A stretch of DNA of 64,000 nt from Bacteroidaceae bacterium (GTDB lineage: Bacteria; Bacteroidota; Bacteroidia; Bacteroidales; Bacteroidaceae), in NCBI GenBank assembly GCA_017453465.1, contig JAFTEV010000033.1:27817-91816 (forward strand), written 5' to 3'. The first letter of the stretch is position 1; every line of letters begins with the position of its first letter. This document shows, piece by piece, positions 1 to 64,000 of the stretch. Position numbers and translations under genes: made by a program. The notes beneath the pieces were generated by a model, which saw only the letters and a program-made list of their open reading frames with translations, had not been told where the DNA came from and searched no databases.

Positions 1-2232
1 CGACGGTGTCAGGAACATATAGTTGTCCGTGCCATTGCCAAAGTCGAAGATGCGCTGCCAGTTGTTTCCGCCGCTCCAGCGCACCCAGAAAGCCAGCGTC
101 ATGGAGTCGAGGCCACAGGCTGCGTAAGGCAGCTGTAGGTAACTGTTCTGTGCAGTCAGGTTGAGCGACTGCTTGCCCGACTTAATCATGGCTGCCACCG
201 TAGTGTACTTCTCGGTGCCATAGAGCGAGGCCGTCATCTGATTGGCGGTCTTGTCGAGCAAATCGCCGTCAAACTGCTGCTGCACCACAAGCCGACGGCT
301 GTCCTGCGTCACAGCCTCCACCTCTTCCGAGGCAGCAGAGCGGTTGCCTGCACGGTCCACAGCCAACACCTTATATATATATGTATGGCCCAGCCGAGCC
401 GTATTGTCGAGGAACGTGGTCAGCGTGTCGCCACGTCCAATGGTGTTCCACACACCGTCTTCAGCCCGAAGCACCGTGTAGCAAATGGGGTCTGCATCCT
501 CCACAGCCGTCCAGTCCAGCCTGATGCTTCCCGTCTGTGGTGTAGCCAGCAGACCTGTGGGGGCAGCAGGAGCTTTTGTATCGTTCTTTGTGTCGATGGG
601 CTGAAAACGCCACATATATTTCTTTCGGTTCGCAGCAGTCGTTTTTTCTGTCGGTGCGTCTTGCAGGGTCACATTGCTACCCGAAGTCGTGCTGCCGCAA
701 TACAGATATTTCCCGCTCAGCCTGTTCACGATAAACCAGTAGCCTTCGCCCGCATACTTCAGCAACCACTGTTCTTCCATGGCATGACCCGCATCGAAGC
801 AGATGACACCAGCCCCCGAACCCAGGTTCAAGTTCAGCAGATTCAGGTGTGTGGCTGTCAGCTTCGGGTTGGCATTGTCAATGAACCAGTAAGAGCAGTC
901 GCCGTCCGTATGTCCAGGCGTTACGTTCCACTGCTGAGTATAGCCCGAAGTCACACGCGATGCACTCTGCACATTCGACGAACCCTTGTACGTCAGCATC
1001 TTCTTGCTCGAAAGGTTCATGATTTGGTACGTACCATCTACAGGTTCATTGGGCACATCTTCGCCCCAAGTAACGTCAAACGAATACTCTGCATTGATTT
1101 GCCCCTTCTGGTAGCCCGTGCCACCCGGCAAATCATACACAAACTCGCGCGTAGGGCCATAGCCGTTAAAGAACACATCCCGCGTCGTCGAGACAAACCG
1201 ATAGCTGGAATTGTTGGCCTGACGCTCCGACGAACCGATGTAGCCATGCACCTCGCCCGTCGAGTCATTCCGATACACTGCGCCCGCCGTCCAGTGTGTG
1301 CGGTCTTCGCCATAGCCAATGCGCACACCCTCATTGCTGTCAATGCAGAACTGGCCACGGGCACGGCTGTCGAAGCCCCACCAAATGCCGTTCTGCATAC
1401 CGTATTGCACGCCCACAATGGCTTCGCCCACATTATGCAACTCATCGCCCGTGGCCACCTTGCCGTCGGCTCTCACTTGGGTGAAGAAGTTGGCGTAATT
1501 GTCAAACGAACCTGCCAGCTGGTGCGTATTGCCCTCATCCACATAGTCCTTCAGGTAATTGTACCAAGGCAGGGCCTGGTCGCAGTTCAGCGTATTGCCA
1601 CCCGAAATGCGGATGCTGTCGAAGAAGGAATCTTCCCTAATCCACTTGCAAATCTGCAGGAAGTCGGCCTTGTTCCCCTCCTTCCAGCCGCTGTAGTCAG
1701 GTTCATTGAAGGGCGAAACCGAATAGACCGTCATGCCCAGCTCCTGTGCATACTTCACCGAAGCCTTCAGGCATTTATACCACTCATACCAGTTGTCCGC
1801 ATAGTTCTCGCGATACTCCGGATGATTCTCGTCCAGATAAGCCTCCTGGTCAGCTGTGAAGTTAATCAAGGTCACCCCCGTGATATTTTTGATGTTGTCG
1901 CAACGCGACTTCAACGCCCGCTTCTGAGCTGCTGTCAGCTCATAGTCGCCGTTCCCCTTATCCACCACGAGGTCGGTAAGCTGATACGTCACGCGGCCAA
2001 TTGCCAAATGCTCCTTGCCTATCCAGTTTGCGCCACGGCGAATATTGAAGTCCCAGTTCCAGGCCGCATCCATTCCCCAATTCACCTTATACTCTGCGCC
2101 CTTGGCAGACACGTCAAACGGAATCGTGCAATCCGTCACTTTATGCGCACGCAAAAAATCAGACCCCGTCTGAGCCGTCGCTGTCAAGACCGCGCATAGC
2201 ATCCCGACCGACACAAGAAAACCTTTTTTCAT
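1..2232 (-). CDS. Secreted multidomain glycoside hydrolase, GH30-like (3' end outside window)
   Basis: The frame opens at an ATG at 2232 and runs without a stop past base 1, so the C-terminus is missing. The first 20 or so residues are a signal peptide (MKKGFLVSVGMLCAVLTATA). Residues about 30-400 read like a clan GH-A barrel: VYSVSPFNEPDYSGW carries an Asn-Glu-Pro typical of the acid/base strand in GH30-like enzymes, and GDELHNVGEA may hold the second acidic residue. A ricin-like stretch follows (WLLKYAGEGYWFIVNRLSGK), then a fibronectin type III module (APTGLLATPQTGSIRLDWTA) and the start of a LamG-like sandwich (LAFWVRWSGG). It is probably a polysaccharide-degrading enzyme at the cell surface or in the periplasm. 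The substrate cannot be read from sequence. GH5 or GH39 relatives are alternatives. Confidence 0.65.
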   Translation of the reverse strand, partial: MKKGFLVSVGMLCAVLTATAQTGSDFLRAHKVTDCTIPFDVSAKGAEYKVNWGMDAAWNWDFNIRRGANWIGKEHLAIGRVTYQLTDLVVDKGNGDYELTAAQKRALKSRCDNIKNITGVTLINFTADQEAYLDENHPEYRENYADNWYEWYKCLKASVKYAQELGMTVYSVSPFNEPDYSGWKEGNKADFLQICKWIREDSFFDSIRISGGNTLNCDQALPWYNYLKDYVDEGNTHQLAGSFDNYANFFTQVRADGKVATGDELHNVGEAIVGVQYGMQNGIWWGFDSRARGQFCIDSNEGVRIGYGEDRTHWTAGAVYRNDSTGEVHGYIGSSERQANNSSYRFVSTTRDVFFNGYGPTREFVYDLPGGTGYQKGQINAEYSFDVTWGEDVPNEPVDGTYQIMNLSSKKMLTYKGSSNVQSASRVTSGYTQQWNVTPGHTDGDCSYWFIDNANPKLTATHLNLLNLNLGSGAGVICFDAGHAMEEQWLLKYAGEGYWFIVNRLSGKYLYCGSTTSGSNVTLQDAPTEKTTAANRKKYMWRFQPIDTKNDTKAPAAPTGLLATPQTGSIRLDWTAVEDADPICYTVLRAEDGVWNTIGRGDTLTTFLDNTARLGHTYIYKVLAVDRAGNRSAASEEVEAVTQDSRRLVVQQQFDGDLLDKTANQMTASLYGTEKYTTVAAMIKSGKQSLNLTAQNSYLQLPYAACGLDSMTLAFWVRWSGGNNWQRIFDFGNGTDNYMFLTPS

Positions 2233-2337
2233 AATCAGCAGTAAGATATTAGTTTGATTTCGCTGCAAATGTACAAAAAAACAAACAAATACCACAAAAA
2301 CAAACAAGAAAATCACAATGCACAATGCACAATTAAC

Positions 2338-2404
2338 AATTAACAATTCACAATTGGAGTATCCATGGCTTGCTTGTCCATACTCCAATTGTGAATTGTT
2401 AATT
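2338..2404. terminator. Long AT-rich hairpin built from repeated words
   Basis: A perfect 24-bp inverted repeat (2338-2361 and 2381-2404) encloses a 19-base loop. Both arms consist of the iterated words AATTAACAATT and CACAATT, which continue beyond the stem. It lies just downstream of the SIMPL gene and upstream of the hydrolase gene, so it could end transcription of the former. It belongs to the word-repeat family seen in many gaps of this window. Confidence 0.6.
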
Positions 2405-2428
2405 GTGAATTGTTAATTAAAAAACTCC

Positions 2429-3148
2429 TTAGTCCTTCAGCGAATAAGTCACCGTGGTCACCACACGCACTTTCTTGATATACGGCGTGTTCTCGTCACG
2501 GTCGTCAATAGAGAACTGGCCTTGGTCGGCAGTAACAATCTTGTTGAGCTGGCTATGCGAATTTTCGGCAAACTGCAAGGCAGTCTTTTCCGCATTCTCA
2601 ATGGCCTCGCGCATCATCTGAGGTTTCATTTCCTTGAAGGCAACAAAGTCGTAGTGAATGGGGGCTTCGTAGCCACCGTCAACAATGGCAATGCCCTGCT
2701 GCAGGAGTTCGCCTTGGCGGGCAATGATGCTGCGGACAAGTTTCACATTGCTGGAAACCACCGTGATGGTAGAAGTGATGTTGTAGCGGTAGTCACGTCG
2801 GTTCTCGCCATATCGCTCTGCGTTCAGGTCGATGACCGTCGGGGCATTCACACTGATTTCTTCCTGCTTCACACCATTCTTCAGCAGGAACTGCTTGATG
2901 GCAGCAGTCGTGGCGTTAATCTTGCTGTACAGCGAAGGCAGGTCGTTGCCCAGCTCCTTGGTCTGTATCGGCCACGTCACCTTGTCGGCTTCCACTTCCT
3001 TCTCAGCCAACCCCTTCACCGTCACCCTGCGGTCACGATTCGTAAAGTTGTCAATTCCACCCTTGAGGCTAAGCCCCAAAACAACCAGTCCCAGCAGAAT
3101 GCCTGTAGCAATGATGCAGGCTTCCTTGATTTGATTTTTCTTTTCCAT
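2429..3148 (-). CDS. SIMPL domain-containing protein (DUF541)
   Basis: This 239-residue protein has one N-terminal membrane anchor (about residues 10-30, IIATGILLGLVVLGLSLKG) and then a SIMPL/DUF541 domain. Recognisable parts are the opening strand RRVTVKGLAEKEVEADKV and the closing VRVVTTVTYSLKD. SIMPL proteins are envelope proteins of poorly defined role, linked to oxidative stress in E. coli YggE. The anchor suggests the domain faces the periplasm. The next gene upstream, a BASS transporter, is on the same strand 53 bases away, so the two may be cotranscribed. The family call is firm and the function is unknown. Confidence 0.85.
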   Translation of the reverse strand: MEKKNQIKEACIIATGILLGLVVLGLSLKGGIDNFTNRDRRVTVKGLAEKEVEADKVTWPIQTKELGNDLPSLYSKINATTAAIKQFLLKNGVKQEEISVNAPTVIDLNAERYGENRRDYRYNITSTITVVSSNVKLVRSIIARQGELLQQGIAIVDGGYEAPIHYDFVAFKEMKPQMMREAIENAEKTALQFAENSHSQLNKIVTADQGQFSIDDRDENTPYIKKVRVVTTVTYSLKD

Positions 3149-3201
3149 GTTGTTTGTTAATTTATTGTTGTTGGAAGTATAAAACGAAAGCCATTCTGTG
3201 T

Positions 3202-4152
3202 TTATTGTCTTTCTGCCGAAACTTTTTCCTCATTCCAGCTGTACAACTTAGCCACCAAAGCACCGCTGATGTTGTGCCACACACTGAAGATGGCTCCAGG
3301 AATGGTCGCCATAGGGAACATCGCAAAATGCAGAATGGCCAGACTGGAAGCCAGTCCAGAGTTTTGCATCCCCACTTCAATAGAAATGGCAGCCCGCTTG
3401 GAATGAGAAAGTTGCAGCAGCCGACCAATGGCATAACCCAAGCCCAGTCCGCTCAGATTGTGGAGCACCACGACGAGCACCACCAGCAGTCCGCCCGTGA
3501 GCAACTTGGCGGCATTGTGCCCCACAATGATGCCCACCAGCAACGCAATCATCAGCGACGAAAAGGCTGGCAGATAAGCCACAGCACTCCTCGTCAGCCG
3601 AGGCAAATAGCGTTGCATCAGGAAACCCAAAAAGATGGGGAGTATCACCACATACAAGATGGACTGCAACATTCCCCAAGTGTCAACATCGACAAACTTT
3701 CCAGCCAGCAGCCAAGTCAGTAACGGCGTGAGCAGCGGAGCCAGCACCGTAGATGTAGCCGTCATGCCCACCGAGAGAGCCAAGTCTCCCTTTGCCAGAT
3801 AGGTTATCACATTCGACGCAGTCCCACCCGGACAACACCCCACCAGAATCACGCCCAAAGCCAAATCGTCGGGCAGCCGGAATGCCCGCACCAGCAGCCA
3901 CGCCATCAGCGGCATCACCGTAAACTGCGCCAGACACCCCGTCAGCACATCCTTCGGACGGCTAAACACCACCCTGAAATCCTCCAGCTTCAACGTCAGT
4001 CCCATGCCAAACATGATCAAGCCCAACATCGGATTGATCACCCAAGTCCCCACCCTGCAGAAAGGCTCCGGCACACACACAGCCACCACAGCCAGCCCCA
4101 GCACCAAAGCCCCCATCCAGCGGGAAATGAAATTACAAAGTTGTTGCAGCAT
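3202..4152 (-). CDS. Bile acid:sodium symporter (BASS) family transporter
   Basis: The 316-residue hydrophobic protein has about nine or ten membrane segments. The pattern GMGLTLKLEDFRVVFSRPKD near the N-terminus and GCCPGGTASNVITYLAKGDLALSV in the middle are hallmarks of the BASS/SBF family; the second is the conserved sodium-site region. Family members carry organic anions such as bile acids, pantoate or keto acids with Na+. The substrate here is not predictable. Two of the few GATC sites in the window fall in this gene, at 4015 and 4036. The length is normal for the family. Confidence 0.9.
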   Translation of the reverse strand: MLQQLCNFISRWMGALVLGLAVVAVCVPEPFCRVGTWVINPMLGLIMFGMGLTLKLEDFRVVFSRPKDVLTGCLAQFTVMPLMAWLLVRAFRLPDDLALGVILVGCCPGGTASNVITYLAKGDLALSVGMTATSTVLAPLLTPLLTWLLAGKFVDVDTWGMLQSILYVVILPIFLGFLMQRYLPRLTRSAVAYLPAFSSLMIALLVGIIVGHNAAKLLTGGLLVVLVVVLHNLSGLGLGYAIGRLLQLSHSKRAAISIEVGMQNSGLASSLAILHFAMFPMATIPGAIFSVWHNISGALVAKLYSWNEEKVSAERQ

Positions 4153-4168
4153 CTTTTTACGGAATATT

Positions 4169-4372
4169 TTATGCGATAATTTGTTTTACAATAAACTTTT
4201 CAGGATTAAACCCCGCCTTGACAATCCACGGATTTTCTTTAAGAAGTTGTTCCACGACATTGTCTCCCTGCTTACACACAAGACAGCCCAGCACCTGACA
4301 GTTTTCTATTTCCACACCTTCATTCGGAGCAATCGTGTACCCCTCAGTAGTATAAATAATGTATTCGTTCAT
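4169..4372 (-). CDS. Small hypothetical protein downstream of the methyltransferase
   Basis: A 67-residue reading frame starts at the ATG at 4372, only 10 bases after the methyltransferase stop and on the same strand. It reads MNEYIIYTTEGYTIAPNEG and continues with two cysteines (CQVLGCLVC) and a basic tail. It has no signal peptide or membrane segment. The spacing suggests it belongs to the restriction-modification transcript, perhaps as an accessory or merely a passenger. I do not recognise the family. Confidence 0.6.
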   Translation of the reverse strand: MNEYIIYTTEGYTIAPNEGVEIENCQVLGCLVCKQGDNVVEQLLKENPWIVKAGFNPEKFIVKQIIA

Positions 4373-4382
4373 TTTTCGTCTG

Positions 4383-6113
4383 CTATTTAAAGATTCGTCC
4401 TGCAAATGTGTCAGTATATGTCCGCATAATATTAAGATGTACGGGAAGGTAGTCAGGCAAGCTTTCCAAATACTCCAAGTCAAAAACCAGCCGTGGGTCG
4501 TTGTCATTACTTTCGGGATGAATCTCCGACTTTCTCCCGATTCGTGCAATCTTAATGAGATAAAGGTCACGGACCCCCCGCCCTTTGATATAGGGCATAA
4601 AATAATACAATTTGTTCAATGCAATGGTCGAAGGGAAAGCCTTTGTTTTTCCTGTATAGTAAACCTTCGTTGGTGTTTCCGCAAGAAAATAGTCTTGGTT
4701 GTCAGGCTTTACAAATGCAATAAGCAGATGCTTGGTCTCATCCAGTTTGTATGTTTTCTTCGGGCGATTGACGACAAGGTTTCCCTGCATATTGCCAGCA
4801 AACAAGCCAAAATCCAGCATGGGGTTTGCCTCTCGCTGAATGTGGATAGGGCGTGAAGAAACAGGCTCTTCGTCATAAATGAAGCGAAAGAGGCTTTTGC
4901 CTATTTGTTCAACAACACCACACACCAATGCATTCCCCATCAAGAAAGCACGTCTTCCGTCTGTAACTTCGGGGTGCAGCGTGTGATTATCGGGAAACAT
5001 ATTCAGGCGTTCCAGTTCAAGCGGCAGCAATCGGCGATAGCGACCAGAGGGAGTTTGAACAATGTGCTTAAAGCGGGATGGAGCAGCCCCACCCTCCCCT
5101 GTTATGACCGTGCGGGATGGTCTGTCCAGGTAATCAGGAAAAGCGATAGCCCCCTCTTTATACACATACTCATGGCCTTCTTTGGAAACGCGGTTAATCT
5201 TTTTCTCCCCCTTTTCATATTGCCATTTGGTCAACTCTTCTTCAGTAATAAAGAACTCTTCTGGAACAAATTTTTCATCTACCAGATTGTCGCCCAAAGT
5301 CTGACCTGTTCCGTCATAGACAGCATCGGCATCTACGGAATACACATGGCGATTCCAAATCATTCCCGCATTGCCAAACGGACTATCTTTCCCACCCTTG
5401 TTAAAGTTAGCAGAAACCTCTTGAATCGTTCCGTCAATGTCAAACTGGGATTGCGACTTTTCTCGCGGAGTAAAAGGGAAAGCTTGTGCCATCACACCGT
5501 CATAAAGCACCCAGTGATTCATCTGTGCAAGTTTCCGCCCAATGGCCGAATCAGACTGATAACCCGTAATATAAGTTCTTTTTCTCCGTTGTGGCATTCC
5601 ATAGTCCGCAGCATTGATAATGCGCCACTCCACGATATAGCCAAGGTCTGACAAAGAAGCAAGAATAATGGCAAAGTCACGTCCGCGCTGCTTCGAGGGA
5701 GAACCAAGAAGGCGGTCCACATTCTCAAAAAACACATACTTAGGTCGTGCATCACCTTTTTCTAAAAGAATCCGATAGATTTGCCACCAAAGCACCCCTT
5801 TTTGTCCTTCTATTCCGCCTGAGCGATTCAATGTTGTTGCCACAGAATAGTCTTGACAGGGAAATCCGCCCACCAACAGGTCGTGGTCTGGTATGTCCTT
5901 GGTTGGCACAAGATTTATATCCTTATTAGAATGTCCTTTCGTACCAAAGCGGGCTGTATATACAAGGGATGCGTCCTGATGTACGGTGGAAGGCTCCCAC
6001 TGGTTGTTCCAAATCGTGTCAAAAGCATCCGAGGCACCTTCCAAACCGATGCGGAATCCCCCGACACCAGCAAAGAGTTCGACAACACGTATATTTTTAT
6101 TCGTTTTGGACAT
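4383..6113 (-). CDS. C5-cytosine DNA methyltransferase, Sau3AI-type partner
   Basis: This 576-residue enzyme transfers methyl groups to cytosine C5. Motif I is VELFAGVGGFRIGLEG (residues 11-26), the catalytic cysteine is C86 in GGFPCQDYS, motif VI is ENV at 130-132 and motif VIII is QRRKR at 175-179. The conserved C-terminal strand RRLLPLELERLNMFPD precedes motif X (LMGNALVCGVVEQIG). About 140 further residues after motif X form an extra domain of unknown role. The gene overlaps the end of the upstream nuclease gene by 17 bases, showing tight pairing. Because the nuclease is Sau3AI-like, the predicted product is 5-methylcytosine in GATC. Specificity is inferred from the partner. Confidence 0.92.
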   Translation of the reverse strand: MSKTNKNIRVVELFAGVGGFRIGLEGASDAFDTIWNNQWEPSTVHQDASLVYTARFGTKGHSNKDINLVPTKDIPDHDLLVGGFPCQDYSVATTLNRSGGIEGQKGVLWWQIYRILLEKGDARPKYVFFENVDRLLGSPSKQRGRDFAIILASLSDLGYIVEWRIINAADYGMPQRRKRTYITGYQSDSAIGRKLAQMNHWVLYDGVMAQAFPFTPREKSQSQFDIDGTIQEVSANFNKGGKDSPFGNAGMIWNRHVYSVDADAVYDGTGQTLGDNLVDEKFVPEEFFITEEELTKWQYEKGEKKINRVSKEGHEYVYKEGAIAFPDYLDRPSRTVITGEGGAAPSRFKHIVQTPSGRYRRLLPLELERLNMFPDNHTLHPEVTDGRRAFLMGNALVCGVVEQIGKSLFRFIYDEEPVSSRPIHIQREANPMLDFGLFAGNMQGNLVVNRPKKTYKLDETKHLLIAFVKPDNQDYFLAETPTKVYYTGKTKAFPSTIALNKLYYFMPYIKGRGVRDLYLIKIARIGRKSEIHPESNDNDPRLVFDLEYLESLPDYLPVHLNIMRTYTDTFAGRIFK

Positions 6114-7518
6114 TGCTTTCTACAATTTCTTTTACATAGCTGTTATTAAACCAATAACAATACTTCTTCACAAATCCTCCGTGCGGGCTGAGAGCTTTGT
6201 CTTTGGCGTTTTGGGCTTTGGGGCGGACATGGAATCGTTTGTTTTTATGTGCATTGAAGTATTGAGGGGCAATTTTGTTCTCTCTGACACATTCACGAAT
6301 ATGCAGCCAGTATTTTTCTGCCAACTCCAAGTCTGCCACTGACATTGTCCAAAAGAAAGCACGTTCAAAAGAATATGAATTTTCCTCTATCAGCACTCCG
6401 CGCTTATTCCTATACTGTATTTTATCGCCATTCGCCCTGAAAACCGCAAATAGGAAACGCCCGCTAAAAATCTCGTAAAGACGTGACTCATACCAGTCCT
6501 CATTGTCGCAAACTTCAAAATAATTGATGTTTTCAAACGACATCGATTCGTGAATACCACCATCTGCCTCAACACGAATCGTCTTTAATTGCAACCCTGC
6601 TTTCTTAAATTCTTCCGTAAGATTTACTTTTCCCGGCCTCCCAAGTATAATCCGATTTGCAATAAGGGCATACTTATCTTTAGACGTGTCGAATGATGTT
6701 CCTAAAGCTGCACATAATTGCCGATAGCTCAAACCTTGATAAGGACTGATTCTCTGCAACAATGCTTCTTCAAAGCTGCTGTCCTTCAGTTCTTCTGCTC
6801 TGAACACCTGAAGCTCACCTGAACGGCTTCGGCAGTTTACAACAGCACTCTTTTTGCTGCGCTTGATGTATTCGAGCACAGTCCGCATATAGGCTGGCTT
6901 CAACGAGAAAGCCCTTCCTGGTGCTTCCACATCAGAATAAGGCTGCCGATGCAACTTGTCACCTTTATGGCCTTTCCGACAAGCCCCCAGATATTCCGTA
7001 TCTCCCTCCGACAGAAGATGGGCTTCGCCACGCCTTATTTTATCGACAATGACATCATAATCATGCTTGATAATCAGCAGGTCTTTTTCTGGAACTTCCC
7101 AAAGTGCGATATAAAGGAAGTAATAGTCAAACATCTGTCTGTCCTTTTCCCACAAATAGAAAAGCAACAGCATAAGGCGAAACTTCTTGTAAAAAAGCGA
7201 CATCTCAAATGTTTGATTAACCACTTCATGATAGTTAATCATGTCGATGACCAGGCGTTCTTTTATCTGAAGCGTGAAGTCCTTCAACTGCTTCAGTCCC
7301 GTTGTTTTAAGCTCAACACCCGCTTCATTAAAGTCTGGTTCAGGCTTACTGTTCGGCTTGTAATGATAATACAATTCTTCAACCATTTGCCCCAAGCCAC
7401 CTTTGTTCCTGGAGTCAAAGTTTTTGATGACATCGTCACCCACCACCTCACGGAGTGTGTGGCCGATAAGAGGGACAGCATAGTTGAAAATTGATATGGG
7501 GTCTGCCTTGTCGTACAT
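6097..7518 (-). CDS. Sau3AI family type II restriction endonuclease (predicted GATC)
   Basis: The 473-residue protein matches the Sau3AI/MutH-like nuclease family in length (Sau3AI itself is about 490) and layout. The catalytic core is N-terminal: a conserved acidic helix GGLGQMVEELYY (40-51), then D62 and E-L-K at 69-71 in PDFNEAGVELKTTGLK, the D...ExK signature of MutH. The C-terminal half is expected to be a second MutH-like fold used for allosteric DNA binding. The gene comes first in the transcript, ahead of its methyltransferase and overlapping it by 17 bases. Cleavage at GATC is inferred from the family; the strong lack of GATC in the window supports it. Confidence 0.88.
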   Translation of the reverse strand: MYDKADPISIFNYAVPLIGHTLREVVGDDVIKNFDSRNKGGLGQMVEELYYHYKPNSKPEPDFNEAGVELKTTGLKQLKDFTLQIKERLVIDMINYHEVVNQTFEMSLFYKKFRLMLLLFYLWEKDRQMFDYYFLYIALWEVPEKDLLIIKHDYDVIVDKIRRGEAHLLSEGDTEYLGACRKGHKGDKLHRQPYSDVEAPGRAFSLKPAYMRTVLEYIKRSKKSAVVNCRSRSGELQVFRAEELKDSSFEEALLQRISPYQGLSYRQLCAALGTSFDTSKDKYALIANRIILGRPGKVNLTEEFKKAGLQLKTIRVEADGGIHESMSFENINYFEVCDNEDWYESRLYEIFSGRFLFAVFRANGDKIQYRNKRGVLIEENSYSFERAFFWTMSVADLELAEKYWLHIRECVRENKIAPQYFNAHKNKRFHVRPKAQNAKDKALSPHGGFVKKYCYWFNNSYVKEIVESNVQNE

Positions 7519-7557
7519 TGATTTGTCCTTTTTTCTGGAGAGGTATTAAAACCGCTG

Positions 7558-7565
7558 CAAAGTTA
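7558..7565 (-). promoter_or_regulatory. -7 element for the restriction-modification operon
   Basis: On the minus strand this reads TAACTTTG, a match to the Bacteroidota -7 consensus TAnnTTTG, about 40 bases before the endonuclease ATG. A TTTG lies at 7582-7585, but the 16-base gap is shorter than ideal, so the -33 part is uncertain. Confidence 0.55.
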
Positions 7566-7679
7566 GTTATTTTTTCGTAAACAAAGTATCAACTTAGATA
7601 CAAATCTGAACGAAGAAAGCACGCTCTACGCAATGGAAATTTGCAATGACAAGCACGGAAATGGCAGGGTGTGGCAATG

Positions 7680-7774
7680 AAAGTTGACGCAACGGCGTTG
7701 TTTGTAAAAACAACGAGCGATGTTTTTAGAAACAACGGCGATGTTTTCAAAAACAACGCCGTTGCGTCAACTTT
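7680..7774. repeat. Three-hairpin palindromic element
   Basis: Perfect 24-bp arms at 7680-7703 and 7751-7774 enclose 47 bases. Inside are two smaller hairpins, with arms AAAAACA/TGTTTTT and AAACA/TGTTT, around the shared word AACAACG. The whole can fold as a cruciform or a branched RNA. It resembles a REP cluster. No transposase is adjacent. Confidence 0.75.
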
Positions 7775-7895
7775 TGTTGGGAGTGTGGATGGATTTGGTG
7801 CGAAGGGGGGAAATTTTTGGTGCGAATGGAGGGAAGTTTTGAAAGGAAATGGGGAGGGAGGAGGAAGGAAGTGGGGAGGCAATAGGAGATAAAAA

Positions 7896-7934
7896 AGGAG
7901 TAACTTTGCGGCTTGGGGCTGCAAAGTTACTCCT
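7896..7934 (-). terminator. Intrinsic terminator of the metallopeptidase gene
   Basis: A perfect 14-bp stem (7896-7909 with 7921-7934) has an 11-base loop. Read on the minus strand it is followed by TTTTTTA, a standard rho-independent layout about 50 bases after the gene's stop. Confidence 0.85.
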
Positions 7935-7983
7935 CTTTGTTGGGGATGGGGGGATTCAGTAAAGCGGGCTGGCTGCCGTGGTA

Positions 7984-10686
7984 TTACTGGGCCAGATACT
8001 CGTCGATGAGGGCGGTGATGTCTTGAATGGTGATGTTGGGTTCACCTGCAAGGTAGCGGTCGATGAGGGCGGTGATGTCTTCGAGACTTACCGCAGGGGT
8101 GTCGCCGACGGTTATCTTGATGGGGAAGTAGGCAAGGTAGATGGCGGTGCGCTTGCGGGCAAAGCCTATCCATGCGGTGCAGGTGGCCAGAGGGCAGTCG
8201 TCGGTGGCCTTGACGGTGAAGACCTTGTCGATGTGGTTGTAGGCAAGCTTGATTTTGGCTTCGGCTGCGTTGTCCACCAACTGGCCTGTTTCGCCGTAGT
8301 AGTAAGTGTATTGGCCATCAAACTCGGTGTCGGTGAGGACGGAAGGCACATTGTAGTAGGTGGCCTGGGTGTCGCCCTGCTCGTCGGCTGCGGGCTGGTC
8401 CTGCAAGGCGTAGTAGTAGATGCGCGTGGCAGGGATGTCGGCCATGGGGTAGTAGAAGCCACGGAACATGTTGTTGGAGAGGTAAGCAAGCGGTGCATTG
8501 TTCAGTGCACCGCGCAGTGCGGTGATGTCATCCTCGCTGAGGGCGGCGGTAGTGGTCTGGCCTGGCTGAACGCGCAGGGTGATGTCCTTCACGCAAGTGG
8601 AGGTGCCGATGGGGGCGGTGGCAGTGGCCACTTCGGGCTTGTCGTAGTCGATGTCGGCCAGGTAGCCGTAGGGACGCACGCCTTTCTGGAAGGTGATGTT
8701 GAAGACGAGGTAGGCAGTGGCCGTCTGGTTGTTCTCGTTCTTGTAGCAGAGGGCTTCGCGGATGGTGCGCTTGGTGCCGTCGCTGTTGGCGTTGGGATAT
8801 TGACCTACGAAGGCACTCTTGGTCAGCTTGGTAAACTCGGCAAAGGCCACGCAGTTGGAGCCGTAGCTTACGGCTGTTCCGCTGGCATTGAACCAGTGAC
8901 CGAAGTCACCATTGGTGCCCTTGCCTACGGACTGGAATGAGCCGTCGGCCTTGGCTGCATAGTTCATGATTTGTCCGCTCTGTGGACCTGAAGCATTGTA
9001 GTTGATGATGCGGTTGAAGAGGTCGTCGCCGTCGAGCTGGAAGGCTGTGCTGAGGGCGTTGAGACTGCTGCCCGTGAAGTAGATGTTGGCTCCGTCGTGG
9101 GCAGCAGTGGGGGGCAGCACGACGTTGTAGGTGAGCGTGATGTTGGAGATTCTGCGTCCGTCAAGTTTCTGCTCGAAGTCGGGTTCCTTGATATAAGGGA
9201 TGACGTTGGTGGCCTCGGTGCCTATCAGCTGGAACTGGTAGGGCCACTGGTCGTCGTTCTTGATGTTCTCGTCCCACTGGTGCTGAATGTAGGTGCTGGG
9301 CGAGGGGGACACGACGAGGAAGATGCGCGAGACGTTGGAGGGCACGGTGGCGGTGATGTCTTCGGTCACGGTGTCGGTGCCTGTGCAGTGGATGGTGTTG
9401 TCATTGTAATATTCGCGTGTGCCGTCTTTCTTGAGGAAGACGTAGCCGAGGCGGAAACCACGTGCGGCAGCCTGGCTGACGGAGTTGTAGTTGGTGACAC
9501 CGGCACTGACCAGCGTGTAGGCATTGCCGTTGTTGTATTCGCCGGGGTCTCCGTCGGCCAGCGGACAGCCGGGGGTGAGGGCGGTGAAACGGGTGGTGAT
9601 GTCGGCACCGCCTGCGGGCACGTTCAGTTCGATGACGTTGAAGCCTGTGCTCTGGGGGGCGCTGGCGTAGGACACTTGGTATTTACCCTCGCCAATGAGG
9701 ACGGCGCGGTAGTCGAAGTTACCGATGTAGTTGTTGCGATAGCGGGCGGCAGCATCGAAGTCGTAGGTGGCACAGTGGAGGGCGTAGTCGAAGTAGCGTT
9801 CATAAAGCTGTTCGGCGTTGAGTCCCTTCAGTGCCATAAGCGACTGGTTGAAGTCAACGGCTCCGGTCATGGGCTGGTTCCACACCTGGCCTATGACGGT
9901 GAGGTCGTTGTAGTACTGGCAGAGGTAGTAGTGGAACCAGTAGGACTGATAGCGTATCCACTCGTGGGTGAAGGCATAGTTGGCACTGTTGCCGAAGAGG
10001 GGATAGCTCTGGGTGAACATTTCTGAGGGGTATGCCTGTGCTGCCTGCCACTGTGCGGTCTGTTCCCAAATGCCCTGTCCGTTGCCCACAGGCAGGTGGA
10101 AACCTGTGCCCACCGTGCGTGAGTCGTTGTGGTTGCTGGCCTCGGCAAAGCACATGTAGTGGAAGGAGTGGCCTATTTCGTGGGCAATGGTGTGACCTAC
10201 GGGCTTGCAGGTGGCGGGGTTAATCCACAGGGCAGGAATAACGAAATCGTAGCCGCCGCCATAGGCCATCCATGTGGTGGTGTGGATGAGGCAAATCATG
10301 CACTTGTACTTCGACATGGTTGTTGACTTGGTGGGGTCAACAAAGGCGAGTTCTTCGGCATAGAGTTTGTAGAATTTTTCTGCCTTCTGGAGCAGGTCGG
10401 GGATGTCAACATAGTAGGTGTCGGATGGCCGAAGCTCGTTGGGTGCAGTTGTGCCGTATTCGCTTGACCAATAGACGACAAAGTTTTCACTCTCGGCTTT
10501 GCGTGAGAGTGAATAGGACACACCGTCGTAGGAGTATTCGCCTGTGGCGGCATCGTATCTCCAGAGAGAGGGTTTGTAGAGGCCCTTTTCGCCTGTGGCG
10601 GCATCGTAGGGGCGCAGTTCGCTCCATGCAACAGCCGTTCCTGCCATTGTCAGCATGAGCAGCATTGTGAGTAGTAGTTTTTTCAT
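7984..10686 (-). CDS. Secreted zinc metallopeptidase, DUF6055-like, with DITALID C-terminus
   Basis: I chose the ATG at 10686 because it begins a signal peptide (MKKLLLTMLLMLTMAGTAVA); the frame stays open upstream only through low-complexity word repeats. The product has 900 residues. H169-E-I-G-H173 in HTIAHEIGHSFHYMCF is a zinc HExxH motif, and the glutamate in GIWEQTAQWQA may be the third ligand. Beta-rich regions follow. The C-terminus carries two copies of DITALIDxYL (SLEDITALIDRYL and TIQDITALIDEYLAQ), resembling a degenerate dockerin pair. The last copy nearly matches the end of the partial gene at 63778. It is probably surface-exposed or exported. The substrate is unknown, and non-catalytic carbohydrate binding is possible for the later domains. 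Confidence 0.75.
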   Translation of the reverse strand: MKKLLLTMLLMLTMAGTAVAWSELRPYDAATGEKGLYKPSLWRYDAATGEYSYDGVSYSLSRKAESENFVVYWSSEYGTTAPNELRPSDTYYVDIPDLLQKAEKFYKLYAEELAFVDPTKSTTMSKYKCMICLIHTTTWMAYGGGYDFVIPALWINPATCKPVGHTIAHEIGHSFHYMCFAEASNHNDSRTVGTGFHLPVGNGQGIWEQTAQWQAAQAYPSEMFTQSYPLFGNSANYAFTHEWIRYQSYWFHYYLCQYYNDLTVIGQVWNQPMTGAVDFNQSLMALKGLNAEQLYERYFDYALHCATYDFDAAARYRNNYIGNFDYRAVLIGEGKYQVSYASAPQSTGFNVIELNVPAGGADITTRFTALTPGCPLADGDPGEYNNGNAYTLVSAGVTNYNSVSQAAARGFRLGYVFLKKDGTREYYNDNTIHCTGTDTVTEDITATVPSNVSRIFLVVSPSPSTYIQHQWDENIKNDDQWPYQFQLIGTEATNVIPYIKEPDFEQKLDGRRISNITLTYNVVLPPTAAHDGANIYFTGSSLNALSTAFQLDGDDLFNRIINYNASGPQSGQIMNYAAKADGSFQSVGKGTNGDFGHWFNASGTAVSYGSNCVAFAEFTKLTKSAFVGQYPNANSDGTKRTIREALCYKNENNQTATAYLVFNITFQKGVRPYGYLADIDYDKPEVATATAPIGTSTCVKDITLRVQPGQTTTAALSEDDITALRGALNNAPLAYLSNNMFRGFYYPMADIPATRIYYYALQDQPAADEQGDTQATYYNVPSVLTDTEFDGQYTYYYGETGQLVDNAAEAKIKLAYNHIDKVFTVKATDDCPLATCTAWIGFARKRTAIYLAYFPIKITVGDTPAVSLEDITALIDRYLAGEPNITIQDITALIDEYLAQ

Positions 10687-10764
10687 GAGTTTAGAGTTTT
10701 TAAGTTGAGAGGGGAAGTTTAGAGTTGAGGGTTTAAAGTTTAGAGGGGAGAGGGGAGATGTTAA

Positions 10765-10827
10765 AGTTGAGAGGGGAGGGTTAAGAGACACATTATAATA
10801 AAGTCTCTCAACCCTCCCCTCTCAATT
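10765..10827. terminator. Word-repeat hairpin downstream of secDF
   Basis: Arms of 25 bases (10765-10789 and 10803-10827) pair at 23 positions around a 13-base loop. The arms are made of the words TTGAGAGGGGAGGG and TTAAGAGA. On the metallopeptidase side the same words iterate without pairing through 10687-10764. It probably ends secDF transcription and may also separate the two genes. Confidence 0.65.
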
Positions 10828-10841
10828 CTAAGCGAAAATCG

Positions 10842-13800
10842 TTACTTGGCAGGTTCTGTAGCCACTGCTTCCTCTTCTTCATCCTTGATGCGTGCGCCCA
10901 TGACCAGGTAGGCTGTTGGGGCTGCAACGAAGAGTGAAGAGAGTGTGCCGATGATGACACCGAGAATCATGGCAAACGAGAACGGACGAATGCTGTCGCC
11001 ACCGAGGAAGAAGATGACCAAGAGCACAATCAGCGTAGATACTGACGTGTTGATGGTACGGGCGAGACAGGCATTGAGCGAGTCGTTGAAAATCTGCTGA
11101 CGTTCACGGCGTGGGTAACGCTGGAAGGTCTCACGGATACGGTCGAAGACAACCACCTTGTCATTGATAGAGTAACCGATAACGGTCAAGATGGCACCAA
11201 TGAAGGTCTGGTCGATTTCGAGAGAGAATGGCATCCAGCCGTAGCAGAGCGAGAAGGCTCCGATAACGAGCAGCGTATCGACTACCAGGGCTACGATAGA
11301 GCCGACTGAGTAGGCCACGTTGCGGAAACGGATGAGGATGTAAACGAAGATGACCACGATGGCGAAGAGGACGGAGAGGATGGCTCCGTAGGTGATGTCT
11401 TCGGCAATAGACGGGCCGACCTTCTGTGAAGATACGATGGAACCACCTGCACGGTTGTCGCGGTCGAGGAAGTCGGCTTCACTGACTGAGGCATCAACCA
11501 TGCCGCCGTCAACAAATGCGCGGTAGAGCATACTCTCGATGAGGGCATCAGACTCGGCGTTGTTCTCCTTGATGAGGTAGTTGGTAGATACGCGGACGTT
11601 GTTGCCGCCAGTACCCAGCGCAATAACTGTTACGTTGATGGCTTCACCCTCTGGGTTGTTGGCTTCAAACTGCTTCACGATGGCTGCCTTCACGTCTTCA
11701 GTCTGTACGGGCTTGATAAATTCCACCTTATAGTTGCGACCACCCGTGAAGTCGATAGACTGGCTGAGACCACGCACAAAGAGGCTGACGATGGCCACTG
11801 CTGCGAGCACACCAAAGACTGTGAACGACTTCTTGTACTTGCCCATGAAGTTGAACTTGGTATCCTGCATCCAGTTGTTGAGCGAGAGCGGGGTGTTGAA
11901 CTTGAGGGTCTGCCACTTGCCGTTATTCACAAAGTGTTCGTAAACGATACGAGTCAACCATACAGCTGTGAAGAATGAGCAGATGATACCAATCATCAGC
12001 GTTGTAGCAAAGCCCTTGATAGGACCTGTACCGAAGTTGTAGAGGATGATACCCGTAAGGATGGTGGTTACGTTAGAATCGAAGATGGCAGAGAAGGCGT
12101 TGCTGTAACCTGCATCAACAGCGTTCTTGAGGTTCTTGCCAGCACGCATTTCCTCCTTAGTGCGCTCGTAGATAAGCACGTTGGCATCGACGGCCATACC
12201 GAGGGTGAGCACCATACCGGCGATACCCGACATGGTCAATGCTGCACCAAGGCTGGTGAGGATTCCGAATGAGAAGAAGAAGTTGAGGATGAGGGCGCAG
12301 TTGGCAACCATACCTTCGCGCCAGCCATACATGAGCACCATGTAGAGCATGAGCACGATGAAGGCAACGATGCAGGAAATGAAACCAGCCTCGATAGACT
12401 GCTGACCCAGTGTAGGACCAACGATGTCTTCCTGTACAATCTGTGCAGGTGCTGGCATCTTACCAGACTGAAGCACGTTGGCAAGGTCCTTCGTGTCGTT
12501 GGTTGTGAAGTTACCAGTAATCTGTGAGCTACCACCGTCAATCTTGCCGTTTACGTTGGGTGCAGAATAAACGAGATTATCAAGCACAATGGCAATGGCA
12601 TGGCCTACGTTGGCCTCTGTCAGGCTCGACCACTTGCGGGCACCCTCGGTGTTCATCTTCATAGAAACACATGGGTTGCCGTACTGGTCGAACTCGTCCT
12701 TGGCCTCGGTTACGACTTCACCTTCGAGTGGAGCACGTCCGTTGGTGCCTGTGGTGCGGATGGCATAAAGCTCGAACACCTTGCCAGCCTTGTCCATAGA
12801 CTTAACGCCCCACTTCAGAGAGAGGTCGTTGGGGAAGATGTTCTTGGCTGTAGCACCCGTCAAAAGGCGGTTGATTTCAGCTGTATCTGTAGCCAGAGCG
12901 TAGCCGACCATGCAGCCAGCATTGCCCTGCACAGGCTGAAGCATAGCAAAGAGGGGATTGTCTTTCTTGGCCTCTTCTGTGGCCTGCTTCTGTGCCTTTC
13001 CTGCCTTGCGAGACAGTTCGTCGGAAGACACCTGAGAGAGCAGTGAACCAGCCTTGCTGCTGTCTGCCTTGGCTACATCCTTGGCGGCAGTGCTGTCGGC
13101 CACGGTGCTGTCGTTGGCAGCTACGGCTTCAGTGGCAGTTGTGTCAGCAGAGGCAGTCTCTGCACCACCTCTCAGCTGACTGTTCAGCTGGTTGAGGTAA
13201 GGGATGATGACCTGTGTGTCGTAGGTCTCCCAGAACTCCAGGTTTGCACTACCCTGCAGGAGCTTACGTACACGTTCTGGCTCCTTGATACCAGGCAGTT
13301 CGACCATGATGCGTCCGCTGGCACCCTCAATCTTCTGGATGTTGGGCTGAACGACACCGAAACGGTCGATACGTGTGCGGAGCACGTTGAATGAGTTGTT
13401 GACTGCTTCATCCACACTCTCGCGCAGCACGGTTTCAACCTGTGCATCGGTAGAGTTTGTGTTGACCTTACCCTTCAGCTGCTGGGTAGCAAAGATGGTA
13501 GCAAGCGGCTGTCCCTTGCTATTCTCTTTATAGGCCTTGACAAAAAGTGTAATGAAATCGCTCTGACTTTCCTGGCTCTCCTTTGCTGCGGATGCCACTG
13601 CCTTCGTAAAGGCTTCGTCAGTCTTGTGGTCGGCGAGTGTCTTTACCACTTCGGGCACGCTCACTTCCAGAATGACGTTCATACCGCCCTTCAGGTCAAG
13701 ACCGAGACCAATGGCCGTTTCACGACATTGCTTCAGTGTGTAGCTGCCGAGGTAGAATGGAGTCGTGTTGAGCGAATCCAAGTAAAGCTCAGCATCCTGT

Positions 13801-13919
13801 TTGTCCATCTTTTCGGCCTGCTTTTCAACATAGGATGTTGCAACAGAGAATGAGAGGTAAAAACAGCAGATGAGCGTCAGCGCCACCGCAAGGAACTTAA
13901 TAAATCCTTTGTTTTGCAT
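10842..13919 (-). CDS. secDF: SecDF fusion, protein translocase accessory subunit
   Basis: The 1025-residue protein joins SecD and SecF, the usual arrangement in Bacteroidota. The N-terminal helix is followed by the SecD signature GLGLDLKGGMNVILEVSVPE, the P1 periplasmic domain, and six membrane segments including GMAVDANVLIYERTKEE. SecF follows with IDFTGGRNYKVEF, VGPSIAEDITYGAILSVLFA and GYSINDKVVVFDRIRETF. An Ala/Ser/Thr-rich insert at about residues 255-310 is a variable linker in the SecD periplasmic part. SecDF uses the proton gradient to help pull preproteins through SecYEG. It is transcribed alone from a promoter just upstream. Confidence 0.97.
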   Translation of the reverse strand: MQNKGFIKFLAVALTLICCFYLSFSVATSYVEKQAEKMDKQDAELYLDSLNTTPFYLGSYTLKQCRETAIGLGLDLKGGMNVILEVSVPEVVKTLADHKTDEAFTKAVASAAKESQESQSDFITLFVKAYKENSKGQPLATIFATQQLKGKVNTNSTDAQVETVLRESVDEAVNNSFNVLRTRIDRFGVVQPNIQKIEGASGRIMVELPGIKEPERVRKLLQGSANLEFWETYDTQVIIPYLNQLNSQLRGGAETASADTTATEAVAANDSTVADSTAAKDVAKADSSKAGSLLSQVSSDELSRKAGKAQKQATEEAKKDNPLFAMLQPVQGNAGCMVGYALATDTAEINRLLTGATAKNIFPNDLSLKWGVKSMDKAGKVFELYAIRTTGTNGRAPLEGEVVTEAKDEFDQYGNPCVSMKMNTEGARKWSSLTEANVGHAIAIVLDNLVYSAPNVNGKIDGGSSQITGNFTTNDTKDLANVLQSGKMPAPAQIVQEDIVGPTLGQQSIEAGFISCIVAFIVLMLYMVLMYGWREGMVANCALILNFFFSFGILTSLGAALTMSGIAGMVLTLGMAVDANVLIYERTKEEMRAGKNLKNAVDAGYSNAFSAIFDSNVTTILTGIILYNFGTGPIKGFATTLMIGIICSFFTAVWLTRIVYEHFVNNGKWQTLKFNTPLSLNNWMQDTKFNFMGKYKKSFTVFGVLAAVAIVSLFVRGLSQSIDFTGGRNYKVEFIKPVQTEDVKAAIVKQFEANNPEGEAINVTVIALGTGGNNVRVSTNYLIKENNAESDALIESMLYRAFVDGGMVDASVSEADFLDRDNRAGGSIVSSQKVGPSIAEDITYGAILSVLFAIVVIFVYILIRFRNVAYSVGSIVALVVDTLLVIGAFSLCYGWMPFSLEIDQTFIGAILTVIGYSINDKVVVFDRIRETFQRYPRRERQQIFNDSLNACLARTINTSVSTLIVLLVIFFLGGDSIRPFSFAMILGVIIGTLSSLFVAAPTAYLVMGARIKDEEEEAVATEPAK

Positions 13920-14034
13920 TGTTGTTAAATGATTAAATAATAAATATTAGATTTTTGAATTTTTGCGTTTTAATGTCTTTGGGTTTTGGGGGGCGAGCGT
14001 GTGGTTACAGGGTAATGCCACTCCATTCAAGCGG

Positions 14035-14066
14035 CAAAGGTACGCTTTTTTTCATTCCTTACCAAA
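14035..14066 (-). promoter_or_regulatory. secDF promoter
   Basis: On the minus strand TTTG (14063-14066) and TACCTTTG (14035-14042) are 20 bases apart. This predicts a start near 14028 and a leader of roughly 110 bases. The promoter overlaps the 3' end of the upstream phosphoesterase gene. Confidence 0.75.
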
Positions 14067-15128
14067 TTTTAAATAAGAAATGATGGGGTAATGGTCGCTC
14101 ATCTTGCTGAAAGCGTCCACTTTTGCCCTATACGGCGTAATATTTGACGAAATTAAAATGTTATCAATTCTAAAATACATGCCCGACCGATTGTAGCTAA
14201 TGCCAGGTCCATTGCCCGACCGTGTGTAGGCATCATCGAGTAGTTGCGTGAGCCGATAATGGGTGTAGGAAAGGCTGGGGGCATTGAAGTCGCCAACACA
14301 AATGACGTATTTGTGGGGATGCTTGCAGATGTAATCCGCCACGGAGTCTGCTTGAGCCGCCCGCAGGGTGTTGGCAGCCTTCAGCTTGTGGATGAGCGAA
14401 TCGTAACGCTGCTCGTTTTCTTCGTTTTCGGGGTCCTGAATGATAGTCTTGTAGTTGTCCTTGTCTTTGTCGTTCAGCTTGTACGACTCCAGATGGTTAT
14501 TGACGACCAGCACGGTGTCGCCATTTACCAAGAGCCTGTATGCAAAACTGGCATTGGTGGTAGATTCGTAGTTGATTCGCTCGCCGCTCAGAATGGGGTA
14601 TTTGGACAGGATGGCTGTGTAGGCTTCCTTCTTGATGGTGTCGGCCAGCTGATAGGGGTAGATGCTGTCGAAAAGTTCGTTCAGTGCAGTCTTCTTGGTA
14701 CCATGCGCCTCCTGCAGGCAGACGATGTCGGCCTGACTCTTGCGGATGTACTGCACAATTTCGTTCTCTTCCCACGGAATGGTGTCATGCTTGCCAAAGC
14801 CCATCACGTTGTAGCTCATCAACTTGATGCTGCCTTCGGGTGGTGCTGTGGGGTAATTGAGGGGGCAATAGCAACGGATACTGCTTCCGCACAGCAACAT
14901 ACCCAGTATGCTTATCAGCATAAAGCGCTTTTTGAAGATAAGCCAAAACACCATGAAAGCGATGCTCAACAAAAGAAAGGCAGGGAAAATCATGCCAAAC
15001 CATGAGTAGTTGGGGTAAGTCTGGCTGTTCAGATGCGTGGTATAGGCACAAAAATTCATTGCTACCACGACCAGCAGGTTGATAGCAATGAAGATGTATT
15101 GAGGAATCTTTTTAATCGTGGACTTCAT
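14052..15128 (-). CDS. Endonuclease/exonuclease/phosphatase family membrane protein
   Basis: The 358-residue protein begins with about three membrane helices (residues 10-85) and continues with an EEP fold. The family motifs are present: LMSYNVMGFGKHD, DIVCLQEAHG (metal-binding Glu), VICVGDFNAPS (catalytic Asp/Asn) and MSDHYPIISYLKF (catalytic Asp-His). The catalytic domain is probably periplasmic and may act on a nucleic acid, nucleotide or phospholipid; the family does not settle which. Its start overlaps the rhomboid stop by 4 bases (ATGA), so the two are translationally coupled. Confidence 0.88.
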   Translation of the reverse strand: MKSTIKKIPQYIFIAINLLVVVAMNFCAYTTHLNSQTYPNYSWFGMIFPAFLLLSIAFMVFWLIFKKRFMLISILGMLLCGSSIRCYCPLNYPTAPPEGSIKLMSYNVMGFGKHDTIPWEENEIVQYIRKSQADIVCLQEAHGTKKTALNELFDSIYPYQLADTIKKEAYTAILSKYPILSGERINYESTTNASFAYRLLVNGDTVLVVNNHLESYKLNDKDKDNYKTIIQDPENEENEQRYDSLIHKLKAANTLRAAQADSVADYICKHPHKYVICVGDFNAPSLSYTHYRLTQLLDDAYTRSGNGPGISYNRSGMYFRIDNILISSNITPYRAKVDAFSKMSDHYPIISYLKFGKE

Positions 15129-15940
15129 CGTTTGCTTGCATCAAAGAGCGTCTGCTTCTCGTTCTCGGTCAGACTCTGATAGCCGCCCATACGTACCTTG
15201 TCGAGGATGCGGTCCACCTCTTCGTTACGCGCCTTCTGCTGCGCGTTGTATTCATAGTCAGCCACATGTTTTCCATTGTAGCTCACGTGCATCGTCGGCC
15301 TACTCACGGTCTGAGTCCAGAAGTTCCTGCCAAAGTTCACATTGCTGTGCAGGGCACTCCTTCGCCAATACAAAATGAGCAACAGGCCGAAGAACATACC
15401 GCCCAAGTGGGCAAAGTGTGCCACACCGTCGTGACTGCTGATGCCCTCAATGATTTCAATGACGGCATAGAGGCAGACAAACCATTTGGCCTTGATGGGG
15501 AAAGGAAAGGGGATGATGAACAGCCGCTCGTTGGGGAACGTCATACCAAATGCCAACAAGATGCCATACACAGCTCCCGATGCACCAATCGTCATGGCAT
15601 ACGGATTGATCCAATCAATAGCCTGACCTATTTCCTGCACCAGTGCGGCACCAATTCCACATATTATATAATATATAAGGAAACGCTGTCCGCCCCACGT
15701 GCCCTCCATGATGCGGCCAAACATCCACAGGGCAAACATATTGAAGAAAAGATGGGTGAACCCTTCGTGCATGAACATGTATGTTAATAACTGATACAAC
15801 CTGAACGAGGGGTGCCCCACATAATAAAGGCCAAAAATTTCAGCCAGTTGCAATCCCATCGTATGGGAAAACAACGAGTCTATCAGATAAGCTGCTATAT
15901 TGAGCAACAGCAATGTTTTAATAACAGGAGGCATTTGCAT
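15125..15940 (-). CDS. Rhomboid family intramembrane serine protease
   Basis: The 271-residue protein has six membrane segments. The rhomboid signatures are visible: HEGFTHLFFNMFALWMFG in helix 2, the catalytic serine in GASGAVYG, and the catalytic histidine in VAHFAHLGGM, with the WR-type loop residues after helix 1 partly present. A soluble tail of about 70 residues follows the last helix. Rhomboids cut single-pass membrane proteins; the substrate is unknown. The gene is coupled to the EEP-family gene, which suggests a shared envelope role. Confidence 0.93.
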   Translation of the reverse strand: MQMPPVIKTLLLLNIAAYLIDSLFSHTMGLQLAEIFGLYYVGHPSFRLYQLLTYMFMHEGFTHLFFNMFALWMFGRIMEGTWGGQRFLIYYIICGIGAALVQEIGQAIDWINPYAMTIGASGAVYGILLAFGMTFPNERLFIIPFPFPIKAKWFVCLYAVIEIIEGISSHDGVAHFAHLGGMFFGLLLILYWRRSALHSNVNFGRNFWTQTVSRPTMHVSYNGKHVADYEYNAQQKARNEEVDRILDKVRMGGYQSLTENEKQTLFDASKR

Positions 15941-15991
15941 ATTCCAAGCGTGTGTGTATTCGTTGTCCTTGTCAATTCAAGAATTTTGGTG

Positions 15992-15999
15992 CAAAATTA
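15992..15999 (-). promoter_or_regulatory. -7 element for the rhomboid operon
   Basis: The minus strand reads TAATTTTG, matching TAnnTTTG, about 50 bases before the rhomboid start. A clear -33 TTTG at the right distance is not seen; CTTG at 16018-16021 is the best candidate. Confidence 0.5.
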
Positions 16000-16081
16000 G
16001 TTATTTTCCGCCAAAATCAAGCCTAAAACAGCCTAAAAGCATAAATTTTTATGCGTTTTCTGCTTTTTTTTGTATTTTTTG

Positions 16082-16112
16082 TTTGTCTTGAGAATTTAAA
16101 ACCATATATTTG
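16082..16112 (+). promoter_or_regulatory. Promoter of the HU gene
   Basis: TTTG (16082-16085) and TATATTTG (16105-16112) are 19 bases apart, an excellent match to the Bacteroidota promoter. The leader to the ATG at 16179 is about 60 bases. Confidence 0.85.
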
Positions 16113-16178
16113 CAACGAAAACCCAAAGAAAAGCAACGCTTTAGTACAAATCCTATTCAAGTAACCCTAATTTTTATT

Positions 16179-16451
16179 ATGAACAAAAGTGAACTCGTAA
16201 GCTCAATTGCTGAAAAGAGCGGTCTGAGCAAAGATGCTTCAAAGAAGGCTCTTGATGCCTGTGTAGAATCAATCGTTGAAGCATTGAAATCTGGCGACAA
16301 AGTCGCACTCGTTGGTTTCGGTACATTCTCTGTATCTGAACGTGCTGCACGTCAGGGCATCAACCCTGCAACAAAGGCAGCCATTACTATTCCTGCAAAG
16401 AAGATTGCAAAGTTCAAGGCTGGTGCAGACGTTGACAATGCCATCAACTAA
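16179..16451 (+). CDS. HU family DNA-binding protein
   Basis: The 90-residue histone-like protein starts at MNKSELVSSIAEKSGLSKDA. The frame is open further upstream, but residues from there overlap the leader and do not fit the family. The HU signature VALVGFGTFSVSERAARQG and the arm region NPATKAAITIPAKKIAKFKAG are intact. HU dimers bend and compact DNA with little sequence specificity. It is a single gene with a strong promoter and its own terminator. Confidence 0.97.
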   Translation: MNKSELVSSIAEKSGLSKDASKKALDACVESIVEALKSGDKVALVGFGTFSVSERAARQGINPATKAAITIPAKKIAKFKAGADVDNAIN

Positions 16452-16480
16452 AATCGCTGGGGAATAAAAAAAGAACTTTA

Positions 16481-16521
16481 GGGGCACATTGGGGGCTTAT
16501 CACAGCAACTCAATGTGCCCC
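16481..16521 (+). terminator. HU terminator
   Basis: An 11-bp stem GGGGCACATTG / CAATGTGCCCC with a 19-base loop is followed by TTCCATTTCT, about 30 bases after the HU stop. Confidence 0.75.
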
Positions 16522-16568
16522 TTCCATTTCTAGCCACCCCCAATATGACAGAGGCAAACATAACACCC

Positions 16569-17192
16569 ATGAAACAAAGATCTTCCAACACAGTCTTTTC
16601 AACACTCACAGCCCTACTCTTGGCTCTCCCCCCCCTGCTCTACTCATGCAATGGCGGAAAGAAGAAGCCAGCCGAAGAGCCACCCGTAACCATCGTCCCC
16701 GTAGAAGAAGTTCCGAAAATCGTAGAAGTCCACGGAACGGTGGGTGACGGTTCAACCATGAACGTGCTTCAGCTCATCCTGCCCAGCGATGATACCCTCG
16801 ACATTACCGTTTCCAACCAAATGGTGATGGGGGGCATGATTGTGGGCAACGACATCGATGTAGTCTATAGCCTCATTGATGAAGAACCCGTTGCACAGCT
16901 GGCCGTCAACACAACAGCCTTGCAACACCTCTGGTCGCAGCAAGCCGCCGACGGCCACCTGCAAAGCCTCGAACTCAACAGCCGTGGACGAGCCACCACC
17001 TACAACATGGCCATCGACTACGAGGGCTGGGACGTGCAGGACGGATTCCTCTTGCTCCGTTCCCCCAAGCTGCCCGGCACAGAACGTCCAGCTGATGTCG
17101 ATACCTTCCAGATCATGCTCCTCACCGAAGACAGCCTTGTGCTGATGGCTCCTAACGCCCCCATTGCATCGGCATTTTACCGAGACAATTAA
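16569..17192 (+). CDS. Hypothetical lipoprotein (DUF4738-like)
   Basis: I place the start at 16569 (MKQRSSNTVFSTLTALLLAL), because it gives a normal lipoprotein signal ending in a lipobox-like LLYSC; an ATG at 16545 in the same frame is possible. The 207-residue product has a Lys/Pro-rich linker after the cysteine and then a compact beta-rich domain (VEVHGTVGDGSTMNVLQLIL). It resembles Bacteroidales lipoproteins grouped as DUF4738, but I am not certain of the family. It is probably anchored in the envelope. The DUF2264 gene follows 45 bases later on the same strand. Confidence 0.7.
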   Translation: MKQRSSNTVFSTLTALLLALPPLLYSCNGGKKKPAEEPPVTIVPVEEVPKIVEVHGTVGDGSTMNVLQLILPSDDTLDITVSNQMVMGGMIVGNDIDVVYSLIDEEPVAQLAVNTTALQHLWSQQAADGHLQSLELNSRGRATTYNMAIDYEGWDVQDGFLLLRSPKLPGTERPADVDTFQIMLLTEDSLVLMAPNAPIASAFYRDN

Positions 17193-17237
17193 CCATATAA
17201 TTGTCAAATTGAAGATTGTCTATCCTAAAGAAATAAC

Positions 17238-18578
17238 ATGAAAAAACTATTTATCCTTTTAGCTACCCTGCTGCCATTTACAGCACAGGCAGCCAAGAAA
17301 CCCGCACTGAAGACCGACCGCGAAGTCTGGGTTGACATCATGTACCAAATGGCCGAACCCGTCATGAAGAACATGGCCGAAGGTCGCCTTCAGCAAGTCA
17401 TGGACACCGCCGGCGGCAACAAGAACCTCGAACTCTCCCCCACCTGGGACAACCGCAACAAGAAAGTGGCCTACATGGAAGCCTTTGGCCGACTGCTGGC
17501 TGGAGTAGCACCCTGGCTTAACCTGCCAGACGATAACACGCCTGAATCAGCCAAACGGAAACAGCTTCGCGAATGGACACGCAAAGCCATCATCAACGCC
17601 GTTGACCCCAACTCGCCCGACCGCCTCGGCTGGGAAAGCGGCGGCCAGACCCTCGTCGATGGAGCCTACGTGGTCGAAGGTCTCTACCGTGGCTACGACT
17701 CCCTCTGGGTACCCTTGCCACAGGCCACCAAAGACCTCTACATCAAGGAAATCAAAGGACTCCGCCGCTACGACCCGCCCTACACCAACTGGTTCCTCTT
17801 CGTCGGCATGGAGGAAAGTTTCCTCATGTACGTTGGAGCCGATGCTGACCCCTTCCGCATCAAGACAGCCATGTCCAAGGTAGAAGAATGGTACATTGGC
17901 GACGGCATTTACAGCGATGGTCCCTCCTTTGCCTTCGACTACTACAACAGTTTTGTCATCCAGCCCATGTACTTGGAATGCCTCGAAATGATTAGTGCGC
18001 GCCAAGGCAACAACGGCTACCTCATCCGAGCCAAGGACGGCAAGCGCAACACAGCTAACAATCGCGTAAAGGAAGTGCGCAAACGTATGCAGAAGTGGGC
18101 TGTCATCCTGGAGCGGTTCATCTCGCCCGAAGGCACCTTCCCCGTTGTAGGTCGCAGCATCCCCTACCGCATGGCCACCCTACAGCCGTTGGCTCAGTTG
18201 GCCTGGCGCAAGCAACTGCCCGCTGAACTTCATGAAGGCCAAGTGCGTTCAGCCCTCACAGCCGTAGCCAACCGTATGTTCTACGGCCAAGTAGAGAACC
18301 CAGCCAAAAACGCATCGCCTCTGAGCAAAAACTACAACGCTGGCGGTTTCCTTACCATTGGCTTCGTGGGTCCCCACCCCAACGTAGCCGACTGGTACAC
18401 CAACAACGGCTCGCTCTACATGACCAGCCTCGCCTTCATGCCCCTCGGCCTACCCGCCACCGACAGCTTCTGGACAGCACCCGCCGAGAAGTGGACATCC
18501 AAGAAAGCCTGGGAGGGCGACGACTTCCCCAAAGACCACAAGTGGGACATCAACCGCGAAATCCTCTACTGGGAATAA
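17238..18578 (+). CDS. DUF2264 domain-containing secreted protein
   Basis: The 446-residue protein has a signal peptide (MKKLFILLATLLPFTAQAA) and then one long alpha-helical domain. Marks of DUF2264 include NKKVAYMEAFGRLLAGVAPWL, LGWESGGQTLVDGAYVVEGL and YSDGPSFAFDYYNSFVIQPM. The family has an (alpha/alpha) toroid fold and is thought to act on or bind glycans; its reaction is not established. Being secreted, it probably works in the periplasm. A strong terminator follows. Confidence 0.88.
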   Translation: MKKLFILLATLLPFTAQAAKKPALKTDREVWVDIMYQMAEPVMKNMAEGRLQQVMDTAGGNKNLELSPTWDNRNKKVAYMEAFGRLLAGVAPWLNLPDDNTPESAKRKQLREWTRKAIINAVDPNSPDRLGWESGGQTLVDGAYVVEGLYRGYDSLWVPLPQATKDLYIKEIKGLRRYDPPYTNWFLFVGMEESFLMYVGADADPFRIKTAMSKVEEWYIGDGIYSDGPSFAFDYYNSFVIQPMYLECLEMISARQGNNGYLIRAKDGKRNTANNRVKEVRKRMQKWAVILERFISPEGTFPVVGRSIPYRMATLQPLAQLAWRKQLPAELHEGQVRSALTAVANRMFYGQVENPAKNASPLSKNYNAGGFLTIGFVGPHPNVADWYTNNGSLYMTSLAFMPLGLPATDSFWTAPAEKWTSKKAWEGDDFPKDHKWDINREILYWE

Positions 18579-18596
18579 AACACATTCCATTGCAAC

Positions 18597-18632
18597 AGTC
18601 CGCCAAATGAAGTTTCTCTCATTTGGCGGACT
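18597..18632 (+). terminator. Intrinsic terminator after the DUF2264 gene
   Basis: A perfect 14-bp stem (18597-18610 with 18619-18632) with an 8-base loop is followed by TTCTTTTCC. It lies between convergent genes and may serve both. Confidence 0.88.
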
Positions 18633-18662
18633 TTCTTTTCCTAAAACGCGATGCGAAGCAGC

Positions 18663-20189
18663 TTAGAACTGGAAATAAATAAATGGCTGAACGTCGGCTG
18701 ACTTGACCTGAATCACAATCCAGACGACGAGGACAATGAGCAGAGCCTGGAGGGGAAGGGGCAAGTGGGTGACGATGTGCTGAGTGGCGCGGCTCCAGGA
18801 CTGGGGCAGGAAATGGAGCACATAACCCAGAAGCATGAGCAGGGCTACACCGCCGTAAGAGGCTATCCACTGCGGGAGTACGTCAGCATGGAAATTGGCG
18901 AAGATTTGCACAAAGACGTCGCGGGCAATTTGGAAGTCTCCAGCGCGGAAAAGTACCCAACAGGCTGCGACCAAATGAAAGGTGAGAAAAGTGTAGAAGA
19001 AGGAAGAAAGAAGATGCTGTTCTTCAGTGAGGGGAACCACATTCTCATTCTTCTTCCTGAGATACTTCAGTGGGCTGTAGCTGGGGAAGAGGCTGTAGAA
19101 GATTTTGTCAAGTGCCAGAAGCAGACCGTGAATGCCTCCCCATAGGACGAAATTGAGGGATGCGCCGTGCCAAAGTCCACCAAGGAGCATGGTCAACAGG
19201 AGGTTGATGTACTGGCGGAACTTGCCGTGACGATTGCCGCCCAAACTGATGTAGAGGTAGTCTTTCAGCCAGGAGGAAAGGCTGATGTGCCACCGCCGCC
19301 AGAACTCTGTGATGCTGCTCGACTTGTAAGGTGCATTGAAGTTCTGCGGAAAGCGGAATCCGAGCAGCAGGGCTATGCCGATGGCCATGTCGGAGTAGCC
19401 TGAGAAGTCGCAGTAGATTTGGAGAGTGTAGCCATAGACCCCAAGCAGGTTCTCCAGACCAGAATATAGCGTGGGCTGGTCGAAGATGCGCTCCACGAAG
19501 TTGACCGAGATGTAATCGCTGATAACTGCTTTCTTTAAGAGACCTGAGAGGATGAGGAAGACTCCCTCGCCCAGCATCTGGTTGGTCAGCATGAGGGGCT
19601 GGTGAATTTGGGGCAGGAAGTCGCGGGCACGGACGATGGGGCCTGCCACAAGCTGGGGAAAGAAGCTGACGTAGAAGGCATAGTCCAGAAGTCGGTCGAG
19701 AGGCCGTATGTTGCCGCGATAGACATCGATGGTGTAGCTCAGGCTCTGGAACGTGAAGAAGCTGACACCCACCGGCAGAAAGATGTCGAGGTGATGCCAA
19801 TCGGCCACGAACAGCGAACCGAGGAAGTTGGTGTACTTGAAGTAGCCCAACAGACTGAGGTCAATGAGCAGGGAGAGTGCCACAAGGATGCGGGCTGCCA
19901 GGCTTTTCGCCTCGCACTGCGAGATGGCGCGAGCCAGGTAGAAGTCGGTGAAGGTGACGAGAGCCAGCAGTGCGAAGTAGAAGCCACTGCTTTTGTAGTA
20001 GAAGTAGTAGCTGAAGAGGGTGACGAAGAGAATGCGCGACGTGTCACCCTTGCCCCGTGTGGAAAGCAGCCAGTAGAGCAGTGTGAAGCCCAGGAAAAGC
20101 CACAAGAAGAGTCCTGTGGAGAATATCATGGGGTTGGCGGGGTCGTATGTGAGTACGTTGAGGATGCGTGAAAAGTCGATGTCAAACAC
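18663..20189 (-). CDS. MBOAT family O-acyltransferase (AlgI/DltB-like)
   Basis: The 508-residue polytopic protein belongs to the MBOAT family. Marks are VGVSFFTFQSLSYTIDVYRG, FPQLVAGPIVRARDFLPQ, GYSDMAIGIALLLGFRFPQNF and the catalytic histidine in LGGLWHGASLNFVLWGGIHG. AlgI-type MBOATs pass acyl groups, usually acetyl, across the membrane to extracellular polysaccharides with the help of SGNH proteins. Two SGNH genes lie immediately upstream on the same strand (56-base gap), so an exopolysaccharide or cell-wall glycan acetylation complex is likely. The target glycan is unknown. Confidence 0.93.
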   Translation of the reverse strand: MFDIDFSRILNVLTYDPANPMIFSTGLFLWLFLGFTLLYWLLSTRGKGDTSRILFVTLFSYYFYYKSSGFYFALLALVTFTDFYLARAISQCEAKSLAARILVALSLLIDLSLLGYFKYTNFLGSLFVADWHHLDIFLPVGVSFFTFQSLSYTIDVYRGNIRPLDRLLDYAFYVSFFPQLVAGPIVRARDFLPQIHQPLMLTNQMLGEGVFLILSGLLKKAVISDYISVNFVERIFDQPTLYSGLENLLGVYGYTLQIYCDFSGYSDMAIGIALLLGFRFPQNFNAPYKSSSITEFWRRWHISLSSWLKDYLYISLGGNRHGKFRQYINLLLTMLLGGLWHGASLNFVLWGGIHGLLLALDKIFYSLFPSYSPLKYLRKKNENVVPLTEEQHLLSSFFYTFLTFHLVAACWVLFRAGDFQIARDVFVQIFANFHADVLPQWIASYGGVALLMLLGYVLHFLPQSWSRATQHIVTHLPLPLQALLIVLVVWIVIQVKSADVQPFIYFQF

Positions 20190-20245
20190 GATAAGGAAGT
20201 GAAGAGTTAAAAATGAATAGTGAAAGATCCAGGTTCCGGAAAGCT

Positions 20246-21181
20246 TTATAGCCCCTTTACCGATGCGTTGGGACGCTGTTCCTGCGGCGTTGGTGGTTGC
20301 ATCATGCGGGTCTGGCTACCCTTTGGAGCCACGGTTTCATAGGCACGGATAATGGCTTCGGCCAGCAGGGTGCCCTGCAGCTGATAGCCCTGGGCGAGGT
20401 AGTGAACACCGTCGGCCTGCATCAGTCCTGCATCGCGCCAGTTGCTGGGGCTGTGTGTGGGACCACCAGCAATAGTGAAGATGTCCCAGACGGCTATGTT
20501 GTGGCTGTTACCGTAGTTCACAATGTTGCGGGCCACGCGCTCAGTACGCTCGTTGCGCACTTTAGACGTGGCGTAGTGGGTACGCTTCCGGCGGCCTCGG
20601 CCTGTGGTGTAGCGTCCACCTGTGCGCACACTGATGTAGCTGCCAGGAGGAGTTGTAAGGAGGAAGAGAACGCCCGGACAGCGGTCGGAAATGCGCTGGG
20701 TGAGCAGGTCGAGCGTATTGTTGTGAGCCGACTCATGGAAGTCGCCGTGGGCTTCGTTGGTGCCGAAACTGACGATGACCAGATGGGGTCGCTCAGCAGA
20801 CACACGCTGAATCATGTCCTGCTCGTAGAAACGGCGTGCCCAAGCTCCATTGATGCCGTAGTAGGAGAACTCCACGTTGGGGAAACGAGCCTGCAGGGTG
20901 GAGCCTACACTGCGGGGGTAGAAGTTTCCGCGTGTGTGGCTGTCGCCAATGAGCATGACCCGCACGGGCTTGCCTTCGCGTATGCGCTGAAACACACTGT
21001 GGAGGGCGGCGGGGTTGTGCAGTTCGTTGGTGTGGGTGTTCTTGAACGTGAAGGGGAAGGGCGTGGAGAGCGATTGCGAGAAAGCAGGGACACTCACCGC
21101 ACACATTATATATAATATGAAAAGCAGTCTGTACAAGGGCTGGTTATTGGTTGATGCGTTTATCGTAATTCTCTTTGCCAT
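20246..21181 (-). CDS. SGNH/GDSL hydrolase, probable acetylation partner
   Basis: The 311-residue protein has a signal or anchor segment (LLFILYIMCAVSVPAFS). Block I is VMLIGDSHTRGNF (catalytic Ser), block III VIVSFGTNEAHGD, and block V ADGVHYLAQGY (Asp-His). It is thus a complete SGNH esterase or acetyltransferase. The gene starts inside the end of the upstream SGNH gene (38-base overlap) and precedes the MBOAT gene, so the three are probably made together. In AlgI/AlgJ or PatA/PatB systems the SGNH partner transfers the acyl group outside the membrane. A Pro/Gln-rich tail ends the protein. Confidence 0.88.
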   Translation of the reverse strand: MAKRITINASTNNQPLYRLLFILYIMCAVSVPAFSQSLSTPFPFTFKNTHTNELHNPAALHSVFQRIREGKPVRVMLIGDSHTRGNFYPRSVGSTLQARFPNVEFSYYGINGAWARRFYEQDMIQRVSAERPHLVIVSFGTNEAHGDFHESAHNNTLDLLTQRISDRCPGVLFLLTTPPGSYISVRTGGRYTTGRGRRKRTHYATSKVRNERTERVARNIVNYGNSHNIAVWDIFTIAGGPTHSPSNWRDAGLMQADGVHYLAQGYQLQGTLLAEAIIRAYETVAPKGSQTRMMQPPTPQEQRPNASVKGL

Positions 21182-22718
21182 TCATCAGCACATCATACAG
21201 CAGGGTGGCCAGATGGCGGCCTCCGGCGAAGTTGATGTGTGTGTAGTCGAGGTTGGCCTGGTGCTTTTCCACCATGGCGGCAAGGGAGCCGTCGCCGCCC
21301 ATGGCTTCGTAGAGATTCCAGAAGGCCACGTGGGTGTCGGCAGCCATCTTGCGCTGAAACTGCACCAGTTCGTGGATACCGCGCATGGTGTGAAACTGTC
21401 CGTCAGCTCCGCGCTCGTCGCGGTCACCCACCGAGACCACAAGGATGCTGGTGTGGGGGAAGGCTGTCTTCAGGTATTCAATGCACTGCTTCATGCGCCG
21501 CACATACCAGTTGTAATCGACCTGCTTGCTGTTAGCCACATTGAGACCGTATTGCAAGACGATGAGGTCGTAGGGACGCTGGCGACCAAAGGCCTTCAGT
21601 GTCTCCTGCGGAATGTCCATCAGCTTCCAGCCGTTTGAGGCCCTCATGCTGTAGTTGTCCAGCGCGATGCCCGTCTTGCCGTCGAGTGCCACGCCGTAGA
21701 AACGGCTGCCCTGCCCAGAGGTGACGGACAGATTGAACTGGTTGATGGTGCCCTGCAGGGTCTGGTGTGTGATGGTGCCCTGCTCCTGCTGGGCTACGCT
21801 GACGATGGACTCGTGTTCCGTGTAGGTCGTGTCAAGGGTGTATTCGCCGTGGGGATGCTGCGAATCGGGCTGGACGGTATAGACGGTGTCGATGTGCATC
21901 GTCTTCACGGTGCGCACTTCTTCAGACATGTCGGGCGTGCCACCGATGGAGGAAAGTGGCTGAAGGGGTTCGCCGTTGATGGATGCCTGTAGCTGCATTC
22001 CGTCGCCAGCCGTGTAATAGACGGTGGCGACTTCGGCCTGACCAAAGCGGGCGGCCATCTTGCCAGTGGCGGTGCGGAGTTCCATTGTGGCTGCGGCTGT
22101 AGGGATGTAGTAACGGCCATTGATGCCCTGCAGGTCTTTCTTGAATCCACGCCCCTTTTCGTCATTGGCGTTGTGGGCAATCCAGCCCTTTGCCTTGGCT
22201 TTCACGGTGGTGCGGAATCCTGCCGTCTCGCTGTCAATATCGACAAAGCCCACACCCTGACCGCCGAAGACGGCTTGCAGCTTGTCGCGCAGGGGGGCTG
22301 TGAGGATGTCGCCCTCAATGTAGCTGTCGCCGAAGTAGGCTATGCGGACGGGACGACTCGCGGCCTCGGACAGGGCAGCATAGAAGTGATTCATCTGACG
22401 GAAGGGATTGTCTGCGGACTCCGACTGGCCAAAGTCTTCGATGGCAGTCATGCCTTCAGGCACGGAGTCCACATATGCAACGTGCTTCACTTGCACGACA
22501 GAGGTGTCGAGTGTTTGTTCCACATAGCCATCCACTGAGTCGGCTCGCACTTCGGCCAGCACGCGCCCGTCTTGGCCAATGTGCTGAATGTCGGACAATA
22601 GATTGACACGGCGCATTTCGTGATTGAAGAGGCTGAATCGTGGAACATAGAAAAGTGCCAGCAACGCTGCTATAACAAGCAGCGTGAGCACAAAGGGTTT
22701 CCAGGTGTTATTGTGCAT
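21144..22718 (-). CDS. Large SGNH/GDSL family membrane-anchored protein
   Basis: The 524-residue protein has an N-terminal anchor (VLTLLVIAALLALFYVP). RIAYFGDSYIEGDILTAPLR is SGNH block I, LIVLQYGLNVANSK block III, and DYTHINFAGGRHLATLLYD block V. Between blocks I and III lies a beta-rich insert of about 200 residues, as in the carbohydrate-binding part of AlgX-like or peptidoglycan acetylesterase-like proteins. It sits first in the MBOAT/SGNH group and overlaps the PgpH-like gene by 11 bases. It is likely periplasmic and either modifies or presents the acetylated glycan. Confidence 0.85.
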   Translation of the reverse strand: MHNNTWKPFVLTLLVIAALLALFYVPRFSLFNHEMRRVNLLSDIQHIGQDGRVLAEVRADSVDGYVEQTLDTSVVQVKHVAYVDSVPEGMTAIEDFGQSESADNPFRQMNHFYAALSEAASRPVRIAYFGDSYIEGDILTAPLRDKLQAVFGGQGVGFVDIDSETAGFRTTVKAKAKGWIAHNANDEKGRGFKKDLQGINGRYYIPTAAATMELRTATGKMAARFGQAEVATVYYTAGDGMQLQASINGEPLQPLSSIGGTPDMSEEVRTVKTMHIDTVYTVQPDSQHPHGEYTLDTTYTEHESIVSVAQQEQGTITHQTLQGTINQFNLSVTSGQGSRFYGVALDGKTGIALDNYSMRASNGWKLMDIPQETLKAFGRQRPYDLIVLQYGLNVANSKQVDYNWYVRRMKQCIEYLKTAFPHTSILVVSVGDRDERGADGQFHTMRGIHELVQFQRKMAADTHVAFWNLYEAMGGDGSLAAMVEKHQANLDYTHINFAGGRHLATLLYDVLMNGKENYDKRINQ

Positions 22719-24789
22719 TGGGGGTTGCGGGGTCTTGGAGTTCGGGATAACTGATGCGCGTGTGGTAGATGGTTTTGAGTTTGTCCTTGAGCACAGCCTT
22801 CGTAGTGGCTATGTCCTTGAAGGTGATGGCACACTCGGCAAAGAATCCGTCGGTCACCTGTGCATCGATAATTTTATCAACCAAGGCCGAAATGCTTTCT
22901 TCGGTGTACTCAGAGAGGGAACGCGATGCAGCCTCAACCGAATCGACCATCATCAAGATGGCTTCCTCTTTGGACTCCGGATTGGGGCCAGGGTAAGTGA
23001 AGATGCTGGTATCGACATCTTCGTCGGGATGCTCGTTCTTGTAGGTGACGTAGAAGTATTTGACCATGCCGCGCCCATGATGGGTGGCGATGAAACGCTT
23101 GATGCTGGGCGGCAGGTTGTACTTGTCGGCGAGGTTCAGTCCCCGCTTCACGTGTTCGATGATGGCAGAGGCCGACTTCTGCGGTGTCAGTCGTGAGTGG
23201 GGCGAGCGGCCTGTCTGGTTCTCGGTAAAGTAAGCCGTGTGTTCCAGCTTCCCGATGTCGTGGTAGAGGGCACCCGTCCTGACGAGCTGGGCTTTGGCAC
23301 CAATCTTGCGCGCCACCTCGCTGGCCAGGTTTGCCACCTGCATGGAGTGCTGGAAGGTGCCGGGCGCAATCTCACTCATGCGTTGCAGCAGCGGGTTGTT
23401 GATGTTGGAGAGTTCCACCAGCGTCACGTCTGAAATAAAGCCAAAGCCCTTCTCCAGCAGATAGAGCAGCGGATAGGTGAACAGCAGCAACACGCCGTTG
23501 ATGAAGAAGTAGATGTAGTAGGTGGTATCAATTTTAGCGTAATCATTCTCCACAATACATTCGTATGCCGTGAAGAAGGTCATGTAGGCCAGGGCAATGA
23601 AGGCTGCCGTGCGGACAATCTGGGAACGCTGTGAGAGTTCGCGCAGGCTCTGAATGGAAATCATGCCTGTCACAAGCTGAAGCAGAAGGAACTCGAAGGG
23701 AGACTTCAGCGTGAGGGAAATGATGGCAATCATGGCACAGTGGAACATGAAGGCGGTACGGCTGTCCATGAAGACACGGATGATGATGGGCACCATGCAG
23801 CAGGGCAGCATGAAGACGTGCATGAACTTGTGGGACACCATCCAACTGGCCACCATGCAGAAGAACACCAGCAGGGCAAAGAGCAGGATGCAGGAACGCA
23901 GGTTGTCGAAATAGTCGCTGCGGAAAAGCTGGATGTAGCTGAGCAGCGTGATGAGCAGGACACAGACAAAGACCGTCTGGCCTATCACGGTGTAGGACAC
24001 GTGGGTATCGGTCACGGCGTGCTTTGAGACTTCACGCTCGTAGGACTTCAAGATGTTGTACGTCTCCTTCGTCACGATTTCGCCTCGGTCTATAATCTTC
24101 TGCCCGCTTTGCACCATGCCGCTGGCTCCCGAAATGCTGGAGAGCAGGTCGGCCTTGGCAGCTTCTGACTTTGCCTTGTCGTATTGCAGGTTGACCGAAA
24201 GCAGCTCGTCGAGGTTGAGGTCTTGCATGACAATGCGCGAGAACTTCAGCGTGTCGGCGTGCATGATGTATTCGTAGGCTGAACGAGTGGTAAACAGGCT
24301 GGAAGCATGAACCAGCGCAGCCTCGTTTCCCTTCACGATGCGCACACTGCCAGCGGCACCTGCCTGCACCTCGGCATAGTCTTCAGTGGAGAGCACGCCG
24401 TGGCTGTAGATGGTGTCGAGCAAAGCCGCCACATGACGAATGTAGAGGGCAGCTCCAGGGAACTTCCATTCGTTCAGCTTCACGGTGTAAAGATTGCGAA
24501 GCACACCCTTGCCCACCTCTTCGTCCATGTTGTAGTAGGGCTGAAATTCGCGCATCACGCTGTCTTGCTCATGTCGAATCACAGCCTCTTCCTTGTAGAT
24601 GGGAAACTTGAACGTGGCTATCAGCTGGCCATAACGCCAAGGCTTATCGACCGAATAGTCGTAGGAGAACTTGTCGCCACGGGGCATGAAATAGACAATC
24701 AGCAGGGTGGAGACCAAGACAATGCTCGTCTTGACAAGCACCTCGTTCAGTGTCTTCCGTTTGATTCTTTTCAGAAACTTGAATTGCAT
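22708..24789 (-). CDS. HD-domain 7TM phosphohydrolase (PgpH-like c-di-AMP phosphodiesterase)
   Basis: The 693-residue protein has an N-terminal membrane helix, an extracytoplasmic 7TMR-HDED domain (about 50-290), seven membrane helices (about 290-490) and a cytosolic HD domain (about 495-690). The metal-binding HD motif is LYHDIGKLEHTAYFTENQ, with more ligands in SRLTPQKSASAIIEHVKRG and IATHHGRG. PgpH-type enzymes degrade cyclic di-AMP. The gene overlaps the large SGNH gene, linking second-messenger turnover and envelope glycan modification in one transcript. Activity on c-di-AMP is inferred from the family. Confidence 0.93.
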   Translation of the reverse strand: MQFKFLKRIKRKTLNEVLVKTSIVLVSTLLIVYFMPRGDKFSYDYSVDKPWRYGQLIATFKFPIYKEEAVIRHEQDSVMREFQPYYNMDEEVGKGVLRNLYTVKLNEWKFPGAALYIRHVAALLDTIYSHGVLSTEDYAEVQAGAAGSVRIVKGNEAALVHASSLFTTRSAYEYIMHADTLKFSRIVMQDLNLDELLSVNLQYDKAKSEAAKADLLSSISGASGMVQSGQKIIDRGEIVTKETYNILKSYEREVSKHAVTDTHVSYTVIGQTVFVCVLLITLLSYIQLFRSDYFDNLRSCILLFALLVFFCMVASWMVSHKFMHVFMLPCCMVPIIIRVFMDSRTAFMFHCAMIAIISLTLKSPFEFLLLQLVTGMISIQSLRELSQRSQIVRTAAFIALAYMTFFTAYECIVENDYAKIDTTYYIYFFINGVLLLFTYPLLYLLEKGFGFISDVTLVELSNINNPLLQRMSEIAPGTFQHSMQVANLASEVARKIGAKAQLVRTGALYHDIGKLEHTAYFTENQTGRSPHSRLTPQKSASAIIEHVKRGLNLADKYNLPPSIKRFIATHHGRGMVKYFYVTYKNEHPDEDVDTSIFTYPGPNPESKEEAILMMVDSVEAASRSLSEYTEESISALVDKIIDAQVTDGFFAECAITFKDIATTKAVLKDKLKTIYHTRISYPELQDPATPNAQ

Positions 24790-24804
24790 TTGTCGAGCTA
24801 TGAA

Positions 24805-26106
24805 TTATGCGTTCAGAAGAAACGCTTTGAAGGCTGCAAAGTCCTTCGTCATCGCCACACGCTGCTTCTGCCCCTTCATGAAAGCTTGCAACTTGGCAGG
24901 AATGGCGATGTCGCCACCCAGTATGCCATCTACCGTGTCTTTGAACTTGGCGGGATGTGCCGTCTCCAGGAATACACCTACTTCGCCCTCGCGCAGTCCT
25001 TCCTGCAAGGCTCGGTAGCCACAGGCACCGTGTGGGTCGCAGACATAGCCGGTGGTGGTCTTCACCTGACGGATGGTCTCGGCAATCTGTTCGTCCGTGT
25101 AAGTGGCACCGCTGATGTCGGCACAGATGGCTGCGTGGTCGCCACCGTACAAGTCGTAGATGCGGGCAAAGTTGCTGGGGTCGCCCACGTCCATTGCGTT
25201 GGCAATGGTCTGCACCGAAGGTTTCGGCTCATACTTGCCCGTTTGCAGATACTTATAGAAGATGTCGTTGGCGTTGTTGGCTGCAATAAACCGCTTGATG
25301 GGCAGTCCCATGCGCTTGCCAAACAAGGCAGAACAGATGTTGCCGAAGTTGCCCGAAGGCACACACACCACCAGTTCTCCAGCCTTGCCCAGGCGTTTCA
25401 TTTGGGCGTAAGCATAAAAGTAGTAGAACGACTGGGGCAGGAAGCGAGCCACGTTGATGGAGTTGGCACTGGTCAGTGCCATGTGCTCATTCAGTTCGGC
25501 ATCCATGAAGGCGTTCTTCACCAAAGCCTGGCAGTCGTCGAACACGCCATCTACCTCGATGGCGGTAATGTTCTGTCCAAGCGTGGTGAACTGACATTCC
25601 TGAATGGGCGACACTTTCCCCTTGGGGTAGAGCACATACACACGTATGCCATCCACGCCCAAGAAACCGTTGGCCACCGCACTGCCTGTATCGCCGCTTG
25701 TGGCCACCAGCACATTCACGGTTCCCTTGCCTTCCTTCTTCAGGAAATACTGAAGCAGACGAGCCATGAATCTTGCGCCTACATCCTTGAATGCCAGCGT
25801 GGGGCCGTGGAAGAGTTCCAGCGAATAAATTGTGTCGGTCACACTGACACAGGGGCAGTCGAAAGCCAGCGTGTCATAGACTATCTGCCTAAGCGATTCG
25901 GCATCCACATCTTCACCGAAGAACGCATCAGCCACGGTGTAGGCGATTTCCTGAAACGAGAGGTTCTCGATGTTGTCGAAGAACGACTGTGGCAGCGGCT
26001 TGATGTGCTCTGGCATATACAGCCCTTTGTCTTCAGCCAGTCCCTTCACGACGGCTTTCTCTAATGTTGCAACGGGAGCTTTCCCGTTAGTAGAATAGTA
26101 TTTCAT
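24805..26106 (-). CDS. thrC: Threonine synthase
   Basis: The start at 26106 (MKYYSTNGKAPVATLEKAVV) fits the family; five extra in-frame codons upstream come from word-repeat sequence. The 433-residue PLP enzyme turns O-phosphohomoserine into threonine. LELFHGPTLAFKDVGARFMARLL carries the PLP lysine, and VLVATSGDTGSAVANGFLG and VPSGNFGNICSALFGK bind phosphate. It is the last gene of the threonine operon, separated from the homoserine kinase gene by 174 bases of word repeats. Confidence 0.97.
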   Translation of the reverse strand: MKYYSTNGKAPVATLEKAVVKGLAEDKGLYMPEHIKPLPQSFFDNIENLSFQEIAYTVADAFFGEDVDAESLRQIVYDTLAFDCPCVSVTDTIYSLELFHGPTLAFKDVGARFMARLLQYFLKKEGKGTVNVLVATSGDTGSAVANGFLGVDGIRVYVLYPKGKVSPIQECQFTTLGQNITAIEVDGVFDDCQALVKNAFMDAELNEHMALTSANSINVARFLPQSFYYFYAYAQMKRLGKAGELVVCVPSGNFGNICSALFGKRMGLPIKRFIAANNANDIFYKYLQTGKYEPKPSVQTIANAMDVGDPSNFARIYDLYGGDHAAICADISGATYTDEQIAETIRQVKTTTGYVCDPHGACGYRALQEGLREGEVGVFLETAHPAKFKDTVDGILGGDIAIPAKLQAFMKGQKQRVAMTKDFAAFKAFLLNA

Positions 26107-26280
26107 TTGGCAATTTGACAATTTGAGAGGAAGTTAAAGGGAGATAGAGGGAGATAAAGGGAGATAGAAGACGAAACGGAATTTTGTAACGTCCTTTATC
26201 TCCTTCTATCTTCTTCTAACTCCTTCTATCTACCATTTCAATTTTCATTTTACAATTTGAGTATCAATTCCTAATTCCTT
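26107..26280. repeat. Word-repeat spacer inside the threonine operon
   Basis: This spacer is built from iterated words: GGCAATTTGACAATTTGAG, then GGGAGATA/AAGGGAGATAG repeats, then their approximate complements (CCTTTATCTCC, TTCTATCTTC), then CAATTTGAG-type words. The two halves pair imperfectly. It separates homoserine kinase from thrC, so it may act as an attenuator or an RNA-processing site within the operon. That role is inferred. Confidence 0.6.
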
Positions 26281-27549
26281 TCAGTCTATGGCCATCAATT
26301 CCTTGATGAATCCGTCCTTTTCCAGCTGTCCATAGACACCGTGCTGACAAGCCACCTCGTCGAAGGTCTCTACGCTGTCAGGCTCGATGCCTGGCGCATA
26401 AATCAGGAACGGAATCGGTTCATTCGTGTGTGTGCGGTGTGCCACAGGCGTTGGGTGGTCGGGCAAAACAGCAATGGCCACGGCTTTGTCCTTCACAGCT
26501 TCGTAGATGGGGCCAACGATGCGGCGGTCTAAGTCCTCGATGGTCTTCAGCTTCAGCTCCAGATTGCCGTCATGCCCAGCCTCATCCGAAGCCTCCACGT
26601 GCAGATAAACAAAGTCGTCCGTCTCCAGAGCCTTGATAGCCGCCTGTGCCTTCCCCTCGTAGTTCGTATCATACAGTCCCGTGGCACCAGGCACCTGAAT
26701 GACACGCAGTCCAGCCAGTGAACCGATGCCGCGAATCAAATCTACAGCCGTGATGACTGCGCCACGCTTGATTTGCGGAAACGTCACCGTCAGCGGCACC
26801 ATGTGAGGCCGATAACCTCCAGCCCAAGGCCAGATGCTGTTGGCGGGGTCTTTTCCCTCGCTCATGCGCTGCTGGTTCAATGGATGCTCGGCCAGCAACC
26901 GTTGTGACTTTACTATCAGTTCGTTCAGCAAGTCTGCCGTCTGCTGTGCCGACAGCTTCGTCTGCTTTCCGCTCCGTGCCTCGGCCTCCAAGTCGGGCTT
27001 CACCAGCAGGGGCTTCCAGGGCTGGCCTGGCACATCGTGGGGCGGCGTACACCGCAGATACTTGCTGCCGCCATTGATGACCAGCAAGTGCCTGTACTGC
27101 ACACCCGTATAGAAGTGTACCACAGGGCCATGCTTCGCCACAATGTCGGGGTCGGTGGCCAGCCGCTCCTGCAAATGCTTGATGAGCATATCGCCCTCTG
27201 CCGTCTCCAGTCTGCCACAAGAGTGATTCTTGATGCAATCCCCCTCCAGGCAGATGATGTTGCAGCGGATGGCCATGTCGTCGGGAGCCAAATCCACACC
27301 GATGCTGGCAGCCTCCAGCGGACCACGACCCTCGTACACCTCGTTCTGGTCATAGCCCAGAATGGCACTGTTGGCCACCTCGCTACCTGGATGGAATCCG
27401 TCCTGCACCGTCTTCAACATGCCCGTCCGTCCCATCCTTGCCAGCAAGTCCATGTACGGCGTGTGGGCATACTGCAACAGCGTTTTGTTTCCGAGCGACT
27501 CCACAGGCCAGTCAGCCATGCCATCGCCTAATATAATAATGTGTTTCAT
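26281..27549 (-). CDS. ApgM-type phosphoglycerate mutase-like protein, proposed homoserine kinase
   Basis: The 422-residue protein belongs to the cofactor-independent phosphoglycerate mutase superfamily. The N-terminal metal site is IILGDGMADWPVESLGNKT, with the nucleophile serine in HPGSEVANSAILGYD and later ligands in YLHVEASDEAGHDGNLELK and VLPDHPTPVAHRTHTNEP. In Bacteroidales this subtype sits between thrA and thrC and has been proposed to act as the homoserine kinase; no GHMP-type ThrB is present here. Its ATG overlaps the thrA stop by one base (TAATG). The mutase fold is certain; the kinase role rests on gene context. Confidence 0.88.
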   Translation of the reverse strand: MKHIIILGDGMADWPVESLGNKTLLQYAHTPYMDLLARMGRTGMLKTVQDGFHPGSEVANSAILGYDQNEVYEGRGPLEAASIGVDLAPDDMAIRCNIICLEGDCIKNHSCGRLETAEGDMLIKHLQERLATDPDIVAKHGPVVHFYTGVQYRHLLVINGGSKYLRCTPPHDVPGQPWKPLLVKPDLEAEARSGKQTKLSAQQTADLLNELIVKSQRLLAEHPLNQQRMSEGKDPANSIWPWAGGYRPHMVPLTVTFPQIKRGAVITAVDLIRGIGSLAGLRVIQVPGATGLYDTNYEGKAQAAIKALETDDFVYLHVEASDEAGHDGNLELKLKTIEDLDRRIVGPIYEAVKDKAVAIAVLPDHPTPVAHRTHTNEPIPFLIYAPGIEPDSVETFDEVACQHGVYGQLEKDGFIKELMAID

Positions 27550-30029
27550 TATATATTTGCAATACTCATAATATCCGCAAAGACACCAGCAGCCGTCACC
27601 GAGGCACCAGCCCCATAGCCCTGAATCAGCATGGGGTACTGGTTGTAACGCTCCGTCGTAATCAGGATGATGTTGTTCGAGCCTTCCAGGTCGTAGAGCG
27701 GATGGTGCTCATCTACACGGCGCAAGGCCACACTGCCCCGTCCGTTCTCCAGCCGTGCCACGAAACGCCAACGCTGGTGGGCTGCTTCCACCTCCTTGCG
27801 TTCAGCCTCAAACTGGGCATCCAGCGAGGGCAGGTTCTGCCAGAACTCTTCCAGCGTGCCGTCGAAGAACGACTGCGGAATGAACAGCTGCTTCTCCACA
27901 TCCTCCTGGCTCATCTTATAGCCAGCCTCACGCGACAGGATGACCAGTTTCCTGATGACATCCTTGCCCGACAGGTCGATGCGTGGGTCTGGCTCGGCAT
28001 AGCCTTCTTCCTTCGCCAGACGCACCGTCTCGCTGAACGGCACATCTGCCGAAATCGTGTTAAATATAAAGTTAAGCGTGCCCGAAAGCACAGCCTCCAG
28101 TTTCAGAATCTTGTCGCCCGAATTGCACAGGTCGTTAATCGTATTGATGATGGGCAGACCAGCCCCCACATTCGTCTCGAACAGAAACTTCACGCCACGT
28201 CTGCGGGCCGTCTCCTTCAGCAGTCTGTAGTTGTCATAGTCGCCCGAAGCAGCCACCTTGTTGGCAGCCACCACACTGATGTTGTTGTTCAGGAAATCAC
28301 GGTAGAGCATCGGCACATCGTTGCTGGCCGTGCAATCCACAAACACCGAGTTGAAGATGTTCATGCCAATCACCTCGTCGTGCAACCGCTGTAGGTTGGA
28401 AGGGGTAGCCTCTTTCAGCTGGCGGCGCAACTCCTGGATAGAGAACACGCCACGGGCCGCAAACTGCATCAGGTCAATTCCCTCGCGGTCGAACACAGCA
28501 TTGTGGCCCGAAGCAATGCCCACCACGTTAATCTTCAGGTTGCGCTCCGCCATCAGCTTCTTCTGCTGACGGGCTATCTGCTCCAGCAGACTGCCGCCCA
28601 CCGTGCCGACACCACACAGGAACACATTCAAGACCTGATATTCACTCAAGAAGAACGAGTCGTGAATCACATTCAGGCTCTTACGCAGCGAACCAGCCTC
28701 GACCACAAACGAAATGTTCGTTTCCGATGCACCCTGCGCACAGGCAATCACGCTGATACCGTTTCGGCCCAGCGTGCCAAACAACTTGCCCGCAATGCCG
28801 GGCGTATGCTTCATGTTTTCGCCCACGATGGCGATGGTGGCCAAGTCGCGCTCCAGCTTCATGCGGTACATCGCGCCCATCTCAATCTCCTTGGCAAACT
28901 CGCGGTTCAGCACCTCGCACGCAGCATCAGCATCTTCGTCGCGCACGCCAATGCTCGTGGAATTCTCCGAACTGGCCTGGCTCACCATGAACACACTGAT
29001 ACCCTCGGCTGCCAACGTCGAGAAGATGCGCTGGTTCACACCAATCACACCCACCATCGACAGTCCGCTCACCGTAATGAGGCTTGTCCCCTTGATGGAC
29101 GAAATGCCCTTGATGACACGGCCAGAGTCGCCACCATCTTCCGCAATGATGGTGCCGGGGTCTTCGGGGCGGAACGTATTCTTAATCAGGATAGGAATCC
29201 GCTTGATGCACACGGGGTAGATGGTAGGCGGATAGACCACCTTTGCGCCGAAGTTGCACAGCTCCGTGGCCTCCACATACGACAACCTATCAATGGGGTA
29301 CGCCGTATTGATGACCCTGGGGTCTGCCGTCATGAAGCCCGACACATCCGTCCAAATCTCCAGCACACTCGCACCCAGCTGAGCCGCCAAGATAGCCGCC
29401 GTGTAGTCGCTGCCGCCGCGTCCCAGGTTTGTGATTTCGCCCGTCTGCGCATCTGTAGCGATGAAGCCACCCGTCAGGCACACCCGGTGCGCCGTCCGTC
29501 CAGCCATGAAGTCGGCAAACGTGGCCTCAATGAGCGGCCCGGAGACACTGCTGGAGAACAGGTTCTTCCCGTGTTTCCGCTTCGTCTTAATGAAGTCCAG
29601 CGAGTTGTACCACTGCGCGCCCTCCACCAGTGCTGCCACCACCTGGCTCGAAATCCTTTCGCCATACGACACGATGGCACAGCTCGTCTTCTCCGACAGG
29701 TCCTTAATCAGGAAGACACCTTGAAGGATGCTCCTTAGCTCCTCCAGCAGTTCGTCCACGCGCCGCAGCAAGTTTTGCCGCCGTGCGCCCTCAGGAATCA
29801 CCGCGTCAATCATCTGGTGGTGGCGTTCCACCATCTCATTATATAATATAAGGTACTCGCCGTTGCCTTCAGCAGCCAGCCGCGACGTACCAATCAACTT
29901 GTCAGTAATGCCGCCCAAAGCCGACACCACGACCGCCACAGGCTCCTCCTGCGACTCCACGATGCGCTTCAGGCTCAGAATGCTCTCCACGGAACCTACA
30001 GATGTTCCGCCAAACTTTAAAACTTTCAT
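27549..30029 (-). CDS. thrA: Bifunctional aspartate kinase / homoserine dehydrogenase
   Basis: The 826-residue protein starts with the kinase signature MKVLKFGGTSVGSVESIL, followed by GRGGSDYTAAILA and two ACT-type regulatory domains (about 310-460). The C-terminal homoserine dehydrogenase begins near FLCGVGTVGGSLLEQ (NAD(P) loop) and includes VAANKVAASGDYDNY and GTLNFIFNTISADVPFSE. It catalyses the first and third steps from aspartate to threonine and methionine. It is the first gene of the operon, with its own promoter. Threonine feedback through the ACT domains is expected from the family. Confidence 0.97.
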   Translation of the reverse strand: MKVLKFGGTSVGSVESILSLKRIVESQEEPVAVVVSALGGITDKLIGTSRLAAEGNGEYLILYNEMVERHHQMIDAVIPEGARRQNLLRRVDELLEELRSILQGVFLIKDLSEKTSCAIVSYGERISSQVVAALVEGAQWYNSLDFIKTKRKHGKNLFSSSVSGPLIEATFADFMAGRTAHRVCLTGGFIATDAQTGEITNLGRGGSDYTAAILAAQLGASVLEIWTDVSGFMTADPRVINTAYPIDRLSYVEATELCNFGAKVVYPPTIYPVCIKRIPILIKNTFRPEDPGTIIAEDGGDSGRVIKGISSIKGTSLITVSGLSMVGVIGVNQRIFSTLAAEGISVFMVSQASSENSTSIGVRDEDADAACEVLNREFAKEIEMGAMYRMKLERDLATIAIVGENMKHTPGIAGKLFGTLGRNGISVIACAQGASETNISFVVEAGSLRKSLNVIHDSFFLSEYQVLNVFLCGVGTVGGSLLEQIARQQKKLMAERNLKINVVGIASGHNAVFDREGIDLMQFAARGVFSIQELRRQLKEATPSNLQRLHDEVIGMNIFNSVFVDCTASNDVPMLYRDFLNNNISVVAANKVAASGDYDNYRLLKETARRRGVKFLFETNVGAGLPIINTINDLCNSGDKILKLEAVLSGTLNFIFNTISADVPFSETVRLAKEEGYAEPDPRIDLSGKDVIRKLVILSREAGYKMSQEDVEKQLFIPQSFFDGTLEEFWQNLPSLDAQFEAERKEVEAAHQRWRFVARLENGRGSVALRRVDEHHPLYDLEGSNNIILITTERYNQYPMLIQGYGAGASVTAAGVFADIMSIANI

Positions 30030-30060
30030 TTCTAAATACTACAATACAGAAAAATCGCTG

Positions 30061-30091
30061 CAAAATTACGACTTTCCTGCGATATGCCAAA
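30061..30091 (-). promoter_or_regulatory. thrA promoter
   Basis: On the minus strand TTTG (30088-30091) and TAATTTTG (30061-30068) lie 19 bases apart, an ideal layout. The leader to the thrA ATG is only about 25 bases, so no classical leader-peptide attenuator fits. Confidence 0.8.
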
Positions 30092-30369
30092 GAAGATTTT
30101 CTTAATTTTTGTAAGTAATGTGTCGGAACGGCGTAGGCAATGCGTCGCGCTCGTGTAGGCAATTGTTTGGGGTTTGTTGCCTACACGACAGCGACGAATT
30201 GCCTACGCGAGAGAAACACATTGGTCACACAGCCCCAGACAAAGCGCAAATAACTTGCTCATTTTTCGGCGATTGCACAAAAGAAAAAGGGACCCCAAAT
30301 GGAACCCCGCTGAAACACACACCAAACGGTGCGTAAACGGTGCTACGTTTTTACAATTTTTAGCACGTT
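30092..30369. other. Gap upstream of thrA
   Basis: Apart from the palindromic element at 30131-30208, I see no gene or clear signal in this stretch. Bases 30213-30369 hold no convincing promoter or hairpin. Confidence 0.5.
30131..30208. repeat. Palindromic element, copy 1 (GCGTAGGCAATGCGTCGCGC type)
   Basis: Arms 30131-30162 and 30177-30208 (32 bases each) pair at 29 positions around a 14-base loop. A second copy lies at 47009-47086; the two left arms agree at 30 of 32 positions while the loops differ. Conserved arms with divergent loops suggest a REP-like element under structural selection or spread by a transposase elsewhere. Confidence 0.8.
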
Positions 30370-30546
30370 CTATTTATTTTGCCGCAGAAAACTCCACAGC
30401 ATACGGCCCTGCCAGAGAAAGGCAAGGAAGAAGAGCAGCATATAAATCCAGCCAAGTCCCTCAAGGTAGAGCCACACACTGACTCCCAGACAGAAGGCAA
30501 TGCCAACGAGGGACAGGACGAGAAAGGCGAGTTTCAGCTTTTCCAT
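30370..30546 (-). CDS. Small two-helix membrane protein coupled to cysS
   Basis: A 58-residue frame starts at the ATG at 30546, sharing one base with the cysS stop (TAATG). It reads [20 protein letters not shown], then a short loop (YLEGLGW), a second hydrophobic stretch (IYMLLFFLAFLWQ) and a basic tail ending SFLRQNK. Two membrane helices, a charged start and tight coupling to cysS make it credible. I do not recognise the family. Confidence 0.65.
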   Translation of the reverse strand: MEKLKLAFLVLSLVGIAFCLGVSVWLYLEGLGWIYMLLFFLAFLWQGRMLWSFLRQNK

Positions 30547-32075
30547 TACTTATTCAGTTTCCAGGTGAAGCCATCCTTGGTGTCTTTGACCTCAAAGCCG
30601 AGGGCGGCGAGGTTGTCGCGTATGTGGTCGCTGGTGGCCCAGTCCTTGTTTTGCTTGGCCTTCATGCGCTGCTCCAGAAGCATATCGACAACGTGGCCAA
30701 AGGCTTCCTCACGGGCGGCATTTGACTGCCCTGCAGCACCCGGTGCTTGCAGTCCGAGCAGGTCGAAGACCCAGAGCGAGAAGAACTCGCGAAGGGCCTT
30801 GAGTGCGTCTGCCGTAATAGCGGCTTTCTTGTCGGCTACACTATTGATGAGACGGCAAGCCTCAAAGAGATGGCTGATGACAATAGGCGTGTTGAAGTCG
30901 TCGCACATGGCATCGTAGCACTGCTGCGCAAGGGACTGGACAATTTGACCATCTACAATTTGGCCATTGGCAGCTTTGCCATTGCCCGAAGACGAATTGT
31001 CCAATTGTAAATTGTCTGATTGTAAAATTCTCCATGCGTCCATCAGTCGCTCCAGTCCCTTCTCGGCAGCTTGCAGGGCTTCGTTGGAGAAATCGACGGT
31101 GGAGCGGTAGTGGGCTTGCAGGATGAAGAAGCGGATGGTCATGGGGCTGTAGGCACGCTCCAGCTGTGGGTGGTCGCCGCTGAAAAACTGCGGCAGGGTG
31201 ATGAAGTTGCCGAGCGACTTGCCCATCTTCTGGCCATTGATGGTAATCATGTTGTTGTGAATCCAGTATTTCACCATCTGGTCACCCTGGCTGGCTACGG
31301 CCTGTGCAATTTCACATTCGTGGTGGGGAAAGACGAGGTCCATGCCGCCGCCGTGGATGTCGAAGTGGCTGCCGAGGTACTTGCGCCCCATGGCCGTGCA
31401 CTCGCAGTGCCAGCCGGGGAAGCCGTCGCTCCAGGGACTGGGCCAGCGCATGATGTGTTCGGGCTGGGCTGCTTTCCATAGGGCGAAGTCTGCCTGATTC
31501 TTCTTCTCCCCCACTCCAGCCAGTTCGCGGCTGGCATCCTTGGTGTTTTCGAGGGAACGGCCAGAGAGAATGCCGTATCGGTGCACCTTGTCGTAGGCCG
31601 CTACGTCGAAGTAGATGGAGCCGTTGCTTTCGTAGGCAAAACCGTTGGCGAGGATTTCCTTGACGAGCTGGATTTGCTCGATGATGTGCCCCGTGGCGTG
31701 TGGCTCGATGCTGGGAGGCAGACAGCCGAGGGCAGCCATGGCATCGTGGAAACGGTTGGTGTAGTATTGGGCTACCTCCATCGGCTCCAGCTGTTCCAGC
31801 CGGGCTTTCTTGGCTATCTTGTCTTCGCCCTCGTCGGCATCGTGTTCCAGGTGGCCCACATCGGTGATGTTGCGGACGTAGCGCACCTTGTAACCCAGAT
31901 GCTGGAGGAAACGAAAAATAATGTCAAACGTGATGGCTGGACGTGCGTGCCCCAGGTGTGCGTCGCCATAGACGGTGGGTCCGCAGACGTACATCCCTAC
32001 ATGTGGGGCGTGGAGCGGACGGAATACTTCCTTCTGTCGTGTCAGTGTGTTGTAAACGTAGAGTGCTTGTTCCAT
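30546..32075 (-). CDS. cysS: Cysteinyl-tRNA synthetase
   Basis: I chose the start at 32075 ([18 protein letters not shown]); upstream in-frame codons are lysine-rich and fall on the leader. The 509-residue class I synthetase has the zinc/cysteine site ([19 protein letters not shown], with HLGH as the HIGH motif), the distal ligands WHCECTAMG and [10 protein letters not shown], and the KMSKS-like [14 protein letters not shown]. At about residues 352-390 a low-complexity linker ([18 protein letters not shown]) is encoded by word repeats of the ACAATTTG type, between the catalytic and anticodon parts. It charges tRNA-Cys. It shares a divergent promoter region with pafA. Confidence 0.97.
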
Positions 32076-32104
32076 GAGGTAATGTGCTTTCTTTTTCTGT
32101 TTTT

Positions 32105-32141
32105 TTTGCAAAGTTAGTAAAAAAGGTGTTACCTTTGCAAA
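32105..32141. promoter_or_regulatory. Symmetric divergent promoter for cysS and pafA
   Basis: Plus strand: TTTG (32105-32108) and TACCTTTG (32130-32137), gap 21, toward pafA. Minus strand: TTTG (32138-32141) and TAACTTTG (32109-32116), gap 21, toward cysS. The two promoters interleave, and TTTGCAAAGTTA pairs with TTACCTTTGCAAA as an imperfect dyad. Polymerase can probably bind in only one orientation at a time. Confidence 0.8.
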
Positions 32142-32203
32142 AAAATCTAACGAAACATTGTTTCTCTCCCCATTTTAACTCTTAACTTTTAACTTTTAAC
32201 TCT

Positions 32204-33901
32204 GTGTTTATGGTGACTTACAGACAATCACTCGCTTTTTGCGGACTCTTTTTGATGGGCATTCTTCAGGTTTGTGCCCAGCAGGTGAAAGAACTGGCTG
32301 AGCGGCCCAAGCTCGTTGTCGGCATCATGGTGGACCAGATGCGGTGGGACTACCTTGTGCGCTATTATGAGCGGTATGGCGATGGCGGCTTCCGCCGCAT
32401 GATGGCCGAGGGCTACAACTGCAACCGACTGAACATAAACTACCTGCCAGCAGTCACGGCGGTAGGCCACACGGCGGTCTATACAGGCACAGTGCCAGCC
32501 TTCAGCGGCATCATCAGCAACAGCATGTACTTCGACGGCGAATGGGACACCCCTGTGCGGGACAATACCGTGGAGCCTGTAGGCACGAAGAGGAAGGACG
32601 GCAAGGCTTCGCCCCACCGACTGATGTGCACAACCATGACCGACGAACTGCGGCTGGCCACCAACTTCCGCTCGAAGGTCATCAGCATCAGCACGAAGGA
32701 CAGAGCCTCGGTGCTGCCTGGCGGACACTGTGCGAATGCTGCCTACTGGATGGACTCGAAGTCGATGGACTTCATCACATCTTCTTATTATATGAAGGAA
32801 CTGCCCGGCTGGTTGAAGGCGTTCAACAAGCAGAAGTTGGGCGAAAAGTATCTGAAGGAATTTGGCCGCAAGCAGGGAAAGGACGGCCAGTGGGAGGCAG
32901 ACTTCTGGCAGCTGCTCTACGAGGAAGACAGCTATGTGCAGTCTGCCGAAAAACAGGCCGACTACTACGACCAGCGCACAGGCACCATCCTGAAATACAC
33001 GCCGTGGGGCAACACGCTGCTGGCCGATATGACCATTGCCGCCATCGAGGGCGAACAGCTGGGCAAGAACCCTGCCGGTGTGCCCGACTTTCTGGCCATC
33101 AGCTTCTCTTGCACCGACATGATTGGTCACAGGGTGGGACCCAATGCACCATGGATTGAAGACACTTACCTGCGGCTGGACAAGGACATCAAGCGCATCC
33201 TGGACACGCTCGACCAGCAAGTGGGACGCGGCCAGTACGTGGTGTTCCTCTCTGCCGACCATGCTGGCAGTCACAACGTGAAGTTCCGCAGAGAGCACGG
33301 CATTCCCGCTGGCACCTGGGCACCCTACCGCATCATCAAGGAACTGAACGACAAGCTGAAGGCTGCGTTTGGCCTGACGGAAGACGTGATTCACGGTGTG
33401 GAAGACCACCGAATTTTCTTCAACAACGAAGCCCTTGCAAGACAGCAAAACCGCACAACCGCACAACCGCATAACCGCACAACCGTAAAACAACAGTGCA
33501 TCGACCTCTGCATCGACATTCTGCAAAAGAAAGAAAACGTGGCATACGCCTTCGAGCCTATCAAGATTCCTGCCTACATACCCGAACCAATCCGCACGAT
33601 GTGCATCAATGGCTATTGCCCAGGGCGTTCAGGCGAAATACAGATTGTGCTGCAACAAGGCATCACCGAAGACTATGACGACGGCTACAAGAAAGACTAC
33701 AATGGCATCCCCGTTGGCACCAACCACGCCGTCTGGTCGCCCTACGACACACACATCCCGTTCATCGTCATGGGCAAAGGCATTCGCCATGCCTGGGACG
33801 AAAAGAGCTACACCGTCAACGACATTGCGCCTACCATCTGCTCCCTGCTCCAGATTCAGCAACCCAGTGCCTGTGTAGGGAAAGCGATAGAGGTAAGGTA
33901 G
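32204..33901 (+). CDS. pafA: Alkaline phosphatase, PafA family
   Basis: The 565-residue secreted enzyme (signal about 1-26, ending QVCAQ) has the PafA/nucleotide pyrophosphatase fold. LVVGIMVDQMRWDYLVRYYE supplies the first metal ligand, LPAVTAVGHTAVYTG the nucleophile threonine, SISTKDRASVLPGG a phosphate contact, and SFSCTDMIGHRVGP and LSADHAGSHN further metal ligands. PafA releases phosphate from monoesters in the periplasm regardless of phosphate supply. Near residue 415 five copies of the octamer AACCGCAC encode NRTTAQPHNRTTV, probably a surface loop. The gene converges on queH through a word-repeat terminator. Confidence 0.93.
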   Translation: MFMVTYRQSLAFCGLFLMGILQVCAQQVKELAERPKLVVGIMVDQMRWDYLVRYYERYGDGGFRRMMAEGYNCNRLNINYLPAVTAVGHTAVYTGTVPAFSGIISNSMYFDGEWDTPVRDNTVEPVGTKRKDGKASPHRLMCTTMTDELRLATNFRSKVISISTKDRASVLPGGHCANAAYWMDSKSMDFITSSYYMKELPGWLKAFNKQKLGEKYLKEFGRKQGKDGQWEADFWQLLYEEDSYVQSAEKQADYYDQRTGTILKYTPWGNTLLADMTIAAIEGEQLGKNPAGVPDFLAISFSCTDMIGHRVGPNAPWIEDTYLRLDKDIKRILDTLDQQVGRGQYVVFLSADHAGSHNVKFRREHGIPAGTWAPYRIIKELNDKLKAAFGLTEDVIHGVEDHRIFFNNEALARQQNRTTAQPHNRTTVKQQCIDLCIDILQKKENVAYAFEPIKIPAYIPEPIRTMCINGYCPGRSGEIQIVLQQGITEDYDDGYKKDYNGIPVGTNHAVWSPYDTHIPFIVMGKGIRHAWDEKSYTVNDIAPTICSLLQIQQPSACVGKAIEVR

Positions 33902-33967
33902 GGGGAAAGTGAAGAGTGAAAAGTGAAGAGTGAAAAGTGAAGAGTGAAAAGTCTGATTAAGTGAAAA

Positions 33968-34064
33968 GTGAAGAGTGAAAAGTGAAAAATCTAAGTTACT
34001 GGGGCTAAACGCAGCCTAATGCCGACTAAACTGTAACTTAGATTTTTCACTTTTCACTTTTCAC
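33968..34064. terminator. Bidirectional word-repeat terminator between pafA and queH
   Basis: Arms 33968-33999 and 34033-34064 (32 bases) match at 31 positions around a 33-base loop. Both arms consist of GTGAAAA/GTGAAGA words ending in ATCTAAGTTAC. Extra unpaired copies of the words fill 33905-33960. The position between convergent genes fits a two-way terminator. Confidence 0.75.
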
Positions 34065-34608
34065 TTCCCTTGCACATACTAAACTCGCATCCGCAATACA
34101 ACTGATTATAGAAACCATTCACCTTCAGCAACTCGTTGCGCCGTTGCTGAAGGCCACCTTTACGCCAGTTGCGGCCATCGAAACGGATGCCGCCACCCAC
34201 TTGTTCCACTGCCCACTGCCCTGCGGCATTGATTTGCTCCAGCGACTTCCAGCGGCTGCTGGCCAGCGTGGTGGTAAACTCTTCCAGCCCCAGCTCCTTG
34301 CACTTCCTCGCCGCACGCAGCAGACGGTACTTGAAGCACAGCAGACAACGGCTGCCTCGCTCTGGCTCATGCTCCAGCCCCTTCACACAGCAAAGCCAAG
34401 CCGCGTGGTCATAATCGTCGTCGATGATGTCCAGCCCCAGCTTGGCCGCATAGCGAGTAAGCTCATTCTTTCGGATAAGGTACTCCTCTTCAGGATAAAT
34501 GTTCGGATTGCAGTAGAACAGCGTAGGCCGCACCTCATTCTGCAACATCCACTCAATGATTGCGCTCGAACACGGCGCACAGCAGCAATGCAGTAAAACA
34601 CGTTTCAT
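34054..34608 (-). CDS. queH: Epoxyqueuosine reductase QueH
   Basis: The start at 34608 (MKRVLLHCCCAPCSSAIIEW) puts the first cysteine cluster at the N-terminus as in the family; nine upstream codons are open but overlap the promoter. The 184-residue protein keeps all QueH clusters: LHCCCAPCS, AWLCCVKGLEHEPERGSRC, CLLCFKYRL and CGCEFSMCKG. QueH reduces epoxyqueuosine in tRNA to queuosine using iron-sulfur chemistry, replacing QueG. The last few codons overlap one arm of the shared terminator hairpin. Confidence 0.95.
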   Translation of the reverse strand: MKRVLLHCCCAPCSSAIIEWMLQNEVRPTLFYCNPNIYPEEEYLIRKNELTRYAAKLGLDIIDDDYDHAAWLCCVKGLEHEPERGSRCLLCFKYRLLRAARKCKELGLEEFTTTLASSRWKSLEQINAAGQWAVEQVGGGIRFDGRNWRKGGLQQRRNELLKVNGFYNQLYCGCEFSMCKGSEK

Positions 34609-34632
34609 AACCAGCGTTTCTTTTTCTGGCCA

Positions 34633-34664
34633 CAAAGGTACGACCTTTCCACGAAGTACACAAA
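34633..34664 (-). promoter_or_regulatory. queH promoter
   Basis: Minus strand: TTTG (34661-34664) and TACCTTTG (34633-34640), 20 bases apart, about 25 bases before the chosen ATG. Its position supports the start at 34608. Confidence 0.75.
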
Positions 34665-34806
34665 AATCCTCCGAACTTCACAGCCCAGAGGATACGAAAA
34701 AAACACTAATTTTATTAATTATTATTACCTCGCCGAACTTCACAGCCCGGTTTTTACCGGGAAGCCAAATCACTGCATCCATACAGAAAAAGCGCAGGGA
34801 CTCTGG
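34665..34806. other. Gap with direct repeats and a CCCGG hairpin
   Basis: CCGAACTTCACAGCCC occurs twice, at 34671-34686 and 34733-34748. The second copy runs into a small hairpin, CCCGGTTTTTACCGGG (34746-34761). A poly-A/T-rich stretch lies between them. No gene is seen here. Confidence 0.55.
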
Positions 34807-34917
34807 TCATTCCACGATAAAGTCGTTAGGAAGTTTATAAGACTTCTTTAATTCATACAAAAGCCATATTAATATGAATATAAAAACAACAGATATAATT
34901 AGTAATACTATATTCAT
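34807..34917 (-). CDS. Possible 36-residue single-helix membrane peptide
   Basis: The frame MNIVLLIISVVFIFILIWLL followed by YELKKSYKLPNDFIVE encodes one clear membrane helix and a charged tail. It begins 45 bases after the stop of the secreted protein gene, just past a hairpin, on the same strand. Size and AT-rich context make it uncertain. It could be a real small protein or chance. Confidence 0.35.
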   Translation of the reverse strand: MNIVLLIISVVFIFILIWLLYELKKSYKLPNDFIVE

Positions 34918-34926
34918 GGCGGAGAA

Positions 34927-34952
34927 GCACAGGGCGCCGGAACGCCCTGTGC
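34927..34952 (-). terminator. Hairpin after the Ala-rich secreted protein gene
   Basis: A perfect 10-bp stem GCACAGGGCG / CGCCCTGTGC has a 6-base loop. It lies about 10 bases after the stop. No T run follows, so it may be a processing or stability hairpin rather than a full terminator. Confidence 0.6.
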
Positions 34953-34962
34953 GCTACTCTAT

Positions 34963-37773
34963 CTATTTCACTAAAATCTTCTTCACGACACCATTCGTGT
35001 AACGGACAATGTTGATACCCTTCTGGAGTCCAAGCAGTGGAGCACCAGCCATAGAGTAAACAGCCTCAATCTCCATGCCGTCCAGCGAAGAGAGCGACTG
35101 AATGTCAGTGGCAACAGGGTCGGTCGTCGGGTTCAGCACGATAGAAGTAACCTTGGCTGTTGAACCCCAGTTCACCTTGATAGCATTGAGGTGAACATAC
35201 TTGTAAATAGAGAAGTCAACGTCAACATAACCGTCATCGCCAATCGTTGGTCTGAGTTCGTACCAGATGCTGGTGTCCTCTTCACGGTTGAAAATCACGC
35301 GGAGCGAAGCACCAGGTTCACCAAAGATACGCATCACTTCCGCGCCCGTGATGTTAGCATAGTCTGTGTTCGTAACATTGCTGCTACCATAGACCACGCC
35401 ACCGCTTTCCACCTCTGTGCCATACTCGGCAGCATCCCAGTAAGGATTGTTGCTGACAACAGTGGCAACAGGACCTACACCGCTCCAACTCTTGAACAAG
35501 TCTTTCGTCAGTTCAGTGTCAGAGAACTCATAGATTTCTGGTTGCTGGCTTGCCTCATACTCTGCTTGAGCTTTGGCGGCAGCCTCGGCCAGTGCAGCGA
35601 TTTCAGACTTCACGGCTTCGGCCTGAGCCTTCACTTCGTCCAGCTTCTCGGCAAGAGTTACTTCGTCGTAAGCCTGGGCAACAGCCTCTTCCAGAGCGGC
35701 AACATTCTGAGCCACGGCTGCAACGCCTTCTTCCTGGGCAGCAGCCACCTCAGCAGCATAGCCAGCGATGGCTTCCTTCACAGCCTCCAACTCGGCCTTC
35801 ACTGTATTAACCTGCTCGTCAGCCTCAGCCTTGGCAGCTTCGTTAGCAGCAATCTTGGCCTGTTCAGCCTGCTCAGCCTCGTATGCAGCCTGTGCAGCAG
35901 CAGCAGCAGCCAGATAGCTCACAAAGTCATTCTTCACTGTCTCGATGTCGGCCTTAATCTCGTCCATCTTCTCAGGCAATGTCAATGCAGCATAGTTCTC
36001 GGCCACCTTCGTAGCAAGAGCAGCCACCTCCTGATTCAGAGCCTCGGTCTGTTCTGCCATAGCGTCCTTCACTTCCTGAGCATAGCCATCCACAGTCTGC
36101 GCAGCAGCATCAATGGCTTCCTGATTCTCTGCCAGAATAGCCTGCAACTCAGCCATGGCAGCCTCGTTAGCAGCAATTTGAGCCTGTTTAGCCTCGTATG
36201 CAGCTTGCAATTCAGCAGCAGTAGCAACAGCGGCGGCAATCTCAGTCTCAATAGCGGCGGCAACAGCCTCAATGCTATCCATCTGGGCAGCCAATGTCAC
36301 ATCAGCGTAAGCAGCAGCCACACCCTGGCTGAGCGTGTCGATGTCAGCGGCAATAGCCTCCAGGCCATCAGCCATGGCAGCAACCACTGTCGTGTCAGCA
36401 AACGCCTTGATAGAATCCGTTACAGCAGCAAGGTCAGCCTTCAGCGTATCAACCAAAGCCGTAGCAACACCATAGAGAGAATCGTTGACCACTTCGGCAG
36501 CGTCCACTGGGGCGTAGAAGATTGTGATGGTCTTCATGCGGAAGTGACCACTGGCTGTATTTGTGTTTGTGAAAGTGACCTCCTTGGCCAAACCCTCCCA
36601 AGTCGTGCCCGACAGCGTACCCTCGCTGGCAGCAAGGTCTGTGGCAGCGTGCTTGTTCAGCTCATAGTCGAAGACCATCTTCTCAATCTTCTTGTCGGAA
36701 GAAACCGTCAGCGTGTTGCCGCCATAGAGACGGACAGCCTTGTTCGATTCATAATAAGCAGGAGCCGAAGAACCCGTACCCTTCGACAGCGTGGCAGCAG
36801 CAGAGCCGTCAGCAGCAGTGGCAGTCTCCACCACCTGCGCATTCTCATAGCCCTGGGCAGCAAAGTCGATGGTAGCCTTCTCTACAGGAGCAGCCTCCTC
36901 GAAAGTCACATTCACCCTGAAATCCTCGAAGACCGTAGTCACGGCAGCAGCATTCGTCGAGCGAACACCCGAAACCAGAATCTCGCCACCCTCGGCACCC
37001 TCGGCAGCAGCCTCCACCGTCAGGGTGATGATTTCGCCCTCGTCGGCCAGCACCGTAGAACTCAAGCTGTAGAGCACAACCAGCACCCTGCTGCCATCAT
37101 CAGTCAGGCTGGCATCAATCACGTGGTCACCCACATTCTCGCCTACCTCGCCCTTCACGAAAGCAAGACCTTCGGGCAGCGTCACATAGAAGTTCACGCC
37201 CGTATATTTGCCCGTCGCATCAGCCATGAGGCAGAAGCTAACCGTCTTCTGCTCACCCCTGCCAATGGTGAAGTCCTCCACCGAGAGCAGACCAGCCGCA
37301 GCGGGAGCACCCTCGAAAGTCACGTTCACCTTGAAGTCATCGAAGGGATACGCAACAGCCGCTGCATCCGTAGCGCGAACCGCAGACACCTGAATTTCGC
37401 CCTTCGCGGGGACATCCGCAGCAGCCTCCACCGTCAGGGTGATGATTTCGCCCTCGTCGGCCAGCACCGAAGAAGACGGACTATAAAGCATCACGCCCAC
37501 CGTGCCGTCAGCCTTCGGCACAGCAGTAATCACATGGTCAGCCACGTTCTCGCCCACTTCGCCCTCCACGAAAGAAAGCCCCTCCGGGAGCGTCACGTCA
37601 AAACTCACGCCCGTATATCTGCCCGTCGCAGCCGCAGCCAAGTTGAAGCTGACAGCCTTCTGCTCACCGGCACCGATGGTGAAGTCCTCCACAGAGACAA
37701 GCCCCTGTGCACCCGCTGCCATTCCCCAGGCCAGGAACAGCAGACTACTCAATATAAACTTAATCCTATTCAT
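34963..37773 (-). CDS. T9SS-exported protein with two cohesin-like domains and an Ala-rich helical stalk
   Basis: The 936-residue protein has a signal peptide (to GMAAGAQ). Residues about 24-155 and 160-295 are two copies of a beta-sandwich (VEDFTIGAGEQKAVSFNL, YTGVSFDVTLPEGLSFV, LADEGEIITLTVEAAA) of the cohesin-like type. A beta-rich domain (about 300-430) precedes some 330 residues of Ala/Glu/Gln-rich helix with repeats such as LPEKMDEIKADIETVK, predicted coiled coil. Another beta domain follows. The final GINIVRYTNGVVKKILVK fits a T9SS type A sorting tail. The gene lies 13 bases after the cohesin/dockerin gene, so they are cotranscribed. It is probably a surface stalk or scaffold; no catalytic motif is seen. 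Confidence 0.8.
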   Translation of the reverse strand: MNRIKFILSSLLFLAWGMAAGAQGLVSVEDFTIGAGEQKAVSFNLAAAATGRYTGVSFDVTLPEGLSFVEGEVGENVADHVITAVPKADGTVGVMLYSPSSSVLADEGEIITLTVEAAADVPAKGEIQVSAVRATDAAAVAYPFDDFKVNVTFEGAPAAAGLLSVEDFTIGRGEQKTVSFCLMADATGKYTGVNFYVTLPEGLAFVKGEVGENVGDHVIDASLTDDGSRVLVVLYSLSSTVLADEGEIITLTVEAAAEGAEGGEILVSGVRSTNAAAVTTVFEDFRVNVTFEEAAPVEKATIDFAAQGYENAQVVETATAADGSAAATLSKGTGSSAPAYYESNKAVRLYGGNTLTVSSDKKIEKMVFDYELNKHAATDLAASEGTLSGTTWEGLAKEVTFTNTNTASGHFRMKTITIFYAPVDAAEVVNDSLYGVATALVDTLKADLAAVTDSIKAFADTTVVAAMADGLEAIAADIDTLSQGVAAAYADVTLAAQMDSIEAVAAAIETEIAAAVATAAELQAAYEAKQAQIAANEAAMAELQAILAENQEAIDAAAQTVDGYAQEVKDAMAEQTEALNQEVAALATKVAENYAALTLPEKMDEIKADIETVKNDFVSYLAAAAAAQAAYEAEQAEQAKIAANEAAKAEADEQVNTVKAELEAVKEAIAGYAAEVAAAQEEGVAAVAQNVAALEEAVAQAYDEVTLAEKLDEVKAQAEAVKSEIAALAEAAAKAQAEYEASQQPEIYEFSDTELTKDLFKSWSGVGPVATVVSNNPYWDAAEYGTEVESGGVVYGSSNVTNTDYANITGAEVMRIFGEPGASLRVIFNREEDTSIWYELRPTIGDDGYVDVDFSIYKYVHLNAIKVNWGSTAKVTSIVLNPTTDPVATDIQSLSSLDGMEIEAVYSMAGAPLLGLQKGINIVRYTNGVVKKILVK

Positions 37774-37786
37774 GATTCAAACAATT

Positions 37787-38890
37787 TTATTTCTTCATCA
37801 AGTTAATCAGATACTGAATGTCAGCCACATTGATTTCGCCGTCGCCGTTCACGTCAAACTTCACATCCCCGCTGCCATCCTTCCAGGCATTGATGACAGC
37901 CTGAATGTCGGCAACGCTCACTTCGCCGTCGCCCGTCAGGTCGCCCTCAATCGTTTCCGGTTCAGTCACAACCTTGACAGGAACAACAGCCGAGCCTTCA
38001 AGGGTGTATGAAGTGCTGGTCTCGTTGCTCAAGGTCACATTCTTCACCTCAATCTGGGCATCCTCAGCCGTCTCGCCTGTAGCCTTCACGATGAAAGAGA
38101 AGACAGCACCCGTCGAACCCTCAAAGTTTTCAAGCGTGATGGAAGAAATCAAAATCTTGTAACCACCCTCAATTGGGTTGCTGACAATCGTCGTGTTCAT
38201 CGACAAGCGGTCCGTGTAGCCAAAGAGTTCGCCCTCTTCGTCTTCCACAAGCTCCAGGCCAGCAGGAATCATCACTTCTGCCGAAAGCCCGTTGATGTCA
38301 ACATCGTTGCTCAGCAGCACATTGACTTTCTGCGTCTGCTCCAACTCCAGTTCAACGCTTTCCACATCCACCGAGAACTTGCCCACGTATGCCGAAACCG
38401 TAGCCGAATAGTCGGCCATCACGATTTCCTTCGATTCAGCAGCCGTATTGTCACTGCCGACAATGCTCCGAATCGTAATCCTTCCACTCTTGAATGTCTT
38501 GGCAGCAGCCACATCAATAGTAAACAACGCACCCTCGTTCAGCTTGATGGCAGACTTGGCAGGGTCGGTTGCATTCTCCAAAATCACGAAACGCTGCGTC
38601 GTACCGTTGATGGCAGATTTTGTCAGCGAATGACTGCTGCGAGTGATGCGGCTAAGATTCTTCACGGGTTCGCCCACGAAGGACAAGCCTGCAGGCATTA
38701 CCACATCAAACTGCAATGAAGAAATGGCATCCTCATTATCCATATATACAGCAATAGTTTTCTGCTCGCCCGGATTGATAGAGAAATCCTCCATGTAAAC
38801 CCTGTTCTCGGCCAGCACACTGGCAGCGAAAGCCATCAGCAGCACCAGCACACTGAAAACTCTCCTTGCGATGTAAATATTTCCTTTCAT
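37787..38890 (-). CDS. Secreted protein with two cohesin-like domains and a C-terminal dockerin
   Basis: The 367-residue protein has a signal peptide (ending SVLA). Two cohesin-like sandwiches follow at about 30-165 (MEDFSINPGEQKTIAVYMDN, LQFDVVMPAGLSFVGE) and 168-300 (LSAEVMIPAGLELVED). The C-terminus is a textbook type I dockerin: GDLTGDGEVSVADIQAVINA and DVNGDGEINVADIQYLINLM each give a calcium-binding loop plus helix. Carrying both cohesin-like and dockerin modules, it could act as an adaptor between partners. Unlike its two neighbours it has no T9SS tail, so it may reach the surface by binding them. That is inferred. Confidence 0.8.
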   Translation of the reverse strand: MKGNIYIARRVFSVLVLLMAFAASVLAENRVYMEDFSINPGEQKTIAVYMDNEDAISSLQFDVVMPAGLSFVGEPVKNLSRITRSSHSLTKSAINGTTQRFVILENATDPAKSAIKLNEGALFTIDVAAAKTFKSGRITIRSIVGSDNTAAESKEIVMADYSATVSAYVGKFSVDVESVELELEQTQKVNVLLSNDVDINGLSAEVMIPAGLELVEDEEGELFGYTDRLSMNTTIVSNPIEGGYKILISSITLENFEGSTGAVFSFIVKATGETAEDAQIEVKNVTLSNETSTSYTLEGSAVVPVKVVTEPETIEGDLTGDGEVSVADIQAVINAWKDGSGDVKFDVNGDGEINVADIQYLINLMKK

Positions 38891-38942
38891 ATACTTTCTT
38901 TAGCTTTAAGTCGTTTATTAATAAATTAAGAAAAGAGGGGAA

Positions 38943-38985
38943 GGCATGGCAGACGCAGAAAGTCTGTTCCCTTGTCTGCCACGCC
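38943..38985 (-). terminator. Terminator after the giant surface protein gene
   Basis: Arms GGCATGGCAGAC (38943-38954) and GTCTGCCACGCC (38974-38985) pair at 11 of 12 positions. On the minus strand a CTCTTTTCTTAATTT run follows. Some read-through would still supply the two downstream genes. Confidence 0.7.
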
Positions 38986-39007
38986 CCGTCAAAAAAGAGA
39001 GTCTTCT

Positions 39008-42000
39008 TTACTTCACGAGCACCTTCTCGGTCGTTCCGTCTTGGTGGCGGATGATGTTGATGCCCTTCTTCAGCGCATTCATCAACTGACCGCCCACGCT
39101 GTAGATGGTAGAAGTAACCTTCTCGGTAGCCGTCAGCTCAGTGATGCCCGTAGCATCTTCGCCGACTACGCTGCCCAGCCTGTAAGAGCGAGCTGCCGCA
39201 TCCGTGAAGATGGCATTCTCTACTGCCACCTGACCGCCGCTGTAGCCAGCCGACACCTCTACATCGAGTACCAAGAGGGCCACCTCCGTGTTCAGGAACT
39301 CATTATTCTCAATCGTAGAAATCAATACGCGGTGAGCACCGTTCTCCAGGTCGTTAGAGAGCAGTTCGTGGCCATTGGCGCGAGAAGTCAGGCTCTCGCC
39401 TACCACCTTCACACCCTCAGGCAGCACGATGTCCATCTGGGCACCCACGTAACTCTTCGTGCCAGCGAGCGCGATGACAATCTGCTGCTTCGTGCCAGTG
39501 CCGATGGCGGCGATGGAGATGGCATCCGAGTTGTCTGCTGTAGCAAAGCGAGACTTCGCAGCATTTGTCCATGGCCATGTCGTGTTGCCGCTCATGATGT
39601 AGCTTGCAACACCCGTCACATCGGCAATGGTAACCTCACCATCACCATTCACATCGGCTGCATAGAACTTAGAGTCGGTAGGCTCAACCTTCGTGATGTC
39701 CAGAGCAATGTTGCGGATAGCCGAGTAGTCAGCCACGTTCACCTTGCCGTTGTGGTCAACGTCACCCTTGATGTAGCTCTTGTCCTCTACATCCTTTGCG
39801 TAAGCTTCTACCTCAGCAGCAAGCTCTGCGGCGCGGTCCATGATGGCAGGATATTCCTCCATGTAAACAACCTCCTTGCCGAATGATGTGATATTGCCGT
39901 TTTCATCGACATTTTCAATCTTTACGCCGTTTATGTCACTATAGACATAGAGACTGTTTGCATTGTAGTTGTAGGTTGTCAAACTGGACACATTATTGTG
40001 CAAAGTACTATATGTTCCATTGAGTGCACTTTCATCTGCAACAGTATATTTCTTAATACGCTGTGTATTATATGCCGTAGTCAATGCCGCAGAAACAGCA
40101 GAAACGGTATTAGAAGCATTGTAGAAAGCAAGATCTTGCTCCAAAACAGAGATTTCACCCTTAATGGAAGCCTCATCGTTCATGTCATCCACATCGCCAA
40201 TCTTGTCCGAAGCCTTAAGCTTATAGCCTGCGTTCTTAGCATCAACGTAATCACGCCAATCTTTAATTTGGGCTGTAATCTCAGCATAGCTGTATTCACG
40301 CCAAGTTTTGTAAGTCTTATAAATTGGATTATCATCCTCATCATAACCTTCTATCCTTGGCTTATCTACAACCTGTTGATACTTATACTCAGCTGCTGCT
40401 GCATTCACATCAGCAAGAGCCTTGTCAAGCTTGTCGAGGACATCGGTGAGTTCTGCATACTTGGCATCGTTGATGTCGTATGGTGCTTCGTCTGAAGCAA
40501 TCTCGCTGTCAAGATCAACGTAAACGTCTGCTACCTTAGCTGCCGAAGTCAAGTTGTTCTCAGCATAGAGCAGAACAGTCTTGTCTGCAACCTCCTGATC
40601 GAGTTCTGCCTGAGCAGCCTCAATAGCTGCCTTCAGTTCATCGACAGCACCCTGATATGTATCCACTACAGGTTCGTGGCAGTCTGCCAACTGAGCTGTG
40701 AGGGCATCGTAAGTTGCCTGCAAGCCATCGATGGCAGTCTGTACCTCCTGCTGGGCAGTAGCGGATGCAGCCTTGTCATAGATTTCAGCCAACTCATACT
40801 TGGTCTGGCCAATGGCTTTTTCGAGAGCAAGGTAAGCAGCATGAGTTTCCTCGGCTGTAGCCTTGACTGGCTTCGTCGTGTCGTCATTGCCGTTCTTATC
40901 CTTTTCATAGATTGGCAGACCATCTTCATCAACCTTACCAGTCTGGAAGTCACGAGCAATGGCTGCATTTTCCTTTGTATAGCCAGCGATGATGTCCTTG
41001 TACTTGTCAATCTCTTCGTTCTCAATGTCAGCAGCTGTGGCCTTGTCATAATCGTTCATCAACTGGCCAATTTCAACGCTGATGGCAGCTTCCTCAGCAT
41101 CAATAGCGGATGCTATGATGCCTTCAATAGCATTGAGCTGGGTATTGCAAGCATTCTCAATGATAGCCTTATTGGCACTGGCAATACCTTCACCACTATA
41201 GAAGAGTGCGGCTGCTGTCAAACCGTCAATTTCGCTCTGAACGGTATTGAGACGGTCGTTCAGGTTGTCGTTGTGTTCAACGAGGAGTGAGCCTACATAG
41301 TCTTTAGCGCCAGCAAGAGCATCCTGTACTCCCTGGATGGACTCCCGCATGGCTATGTATGCAAGGTCGTTGGAGTGGTAAGCCTGGTCTTCATCGTATG
41401 CAGCCCAGTATGTACTTGTATGAGTCTCCTTGATGTCCTTGCCATTCTTGTCCTTGCCAACAACTTGTTCATCGTAGTCTCCAATGAAGTTGTTAAGGAT
41501 GTTGTATGCGCTGCTGTAGTTTGCAAACTTTTCACCAGCCTTGATCTTGCCCCATGCGGTAGCGGCCTTGTCAATGCTATTGGCAACGAAGTCTGCATAG
41601 CTGTCTGTATATGCACCAAGAGTGCCGTCTTCAGCAACGAACTTGGCAATGGCTTCAGCCTCCGCAGCAGCAAGTGTGCGGGCTGCACCGATGTTGCTGT
41701 TCCATGCGGTAGCGGCAGCGGTCTCTTTGTCGGCAGCCAGCTTCGTGTCGATAGTTGCAAAGTTGGGCAGGATGGTGTTGTCAAGAATGTATGCAAAGTC
41801 TTGCGCATTCTTGCTCTTTTCAGCATTGTCAAGAATAGTCTTCACGTCGGCCACAGCCGCGCGAGCGTCCTTGTCGCTGTAGCCAAGTGCCTCCTTGATG
41901 GCGGTAACGGCAGCTTCGTACTTCTGGTTGGCGTTTTTGTATTCTGTCTGATAGGTTGCCAGAGCTATCGTGTTCACCTCGTCGGTATAGGTCTTTGCCA

Positions 42001-45000
42001 GGTCTTCCACCTCTGCCTGATACTTCTCGGCTTTCTGCTTCCACGCTTCTTCTGCATCGAAGAGGGCAGGAGCACTGGTTGCCTGATAATCGGCATTGGC
42101 ATCGGCCTTGAGCTGACGAATCATGCCAGCATATTCGTAGATACCGCCCTCGCCTGTGACATCCAGCAATGTCTGTGTTGCAGCTGGGCCAGAGGCATAC
42201 GAGAGCTTGCTCAGCATCGTGATCAGGTTCACGTTCTCTGTGTAAGACTCTGTGAGTGTCTTGTAGGCAGCATCGAAGGCTTCCTTGCGCGTAGCGTTGT
42301 CGGCGGCAATGGCAGCCTTGTAGGTGTCGTTCCAGCCATCGGCAAGTTGCTTGAGTGCATTGTCAATCTTGGTGAGCTGCTCTTCAAGGGCAGACTTGTT
42401 CGTGTCGCTCTTGCCGGCAGCAAAGGCTTCAGATACAGCCTTGTCGTAAGCGGCGAGGTCGTTCTTGGCCTGAGCGAGGGTGGCAATGGCTGCTTCGTGA
42501 GCCGTGGAAGTCTCGTCGTTGGTGATTTCAGCGAAAAGGTCGTCCCATACTTCCAGAGTGCTTTTAGATGCAGCAACCTGGTCGTTGTGAGCCTTTTCGT
42601 TAGCCTCGGCCAGTGCCTTCAGGCCCTCGATGTTTGCCTTCACGTTGGCCAAACGAGACTGGAGAGAACTGAGGTTCTTCACCATGTTCTTGCTGGTGTC
42701 GGTGTATCTCTTGTCGTCCTTCGTAGTACCAGGATAGAGAGGAGCCGTCTTCTTCGAGTCGCCATAGAGTGCTATTCTTGCTTCATTAGCTGCGACCTGG
42801 GCTGACAGGATGCTTTTGTATTCATTCTGATACTTTTGAAGTTCACTATTGAAGAATGTAAGACCTGCACCAGTTGCAACCTCGCTGATACCATTCTTTG
42901 CAGCAGTAATAGCTGCAGGCACATCAGCTGTGGCAATAGCCGCTTCGAAGGTATTGTTTGCAGTAGCATTATCCGATTCATTGGCAGCCAGTGTTCTGAG
43001 CTGGTTGACGGCACTCTTGATGGCCACGATGCGGTTGTCGAAACCAGGAGTTGTTACCTTACCGTCCTTGTCCTTGACATCCTGACGGTCAGCACGAACT
43101 GTTTCAGCTGCAAAAGAGGCTGCGAGGTTGGAGGTGACAGCATTAATCAGACTCTGCTGACCCTGAACTTCAGCATCAAAACGATTGGCAACATCGGGGG
43201 CGAGCAACTGGGCAATGCTCTTGTACTCAACCTCATTGTATGTACCACCATTCAGCAGGGCGGAAACTTCGGCCAGTGCATCTTGAACTGCAACGTTTGC
43301 AAGCTTTTCTGCCTCGTATGCTTCCTTGGCAGAACTTGCATCGTTCAGCAACTTGTTGTAGTCAGCCTCAATGGTCACAAGGTCTTGCTGAATCTCTGCG
43401 AGCAGAGCGATGGCTTCAGCATCGTCGGTAGAGGCCTTTGCATTGCCAATCTTGGTGTTCTGGTCGGTGAGCTTGGTCTGGATGGCGTCCTTCTGGGTGT
43501 TCAGGGCTTTGTACTTCAGGCCGAATGTGTCAGCATCGTAATCGGCGGGCAACTGAATCACACCGACGCGGCGCTCAGCCTCGGCAAGCAGACGTGCTTT
43601 GGCAGCGGCCAGCTGTGCTTCGTTCCATGCTGTTTCGTTGTCTGGATAGAGGGTTTCCAGATTCTTCACTGCTGTAGAGATTGTCGGGTCAATGGTGATG
43701 GCAGTCAGATTCTCTGGAGCCTTCTGGTCAGCTACAATTTGCAGCGAATCTACGTGTGCGCCGTCGCTCAATGTGAGAGCACCATTGAGAGCTGCTTGAA
43801 TCTTGGCAATGGCAGCGGCGTATTCGCTGATGGCTGTAGCGTATGACTTGCCTGTAAGCACATCGTTGCCCGTCTTGCCTTGACCTGCAAGTTCGGCAGC
43901 ATCAATCGTTACATCCTTGTTGGTGGCAGTGCCGACAAGACCTGGAGTAGCAGCCTGAGTCACGTTGCCATTTTTGTCCTTCACCTCTGGTGTGCCGTTG
44001 AGTTTTGCATCGTAGTCAACAAGAGCGGCAGCAATCGCGTTGTAGGCAGTGATAGCGTTTTGGGCGGCAGTCAGATAGTTGTTGATGTCGTTAGTGATGT
44101 CGGCGACGCCCTTGGTTGTCTGCTTGCCATCTTTGTCAAATACACCGGCTTGCAGATTTTCGGTATTGAACTTCTGGGCTGTGCCTGTGCCGTCCACCTT
44201 GTAAGCGGCCTTGGCAGCTTCGGTCAAGGCATCGATGGCGTTCTGGATGGCGGTTTCTGTTGCACCGAAGCGACCGTTTGTAGTGTACTTTCCGTCGGTA
44301 GATTTGAGGTCGTGAACACCAGTCTTGTTCTTGTTGGTCGATGCGTTGTTGAACGCAGTCTGCAGGTCGGCAATGGCTTTCAGTGTAGCGTTGTTGGCGT
44401 CGTATTCGGCAATAGCCTTGTCGGTCTTGGCCTTCAGGTCGCTGATGGCCTTCTCGATAGTTGTCTTGTCGGCCTGATAGTTCTCGCAATATGGGCTTTC
44501 AGCAGCAATGGTGTGAGCCTTGTTGGCTGCATTCACATTGGCCTGCAGGTCGGCAATCTGTTGCTTAATGGCATCGATTGCGCTTTGATAGGCAGCAGTG
44601 ACACTGGGACGATTGTCTTTAGGGAACGCAGCGTTTGGTGTTGATATTGGCGTAGTCACATCAGCAGCCAACTTGTCCGTCAATGTCTTAACATCGGCAC
44701 ATGCAACAATGTAGTTAGAACGGAGGGTTCCTTCGGCAGGATTCTCCACTGTGCCCACCTTGCTTTCGTACTCATTATAAACAGTTGGCAGACCAGCTTC
44801 TGCTTCGGCCAAAGCTGCCAAATACTCAGTCTGTGTGTCTGCATTGGCCTCGCCAGCATCATACTTGGCCTTGTTTTCCTTCTCGACATTTGCGATGTCG
44901 CGTGAATAGTTGTTCAGGTCGCTAAGAGCCTTTACGTAGGTGTCGGTGTAAATGCTACCGTCTGTTGCACCTGCAAGCAGGTCGTAAAGACGGGCGGCTT

Positions 45001-46504
45001 CGTCATTATACTGATTCTTGGCATTAGTGATTTCAGCAACAACGTTTGCATAGGAGAACGCATTGTCACTACCCGACTGGATGGCTTCCTTGGCTGCATC
45101 AATGGCCGCCTTGATGTTGTCTGACTTCTTCTTAATGTTCTCTGAAGAGAATTCCGAAGCAGCAGTGTTTGCCTTGTAAGCGGTTTCAGCAGCAGCCTTG
45201 AAGTCTGCAACCTGTTTTACAACTCCCTCATAAAGTGTCTTGGCTGCAACCTGAGTTTCTTCTGCAGCCTTATTATATACAGTAGTCAGTGTCTGGAGAT
45301 AAGTCTCAAGGGCTGCATGACCGTCAAGAGCTGCGGCGTATGCTTCATAGTTGGCAGCAGCCTTGGCAATGGCTTCACCTGCTGCATCGATGTCAGCAAG
45401 AATGGTATAGTACTGAGTTACATCATCGCCAAAGTTATTGATACGGACTTGAATTTGGGAAGCATCAAGCCCCAACTTCTGTAATGTTTCGTCTTCTGTA
45501 TATACCCCTGCCTTGTTAATTTGAACGGCAAGTTTCTGGGTGAGTTCAGCTTTGAGATTGTCAACAGATTCACGATTCATATTCAGCTGGAAGTCATCGA
45601 AACGTGCCCAGTTTGCTGTTGCTTTGTCAAGCTTAACACCAATCGTAAGCTTCTCATCTGTAACCACAATGTCATTCAAAAAGAAGATGCCTTCTTCTCC
45701 CTTAATTTGAGTTTGCTTGCTACCTGCATACAAATATAGGCCATCACCACCGAAAGCACCTACGACAGCAAGGCTGTAGGTTCCATTAGGCAGAGATACT
45801 TCCTGATGAATGTCAGAATTAGGCAGACCGCCGCTTCCTTGCCATTTTTCACAATAGAGTGTACCAACCTTCTTTGCCAAGCTTGTATTTGCCTGTGCCT
45901 GAAATCCGTTGTTTGTCCAGCCAGTCAAATTATTCTCAAAGCTCGGATTAGTAATGAAAGAGGTTGCATTACCACCATAGTCCAGCAACTTGAAGTTGTC
46001 CCAGATACACCAAAGATTTGTATTAACTGTATTGGCAACACCGATAGTAAGTTTACCATCTGTCACCACTACTCGAATTGGGTCTATTGTGTATTTGCCA
46101 TTAGTGAACGCAGTCGAAGCTTCGTTCATGGAATTTTCGGTACCCGTCCTAAGAGGTATTGTTGCCCTTTGGTCATTTGCGAAGAAATAAGGCAGATTCG
46201 TATTGTCTGAACCATCCTGACGATAGAATCCTTGAGCCGTAAGATAGTAAGTTCCATTTGGAACGGTCAATTCTTGATGAATAAAGAATGTGCGATGGTA
46301 AGCCTCTGCACAATAATTTGTTCCGAGACCACCTCGCCAGCTATTTGGACCAGAATAAGATCCATCATTAGTCCAGCCTGCACCATTCGCTGTCTCAAAA
46401 CTTGGATTAGTGATGAGGCTTGTCACGTCAACCTGTGCCACAGCACTGCCAGTGCTTGCGGCTGTCAAGATTGCCGTCCACAATAAAGGTTTGTTCTTTC
46501 CCAT
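39008..46504 (-). CDS. Giant T9SS-exported surface protein with CBM-like head, helical stalk, dockerin and cohesin-like domain
   Basis: This 2498-residue protein starts with a signal peptide (ending STGSAVAQ). Two related beta domains follow at about 28-170 and 172-315; each opens with ITNPSFE and contains a PNGTY turn, like carbohydrate-binding jelly rolls. From about 320 to 2240 it is almost all helical with many Ala/Lys/Asp repeats, predicted as a very long coiled-coil or helical-bundle stalk. Residues about 2243-2305 form a dockerin (GDVDHNGKVNVADYSAIRN and ADVNGDGEVTIADVTGVASY). A cohesin-like sandwich (about 2330-2440, GAQMDIVLPEGVKVVGE) comes next. The tail GINIIRHQDGTTEKVLVK is a T9SS type A signal. 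It is likely a long adhesin or scaffold on the cell surface. The partner is unknown. Confidence 0.82.
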   Translation of the reverse strand: MGKNKPLLWTAILTAASTGSAVAQVDVTSLITNPSFETANGAGWTNDGSYSGPNSWRGGLGTNYCAEAYHRTFFIHQELTVPNGTYYLTAQGFYRQDGSDNTNLPYFFANDQRATIPLRTGTENSMNEASTAFTNGKYTIDPIRVVVTDGKLTIGVANTVNTNLWCIWDNFKLLDYGGNATSFITNPSFENNLTGWTNNGFQAQANTSLAKKVGTLYCEKWQGSGGLPNSDIHQEVSLPNGTYSLAVVGAFGGDGLYLYAGSKQTQIKGEEGIFFLNDIVVTDEKLTIGVKLDKATANWARFDDFQLNMNRESVDNLKAELTQKLAVQINKAGVYTEDETLQKLGLDASQIQVRINNFGDDVTQYYTILADIDAAGEAIAKAAANYEAYAAALDGHAALETYLQTLTTVYNKAAEETQVAAKTLYEGVVKQVADFKAAAETAYKANTAASEFSSENIKKKSDNIKAAIDAAKEAIQSGSDNAFSYANVVAEITNAKNQYNDEAARLYDLLAGATDGSIYTDTYVKALSDLNNYSRDIANVEKENKAKYDAGEANADTQTEYLAALAEAEAGLPTVYNEYESKVGTVENPAEGTLRSNYIVACADVKTLTDKLAADVTTPISTPNAAFPKDNRPSVTAAYQSAIDAIKQQIADLQANVNAANKAHTIAAESPYCENYQADKTTIEKAISDLKAKTDKAIAEYDANNATLKAIADLQTAFNNASTNKNKTGVHDLKSTDGKYTTNGRFGATETAIQNAIDALTEAAKAAYKVDGTGTAQKFNTENLQAGVFDKDGKQTTKGVADITNDINNYLTAAQNAITAYNAIAAALVDYDAKLNGTPEVKDKNGNVTQAATPGLVGTATNKDVTIDAAELAGQGKTGNDVLTGKSYATAISEYAAAIAKIQAALNGALTLSDGAHVDSLQIVADQKAPENLTAITIDPTISTAVKNLETLYPDNETAWNEAQLAAAKARLLAEAERRVGVIQLPADYDADTFGLKYKALNTQKDAIQTKLTDQNTKIGNAKASTDDAEAIALLAEIQQDLVTIEADYNKLLNDASSAKEAYEAEKLANVAVQDALAEVSALLNGGTYNEVEYKSIAQLLAPDVANRFDAEVQGQQSLINAVTSNLAASFAAETVRADRQDVKDKDGKVTTPGFDNRIVAIKSAVNQLRTLAANESDNATANNTFEAAIATADVPAAITAAKNGISEVATGAGLTFFNSELQKYQNEYKSILSAQVAANEARIALYGDSKKTAPLYPGTTKDDKRYTDTSKNMVKNLSSLQSRLANVKANIEGLKALAEANEKAHNDQVAASKSTLEVWDDLFAEITNDETSTAHEAAIATLAQAKNDLAAYDKAVSEAFAAGKSDTNKSALEEQLTKIDNALKQLADGWNDTYKAAIAADNATRKEAFDAAYKTLTESYTENVNLITMLSKLSYASGPAATQTLLDVTGEGGIYEYAGMIRQLKADANADYQATSAPALFDAEEAWKQKAEKYQAEVEDLAKTYTDEVNTIALATYQTEYKNANQKYEAAVTAIKEALGYSDKDARAAVADVKTILDNAEKSKNAQDFAYILDNTILPNFATIDTKLAADKETAAATAWNSNIGAARTLAAAEAEAIAKFVAEDGTLGAYTDSYADFVANSIDKAATAWGKIKAGEKFANYSSAYNILNNFIGDYDEQVVGKDKNGKDIKETHTSTYWAAYDEDQAYHSNDLAYIAMRESIQGVQDALAGAKDYVGSLLVEHNDNLNDRLNTVQSEIDGLTAAALFYSGEGIASANKAIIENACNTQLNAIEGIIASAIDAEEAAISVEIGQLMNDYDKATAADIENEEIDKYKDIIAGYTKENAAIARDFQTGKVDEDGLPIYEKDKNGNDDTTKPVKATAEETHAAYLALEKAIGQTKYELAEIYDKAASATAQQEVQTAIDGLQATYDALTAQLADCHEPVVDTYQGAVDELKAAIEAAQAELDQEVADKTVLLYAENNLTSAAKVADVYVDLDSEIASDEAPYDINDAKYAELTDVLDKLDKALADVNAAAAEYKYQQVVDKPRIEGYDEDDNPIYKTYKTWREYSYAEITAQIKDWRDYVDAKNAGYKLKASDKIGDVDDMNDEASIKGEISVLEQDLAFYNASNTVSAVSAALTTAYNTQRIKKYTVADESALNGTYSTLHNNVSSLTTYNYNANSLYVYSDINGVKIENVDENGNITSFGKEVVYMEEYPAIMDRAAELAAEVEAYAKDVEDKSYIKGDVDHNGKVNVADYSAIRNIALDITKVEPTDSKFYAADVNGDGEVTIADVTGVASYIMSGNTTWPWTNAAKSRFATADNSDAISIAAIGTGTKQQIVIALAGTKSYVGAQMDIVLPEGVKVVGESLTSRANGHELLSNDLENGAHRVLISTIENNEFLNTEVALLVLDVEVSAGYSGGQVAVENAIFTDAAARSYRLGSVVGEDATGITELTATEKVTSTIYSVGGQLMNALKKGINIIRHQDGTTEKVLVK

Positions 46505-46622
46505 AGTTGTTTTTGTTTTTAATAGTTAATAAAAATGTTTGAGTTGTCTTTTTCTACTTTATATTTTTTCTCACTCTTTTTTCGGGGGGTTGTCTGTCTG
46601 TCGGGCGCGCCTTAAGTCATGG

Positions 46623-46708
46623 CCTTGCAGGGATATACGGCAAATCCCCGCATGGGGCGGGGGCTGGCTGTGTCTGCATGGTGAACTGCGCCGTCGGGGG
46701 CTGCAAGG
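46623..46708 (-). ncRNA. Candidate structured leader RNA (cis-regulatory)
   Basis: Read on the minus strand, CCTTGCAG (46701-46708) pairs with CTGCAAGG (46623-46630), and CGGC (46690-46693) with GCCG (46638-46641) across a 7-by-7 internal loop. An inner hairpin CCCCG/CGGGG (46658-46662 with 46646-46650) closes the top. This nested fold sits about 120 bases before the giant start codon. It may be a riboswitch-like or thermosensor-like element; I cannot match it to a known family. Confidence 0.5.
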
Positions 46709-46887
46709 AATGTTAATTTTCCATTCATAATCTTAAAGACATATTTCTTCCGCACTTTTCATCGTTTTTTGTTTTAAACGCATCGCGCCACGAACCACGC
46801 TTCCGGGTTTCTTGTCTGCGGTGGGTTAAGGGAGACACAAGTGGGGAACCTTGCCGTACAGTCCGGCGGTATGATGGGTTTCTATTG

Positions 46888-46895
46888 CAAAGGTA
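46888..46895 (-). promoter_or_regulatory. Weak -7 element upstream of the giant gene
   Basis: The minus strand reads TACCTTTG, matching the -7 consensus, but no TTTG lies 19-21 bases upstream. If used, the leader would be about 375 bases. It may give only basal expression. Confidence 0.4.
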
Positions 46896-46945
46896 CTGTG
46901 AACAAGGCCCCTTACTTGCCTATTACTGCCACCCTGTTTCTTTAT

Positions 46946-46971
46946 CCCATGAAAACGACCGTTTTTTGCGG
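46946..46971 (+). repeat. Recombination-site candidate A (left, inverted)
   Basis: A 26-bp near-palindrome with core AAAACGACCGTTTT: half sites CCATGAAAACG and, on the other strand, CCGCAAAAAACG, around an asymmetric AC centre. The reverse complement matches sites B and B' at 25 of 26 positions. It lies about 440 bases upstream of the giant gene. Confidence 0.7.
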
Positions 46972-47008
46972 CTGCTGTGATGGTAGCAGTATGCTACCTG
47001 TCGCAGCG

Positions 47009-47086
47009 GCATAGGCAATGCGTCGCGCTCGCGTAGGCAATCATTAGCAAACAAATGCCTACATGAGCGCGACGCATTGCCTACGC
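47009..47086. repeat. Palindromic element, copy 2 (GCGTAGGCAATGCGTCGCGC type)
   Basis: Arms 47009-47040 and 47055-47086 pair at 28 of 32 positions around a 14-base loop. The left arm matches that of copy 1 (30131-30162) at 30 of 32 positions. It lies inside the proposed invertible segment. Confidence 0.8.
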
Positions 47087-47113
47087 GAGCCAGGAAGTAT
47101 TGGTAAGAAAAAG

Positions 47114-47157
47114 CGTAGATTGAAGATTCTTTCTTACGAAAGAATCTTCAATCTACG
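47114..47157. terminator. Perfect 20-bp hairpin downstream of the recombinase
   Basis: Arms 47114-47133 and 47138-47157 are perfect complements with a TTAC loop, 65 bases after the recombinase stop. No T run follows. Twelve bases further lies a separate perfect palindrome, CGCGCACGTGCGCG (47169-47182). The hairpin could stop read-through toward the giant gene. Confidence 0.65.
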
Positions 47158-47221
47158 ATGTAGTGTCTCGCGCACGTGCGCGTACATACTAATTATTATA
47201 AGGAGAGAGGACGGCCTGTGG

Positions 47222-47854
47222 CTATGAGGGAGCTTCCAGGCAGGAGTCTGGCTTAGGGTCGATGTAGCCGTGGATGTAACGCTGCATGGTCTTGCTGTTG
47301 ACCTTGCAGTCACGGGCTATCTGGGCAATGGAGACTTTCTCTTTGAGGCGGCTGACAATGTAGTCGTGCTTCTTGTAGAGCTTGAGGGAGGTTTGTGGAC
47401 TTTTCCGACGGGGACGGCCCAGGACTGCGCCTTCTGCCTTCTTGCGGGCAAGAGCCTCTTTGGTGCGCTGCGAAATGAGGTTGCGCTCTATCTCTGCCGA
47501 GAGGCTGAAGGCGAAGGCGAGTACCTTGCTCTGGAGGTCGTCGCCCAGGCGGTAGTTGTCCTTGATGGTCCAGACGGAGCAGTTCTTGCTCATGCAGAGA
47601 CTCAGAATCTCCATAATCATGAGCATGTTGCGCCCCAGGCGCGAGAGTTCGGCGCAGATGATGACATCGCCGCTCTTGACATGTTTCAGGAGGGTGCCGA
47701 GCCTGCGCTTGCGGTAGGTAACGGTTCCGCTGACTTGTTCTTCAATCCAGCCGTCAATGTGGAGGTGGTGGCACTGACAGTATTTGATGATTTCGTAACG
47801 CTGGTTTTCCACTGTCTGCTTGTCTGTGCTCACTCGTATGTAGCCATATAGCAT
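47222..47854 (-). CDS. Small serine recombinase (DNA invertase/resolvase family, Mpi-like)
   Basis: The 210-residue protein has the catalytic serine S9 in YGYIRVSTDKQTVENQRYEI, the conserved arginines in CAELSRLGRNMLMIMEIL, the helix E region AFAFSLSAEIERNLISQRTKEAL and a C-terminal helix-turn-helix (VSIAQIARDCKVNSKTMQRYI). Length and layout match small serine invertases such as Hin, Gin and the Bacteroides master invertase Mpi. These act at near-palindromic sites with an asymmetric two-base centre. Such sites flank this gene in inverted orientation, so it probably inverts its own segment. Action at distant sites is also possible. Confidence 0.93.
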   Translation of the reverse strand: MLYGYIRVSTDKQTVENQRYEIIKYCQCHHLHIDGWIEEQVSGTVTYRKRRLGTLLKHVKSGDVIICAELSRLGRNMLMIMEILSLCMSKNCSVWTIKDNYRLGDDLQSKVLAFAFSLSAEIERNLISQRTKEALARKKAEGAVLGRPRRKSPQTSLKLYKKHDYIVSRLKEKVSIAQIARDCKVNSKTMQRYIHGYIDPKPDSCLEAPS

Positions 47855-47995
47855 GGTAATTTCTATTTTTTAAAATTAGGTTTTATTGTTTTTAGTTAGT
47901 GTTGAGAAATAGTGTTTGACATGTCGGTTTTTACATTATAAAAGGGTTGTTTTTTCGATTTCGTTCACTTTTTTTCAAAAAAAACACAAAAATAT

Positions 47996-48026
47996 TTTGC
48001 GGATTAAATAAAAATATGGATATTTG
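47996..48026 (+). promoter_or_regulatory. Outward promoter at the edge of the invertible segment
   Basis: TTTG (47996-47999) and GATATTTG (48019-48026, one mismatch to TAnnTTTG) are 19 bases apart. It fires toward site B, away from the giant gene. In the inverted state it would fire toward the giant gene. The 17 bases TTTGCGCCCAAATCTGT recur at the tsaE promoter. Confidence 0.6.
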
Positions 48027-48057
48027 CGCCCAAATCTGTTTTCCCGAATGAATTTGA

Positions 48058-48083
48058 CCACAAAAAACGGTCGTTTTCATGGG
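48058..48083 (-). repeat. Recombination-site candidate B
   Basis: The 26-bp site is in the opposite orientation to site A, with 25 of 26 matches, and has a GT centre on the plus strand. It lies about 30 bases beyond the outward promoter. Together with A it encloses the recombinase gene. Confidence 0.7.
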
Positions 48084-48123
48084 GCAGAAGAAAGACTCAA
48101 CGTCTGTTCCTAAATGAAATCGA

Positions 48124-48149
48124 CCACAAAAAACGGTCGTTTTCATGGG
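48124..48149 (-). repeat. Recombination-site candidate B' (second copy)
   Basis: It is identical to site B over 28 bases (48122-48149 versus 48056-48083), in the same orientation and 66 bp away. Recombination B x B' would delete 66 bp; A x B' would invert a slightly longer segment. Confidence 0.7.
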
Positions 48150-48245
48150 TTTGTTTTTATTGGCTCTTTTTCCCATCTTCTTCACAAAGTCCACGTCCCC
48201 ACAGAGCCGTCACAGAATGGACTGCTTTCCAAACCTTTATCTCTG

Positions 48246-48277
48246 CAAAGTTACGGTTTTTCCCGCAAACTGCCAAA
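48246..48277 (-). promoter_or_regulatory. Probable recombinase promoter, outside the invertible segment
   Basis: Minus strand: TTTG (48274-48277) and TAACTTTG (48246-48253), 20 bases apart. Transcription would run across B' and B into the recombinase gene, with a leader of about 385 bases. Inversion would uncouple the gene from this promoter. Confidence 0.6.
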
Positions 48278-48372
48278 TAATACGAGTTACAAGTTACGAA
48301 ATAGGGGTCTGGGTGTACGAAATGGTATTTTCAGATTACGAAATAATAATTACGGAGATTTTTTCAGTTAAA

Positions 48373-48545
48373 GTAACTATTCAGCGAATCGCCCTTGGCG
48401 ATGAATTATTGGAAACGAATATGAATAATATGAATAATAATGGGTCTCATCAAGAATATTTATGTCCTAAAATGGAAAAATTATTCATATTAGTCATATT
48501 CGTTTCCCTATAAAAGCCGCACAGCGACATTCGCTGAATAGTTAC
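48373..48545. repeat. Nested 173-bp palindrome
   Basis: Perfect 17-bp outer arms (48373-48389 and 48529-48545) enclose a second pair of 27-base arms (48411-48437 and 48481-48507, 25 matches) made of ATGAATA words. A small hairpin ATCGCC-CTT-GGCGAT lies between the left arms. There is no coding frame. It looks like a compound palindromic insertion or a structured RNA. Confidence 0.7.
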
Positions 48546-48605
48546 CAGTTAAAAGTTAAAATGTCTTGTGGCGAACACTCCGCATGGCATTTTAACTTTT
48601 AACTT
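48546..48605. repeat. Word-repeat hairpin upstream of tsaE
   Basis: CAGTTAAAAGTTAAAATG (48546-48563) pairs with CATTTTAACTTTTAACTT (48588-48605) at 17 of 18 positions. The TTTTAAC word iterates up to the tsaE promoter. Confidence 0.65.
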
Positions 48606-48629
48606 TTAACTTTTAACTGAAAAAAGTCG

Positions 48630-48637
48630 TATCTTTG
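48630..48637 (+). promoter_or_regulatory. tsaE -7 element
   Basis: TATCTTTG is followed by GCGCCCAAATCTGT and then the ATG at 48652, so the transcript would have only a few untranslated bases. The -33 region lies in TTTTAAC word repeats and lacks a clear TTTG. Confidence 0.6.
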
Positions 48638-48651
48638 CGCCCAAATCTGTA

Positions 48652-49065
48652 ATGATGGAAATTAGGATTGCTACACTGAATGATTTGGAGTCTGCCGCCC
48701 AGCTGTTTGTTGGCGCAATGGCGGGGCGGACGGTTTTTGCCTTCTACGGCAAGATGGGGGCGGGAAAGACGACGTTTATCCGCGCCGTGTGTGAAGGGCT
48801 GGGGGTGAAGGATGTCATCAATTCGCCTACGTTTGCCATTGTGAATGAGTACCTGAGTGGCGGGGGTGAACCTATCTACCACTTCGACTTCTACCGAATC
48901 AAGCGGCTGCAGGAGGTGCTTGACATTGGGTATGAGGACTATGTGTATAGCGGTGCTCTGTGCCTGATGGAGTGGCCTGAACTCATAGAAAACCTGCTCC
49001 CCGATGACGCTGTAAGGGTTGTCATCGAAGAGCAGGCTGACGGTAGCAGGGTGGTGAGGTTTTAG
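48652..49065 (+). CDS. tsaE: tRNA t6A biosynthesis ATPase TsaE
   Basis: The 137-residue protein has the Walker A motif FYGKMGAGKTTFIRAVCEGLG, the TsaE signature VINSPTFAIVNEYL and IYHFDFYRI, and the conserved LMEWPELIENLLP. TsaE works with TsaB and TsaD to make threonylcarbamoyladenosine at position 37 of ANN-decoding tRNAs. The gene stands alone behind its own promoter and overlaps the convergent downstream gene by 4 bases at the stop codons. Confidence 0.96.
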   Translation: MMEIRIATLNDLESAAQLFVGAMAGRTVFAFYGKMGAGKTTFIRAVCEGLGVKDVINSPTFAIVNEYLSGGGEPIYHFDFYRIKRLQEVLDIGYEDYVYSGALCLMEWPELIENLLPDDAVRVVIEEQADGSRVVRF

Positions 49066-49385
49066 TCCTCGGCCTGTTCGTTGTATTCCAGCTCGGCATC
49101 TACCAGCAGAAGCAGGGCATCGTGGTCGTAGGGGCCCATGCCTTCTTTTTTTGCTTTTTGCTCGATGTGTTTCACGATGTCTTCAATGTCCACATCGATG
49201 TAGCCGTCGGCATCGGCTTTGCTGCTGAGCTTTTCCAGGTATTCCAGCACTACGTCTATGCAGTAGTAGATGTCGTCTTCGCTGAAGTTCTCGCGGTTTT
49301 CTTGCCCTATATAGTTATATATGAAGGCTACCTCCTTGGCGTCTTCTTCGGCACCAAGCAGGATTTCGTTGTCAATGGTGCTCAT
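49062..49385 (-). CDS. Conserved hypothetical acidic protein
   Basis: The 107-residue product starts at MSTIDNEILLGAEEDAKEVA. It is strongly acidic and helical, with DDIYYCIDVVLEYLEKL and a Lys-rich stretch KHIEQKAKKEG near the middle, and no signal or membrane segment. It lies 25 bases downstream of trxA on the same strand, so they are likely cotranscribed. I do not recognise a named family. Confidence 0.75.
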   Translation of the reverse strand: MSTIDNEILLGAEEDAKEVAFIYNYIGQENRENFSEDDIYYCIDVVLEYLEKLSSKADADGYIDVDIEDIVKHIEQKAKKEGMGPYDHDALLLLVDAELEYNEQAED

Positions 49386-49410
49386 AATTGGAGAATTTTT
49401 AACTTTTATG

Positions 49411-49725
49411 TTAGAGCATGGCTTTGATTTTGTCTTCGTACATGTTTCTGGGGGCTGCACCTACGATTTTGTCAACCACCTGTCCGTCCTTGATGAAGAG
49501 TACGGTCGGCACGTTGCGAATGCTGAATTTGGACACGAGGTCTTCTGCTTCCTCGTCTTCCACATCGACTTTTCCGATGTTGACCTGACCGGCGTATTCT
49601 TCGGCAAGTGCTTCGATGATGGGGGCAATCATCCTGCATGGACCGCACCATGTTGCCCAAAAGTCGAGAACCAGCGGCTTGCCTTCGGCCAGCACGCTTT
49701 CATAGTTTGAATTGTTGATTTTCAT
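49411..49725 (-). CDS. trxA: Thioredoxin
   Basis: The 104-residue protein has the active site WATWCGPCRMIAPI, the cis-proline region VRNVPTVLFIKDG (read here as IRNVPTVLF) and normal thioredoxin length. It reduces disulfides in cytosolic proteins. It precedes the acidic hypothetical gene. A word-repeat gap separates it from dnaE upstream. Confidence 0.96.
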   Translation of the reverse strand: MKINNSNYESVLAEGKPLVLDFWATWCGPCRMIAPIIEALAEEYAGQVNIGKVDVEDEEAEDLVSKFSIRNVPTVLFIKDGQVVDKIVGAAPRNMYEDKIKAML

Positions 49726-49740
49726 AATAAATCTGTTTTT

Positions 49741-49857
49741 GTGGGGGTTAATAAATGAGGAATGAGGAATGAGGAACCTTTAGCTCGACGAAGTCAATTG
49801 ATACACTAAGGCGCAGTAACCATTCCTAATTCCTAATTCCTAATTCCTAATTATAAT
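49741..49857. repeat. Word-repeat gap downstream of dnaE
   Basis: GAGGAAT iterates three times at the left (about 49755-49775) and ATTCCTA four times at the right (about 49823-49852). The arms are complementary with regular one-base differences (C against A), so they pair imperfectly. It probably ends dnaE transcription. Confidence 0.6.
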
Positions 49858-52800
49858 TTATGCATTGTTTATTGTGAATTGAATTTCCGGATGTTCGTTG
49901 AAGAAGTGCATGAGGGGCTTCTGCACGGAGATTTTGATTTTCCGTGAGAATAGCCGTGCTTTCATGTTGTCGGCGGCGTGAACGTTGAAGAAGAGTTCGG
50001 CCTGGCCGGGACATTCGCGTGCTATTTCGGCCAAGTCCTGCACCATGTCTGTGCTGAGGCGGTCGAGGGGGACGGAGAGGGTGATGCGCTCGATGAGCTT
50101 GTCTTTTACGTCGGAAAGCAAGTCGATGGTCTTCAGCTGTAGGCTGTATTCGTTGGGCCGCCACTGGTTGGGCGCGACTTTGGCTCGGATAAACAGGGAG
50201 GCTCCTTCAATGAAGCAATTGTGGAAGTCCAGCCAGTCTTTGCCGAAGAGGGCCAGTTCGCCTCCGCCAGAGTAGTCTTCCATCTTGACGATGCCATACA
50301 GGTTGCCTTTCTTTGTTTCGCCCACCCGTATGTTTGTGACGATGCCGCCAAAGGTGACTTCTTCGAGCTTGGACAGCGGCTCCTTGTCTTCCAGCTGGGT
50401 CAGTTTTGTGTTGCACACATGGTTCAGCACAATGGCATATTCGTCCAGCGGATGGGCCGAGAGGTAGATGCCCACCAGGTCGCGCTCTTTGTTCAGACGC
50501 TCCAGTGCTCCCCATTCCGCATATGCCTTGGGCAGGGCTGGGTGCACCACTTCGGCTCCGAAGCCCATGCCGAACAGTGAGGTTGCTGCTTGCTGTCTGT
50601 CCTGCTGGTATTTATATCCATAGCGTATCAGCACATCGAGGAAGACCTCGCCAGCTCGGTTTCCGGGGGCGGGGGCAAAGTATGCCTCGCGTTTCAGTTC
50701 CTTGAAGCAGTCCATGGCTCCCGATATGATGAGTCCTTCAAGGCTCTTGCGATTACATGCAGACAGGTTGATGCGTTCAAAGAAATCGAATACGTCTTTA
50801 TATTCTCCGTTCTTGTCACGCTCTTCTATCAGAGAAATAATGCCATATTCGCCTACACCCTTAATGCCACCCATGCCGAAGCGGATGTCTCCGTTCTTGT
50901 TGACCGAGAACTTGAGGCGCGATTCGTTGACATCGGGGCCGAGGGTGTTGATGCCTACAGCCTTGCATTCGTCCATCAGTTTGCGTATGTCGGTGATGTT
51001 GGCCAGGCTTCGGCTCATGACGGCAGCCATGTATTGAGCAGGGAAGGTGGCTTTCAGGAATGCCGTCTGGTATGCCACCCAAGAGTAGCACGTGGCATGG
51101 CTCTTATTGAAGGCATAGCTGGCAAACTTTTCCCAGTCGCTCCATATCTTGTCGAGCACTTGTGGGTCGTGTCCATTCTTTTGCCCGCCCGTAATGAATT
51201 TAGGCTTCATGGCATCTACAATGTCTTTCTTTTTCTTGCCCATTGCCTTACGCAGGGCATCGCTCTCGCCGCGAGTGAAGTCGGCCAGCTGACGCGAGAG
51301 GAGCATCACTTGCTCTTGATAGACGGTAATGCCATACGTGTCCTTCAGATATTTCTCCATGCAGGGGATGTCGTACTCTATGGGCTTGCGTCCCAGTTTA
51401 CGGTCGATGAAGTCGGGTATATAGTCCATAGGGCCTGGCCGATAGAGGGCGTTCATGGCGATGAGGTCTTCAAACACGTGGGGTTGCAATTCGCGCAGGT
51501 ATTTCTGCATTCCGGCAGATTCGAACTGGAATGTGCCGATGGTGCGTCCGTCGCAGTAGAGCTGATAGGTGGCAGGGTCTTCAATGTCGAGCTTGTCTAT
51601 ATCTACGTCAATCCCAAGACTTTCTTTCACGTTTTCCACTGCTTCCTTGAGGATGCTGAGTGTTTTCAGCCCCAGAAAGTCCATCTTGATGAGTCCTGTT
51701 TCCTCGATGACATGGCCGTCGTACTGGGTGCAGCGCAGTTTCTCGCCAGTTTCCTTGTCGTCGGCTGTGCTTACGGGCACCCAGTCATCGATGGCGTCGC
51801 GGCAAATGATGGTGCCACAGGCGTGTACACCAGTATTGCGGACATTGTTTTCCAGCATCTGGGCAAAGCGCATGGTGTCTCGCAGCAGTGGGTCGGTCGA
51901 TGTGGCTGCCTCTTTCAGTTCGGGTATGCACTCGATGGCATTGGCCAGGTTCATCTTTTTCCCGTTTGGCAATTTGTCGGGAATGGCTTTGCAGAGTGCG
52001 TTGCTGATGTTGAGCGGCACTTTCTGCACACGGGCCACGTCTTTGATGGCCAGTTTTGTGGCCATTGTTCCGTATGTAATGATGTGGGCCACCTTTTCTG
52101 CACCGTATTTATCTGTCACCCACTGCAAGACTTTTCCACGTCCGTCATCATCGAAGTCGGTATCAATATCGGGTAGGGAGATGCGGTCGGGATTCAAGAA
52201 ACGTTCAAACAGCAAGTCGTACTTGATGGGGTCAATGCGGGTAATGCCCAAGCAGTAGGCTACAGCACTGCCTGCTGCTGAACCACGCCCCGGCCCCACT
52301 CTTACGTCCAGTTCTTCTCTGGCTGCGCGAATAAAGTCGGACACTATGAGGAAGTAGCCAGGGAATCCCATGGTCTTCATGATGTGAAGCTCGAAGTCCA
52401 GCTGTTCTTTCACATCGGGCGGAATGGGGTCGCCGTAGAGTGGCTTGGCTCCATCATAAGTCAGTTTTTTCAGGTAGTCGGCTTCAAATTTGATGCGGTA
52501 CAATTTGTCATAGCCGCCCAGCTTTTTGATTTTCTTCTCGGCTTCTTCTTGGCTGAGCACAACATTTCCTTTTTCGTCTCGCGTAAATTCATCGAACAAG
52601 TCCTTTTCCGTAAGCCGCTGGCGATACTCCTCCTCTGTGCCAAACTCTTTGGGAATTTCAAAGAAGGGCATGATGGGAGCATGGTCAATGGTGTAAAACT
52701 CTATCTTGTTGAGAATTTCAATGGTGTTCGACAATGCTTCTGGCAAGTCGCTGAACACTTCATTCATCTCAGCCTTCGTCTTAAACCATTCCTGCTTGGA

Positions 52801-53574
52801 GTATAGCATACGCTTGGGGTCGTCGAGGTCGCGTCCCGTCGAGAGGCAGAGCAGCCGGTCGTGTGCCTCGGCATTTTCTTCGTCAACAAAGTGTGAGTCG
52901 TTGGTACAGATGAGCTTGACATTGTATTTGCGCGCTAACTCAATGAGCTGCGGCTCAATCTTCTTCTGCTCCAGAAAGGTTTCTCGGTTTGCACGTTGTG
53001 TGGGGTTCTTCACTTCGTGGCGCATCAGCTCAATGTAGAAGTCGTCACCAAACAAATCCTTGAACCACTTCACGCTTTCTTCTGCTTTTTCTGGCTGGCC
53101 ACGGCGCAAGTAGTAAGGGATTTCACCAGCCAGGCAAGCCGATGATGCAATCAGCCCTTCGTGGTGCAGTTCCAATTCTTTATGGTCTGTACGTGGTCGA
53201 TGATAGTATCCGTCCACCCAAGCCTTGCTCACAATTTTGATGAGGTTGTGATAGCCCACTTCGTTTTTGGCCAACAGGATAAGGTGCCATCCGCTGTTGT
53301 CTATGCCGTTGTTCTCTTTCAGGTTCAGTGCACGCCGTGCACAATAGACTTCACACCCAAAGATGGGCACAAACTTCTCGCCTTCCTCCTTCCCCTTGTT
53401 CACCTTGCTGGTGTAGTTGAAGAACTCCTTAATGCCAAACATATTGCCGTGGTCAGTAATGGCCATGCCTCGCATTCCGTCTCTTATGGCCTTATCGACA
53501 AGTTTCTGTATGCTGGCCTGTCCGTCAAGTATGCTGTATTGAGTATGTACGTGTAGATGGACAAAGTCTTCCAT
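49858..53574 (-). CDS. dnaE: DNA polymerase III alpha subunit
   Basis: I chose the start at 53574 (MEDFVHLHVHTQYSILDGQA), which places the PHP domain at the N-terminus as in the family. The 1238-residue C-family polymerase has the palm signatures RVGPGRGSAAGSAVAYCLGI and PDIDTDFDDDGRGKV, the thumb/finger region RPGPMDYIPDFIDRK and KSHATCYSWVAYQTAFLKA, an HhH region, and an OB fold near 1010-1110. It is the main replicative polymerase. It diverges from rpoN. Confidence 0.97.
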   Translation of the reverse strand: MEDFVHLHVHTQYSILDGQASIQKLVDKAIRDGMRGMAITDHGNMFGIKEFFNYTSKVNKGKEEGEKFVPIFGCEVYCARRALNLKENNGIDNSGWHLILLAKNEVGYHNLIKIVSKAWVDGYYHRPRTDHKELELHHEGLIASSACLAGEIPYYLRRGQPEKAEESVKWFKDLFGDDFYIELMRHEVKNPTQRANRETFLEQKKIEPQLIELARKYNVKLICTNDSHFVDEENAEAHDRLLCLSTGRDLDDPKRMLYSKQEWFKTKAEMNEVFSDLPEALSNTIEILNKIEFYTIDHAPIMPFFEIPKEFGTEEEYRQRLTEKDLFDEFTRDEKGNVVLSQEEAEKKIKKLGGYDKLYRIKFEADYLKKLTYDGAKPLYGDPIPPDVKEQLDFELHIMKTMGFPGYFLIVSDFIRAAREELDVRVGPGRGSAAGSAVAYCLGITRIDPIKYDLLFERFLNPDRISLPDIDTDFDDDGRGKVLQWVTDKYGAEKVAHIITYGTMATKLAIKDVARVQKVPLNISNALCKAIPDKLPNGKKMNLANAIECIPELKEAATSTDPLLRDTMRFAQMLENNVRNTGVHACGTIICRDAIDDWVPVSTADDKETGEKLRCTQYDGHVIEETGLIKMDFLGLKTLSILKEAVENVKESLGIDVDIDKLDIEDPATYQLYCDGRTIGTFQFESAGMQKYLRELQPHVFEDLIAMNALYRPGPMDYIPDFIDRKLGRKPIEYDIPCMEKYLKDTYGITVYQEQVMLLSRQLADFTRGESDALRKAMGKKKKDIVDAMKPKFITGGQKNGHDPQVLDKIWSDWEKFASYAFNKSHATCYSWVAYQTAFLKATFPAQYMAAVMSRSLANITDIRKLMDECKAVGINTLGPDVNESRLKFSVNKNGDIRFGMGGIKGVGEYGIISLIEERDKNGEYKDVFDFFERINLSACNRKSLEGLIISGAMDCFKELKREAYFAPAPGNRAGEVFLDVLIRYGYKYQQDRQQAATSLFGMGFGAEVVHPALPKAYAEWGALERLNKERDLVGIYLSAHPLDEYAIVLNHVCNTKLTQLEDKEPLSKLEEVTFGGIVTNIRVGETKKGNLYGIVKMEDYSGGGELALFGKDWLDFHNCFIEGASLFIRAKVAPNQWRPNEYSLQLKTIDLLSDVKDKLIERITLSVPLDRLSTDMVQDLAEIARECPGQAELFFNVHAADNMKARLFSRKIKISVQKPLMHFFNEHPEIQFTINNA

Positions 53575-53721
53575 GATACGATTTATCCTTTCGCTTTTTA
53601 GACAATATTTATATTTCATCGGCGAAGATACAGCATTTTTTCCGAAATGACATCTTTAGAATGAAAAAAACTGAAGCAAAAAGTTTAAAACACCCCTACA
53701 ATCTCTTTTTTTTGTTGAAAT

Positions 53722-53752
53722 TTTGCTGTTTCAATAAGATGAACTAACTTTG
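53722..53752 (+). promoter_or_regulatory. rpoN promoter
   Basis: TTTG (53722-53725) and TAACTTTG (53745-53752) are 19 bases apart. The leader is about 45 bases. It should drive the rpoN, PAP2, purE, ispG group. Confidence 0.8.
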
Positions 53753-53804
53753 CAAATCGTAAAAAAGTGCTAAATCGCAACAGCACTGCTTTCAACGAAT
53801 ATCT

Positions 53805-55331
53805 ATGCCGCAACAGCAAGGACAATATCAAGTTCAGACTGAGGCACAGCTTCAGAAACTTTCGCCGCTTCAACTCATGACAACGAGGCTGCTTGAGCTT
53901 TCTGTGCTCGAAATGGAACAGCGGGTGAAGGACGAAGCTATTGACAATTTTGCGTTGGAAACCACGCCTGATTCCGATAGAGACGATGCTTTAGCCAGTT
54001 CAAATGGAGAATCTGACGACCAAGATACCGATGGATTCGAAGAAGGAAGAGAAGAAAACCCCGATGAAATGGCGGAACGTGAAGCATTCATTGATGATTA
54101 TCTGGAGTCCGATGATTTGCCCGCATTTCAGCAACGTCACGATGCTGACAGACAAGAAAGACCCATTGGCGAAACAGTCTCCTTTGTGGACAGCCTGATG
54201 GACCAGTTGATGGATTACGACCTGTCCGACCATCAGCGTGAACTGGTAGAGTACCTGATTGGTTCGTTGAACGACAATGGTTACATCGAAACGCCCCTCT
54301 CCAGAATTGCCGATGAAATGCTCTTTCATCACAATGTTTACACCGATGAAATGGAACTAAGCGAGGCTTTGTCTGTCTTGCAGCAGTTCGACCCTCCTGG
54401 CATCGGTGCTCGCAACACACAAGAATGTTTGCTTCTACAGATTGACCGCAAAATGAACGACAAGGAGCATCTCCTGGGCAACAAATATTTTCTGCTGGAA
54501 GATGGTCGTCGTCTGATTGCAGACCACTATGAGCTGTTTGTAAACAACAACGTGGAAAAACTGAAGTCCGTCATGGGCTTGTCGGCAGCACGTCTGCAGC
54601 TGGTTTTCGGTGAACTGCGCAAACTGAATTTGCATCCTGGGCTTGCCCTGACAGAGTCTGCCAAAGACCGCGTGCAATCCGCCATACCCGATTTCATCGT
54701 GGAAACCGACGAAAACGGACAAATAGACGTGAGGCTGAACAAGGGCGATTTGCCCACACTGCGCATCAACCCCGAATACGTAAAACAACTGAAAGAATAC
54801 GAATCTGCCAAGCGCCAACTGACACGTGGTGAACAGGCATTTGTCACCTACACACGTCCAAAGGTCGATGCTGCCCGTCTCTTCATAGAAGCGGTTCGCC
54901 AACGTCGCGAAACACTCTTGCGAACCATGAAAGCCATCGTCCAGATGCAGCGGCAGTTCTTCCTCACCCAAGACCCCAACGACCTGCAACCGCTCATCCT
55001 CAAGGATGTGGCAGAAAAAGCGGGCTACGACATATCCACCGTTTCACGGGTGCGCAACAGTAAGTATTGTCTGCTGGACGGCAGAATGTACCCACTCAGC
55101 TACTTCTTCAAGCACCTTCGCCTCAATGCCAAGGGGGAGTCGGTAGATGCGAGCAAGGCACACGAAGCCATTAGCCAACTCATCGCAGCAGAAGACAAAG
55201 CACACCCGCTGTCCGACCAACAGATTTCTGCGCTCTTAGCCCAAAAGGGAATCAACATCAAACGCCGCACTGTGGCAAAATATCGCGATGAAATCGGCAT
55301 TCCGCCCATGCAACATCGCCTCAGTATATGA
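53805..55331 (+). CDS. rpoN: RNA polymerase sigma-54 factor
   Basis: The 508-residue factor has the Gln-rich activator region (QVQTEAQLQKLSPLQLMTTR), an acidic linker (about 60-120), the core-binding domain (VEYLIGSLNDNGYIETPL, QQFDPPGIGARNTQECLLLQ), the -12 binding helix-turn-helix (KDVAEKAGYDISTVSRVRNS) and the RpoN box INIKRRTVAKYRDEIGIP. Sigma-54 needs AAA+ activators, none of which is in the window. It overlaps the PAP2-like gene by 4 bases. Confidence 0.97.
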   Translation: MPQQQGQYQVQTEAQLQKLSPLQLMTTRLLELSVLEMEQRVKDEAIDNFALETTPDSDRDDALASSNGESDDQDTDGFEEGREENPDEMAEREAFIDDYLESDDLPAFQQRHDADRQERPIGETVSFVDSLMDQLMDYDLSDHQRELVEYLIGSLNDNGYIETPLSRIADEMLFHHNVYTDEMELSEALSVLQQFDPPGIGARNTQECLLLQIDRKMNDKEHLLGNKYFLLEDGRRLIADHYELFVNNNVEKLKSVMGLSAARLQLVFGELRKLNLHPGLALTESAKDRVQSAIPDFIVETDENGQIDVRLNKGDLPTLRINPEYVKQLKEYESAKRQLTRGEQAFVTYTRPKVDAARLFIEAVRQRRETLLRTMKAIVQMQRQFFLTQDPNDLQPLILKDVAEKAGYDISTVSRVRNSKYCLLDGRMYPLSYFFKHLRLNAKGESVDASKAHEAISQLIAAEDKAHPLSDQQISALLAQKGINIKRRTVAKYRDEIGIPPMQHRLSI

Positions 55332-55957
55332 ATGCAAAACGTTTAATGCAGATAGCCCGAACCCTTTCGGCTGTGTTCTCACCTTTCTATGCCCCAATCT
55401 GGATTCTTATTGGGCTATTCTTTTTTAGCTATCTGAAACTGCTCCCATTGGTGTACAAACTTTACATCATTGGCATGGTGTACCTCTTTACTGTTTTCAT
55501 TCCACGGACAGGCATCAACATCTTCCGCATCCTCATGAAGTGGACACACCTACAGCTTTCGCATAGGGAACACCGCCACATGCCATACGTGCTTACCATC
55601 ATCAGTTACACCGTCTGCATCGTGCTGATGACCAAGATGAACGTGGCAATGTTCATTCGCGGCATCGTCATGGCAGCCTTTGTTTCCCAAATCATCTGTG
55701 TCATACTCAATGCATGGTGGAAAGTGAGCACCCACATGGTCGGCATGGGCGGCCTTGTCGGTGCACTCATTGCCTTCAGCATCATCTTTTTCTACAATCC
55801 CGTGTGGCCTGTGTGTGGACTGATTCTTCTCAGCGGAACACTTGGTACATGCCGCATCATCCTGCGCCAACACACGCTTGGGCAAGTCCTCGTGGGCTTT
55901 GCCATCGGTTTCTTCTCAGCCTTCATTTCTATTCTGTTCTTTACTTTTAACTTTTAA
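55328..55957 (+). CDS. PAP2-like membrane phosphatase
   Basis: The 209-residue protein has about six membrane segments. REHRHMPYVLT, KVSTHMVGMGG and RQHTLGQVLVGFAIG correspond roughly to the three PAP2 motifs, though motif 1 is weak. Such proteins remove phosphate from lipid phosphates, for example undecaprenyl diphosphate or lipid A. The gene is translationally coupled to rpoN (ATGA overlap) and is followed 14 bases later by purE. Activity is uncertain because of the imperfect motif 1. Confidence 0.75.
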   Translation: MNAKRLMQIARTLSAVFSPFYAPIWILIGLFFFSYLKLLPLVYKLYIIGMVYLFTVFIPRTGINIFRILMKWTHLQLSHREHRHMPYVLTIISYTVCIVLMTKMNVAMFIRGIVMAAFVSQIICVILNAWWKVSTHMVGMGGLVGALIAFSIIFFYNPVWPVCGLILLSGTLGTCRIILRQHTLGQVLVGFAIGFFSAFISILFFTFNF

Positions 55958-55971
55958 ATCACAATTTATAT

Positions 55972-56481
55972 ATGCAACCACTTGTTTCAATCATTATGGG
56001 CAGCACCAGCGACCTGCCAGTCATGGAAAAAGCCGCCAAATTCCTCGATGAAATGGAGATTCCCTTCGAAGTCAACGCACTTTCTGCCCATCGCACACCT
56101 GATGCAGTAGAGACATTTGCCAAGCAAGCTAAAGAGCGAGGGCTCAAGGTCATCATTGCCGGAGCAGGCATGGCAGCAGCCCTGCCAGGAGTTATTGCGG
56201 CCAACACCACCCTGCCCGTCATCGGCGTTCCCGTCAAAAGCAGTACGCTCGACGGCGTGGATGCAGTTCTCTCCATGCTCCAGATGCCTCCTGGCATTCC
56301 CGTAGCCACCGTAGCCATCAACGGCGCACTGAATGCTGCCATCTTAGCTGTGCAAATGCTGGCTCTCTCCGATGCTGAGTTGGCACAAAAATTTGCTGCC
56401 TACAAAGCAGGACTCAGCCAGAAGATTGAGAAAGCCAACAAAGAACTGAAAGAAGTGAAGTTCAAGTTTAAATGCAATTGA
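55972..56481 (+). CDS. purE: N5-carboxyaminoimidazole ribonucleotide mutase
   Basis: The 169-residue protein has VSIIMGSTSDLPVMEKAAKFL, the catalytic histidine in VNALSAHRTPDAVETF, and IIAGAGMAAALPGVIAANT. It is a class I PurE, moving carboxyl from N5 to C4 in purine synthesis. It sits 4 bases before ispG. The association with rpoN and ispG is a chromosomal grouping rather than a pathway. Confidence 0.97.
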   Translation: MQPLVSIIMGSTSDLPVMEKAAKFLDEMEIPFEVNALSAHRTPDAVETFAKQAKERGLKVIIAGAGMAAALPGVIAANTTLPVIGVPVKSSTLDGVDAVLSMLQMPPGIPVATVAINGALNAAILAVQMLALSDAELAQKFAAYKAGLSQKIEKANKELKEVKFKFKCN

Positions 56482-56485
56482 CACC

Positions 56486-57889
56486 ATGACTTACACAAGA
56501 CGGAAATCTACAGAAGTGCGAGTGGGCAACCTCCTTCTTGGCGGTACAAACCCCATTCGCATCCAGTCCATGGCCAACACCTCCACCATGGACACGGAGG
56601 GCAGTGTAGCCCAGGCCAAACGCATCGTTGATGCTGGCGGTGAAATCGTCCGCTTCACAACGCAAGGGCAGCGTGAAGCACAAAACATGCAGCACATTAA
56701 AGACCAACTGCGCCGCGATGGTTACACCGTTCCCCTCGTAGCCGACGTGCACTTCAATGCCGCTGTAGCCGACACTGCCGCCACCATCTGCGAGAAAGTC
56801 CGCATCAATCCTGGCAACTATGTTGACCCTGCCCGGACATTCAAGAAACTGGAATACACCGACCAGGAATATGCCGATGAAATCAAGAAAATCGACCAGA
56901 AGTTTGTTCCATTCCTTAATATCTGTAAGCAACATCACACCGCCATCCGCATCGGAGTGAACCATGGATCACTCTCTGACCGCATCATGTCACGCTATGG
57001 CGACACTCCGGAAGGCATGGTCGAGTCGTGCATGGAATTTCTACGCATCTGCGTCCGCGAACAATTTACCGATGTTGTCATCAGCATCAAGGCCAGCAAC
57101 ACCGTGGTGATGGTTCGCACCGTCCGCCTACTGGTTGCTCAGATGGACAAAGAAGGCATGGCTTTTCCCCTCCACCTTGGCGTTACCGAAGCTGGCGACG
57201 GCGAAGATGGACGCATCAAGAGTGCCGTCGGTATCGGTGCACTGCTCTGTGAAGGCATTGGCGACACCATTCGTGTCAGCCTGTCGGAAGCTCCAGAGCG
57301 TGAAATTCCTGTAGCACGCAAGCTGGTTTCTTTCATTCCCGAATGTGCAGCCCTGCGCGAAACAGCCAAAGCCAGCATCACAGACGACACAGTTCGGATA
57401 GCGTTGCAAGCCGAAAACATCGAGGATTTACAGCTGAAAGCAGCCATGGCTACAGGTGCCCTTTTCATCGATGGATTGGCACATAAACTGAAGATAAACG
57501 CCGATGGATTCGAGAAATCCCAGCTCACCGATTTGGCCGATTCCATCCTGCAAGCCACCCGCATCAAAATCACGAAGACCGAATACATTTCTTGCCCTGG
57601 TTGCGGACGCACACTGTATAACTTGGAAGAAACCATCGCCCGCATCAAGTCTGCCATTCGCGACCATGCCGCCACCGACCCTCGTTTCTCCACACTCAAA
57701 ATCGGCATCATGGGCTGCATTGTCAATGGCCCAGGCGAAATGGCCGATGCCGACTATGGCTATGTCGGTGCGGGGGTGGGAAAAATCAGCCTCTATAAAA
57801 ATAAACAATGTATAGAGAAAAACATCCCTGAAGCCGAAGCCGTCAATAAGCTCATTGCTTTCATTGACGCAGACTTGACACAGAAATAA
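56486..57889 (+). CDS. ispG: 4-hydroxy-3-methylbut-2-enyl diphosphate synthase
   Basis: The 467-residue GcpE protein has the barrel start VRVGNLLLGGTNPIRIQSMA, ADVHFNAAVA, IRIGVNHGSLSDRIMSRYGD and the iron-sulfur cysteines in SCPGCGRTLYNLEE and GIMGCIVNGPGEM. It makes HMBPP in the non-mevalonate isoprenoid pathway. It is longer than the E. coli enzyme (about 370) but clearly shorter than the roughly 600-residue forms with a full insert common in Bacteroidales; the extra segment lies at about 285-360. Confidence 0.96.
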   Translation: MTYTRRKSTEVRVGNLLLGGTNPIRIQSMANTSTMDTEGSVAQAKRIVDAGGEIVRFTTQGQREAQNMQHIKDQLRRDGYTVPLVADVHFNAAVADTAATICEKVRINPGNYVDPARTFKKLEYTDQEYADEIKKIDQKFVPFLNICKQHHTAIRIGVNHGSLSDRIMSRYGDTPEGMVESCMEFLRICVREQFTDVVISIKASNTVVMVRTVRLLVAQMDKEGMAFPLHLGVTEAGDGEDGRIKSAVGIGALLCEGIGDTIRVSLSEAPEREIPVARKLVSFIPECAALRETAKASITDDTVRIALQAENIEDLQLKAAMATGALFIDGLAHKLKINADGFEKSQLTDLADSILQATRIKITKTEYISCPGCGRTLYNLEETIARIKSAIRDHAATDPRFSTLKIGIMGCIVNGPGEMADADYGYVGAGVGKISLYKNKQCIEKNIPEAEAVNKLIAFIDADLTQK

Positions 57890-57897
57890 CCAAGCCC

Positions 57898-59448
57898 CTA
57901 CTTCTTTCGCTTGCTTTGCATCGTAATCAGCGGAATGAGCATTTCCTCCATGGAAATGCCACCATGCTGGAAGGTGTTCTTGTAGTAGCCCACGTAATAG
58001 TTATAGTTGTTGGGATAAGCAAAGAAGTCATCGTTTTGGGCAAAAACGTATGCAGTACTCAGGTTCGGAGAAGGCAGAAATGCCTCTTCGGGCCTTTTGA
58101 TTTCATAGACCTGCTTAGGATTGTACGACAGATTCTTGCCCAACTTATAGCGCAGGTTCGTGTTGGTATTCTTGTCACCAACCACTTTGATGGGGTTGTT
58201 CACACGAATGCTGCCGTGGTCGGTGGTAATCACCACTTTGGCATCGGTCTTGGCCAGTTCCTTGAAGAGGTCACTGACGGGCGAATTGTGGAACCACGAA
58301 GCCGTGATGCTGCGGTAAGCCCGCTCGTCACTGGCCAGTTCGCGCACCATGCGCGACTCTGTACGGGCATGGCTCAGCATGTCAATGAAGTTGATGACAA
58401 GCACGTTCAGTTCGTTGTTCATCAAGTTCTTGAAACGGTCCACCAACTTCTCAGAGTCGTTGCTGCCCATCAGCTTATAATAAGAATAGGTGTGGTGCTT
58501 ACGGTAACGGTCGAGCTGCGTCTGAATCAGTGGCCCTTCGTTCAGATTCTTCCCTTCCTCTTCGTCCTCATCCACCCAAAGGTCGGGATACATCGTGGCT
58601 ATCTGCTGGGGCATCAGTCCCGAAAAGATAGCGTTGCGGGCATACTGTGTAGCCGTAGGCAAGATGCTGACATAGAGCTGTTCATCAAAGGTGAAGTCAT
58701 CCGACAGTTCCTTGCTGATTTCGCGCCACTGGTCGTAGCGGAAGTTATCGAACACAACCAGAAAGACCTTCTCGCCCTGACTGAGCAAGGGGAAAATCAC
58801 TTTCTTGAAGATGTCGGGCGACATCGTGGGACGATTATCCTTGTCATTCACCCAGTTCAGATAATTCTTGCGCACAAACTTGGCAAACTCCTTGTTGGCT
58901 TCGGCCTTCTGCATCTTCAGCATTTCGGTCATTTCGCTGTCCGTTGCAGCCAGTTCCAGTTCCCAATAGACCAGCCGTTTATACACCTCCATCCAATCAT
59001 CAATGGTGTAGGAGTCATTGATTTGCATCCCAATCTTGGAGAAGTTCTGCTGATAGCCCGTATTGGCCACTTCGGTCTCAATCGCCTTCTTGTGCAGATG
59101 CTTCTTCAGCGTCAGCAATATCTGTGGTGGATTGACAGGCTTGATGAGGTAATCGGCTATCTTCGAGCCAATAGCCTGGTCCATGATGTTCTCTTCCTCA
59201 CTCTTGGTCACCATGACTACCGGTGTATTGGGACTGATTTCCTTAATCTGTGAAAGTGTCTCAAGTCCACTGAGTCCTGGCATGTTTTCGTCCAGAAAAA
59301 TGATGTCAAACGAGCGTTCACGACATAAGTCAAGCGCGTCTTGCCCATTCGTTGCAGTCAAGACTTCGTACTCCTTCTTCTCAAGGAAAATGATGTAGGG
59401 CTTCAGCAGTTCTATCTCATCATCCACCCAAAGCAGTGTTCCGTTCAT
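57898..59448 (-). CDS. porX: T9SS two-component regulator PorX (receiver + PglZ)
   Basis: The 516-residue protein has an N-terminal receiver domain: acidic pair in LLWVDDEIELL, phosphate acceptor D53 in FDIIFLDENMPGLSG, and K in YLIKPVNPP. A helical linker (about 130-200) leads to a PglZ-type alkaline-phosphatase-like domain (FLVVFDNFRYDQWREIS, TATQYARNAIFSGLMP, KVVITTDHGS). This layout and size match PorX, the regulator of T9SS gene expression that pairs with PorY and SigP in Porphyromonas. No histidine kinase is nearby. It is followed on the same transcript side by porW, 44 bases upstream. Confidence 0.95.
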   Translation of the reverse strand: MNGTLLWVDDEIELLKPYIIFLEKKEYEVLTATNGQDALDLCRERSFDIIFLDENMPGLSGLETLSQIKEISPNTPVVMVTKSEEENIMDQAIGSKIADYLIKPVNPPQILLTLKKHLHKKAIETEVANTGYQQNFSKIGMQINDSYTIDDWMEVYKRLVYWELELAATDSEMTEMLKMQKAEANKEFAKFVRKNYLNWVNDKDNRPTMSPDIFKKVIFPLLSQGEKVFLVVFDNFRYDQWREISKELSDDFTFDEQLYVSILPTATQYARNAIFSGLMPQQIATMYPDLWVDEDEEEGKNLNEGPLIQTQLDRYRKHHTYSYYKLMGSNDSEKLVDRFKNLMNNELNVLVINFIDMLSHARTESRMVRELASDERAYRSITASWFHNSPVSDLFKELAKTDAKVVITTDHGSIRVNNPIKVVGDKNTNTNLRYKLGKNLSYNPKQVYEIKRPEEAFLPSPNLSTAYVFAQNDDFFAYPNNYNYYVGYYKNTFQHGGISMEEMLIPLITMQSKRKK

Positions 59449-59492
59449 ATCTGTGGGGAAGTTTAGTGTTAAAAATCAAACGTCAATATTGG

Positions 59493-62423
59493 TCAGAAAA
59501 TGAAGTTCTCCTCTTCCTCTTCTTCCTCTTCTTCCTCTGGCGGCTCAGGCAGTTCGGTCGGCTCGTCGAGCGACGATGGCTGGCCTTCCTCTATCTGTAG
59601 GCTGCCGATGCGGTCGAAGTTCTGGTCGTAGAAGTCGAAGTAATCGGCAAAGCTCAGCCCCTTCATCAGCCGCTTCAGGTTGTCCTCCGCAATGATGAAG
59701 CACTTCAGTCCCTGCAACTTGTAAGCCATGTCAGCATTGTTCATCAGGCGGTGCAGATAAATGTAGGCTTCGTCGTAGTTCAGGAATGTGCGCACCTGCA
59801 ACATGTCGATGCCCTGTCCGCGATCAAAGGAAATGTCGAAATTGCGCACCGTGAAGTTCGTAAAGTTGTAGCGCGCTATCTCGAAGAGCAACTGGTTCTC
59901 GTTCACAGAGTCACGCTCGTAGGCCACACAGAAGACAAAGTCACAGTTCTTTTCCGTCAAGAAGGTACTGTCACCCGCCAACGAATCCTCTTCCTCGCCC
60001 AGCCGACGGCGGCGTTCCCAGATGGAGCCACCATTAAACTTGCCGCTGGCCAGCAGTCGGCCTTCCTTCAAGCCTTTCACGTAGAGTCCCGCCAACTCGC
60101 TCACTGTGCTCTTGGGGTACTTCTCCACAATCTCCTTCATGTTCGTCATGAAGCCCTGCTGTTCGCCCATCTCCAGGTGACTCATGGCATCGAAGAACAT
60201 AAAGCGCGGACGGTTCTCGCCCTTCGGGTATTCCTTCGCCGTGTATTCACTGTTCTGGAACACAGTCTGATAGTCCGAAGCCTGGAAAGCATCGTAAGTC
60301 ACCGAGTAGATGGAGTCCTCCACCTCCTTGCCATATCTGGCCTTAAACTCAAAGTTGGGGTCGGAAATCAACACAGCATGTTCGTCTTCGGGAAATTCCT
60401 CAATCAGCTTGCCCCGATACACCTTTGCCGAATCCAGCTGTGCCATGCGGGAATAGAGCTGGAACATGTTGTAATACATCTCGTTGTTCTTCTCATAGTC
60501 AGGGAAGTCCGTGCGGATGCGCTGGAACGTGCGTTCAGCCAAAGGCAGATTCTCCATGCGGTCCTTGAAGACCACAGCCGAACCAAACAGACCCTCCACC
60601 AGTGCGGCATTGGAAGCCGCCATCTGCTCCTCCGTAAACGGGATGTCCTTCAGGTAATACTCTGGGCGGTGCGGGTCGTTGGCATATTCCTCTGCCTGGA
60701 TGGAGTCTTTCTCCTCCTTCGTCAGCTTCTTCTTGTCCTTGCCGTCTTCGGCGGCGGGCGGTTGGATTTTGTCCTTCGGCGTAGCCAAACTATCGGTCTG
60801 CAGGCTGTCAGCTTGCAGACTGTCAGCGGGTTGCTCATCGTTGAAGTCGTCAAGCACCGTCTTGTTGTTGCGTCGCCAGTCGTCGGCATTCTTGCGCTTA
60901 CCCCACTTCTGTTCAAAAGCCTTCTTTCCAGCCTCCACAGTCTGAGCCGTATAGAAGTAGAACACGCCGCCCTCGTCCTGATTCATGCGATTGATGCCAC
61001 CCGCACGCTGGTTGTTGTTCTGGTTAGCCATGTTCTGACGCGGATTGTTTGCTTGATAGGCAGCTTCTTGCGCCTTTCGCTCTTCCTCGCGCTCTTTCTT
61101 CTTCAGCTCTTCAATGATTTTCTTGATGACCTCCATGCGCTGCACCGAGTCCATGGCAGCCAACTCCTGCAAGCTGTCTTGCAGTTCCACCGCCGAGGCA
61201 AAGGGCAACAACTCCTCCAGTATCTTGGCCCGCTCGTCGATGGACTTATAGTCTTCGTGGTCTTTGTCGAAGAGGCCCAGTGCGTCGCCATAGCATTTCT
61301 GAGCCTTCACAAACTCCTCGGTGTCCCAATACAACTGCCCCAGGTGCACCAACAGCACACCTTTCTCAATGCCACTGCGTGTAGCCTTCTCCACACCGTC
61401 CTTGTAGGCCCAGATAGCATGGAGCGTGTCGCCATTCGACAAATGAATGTTGCCGATGGCATAATACACCTGGTCCAGATAGTCCTTGTTCTTCGGATTG
61501 CGAGCCATCGCTTTCAGACTGCGAATCAGCTGTTTGCTCTTTCCTTTGGGCATCGTTTCGGTGCGACTGATGCGGGCATTGAACTCCAGTTCGTAGGGGG
61601 GATTCCTGCGAATCACCTTCGTGTAATACTGGTAGGCTTCCGTCTCGCGCCCCAACTTATGGCAGAGCTGCCCCATGAGGAAATACATGCGTGACTTTTC
61701 CAGCGAGCGTTTCTCTTTCTTCACAGCCAGCTTCAGGTTATCAACAGCACCCTCATATCGCTTTTGGCGCAAGTCCAGGTCGGCATTCACCTGCGCCCGC
61801 AGATAGTTCAATTTTGTAGGAAACGAATCGCGCTGTGCCCTCGACAAGATGTCCTCCGCATCGTAGAACCACTCCATTTCCGCATAACACTTGGCCTCCA
61901 GCATCCGCGCACGAGCCACGATGTTAGGCTTTGTGGCATAGAGCAACTGGACGTAGGCAAAGGTGCTGGCCGCCTCCATGTATTCGCCCCGCCGAAACTG
62001 AGCCTCGCCCATCAGCATCCAAGCCCTGTGGAGGAACGGGTTGTACTCCTTCTGCGACAGCCACAGCTTCTCCTTCAGTGTCTTCGGACGGTTCTTGTTC
62101 CACTTCGGCTTCACCGTGATGCTGTGTTGCTTAATGGCCTTCTGACACTTCTCGATGGCTGTAGCATAATTAGAACTGCCCAGCTTCACCGTCCCCTTAT
62201 TGCCCGTAATGTAGAGCGGAATCAGCTCCGTGCAGTTGTCCTTGTTGCCCTTCTCCTGAGCCTCCTGCCCATCAATGAAAGCCAACGTACCATTATAATA
62301 AGTGTTATACCGAGCCTTCAACGCCTGCACACGACGAGTGATAGGCGTGTTCTTCGTATTAGAGCACGCCCCGGCGACCAGCAAAGCCGCCAACAAAAAC
62401 AAGCCTTCTAAGCACTTACGCAT
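59493..62423 (-). CDS. porW: T9SS lipoprotein PorW/SprE
   Basis: I chose the start at 62423, giving a lipoprotein signal (MRKCLEGLFLLAALLVAGAC, lipid Cys 20); the upstream open codons overlap the DUF1016 gene. The 976-residue protein has many TPR-like helices (FLHRAWMLMGEAQFRRGEYM, YFLMGQLCHKLGRETEAY, GVLLVHLGQLYWDTEEF), a low-complexity Asn/Gln part, and a Pro/Glu-rich tail of ten glutamates before NFIF. PorW/SprE is an outer-membrane-associated T9SS component. Being beside porX, it links secretion machinery and regulator. Confidence 0.92.
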   Translation of the reverse strand: MRKCLEGLFLLAALLVAGACSNTKNTPITRRVQALKARYNTYYNGTLAFIDGQEAQEKGNKDNCTELIPLYITGNKGTVKLGSSNYATAIEKCQKAIKQHSITVKPKWNKNRPKTLKEKLWLSQKEYNPFLHRAWMLMGEAQFRRGEYMEAASTFAYVQLLYATKPNIVARARMLEAKCYAEMEWFYDAEDILSRAQRDSFPTKLNYLRAQVNADLDLRQKRYEGAVDNLKLAVKKEKRSLEKSRMYFLMGQLCHKLGRETEAYQYYTKVIRRNPPYELEFNARISRTETMPKGKSKQLIRSLKAMARNPKNKDYLDQVYYAIGNIHLSNGDTLHAIWAYKDGVEKATRSGIEKGVLLVHLGQLYWDTEEFVKAQKCYGDALGLFDKDHEDYKSIDERAKILEELLPFASAVELQDSLQELAAMDSVQRMEVIKKIIEELKKKEREEERKAQEAAYQANNPRQNMANQNNNQRAGGINRMNQDEGGVFYFYTAQTVEAGKKAFEQKWGKRKNADDWRRNNKTVLDDFNDEQPADSLQADSLQTDSLATPKDKIQPPAAEDGKDKKKLTKEEKDSIQAEEYANDPHRPEYYLKDIPFTEEQMAASNAALVEGLFGSAVVFKDRMENLPLAERTFQRIRTDFPDYEKNNEMYYNMFQLYSRMAQLDSAKVYRGKLIEEFPEDEHAVLISDPNFEFKARYGKEVEDSIYSVTYDAFQASDYQTVFQNSEYTAKEYPKGENRPRFMFFDAMSHLEMGEQQGFMTNMKEIVEKYPKSTVSELAGLYVKGLKEGRLLASGKFNGGSIWERRRRLGEEEDSLAGDSTFLTEKNCDFVFCVAYERDSVNENQLLFEIARYNFTNFTVRNFDISFDRGQGIDMLQVRTFLNYDEAYIYLHRLMNNADMAYKLQGLKCFIIAEDNLKRLMKGLSFADYFDFYDQNFDRIGSLQIEEGQPSSLDEPTELPEPPEEEEEEEEEENFIF

Positions 62424-62463
62424 CAAGAATACAAACGCAAAACGTAGTGGTTTTATTTTCTCC

Positions 62464-63606
62464 CTACACAAATTTATCATCCATAACCTTACGCAACTCC
62501 TCTTCTGTCGGGAGAACCCTCCTGACATCCTCAGCACTCTTATAGGTCGCTACACCCATAGGATTATCATAACCCTGTATCAGAAATTCCACAAAACTCT
62601 TGTCTGCCCGCTTACACAGAATAATACCTATGCTCGGATTCTCAAACGGTTTCTTTACCTCCGCATCCAGAATACGCAGATAGGCACTTAACTGGCCCAG
62701 ATAAGCTGGCTTAAAGTCCCCACGCTTGAGTTCAACTACCACCAACGCAGCCAACTCCCGATTGTAGAACAACAAATCAGGATAACTATGATGCCCATAC
62801 TTCTCCAAATGATACTGATTACCCACAAACGTAAAGTCGCGTCCAAAAGTCATAATGAAATTCTTCACATTCTGCACGATAGCCTGCTCCACCTCAGATT
62901 CATCCACATCCATCTCATCACGCGCCCCAATCTCCTCCACATTGATAAAATCCAGCAGATACTCATCTTTAAACATTTCTATTGCTTTTACAGCATTCAT
63001 CGTTCCAGTCATTGTCTTCGCAAAATTATTAGGCAACAGAGCCTGATGATGATAAAGGTCTTCCTTCAACAGTTCACGGAGTTTATACTTATCCCACTGA
63101 TTAAGGTAGGTCTGATGAACATAGAAAACTCTTTCCTCGACAGTTTCTGTCTTTGCAAGAATCTCACAATGATGCGAGAAACTGATTGACAAAAACTCAT
63201 CAAGATTCAAATCATTCGCCAAAGGCGACCGATTTGTCATCATCAAAGCCTCTGTGTTGATTTCACTCTTACCTGCCTCCAATAAATCGTTCGCCATTGG
63301 CGGACGATTTGCAAGAACCTGCCATTGTTCATAGAAAATACGCATCTTCTTCAAATTTGAAGCTGAGAAACCCTTCAGCCCAGGCAATTCACGTTGCAAC
63401 TGTTCACTAATATTCTCAATGGCACCAGTTCCCCAATACCCTTCACGCGAATGCCTTGATATATAGCAACCAATGCCAAAGTACAATGAAAGTTGTTCCC
63501 TATTCACTCTCTTTGCTGCCAGATACTGACTTTGCACGATCGCCCGCTTGATGGTCTTCACAGCCAAACGCAACTCTTCACTCAGATGCAATACTCCTGT
63601 ATTCAT
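62464..63606 (-). CDS. DUF1016 / YhcG-like PDDEXK nuclease domain protein
   Basis: The 380-residue protein has the DUF1016 N-terminal helical domain (LSLYFGIGCYISRHSREGYW, GLKGFSASNLKKMRIFYEQW) and a C-terminal PDDEXK core: GHHSYPDLLFYNRELAALVVVELKRGDFKPAYLGQL supplies PD...ExK. Family members are thought to act on DNA, perhaps in restriction or repair. Two in-frame 28-base palindromes near residues 99-107 and 124-132 encode NRPPMANDL and NRSPLANDL. The gene is not part of a recognisable restriction system here. Confidence 0.9.
   Translation of the reverse strand: MNTGVLHLSEELRLAVKTIKRAIVQSQYLAAKRVNREQLSLYFGIGCYISRHSREGYWGTGAIENISEQLQRELPGLKGFSASNLKKMRIFYEQWQVLANRPPMANDLLEAGKSEINTEALMMTNRSPLANDLNLDEFLSISFSHHCEILAKTETVEERVFYVHQTYLNQWDKYKLRELLKEDLYHHQALLPNNFAKTMTGTMNAVKAIEMFKDEYLLDFINVEEIGARDEMDVDESEVEQAIVQNVKNFIMTFGRDFTFVGNQYHLEKYGHHSYPDLLFYNRELAALVVVELKRGDFKPAYLGQLSAYLRILDAEVKKPFENPSIGIILCKRADKSFVEFLIQGYDNPMGVATYKSAEDVRRVLPTEEELRKVMDDKFV
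63209..63311. repeat. Two 28-base palindromes inside the DUF1016 gene
   Basis: Units at 63209-63236 and 63284-63311 are about 23/28 identical. The second is itself palindromic at about 25 of 27 positions (AAATCGTTCGCC...GGCGGACGATTT). Both keep the reading frame and encode NRxPxANDL. Confidence 0.75.
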
Positions 63607-63636
63607 ACTTTCTTAAACATGAACATGATTTGGGCA

Positions 63637-63664
63637 CAAAGATAAGCAAAAATGTTGAAACAAA
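63637..63664 (-). promoter_or_regulatory. Promoter of the DUF1016 gene
   Basis: Minus strand TATCTTTG (63637-63644) lies about 30 bases before the ATG. The best upstream TTTG is at 63661-63664, with a 16-base gap, shorter than usual. Confidence 0.55.
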
Positions 63665-63713
63665 GAATCGTTTAGCCTATTTTATTAAATGCACAACCAA
63701 CAAGCATAAAAAG

Positions 63714-63756
63714 GCAAGAGCACGCACAAGGCTTTTTACCTCACACGCGCTCTTGC
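63714..63756 (-). terminator. Terminator after the partial surface-protein gene
   Basis: GCAAGAGCACG (63714-63724) pairs with CGCGCTCTTGC (63746-63756) with one wobble. On the minus strand a CTTTTTATGC run follows. Confidence 0.7.
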
Positions 63757-63777
63757 ATAAAAACAGGGACAGACTGA

Positions 63778-64000
63778 TTACTGCTCCAGATACTCGTCGA
63801 TGAGGGCAGTGATGTCACCTACAGTGATTTGCTTCCATTCCGTCAGGCTGAGCTTGACAGTGAAGTCCTTCACAGAGATTTCCTTGCCCTCCTTGGTAAT
63901 CAGCAGGATGTCGGAAACCTGGATGTCGTAGTCACCCGCAGCAGTGGTCTTGTCGGTCTTCAGCGTGATGTTCACGGCTGCACCCTCTGTGCCGCTGAAT
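63778..64000 (-). CDS. C-terminal end of a secreted protein with DITALIDEYL tail (5' part outside window)
   Basis: The frame is open to the right edge, so only 73 codons plus a stop are visible. The visible part is the end of a cohesin-like or similar beta-sandwich (GAAVNITLKTDKTTAAGDYD, KEISVKDFTVKLSL), then a linker and the tail ITVGDITALIDEYLEQ. A GTG at 63975 is not a credible start because the domain continues upstream. The tail closely matches the end of the metallopeptidase at 7984, in protein and in DNA. Confidence 0.75.
   Translation of the reverse strand, partial: FSGTEGAAVNITLKTDKTTAAGDYDIQVSDILLITKEGKEISVKDFTVKLSLTEWKQITVGDITALIDEYLEQ

What the first reader, a model, noticed from the sequence alone, without database searches (positions are those of the whole stretch)
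46946..48149. Self-contained invertible segment predicted upstream of a giant surface-protein gene
A serine invertase gene lies between inverted copies of a 26-bp near-palindrome (site A 46946; sites B 48058 and B' 48124; 25/26 identity). The core AAAACG-AC-CGTTTT has dyad half sites around a non-palindromic two-base centre, which is the architecture of crossover sites for small serine recombinases. The enclosed segment would invert as a unit of about 1.1 kb. Its left end abuts the leader of the 2498-residue T9SS-exported protein, so phase variation of that surface system is the natural reading. I know of no described system that couples such a switch to cohesin/dockerin giant proteins.
Basis: partly seen in the sequence, partly recalled or inferred. 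Interest (0 to 1): 0.85.

Follow-up and report, generated by a model that had tools for sequence, protein, structure and literature searches.

The report
Self-flipping DNA switch beside surface gene
A gut-type bacterium carries a 1.1-kb DNA segment that encodes its own flipping enzyme between matching mirror-image sites, in front of a giant exported-protein gene, so it probably turns that surface protein on and off; flipping itself has not been seen.

Summary
A 210-aa serine recombinase (47222-47854, -) lies between inverted 26-bp sites A (46946) and B/B' (48058, 48124), 25/26 identical. It passes NCBI's cut-off for the Mpi family of DNA invertases. The core AAAACG-AC-CGTTTT shares its ACG-NN-CGT layout with the published B. 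fragilis Mpi repeat. AAACGNNCGTTT occurs at four places in the 3.16-Mb assembly, three of them here. Two distant relatives carry the same half-sites, inverted, around their own invertase genes beside SusC-type genes; one has the same AC centre. A same-genus genome has an invertase between other inverted repeats beside a related large ORF, and its contig ends exactly at one repeat. A self-contained Mpi-type switch is well supported; control of the giant gene is inferred. The strongest promoter lies outside the segment and points through it to the giant gene; a terminator in the segment blocks that path only in the present orientation. An inner promoter candidate that would face the gene after inversion is no better than chance (0.35 of shuffles). 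No inverted state was observed.

The parts
46946..46971 (+). Site A, 26-bp crossover site, centre dinucleotide AC at 46958-46959
48058..48083 (-). Site B, inverted copy of A (25/26)
48124..48149 (-). Site B', second inverted copy, 66 bp from B
47222..47854 (-). Mpi-family serine DNA invertase, 210 aa, Ser9 in the N-terminal IRVSTDKQ motif (catalytic role recalled)
47114..47157 (-). Terminator-like hairpin behind the invertase: perfect 20-bp stem, 4-nt loop, T-rich tail on the minus strand; faces the giant gene only in the present orientation
   Evidence: sequence only; the scan found 5 terminator-like sites against 2.9 expected, this one with by far the longest stem
47009..47086 (.). Long hairpin (31-nt arms, 90%; -70 kcal/mol for 46991-47100 folded as minus-strand RNA) between terminator and site A; role unknown
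48246..48277 (-). P-out: TTTG-N20-TAACTTTG, consensus Bacteroidota promoter outside the segment, facing into it (toward invertase and giant gene)
   Evidence: 0 of 1000 shuffles score as high
47996..48026 (+). P-in: TTTG-N19-GATATTTG, weak promoter candidate inside the segment, now facing away from the giant gene; would face it after inversion
   Evidence: (0.35 of shuffles score as high); 17-nt identity with the region before tsaE
39008..46504 (-). Probable target: 2498-aa giant protein with signal-peptide-like start and type I dockerin at 2246-2303
46885..46892 (-). Lone -7-like TACCTTTG between site A and the giant gene, without a -33 box; a possible inversion-independent promoter (position read by eye, approximate)
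   Evidence: best score on that side 7.0, 0.433 of shuffles as high

Best explanation
This is a self-contained Mpi-family DNA inversion switch. The invertase binds its own sites (ACG half-sites around a non-palindromic AC centre), pairs A with B or B', and flips the 1.1-kb segment that carries its own gene. The segment lies between a strong fixed promoter (P-out) and the codirectional giant dockerin-protein gene. In the present orientation P-out transcribes the invertase and stops at the terminator behind it, so the giant gene gets little or nothing from P-out (OFF). After inversion the terminator no longer faces that way, P-out reads the invertase only in antisense, transcription can run on to the giant gene, and P-in, if real, also faces it (ON). 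Shown by sequence: genes, sites, layout, site class, relatives with a similar layout. Inferred: inversion, the ON/OFF assignment, termination, antisense effect, and the giant gene as the target.
For: Invertase family NF009949, 306.7 bits against a cut-off of 272. Near-private inverted sites. An inverted AACG-NN-CGTT pair with matching centre within 1000 bp on either side flanks the invertase in 3 of 165 distinct invertase loci including the window, and in 0 of 165 for each of 11 permuted half-sites; L286 shares the AC centre. Published Mpi repeat ARACGTTCGTN (PMC8375218 passage). Invertases between inverted repeats beside SusC-type genes (L065, L085, L200/L282; L285, L286; Plug domain in the one gene tested from each of L065, L085, L285, L286) and beside a relative of the giant in the same genus (L175), whose contig begins at base 1 of the repeat and whose site is otherwise absent from that 88%-complete genome except for one 1-mismatch copy. 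P-out 9.5 of 9.5, 0 of 1000 shuffles. Terminator between P-out and the giant gene only in the present state, none found in both simulated inverted states.
Against: No read, PCR or second strain shows the inverted state. P-in is no better than chance, and the promoter scan of the whole 2.4-kb region gave 9 hits against 6.5 expected. A lone TACCTTTG on the giant side of A could drive the gene in both states. In G022 the invertase reads away from the giant relative and the best promoter there also faces away from it, so the valve layout is not conserved. In the general scan 11 of 165 loci had an inverted repeat at score 14 or more across the gene but 12 had a direct repeat in the control, two of these scoring 22 and 30, as high as the window's 23. 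In L065, L085 and L274 the repeats run over similar coding sequence of the flanking genes, which gene relatedness alone could give. Single AACG-NN-CGTT sites are not enriched (7 loci upstream, 3 downstream, against up to 6 and 4 for permuted halves). Only 2 of 165 invertases have a match to the giant protein nearby; 64 have a restriction-modification match. 441 bp separate site A from the giant ATG.
Confidence: 0.55

Rival explanations
1. Classical invertible promoter: P-in inside the segment drives the giant gene after inversion (as in Hin or the capsule promoters), and P-out merely transcribes the invertase.
For: P-in has both TTTG boxes with 19-nt spacing, faces no nearby gene now and faces the giant gene in both simulated inverted states; 17 nt at it match the stretch before tsaE; L286 has a strong outward promoter inside its segment facing the SusC-type gene (9.5, 0.002 of shuffles).
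Against: 0.35 of shuffles score as high as P-in; it has GA where the consensus has TA. L285's inner candidate is also at chance (8.5, 0.34 of shuffles; none on its other side).
Confidence: 0.2
2. The segment inverts, but the giant gene has its own promoter between A and its ATG and is unaffected; inversion regulates mainly the invertase itself.
For: TACCTTTG near 46885-46892 and 441 bp of leader lie outside the segment; the giant homologue of G036 has a weak promoter candidate (7.5) 183 bp before its ATG and no invertase relative at E 1e-30 in that genome.
Against: Best promoter score on that side is only 7.0, reached by 0.433 of shuffles; several relatives have such segments beside surface-protein genes.
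Confidence: 0.12
3. A fossil or locked switch that no longer inverts.
For: Only one orientation is assembled.
Against: Open invertase frame, 25/26 identical sites, identical 14-nt cores.
Confidence: 0.06
4. A small transposon with terminal inverted repeats, not a switch.
For: A single recombinase gene between terminal inverted repeats.
Against: Sites near-private in the own assembly; the family is invertase, not transposase; a DNA search of 119 relatives and the own genome showed no second copy of the segment beyond invertase-gene similarity and short repeats, but scored only 2 first-look candidates per genome.
Confidence: 0.02

Closest known systems
Mpi of Bacteroides fragilis (master serine DNA invertase; repeat ARACGTTCGTN)
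   Same: Same protein family by NCBI's model; same ACG-NN-CGT site layout.
   Different: Mpi inverts 13 regions (PMC4747536 passage); here sites are local and near-private, the centre is AC not TT, and the gene lies inside its own segment.
Hin / H segment of Salmonella (recalled)
   Same: Serine invertase inside a ~1-kb segment with 26-bp sites of 12+2+12 layout, next to a surface gene.
   Different: Different family and host; no enhancer looked for; strongest promoter lies outside the segment.
Clostridioides difficile flagellar switch (PMC7446863, abstract)
   Same: Orientation of an invertible element acts after transcription initiation, by termination in the leader.
   Different: There RecV and Rho; here a serine invertase and an intrinsic-type terminator, untested.
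SusC/SusD inversion loci of B. fragilis (Tsr0667; PMC4747536 passage)
   Same: DNA inversion controls outer-membrane surface proteins in Bacteroidales.
   Different: There one invertase acts on three gene clusters and nine other regions; here a serine invertase with only local sites. L285 and L286 are nearer cousins found here.

Membership tests
Mpi-family serine DNA invertase (NF009949) | Score over the curated cut-off | tested here: met
   306.7 bits against 272
Mpi-family serine DNA invertase (NF009949) | Recognition site with ACG-NN-CGT core | tested here: met
   AAAACG-AC-CGTTTT against ARACGTTCGTN (PMC8375218 passage); pairs in L285 and L286. By sequence only; other self-flanked relatives (L065, L085, L175, L282) do not show such a pair
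Mpi-family serine DNA invertase (NF009949) | Acts as master on many distant sites (B. fragilis Mpi) | tested here: not met
   Only one further AAACGNNCGTTT place in the 3.16-Mb, 85%-complete assembly
Self-contained inversion switch (Hin type) | Invertase gene between inverted crossover sites | tested here: met
Self-contained inversion switch (Hin type) | Outward promoter inside the segment that reaches the target in one orientation | tested here: inconclusive
   P-in, 0.35 of shuffles as good
Self-contained inversion switch (Hin type) | Both orientations exist in the population | not testable with these tools
   No reads; one assembly. Only indirect: G022 contig ends at the repeat
Orientation-dependent termination switch | Fixed promoter upstream, terminator effective in one orientation | tested here: inconclusive
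   Met by sequence: P-out and 20-bp terminator; function untested
T9SS cargo (giant protein) | T9SS C-terminal sorting domain | tested here: inconclusive
   No Pfam or NCBIfam hit; C-terminus ...KKGINIIRHQDGTTEKVLVK resembles type A tails (recalled)
Cohesin/dockerin system | Dockerin in the target and cohesins in the genome | tested here: met
   Dockerin E 1e-9; 6 cohesin matches, 5 over cut-off; binding untested

The most novel reading that the evidence does not exclude
A self-extinguishing transcription valve: one fixed promoter feeds either the invertase (with a terminator shielding the giant gene) or, after inversion, the giant dockerin protein through an antisense-read invertase, so that expression of the surface protein and of the flipping enzyme are mutually exclusive, and B/B' give two different ON leaders. 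It would be the first phase-variable dockerin giant in Bacteroidota known to me (searches in an open-access library listed none).
Probability: 0.3. Interest if true: 0.7.

Novelty: new member of a known kind. Interest (0 to 1): 0.5.

Why it matters
It ties the Mpi family, known for flipping capsule promoters from afar, to self-contained switches at other surface genes, and adds large dockerin-bearing exported proteins as a probable target. It gives a crossover site with the ACG-NN-CGT layout and a varying centre, which predicts which sites can recombine. If true, display of this protein is a population-level bet, which matters when judging adhesion, phage escape or fibre attachment from bulk genomes.

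Tried and rejected
First inverted-repeat scan turned six loci (L015, L028, L031, L049, L055, L083) the wrong way because their matched stretch held a stop; redone with tblastn positions. I first took P-in for a good promoter by eye and thought that SusC-type switches always carry an outward promoter on the invertase's 5' side; shuffles and L286, whose strong promoter is on the 3' side, did not support this. Transposon reading rejected mainly on the near-private sites. A peptide start inside the sites (MKTTVFC) was considered as an N-terminus-exchange switch, but the resulting ORFs (about 70 and 21 codons, by eye) look non-coding. Viral contigs: 27 relatives found, no exact copy of the 23-nt site. 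The tree is the quick one, the careful search did not finish; 6 of 165 rows were dropped as short, and L268 is not among the drawn self-contained rows; the two giant-linked invertases do not come out as sisters, but the window's branch is marked long. Of the 11 inverted-repeat loci I dropped L178, L030 and L227 as low-scoring (14-15).

Full report
Observation. The window holds a 210-aa serine recombinase gene (47222-47854, -) between site A (46946-46971, +) and two inverted copies B (48058-48083) and B' (48124-48149), each 25/26 identical to A in inverted register. The core AAAACGACCGTTTT is far from chance in the window (7 matches with up to 2 mismatches, 0.32 expected). In the own assembly (3,160,306 bases, 108 contigs, 85% complete) AAACGNNCGTTT lies at four places, three of them here, and AAAACGACCGTTTT with at most one mismatch at four, three here. 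So it is not an abundant dispersed repeat.

The enzyme. Pfam: Resolvase. NCBIfam: 'master DNA invertase Mpi family', 306.7 bits over a cut-off of 272. PHROGs: DNA invertase. Among solved structures the best match by sequence is a DNA-invertase (4m6f, E 1.3e-12). The IRVSTDKQ motif with Ser9 is present (catalytic role recalled).

The sites. A passage of PMC8375218 gives the B. fragilis Mpi repeats as ARACGTTCGTN, i.e. ACG-TT-CGT; the site here is ACG-AC-CGT. Among 165 distinct invertase loci including the window (119 with at least 400 bp on both sides), an inverted AACG-NN-CGTT pair with matching centre flanks the invertase in three: the window, L263/L285 (48% identical; TGCACTAAAAAACGAGCGTTTT) and L268/L286 (about 65% over the matched part; CAAAACGACCGTTT, the same AC centre). 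The same count is 0 of 165 for each of the 11 other orders of AACG (sequences). Single sites are not enriched: 7 loci upstream and 3 downstream, against up to 6 and 4 for permuted halves. The matched pairs are my strongest evidence that the 26-bp repeats are this enzyme's crossover sites.

Relatives and their settings. In one search, 64 of 165 invertases have, within 1500 bp, a match to a restriction-modification protein (reference L176: Pfam Eco57I and TaqI_C; PglX-like match far below NCBI's cut-off), 9 a SusC/SusD match, 2 a match to the giant protein (the window and G022), 56 none of these, 28 none but with short flanks; 6 were dropped as short. Eight loci I take to lie between real inverted repeats: the window, L175, L065, L085, L282, L263/L285, L268/L286, L274. 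Their neighbours are surface genes: two divergent SusC-type genes in L065, L085, L200/L282 and L285, one SusC-type gene in L286 (the contig starts on the other side), a SusC-type match in L274, and the giant relative in L175. Plug domains were confirmed for one gene each of L065, L085, L285, L286. The plain count is less impressive: at score 14 or more, 11 of 165 loci have an inverted repeat across the gene and 12 have a direct repeat, the control. The inverted ones taken as real score 22 to 124, plus L175 at 15 (kept because its site is private in its genome); two direct controls reach 22 and 30. In L065, L085 and L274 the repeats run over similar coding sequence, so relatedness of the flanking genes could explain them without recombination. 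The cases with intergenic dyad sites, L285 and L286, are the firm ones. The quick tree scatters the self-contained loci and does not join the two giant-linked ones.

Same-genus case. G022:C34 (L175, 4969 bp) has a 208-aa invertase of the same family (324 bits) between two copies of ATTGCCCGTTTTCCG, inverted, at 1-15 and 1401-1415, the latter 111 bp before the ATG of a large ORF (1147 aa to the contig end; matches the giant protein; no Pfam hit over cut-off). The contig begins at the first base of the repeat, which is where an assembly graph forks if both orientations are present; this is indirect. There the invertase's 5' end faces the giant relative; in the window its 3' end does. The sites and genes differ, so this is not proof of inversion.

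How the window's switch may work. Scanning with the Bacteroidota consensus (TTTG, 18-22 nt, TAnnTTTG; the -7 box as cited in PMC4747536; the -33 box recalled), the strongest site is P-out (48277-48246, -), outside the segment and pointing into it, 9.5 of 9.5 points, 0 of 1000 dinucleotide shuffles of its region. Over the whole 2.4 kb the scan is noisy: 9 hits at 7.5 or more against 6.5 expected. P-in (47996-48026, +), inside and now facing away from the giant gene, scores 8.5, but 0.35 of shuffles do as well. No good site lies on the minus strand between the invertase stop and the giant ATG (7.0 on each side of A; 0.449 and 0.433 of shuffles). Behind the invertase stands a perfect 20-bp stem with a T-rich tail (-30.2 kcal/mol). 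In the simulated states this terminator lies between P-out and the giant gene only at present; after AxB or AxB' inversion no stem of at least 8 pairs with a T-rich tail was found there, and P-in faces the giant gene. B' adds a second possible junction: AxB' leaves two sites between P-in and the gene, AxB one. In B. fragilis EPS the number of such repeats between promoter and gene is reported to be inversely correlated with transcription (PMC4747536 passage). I therefore favour a valve: present state OFF for the giant gene and ON for the invertase, inverted state the reverse. Termination after initiation as the output of an inversion is known from C. difficile (abstract of PMC7446863).

The target. 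The giant ORF has a dockerin, a signal-peptide-like start and a C-terminus resembling T9SS tails (motif recalled; no model hit). The own genome holds six cohesin matches, five over cut-off. The best match to its N-terminal 500 residues in the 60 other genomes is in G036, whose ORF has nearly the same first 24 residues and whose genome has no invertase relative at E 1e-30. In 101 genomes searched with the invertase, 8 had a relative at E 1e-20 or better, 3 of them in the genus including the own one, of which G043's lies by a restriction-modification gene, so the coupling is rare.

Novelty. Searches for dockerin with phase variation and Bacteroid* (1 paper, an adhesion review seen only in the listing), type IX secretion with DNA inversion (3 papers, listing only), and (none) listed no such switch; the library is open-access only. 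Mpi-type enzymes, self-contained switches and inversion at surface genes are all known, so I file this as a new member of a known kind with a new probable target. What is missing is any direct sign of inversion.

Noticed in passing
L015-L094 and others (e.g. L176:3426-8093): 64 of 165 relatives of this invertase have a restriction-modification match (Eco57I/TaqI_C reference) within 1500 bp, the same-strand match often starting within 30 bp behind the gene and often with an inverted partial copy 0.4-3.3 kb on. 25 of the 80 loci end 11-174 bp behind the matched gene, as expected if these specificity parts invert in nature.
   Followed up: partly
48373-48545: Dispersed hairpin repeat (MITE-like); a 98% copy of 145 bp on contig C16 and diverged copies in several same-genus genomes.
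   Followed up: partly
48023-48039 and 48634-48650: 17 identical nt TTTGCGCCCAAATCTGT at P-in and just before tsaE; L286 has a similar TTTTGTGCCCAAATTG at its promoter.
   Followed up: partly
48652-49065: In roughly 18 of 29 other same-genus loci (counted by eye) tsaE directly follows the end of another ORF ending like ...MQSKRRK (PorX-like, recalled); here the switch and giant gene lie upstream instead.
   Followed up: no
G000 contigs C44, C23, C31, C9 (L289-L293): Cohesin domains, two in tandem on C44 and on C23, in a Bacteroidales genome with dockerin proteins.
   Followed up: no
47009-47086: Very stable long hairpin with GC-rich 31-nt arms between terminator and site A; role and distribution not studied.
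   Followed up: no
L286:112-212 and 1110-1205: Besides the core sites, 48-bp and 40-bp near-perfect inverted repeats flank this switch, the outer one running to the SusC-type start codon.
   Followed up: no
46946-46971, 48058-48149: Each site contains ATGAAAACGACCGTTTTTTG (MKTTVF...), reminiscent of the signal-peptide starts covered by the repeats of L065, L085 and L282; may be an evolutionary trace.
   Followed up: no
L212 (G000:C96:5116-5571): The only other Resolvase-domain gene found in the own assembly (214 aa); no AAACGNNCGTTT site on that contig.
   Followed up: partly
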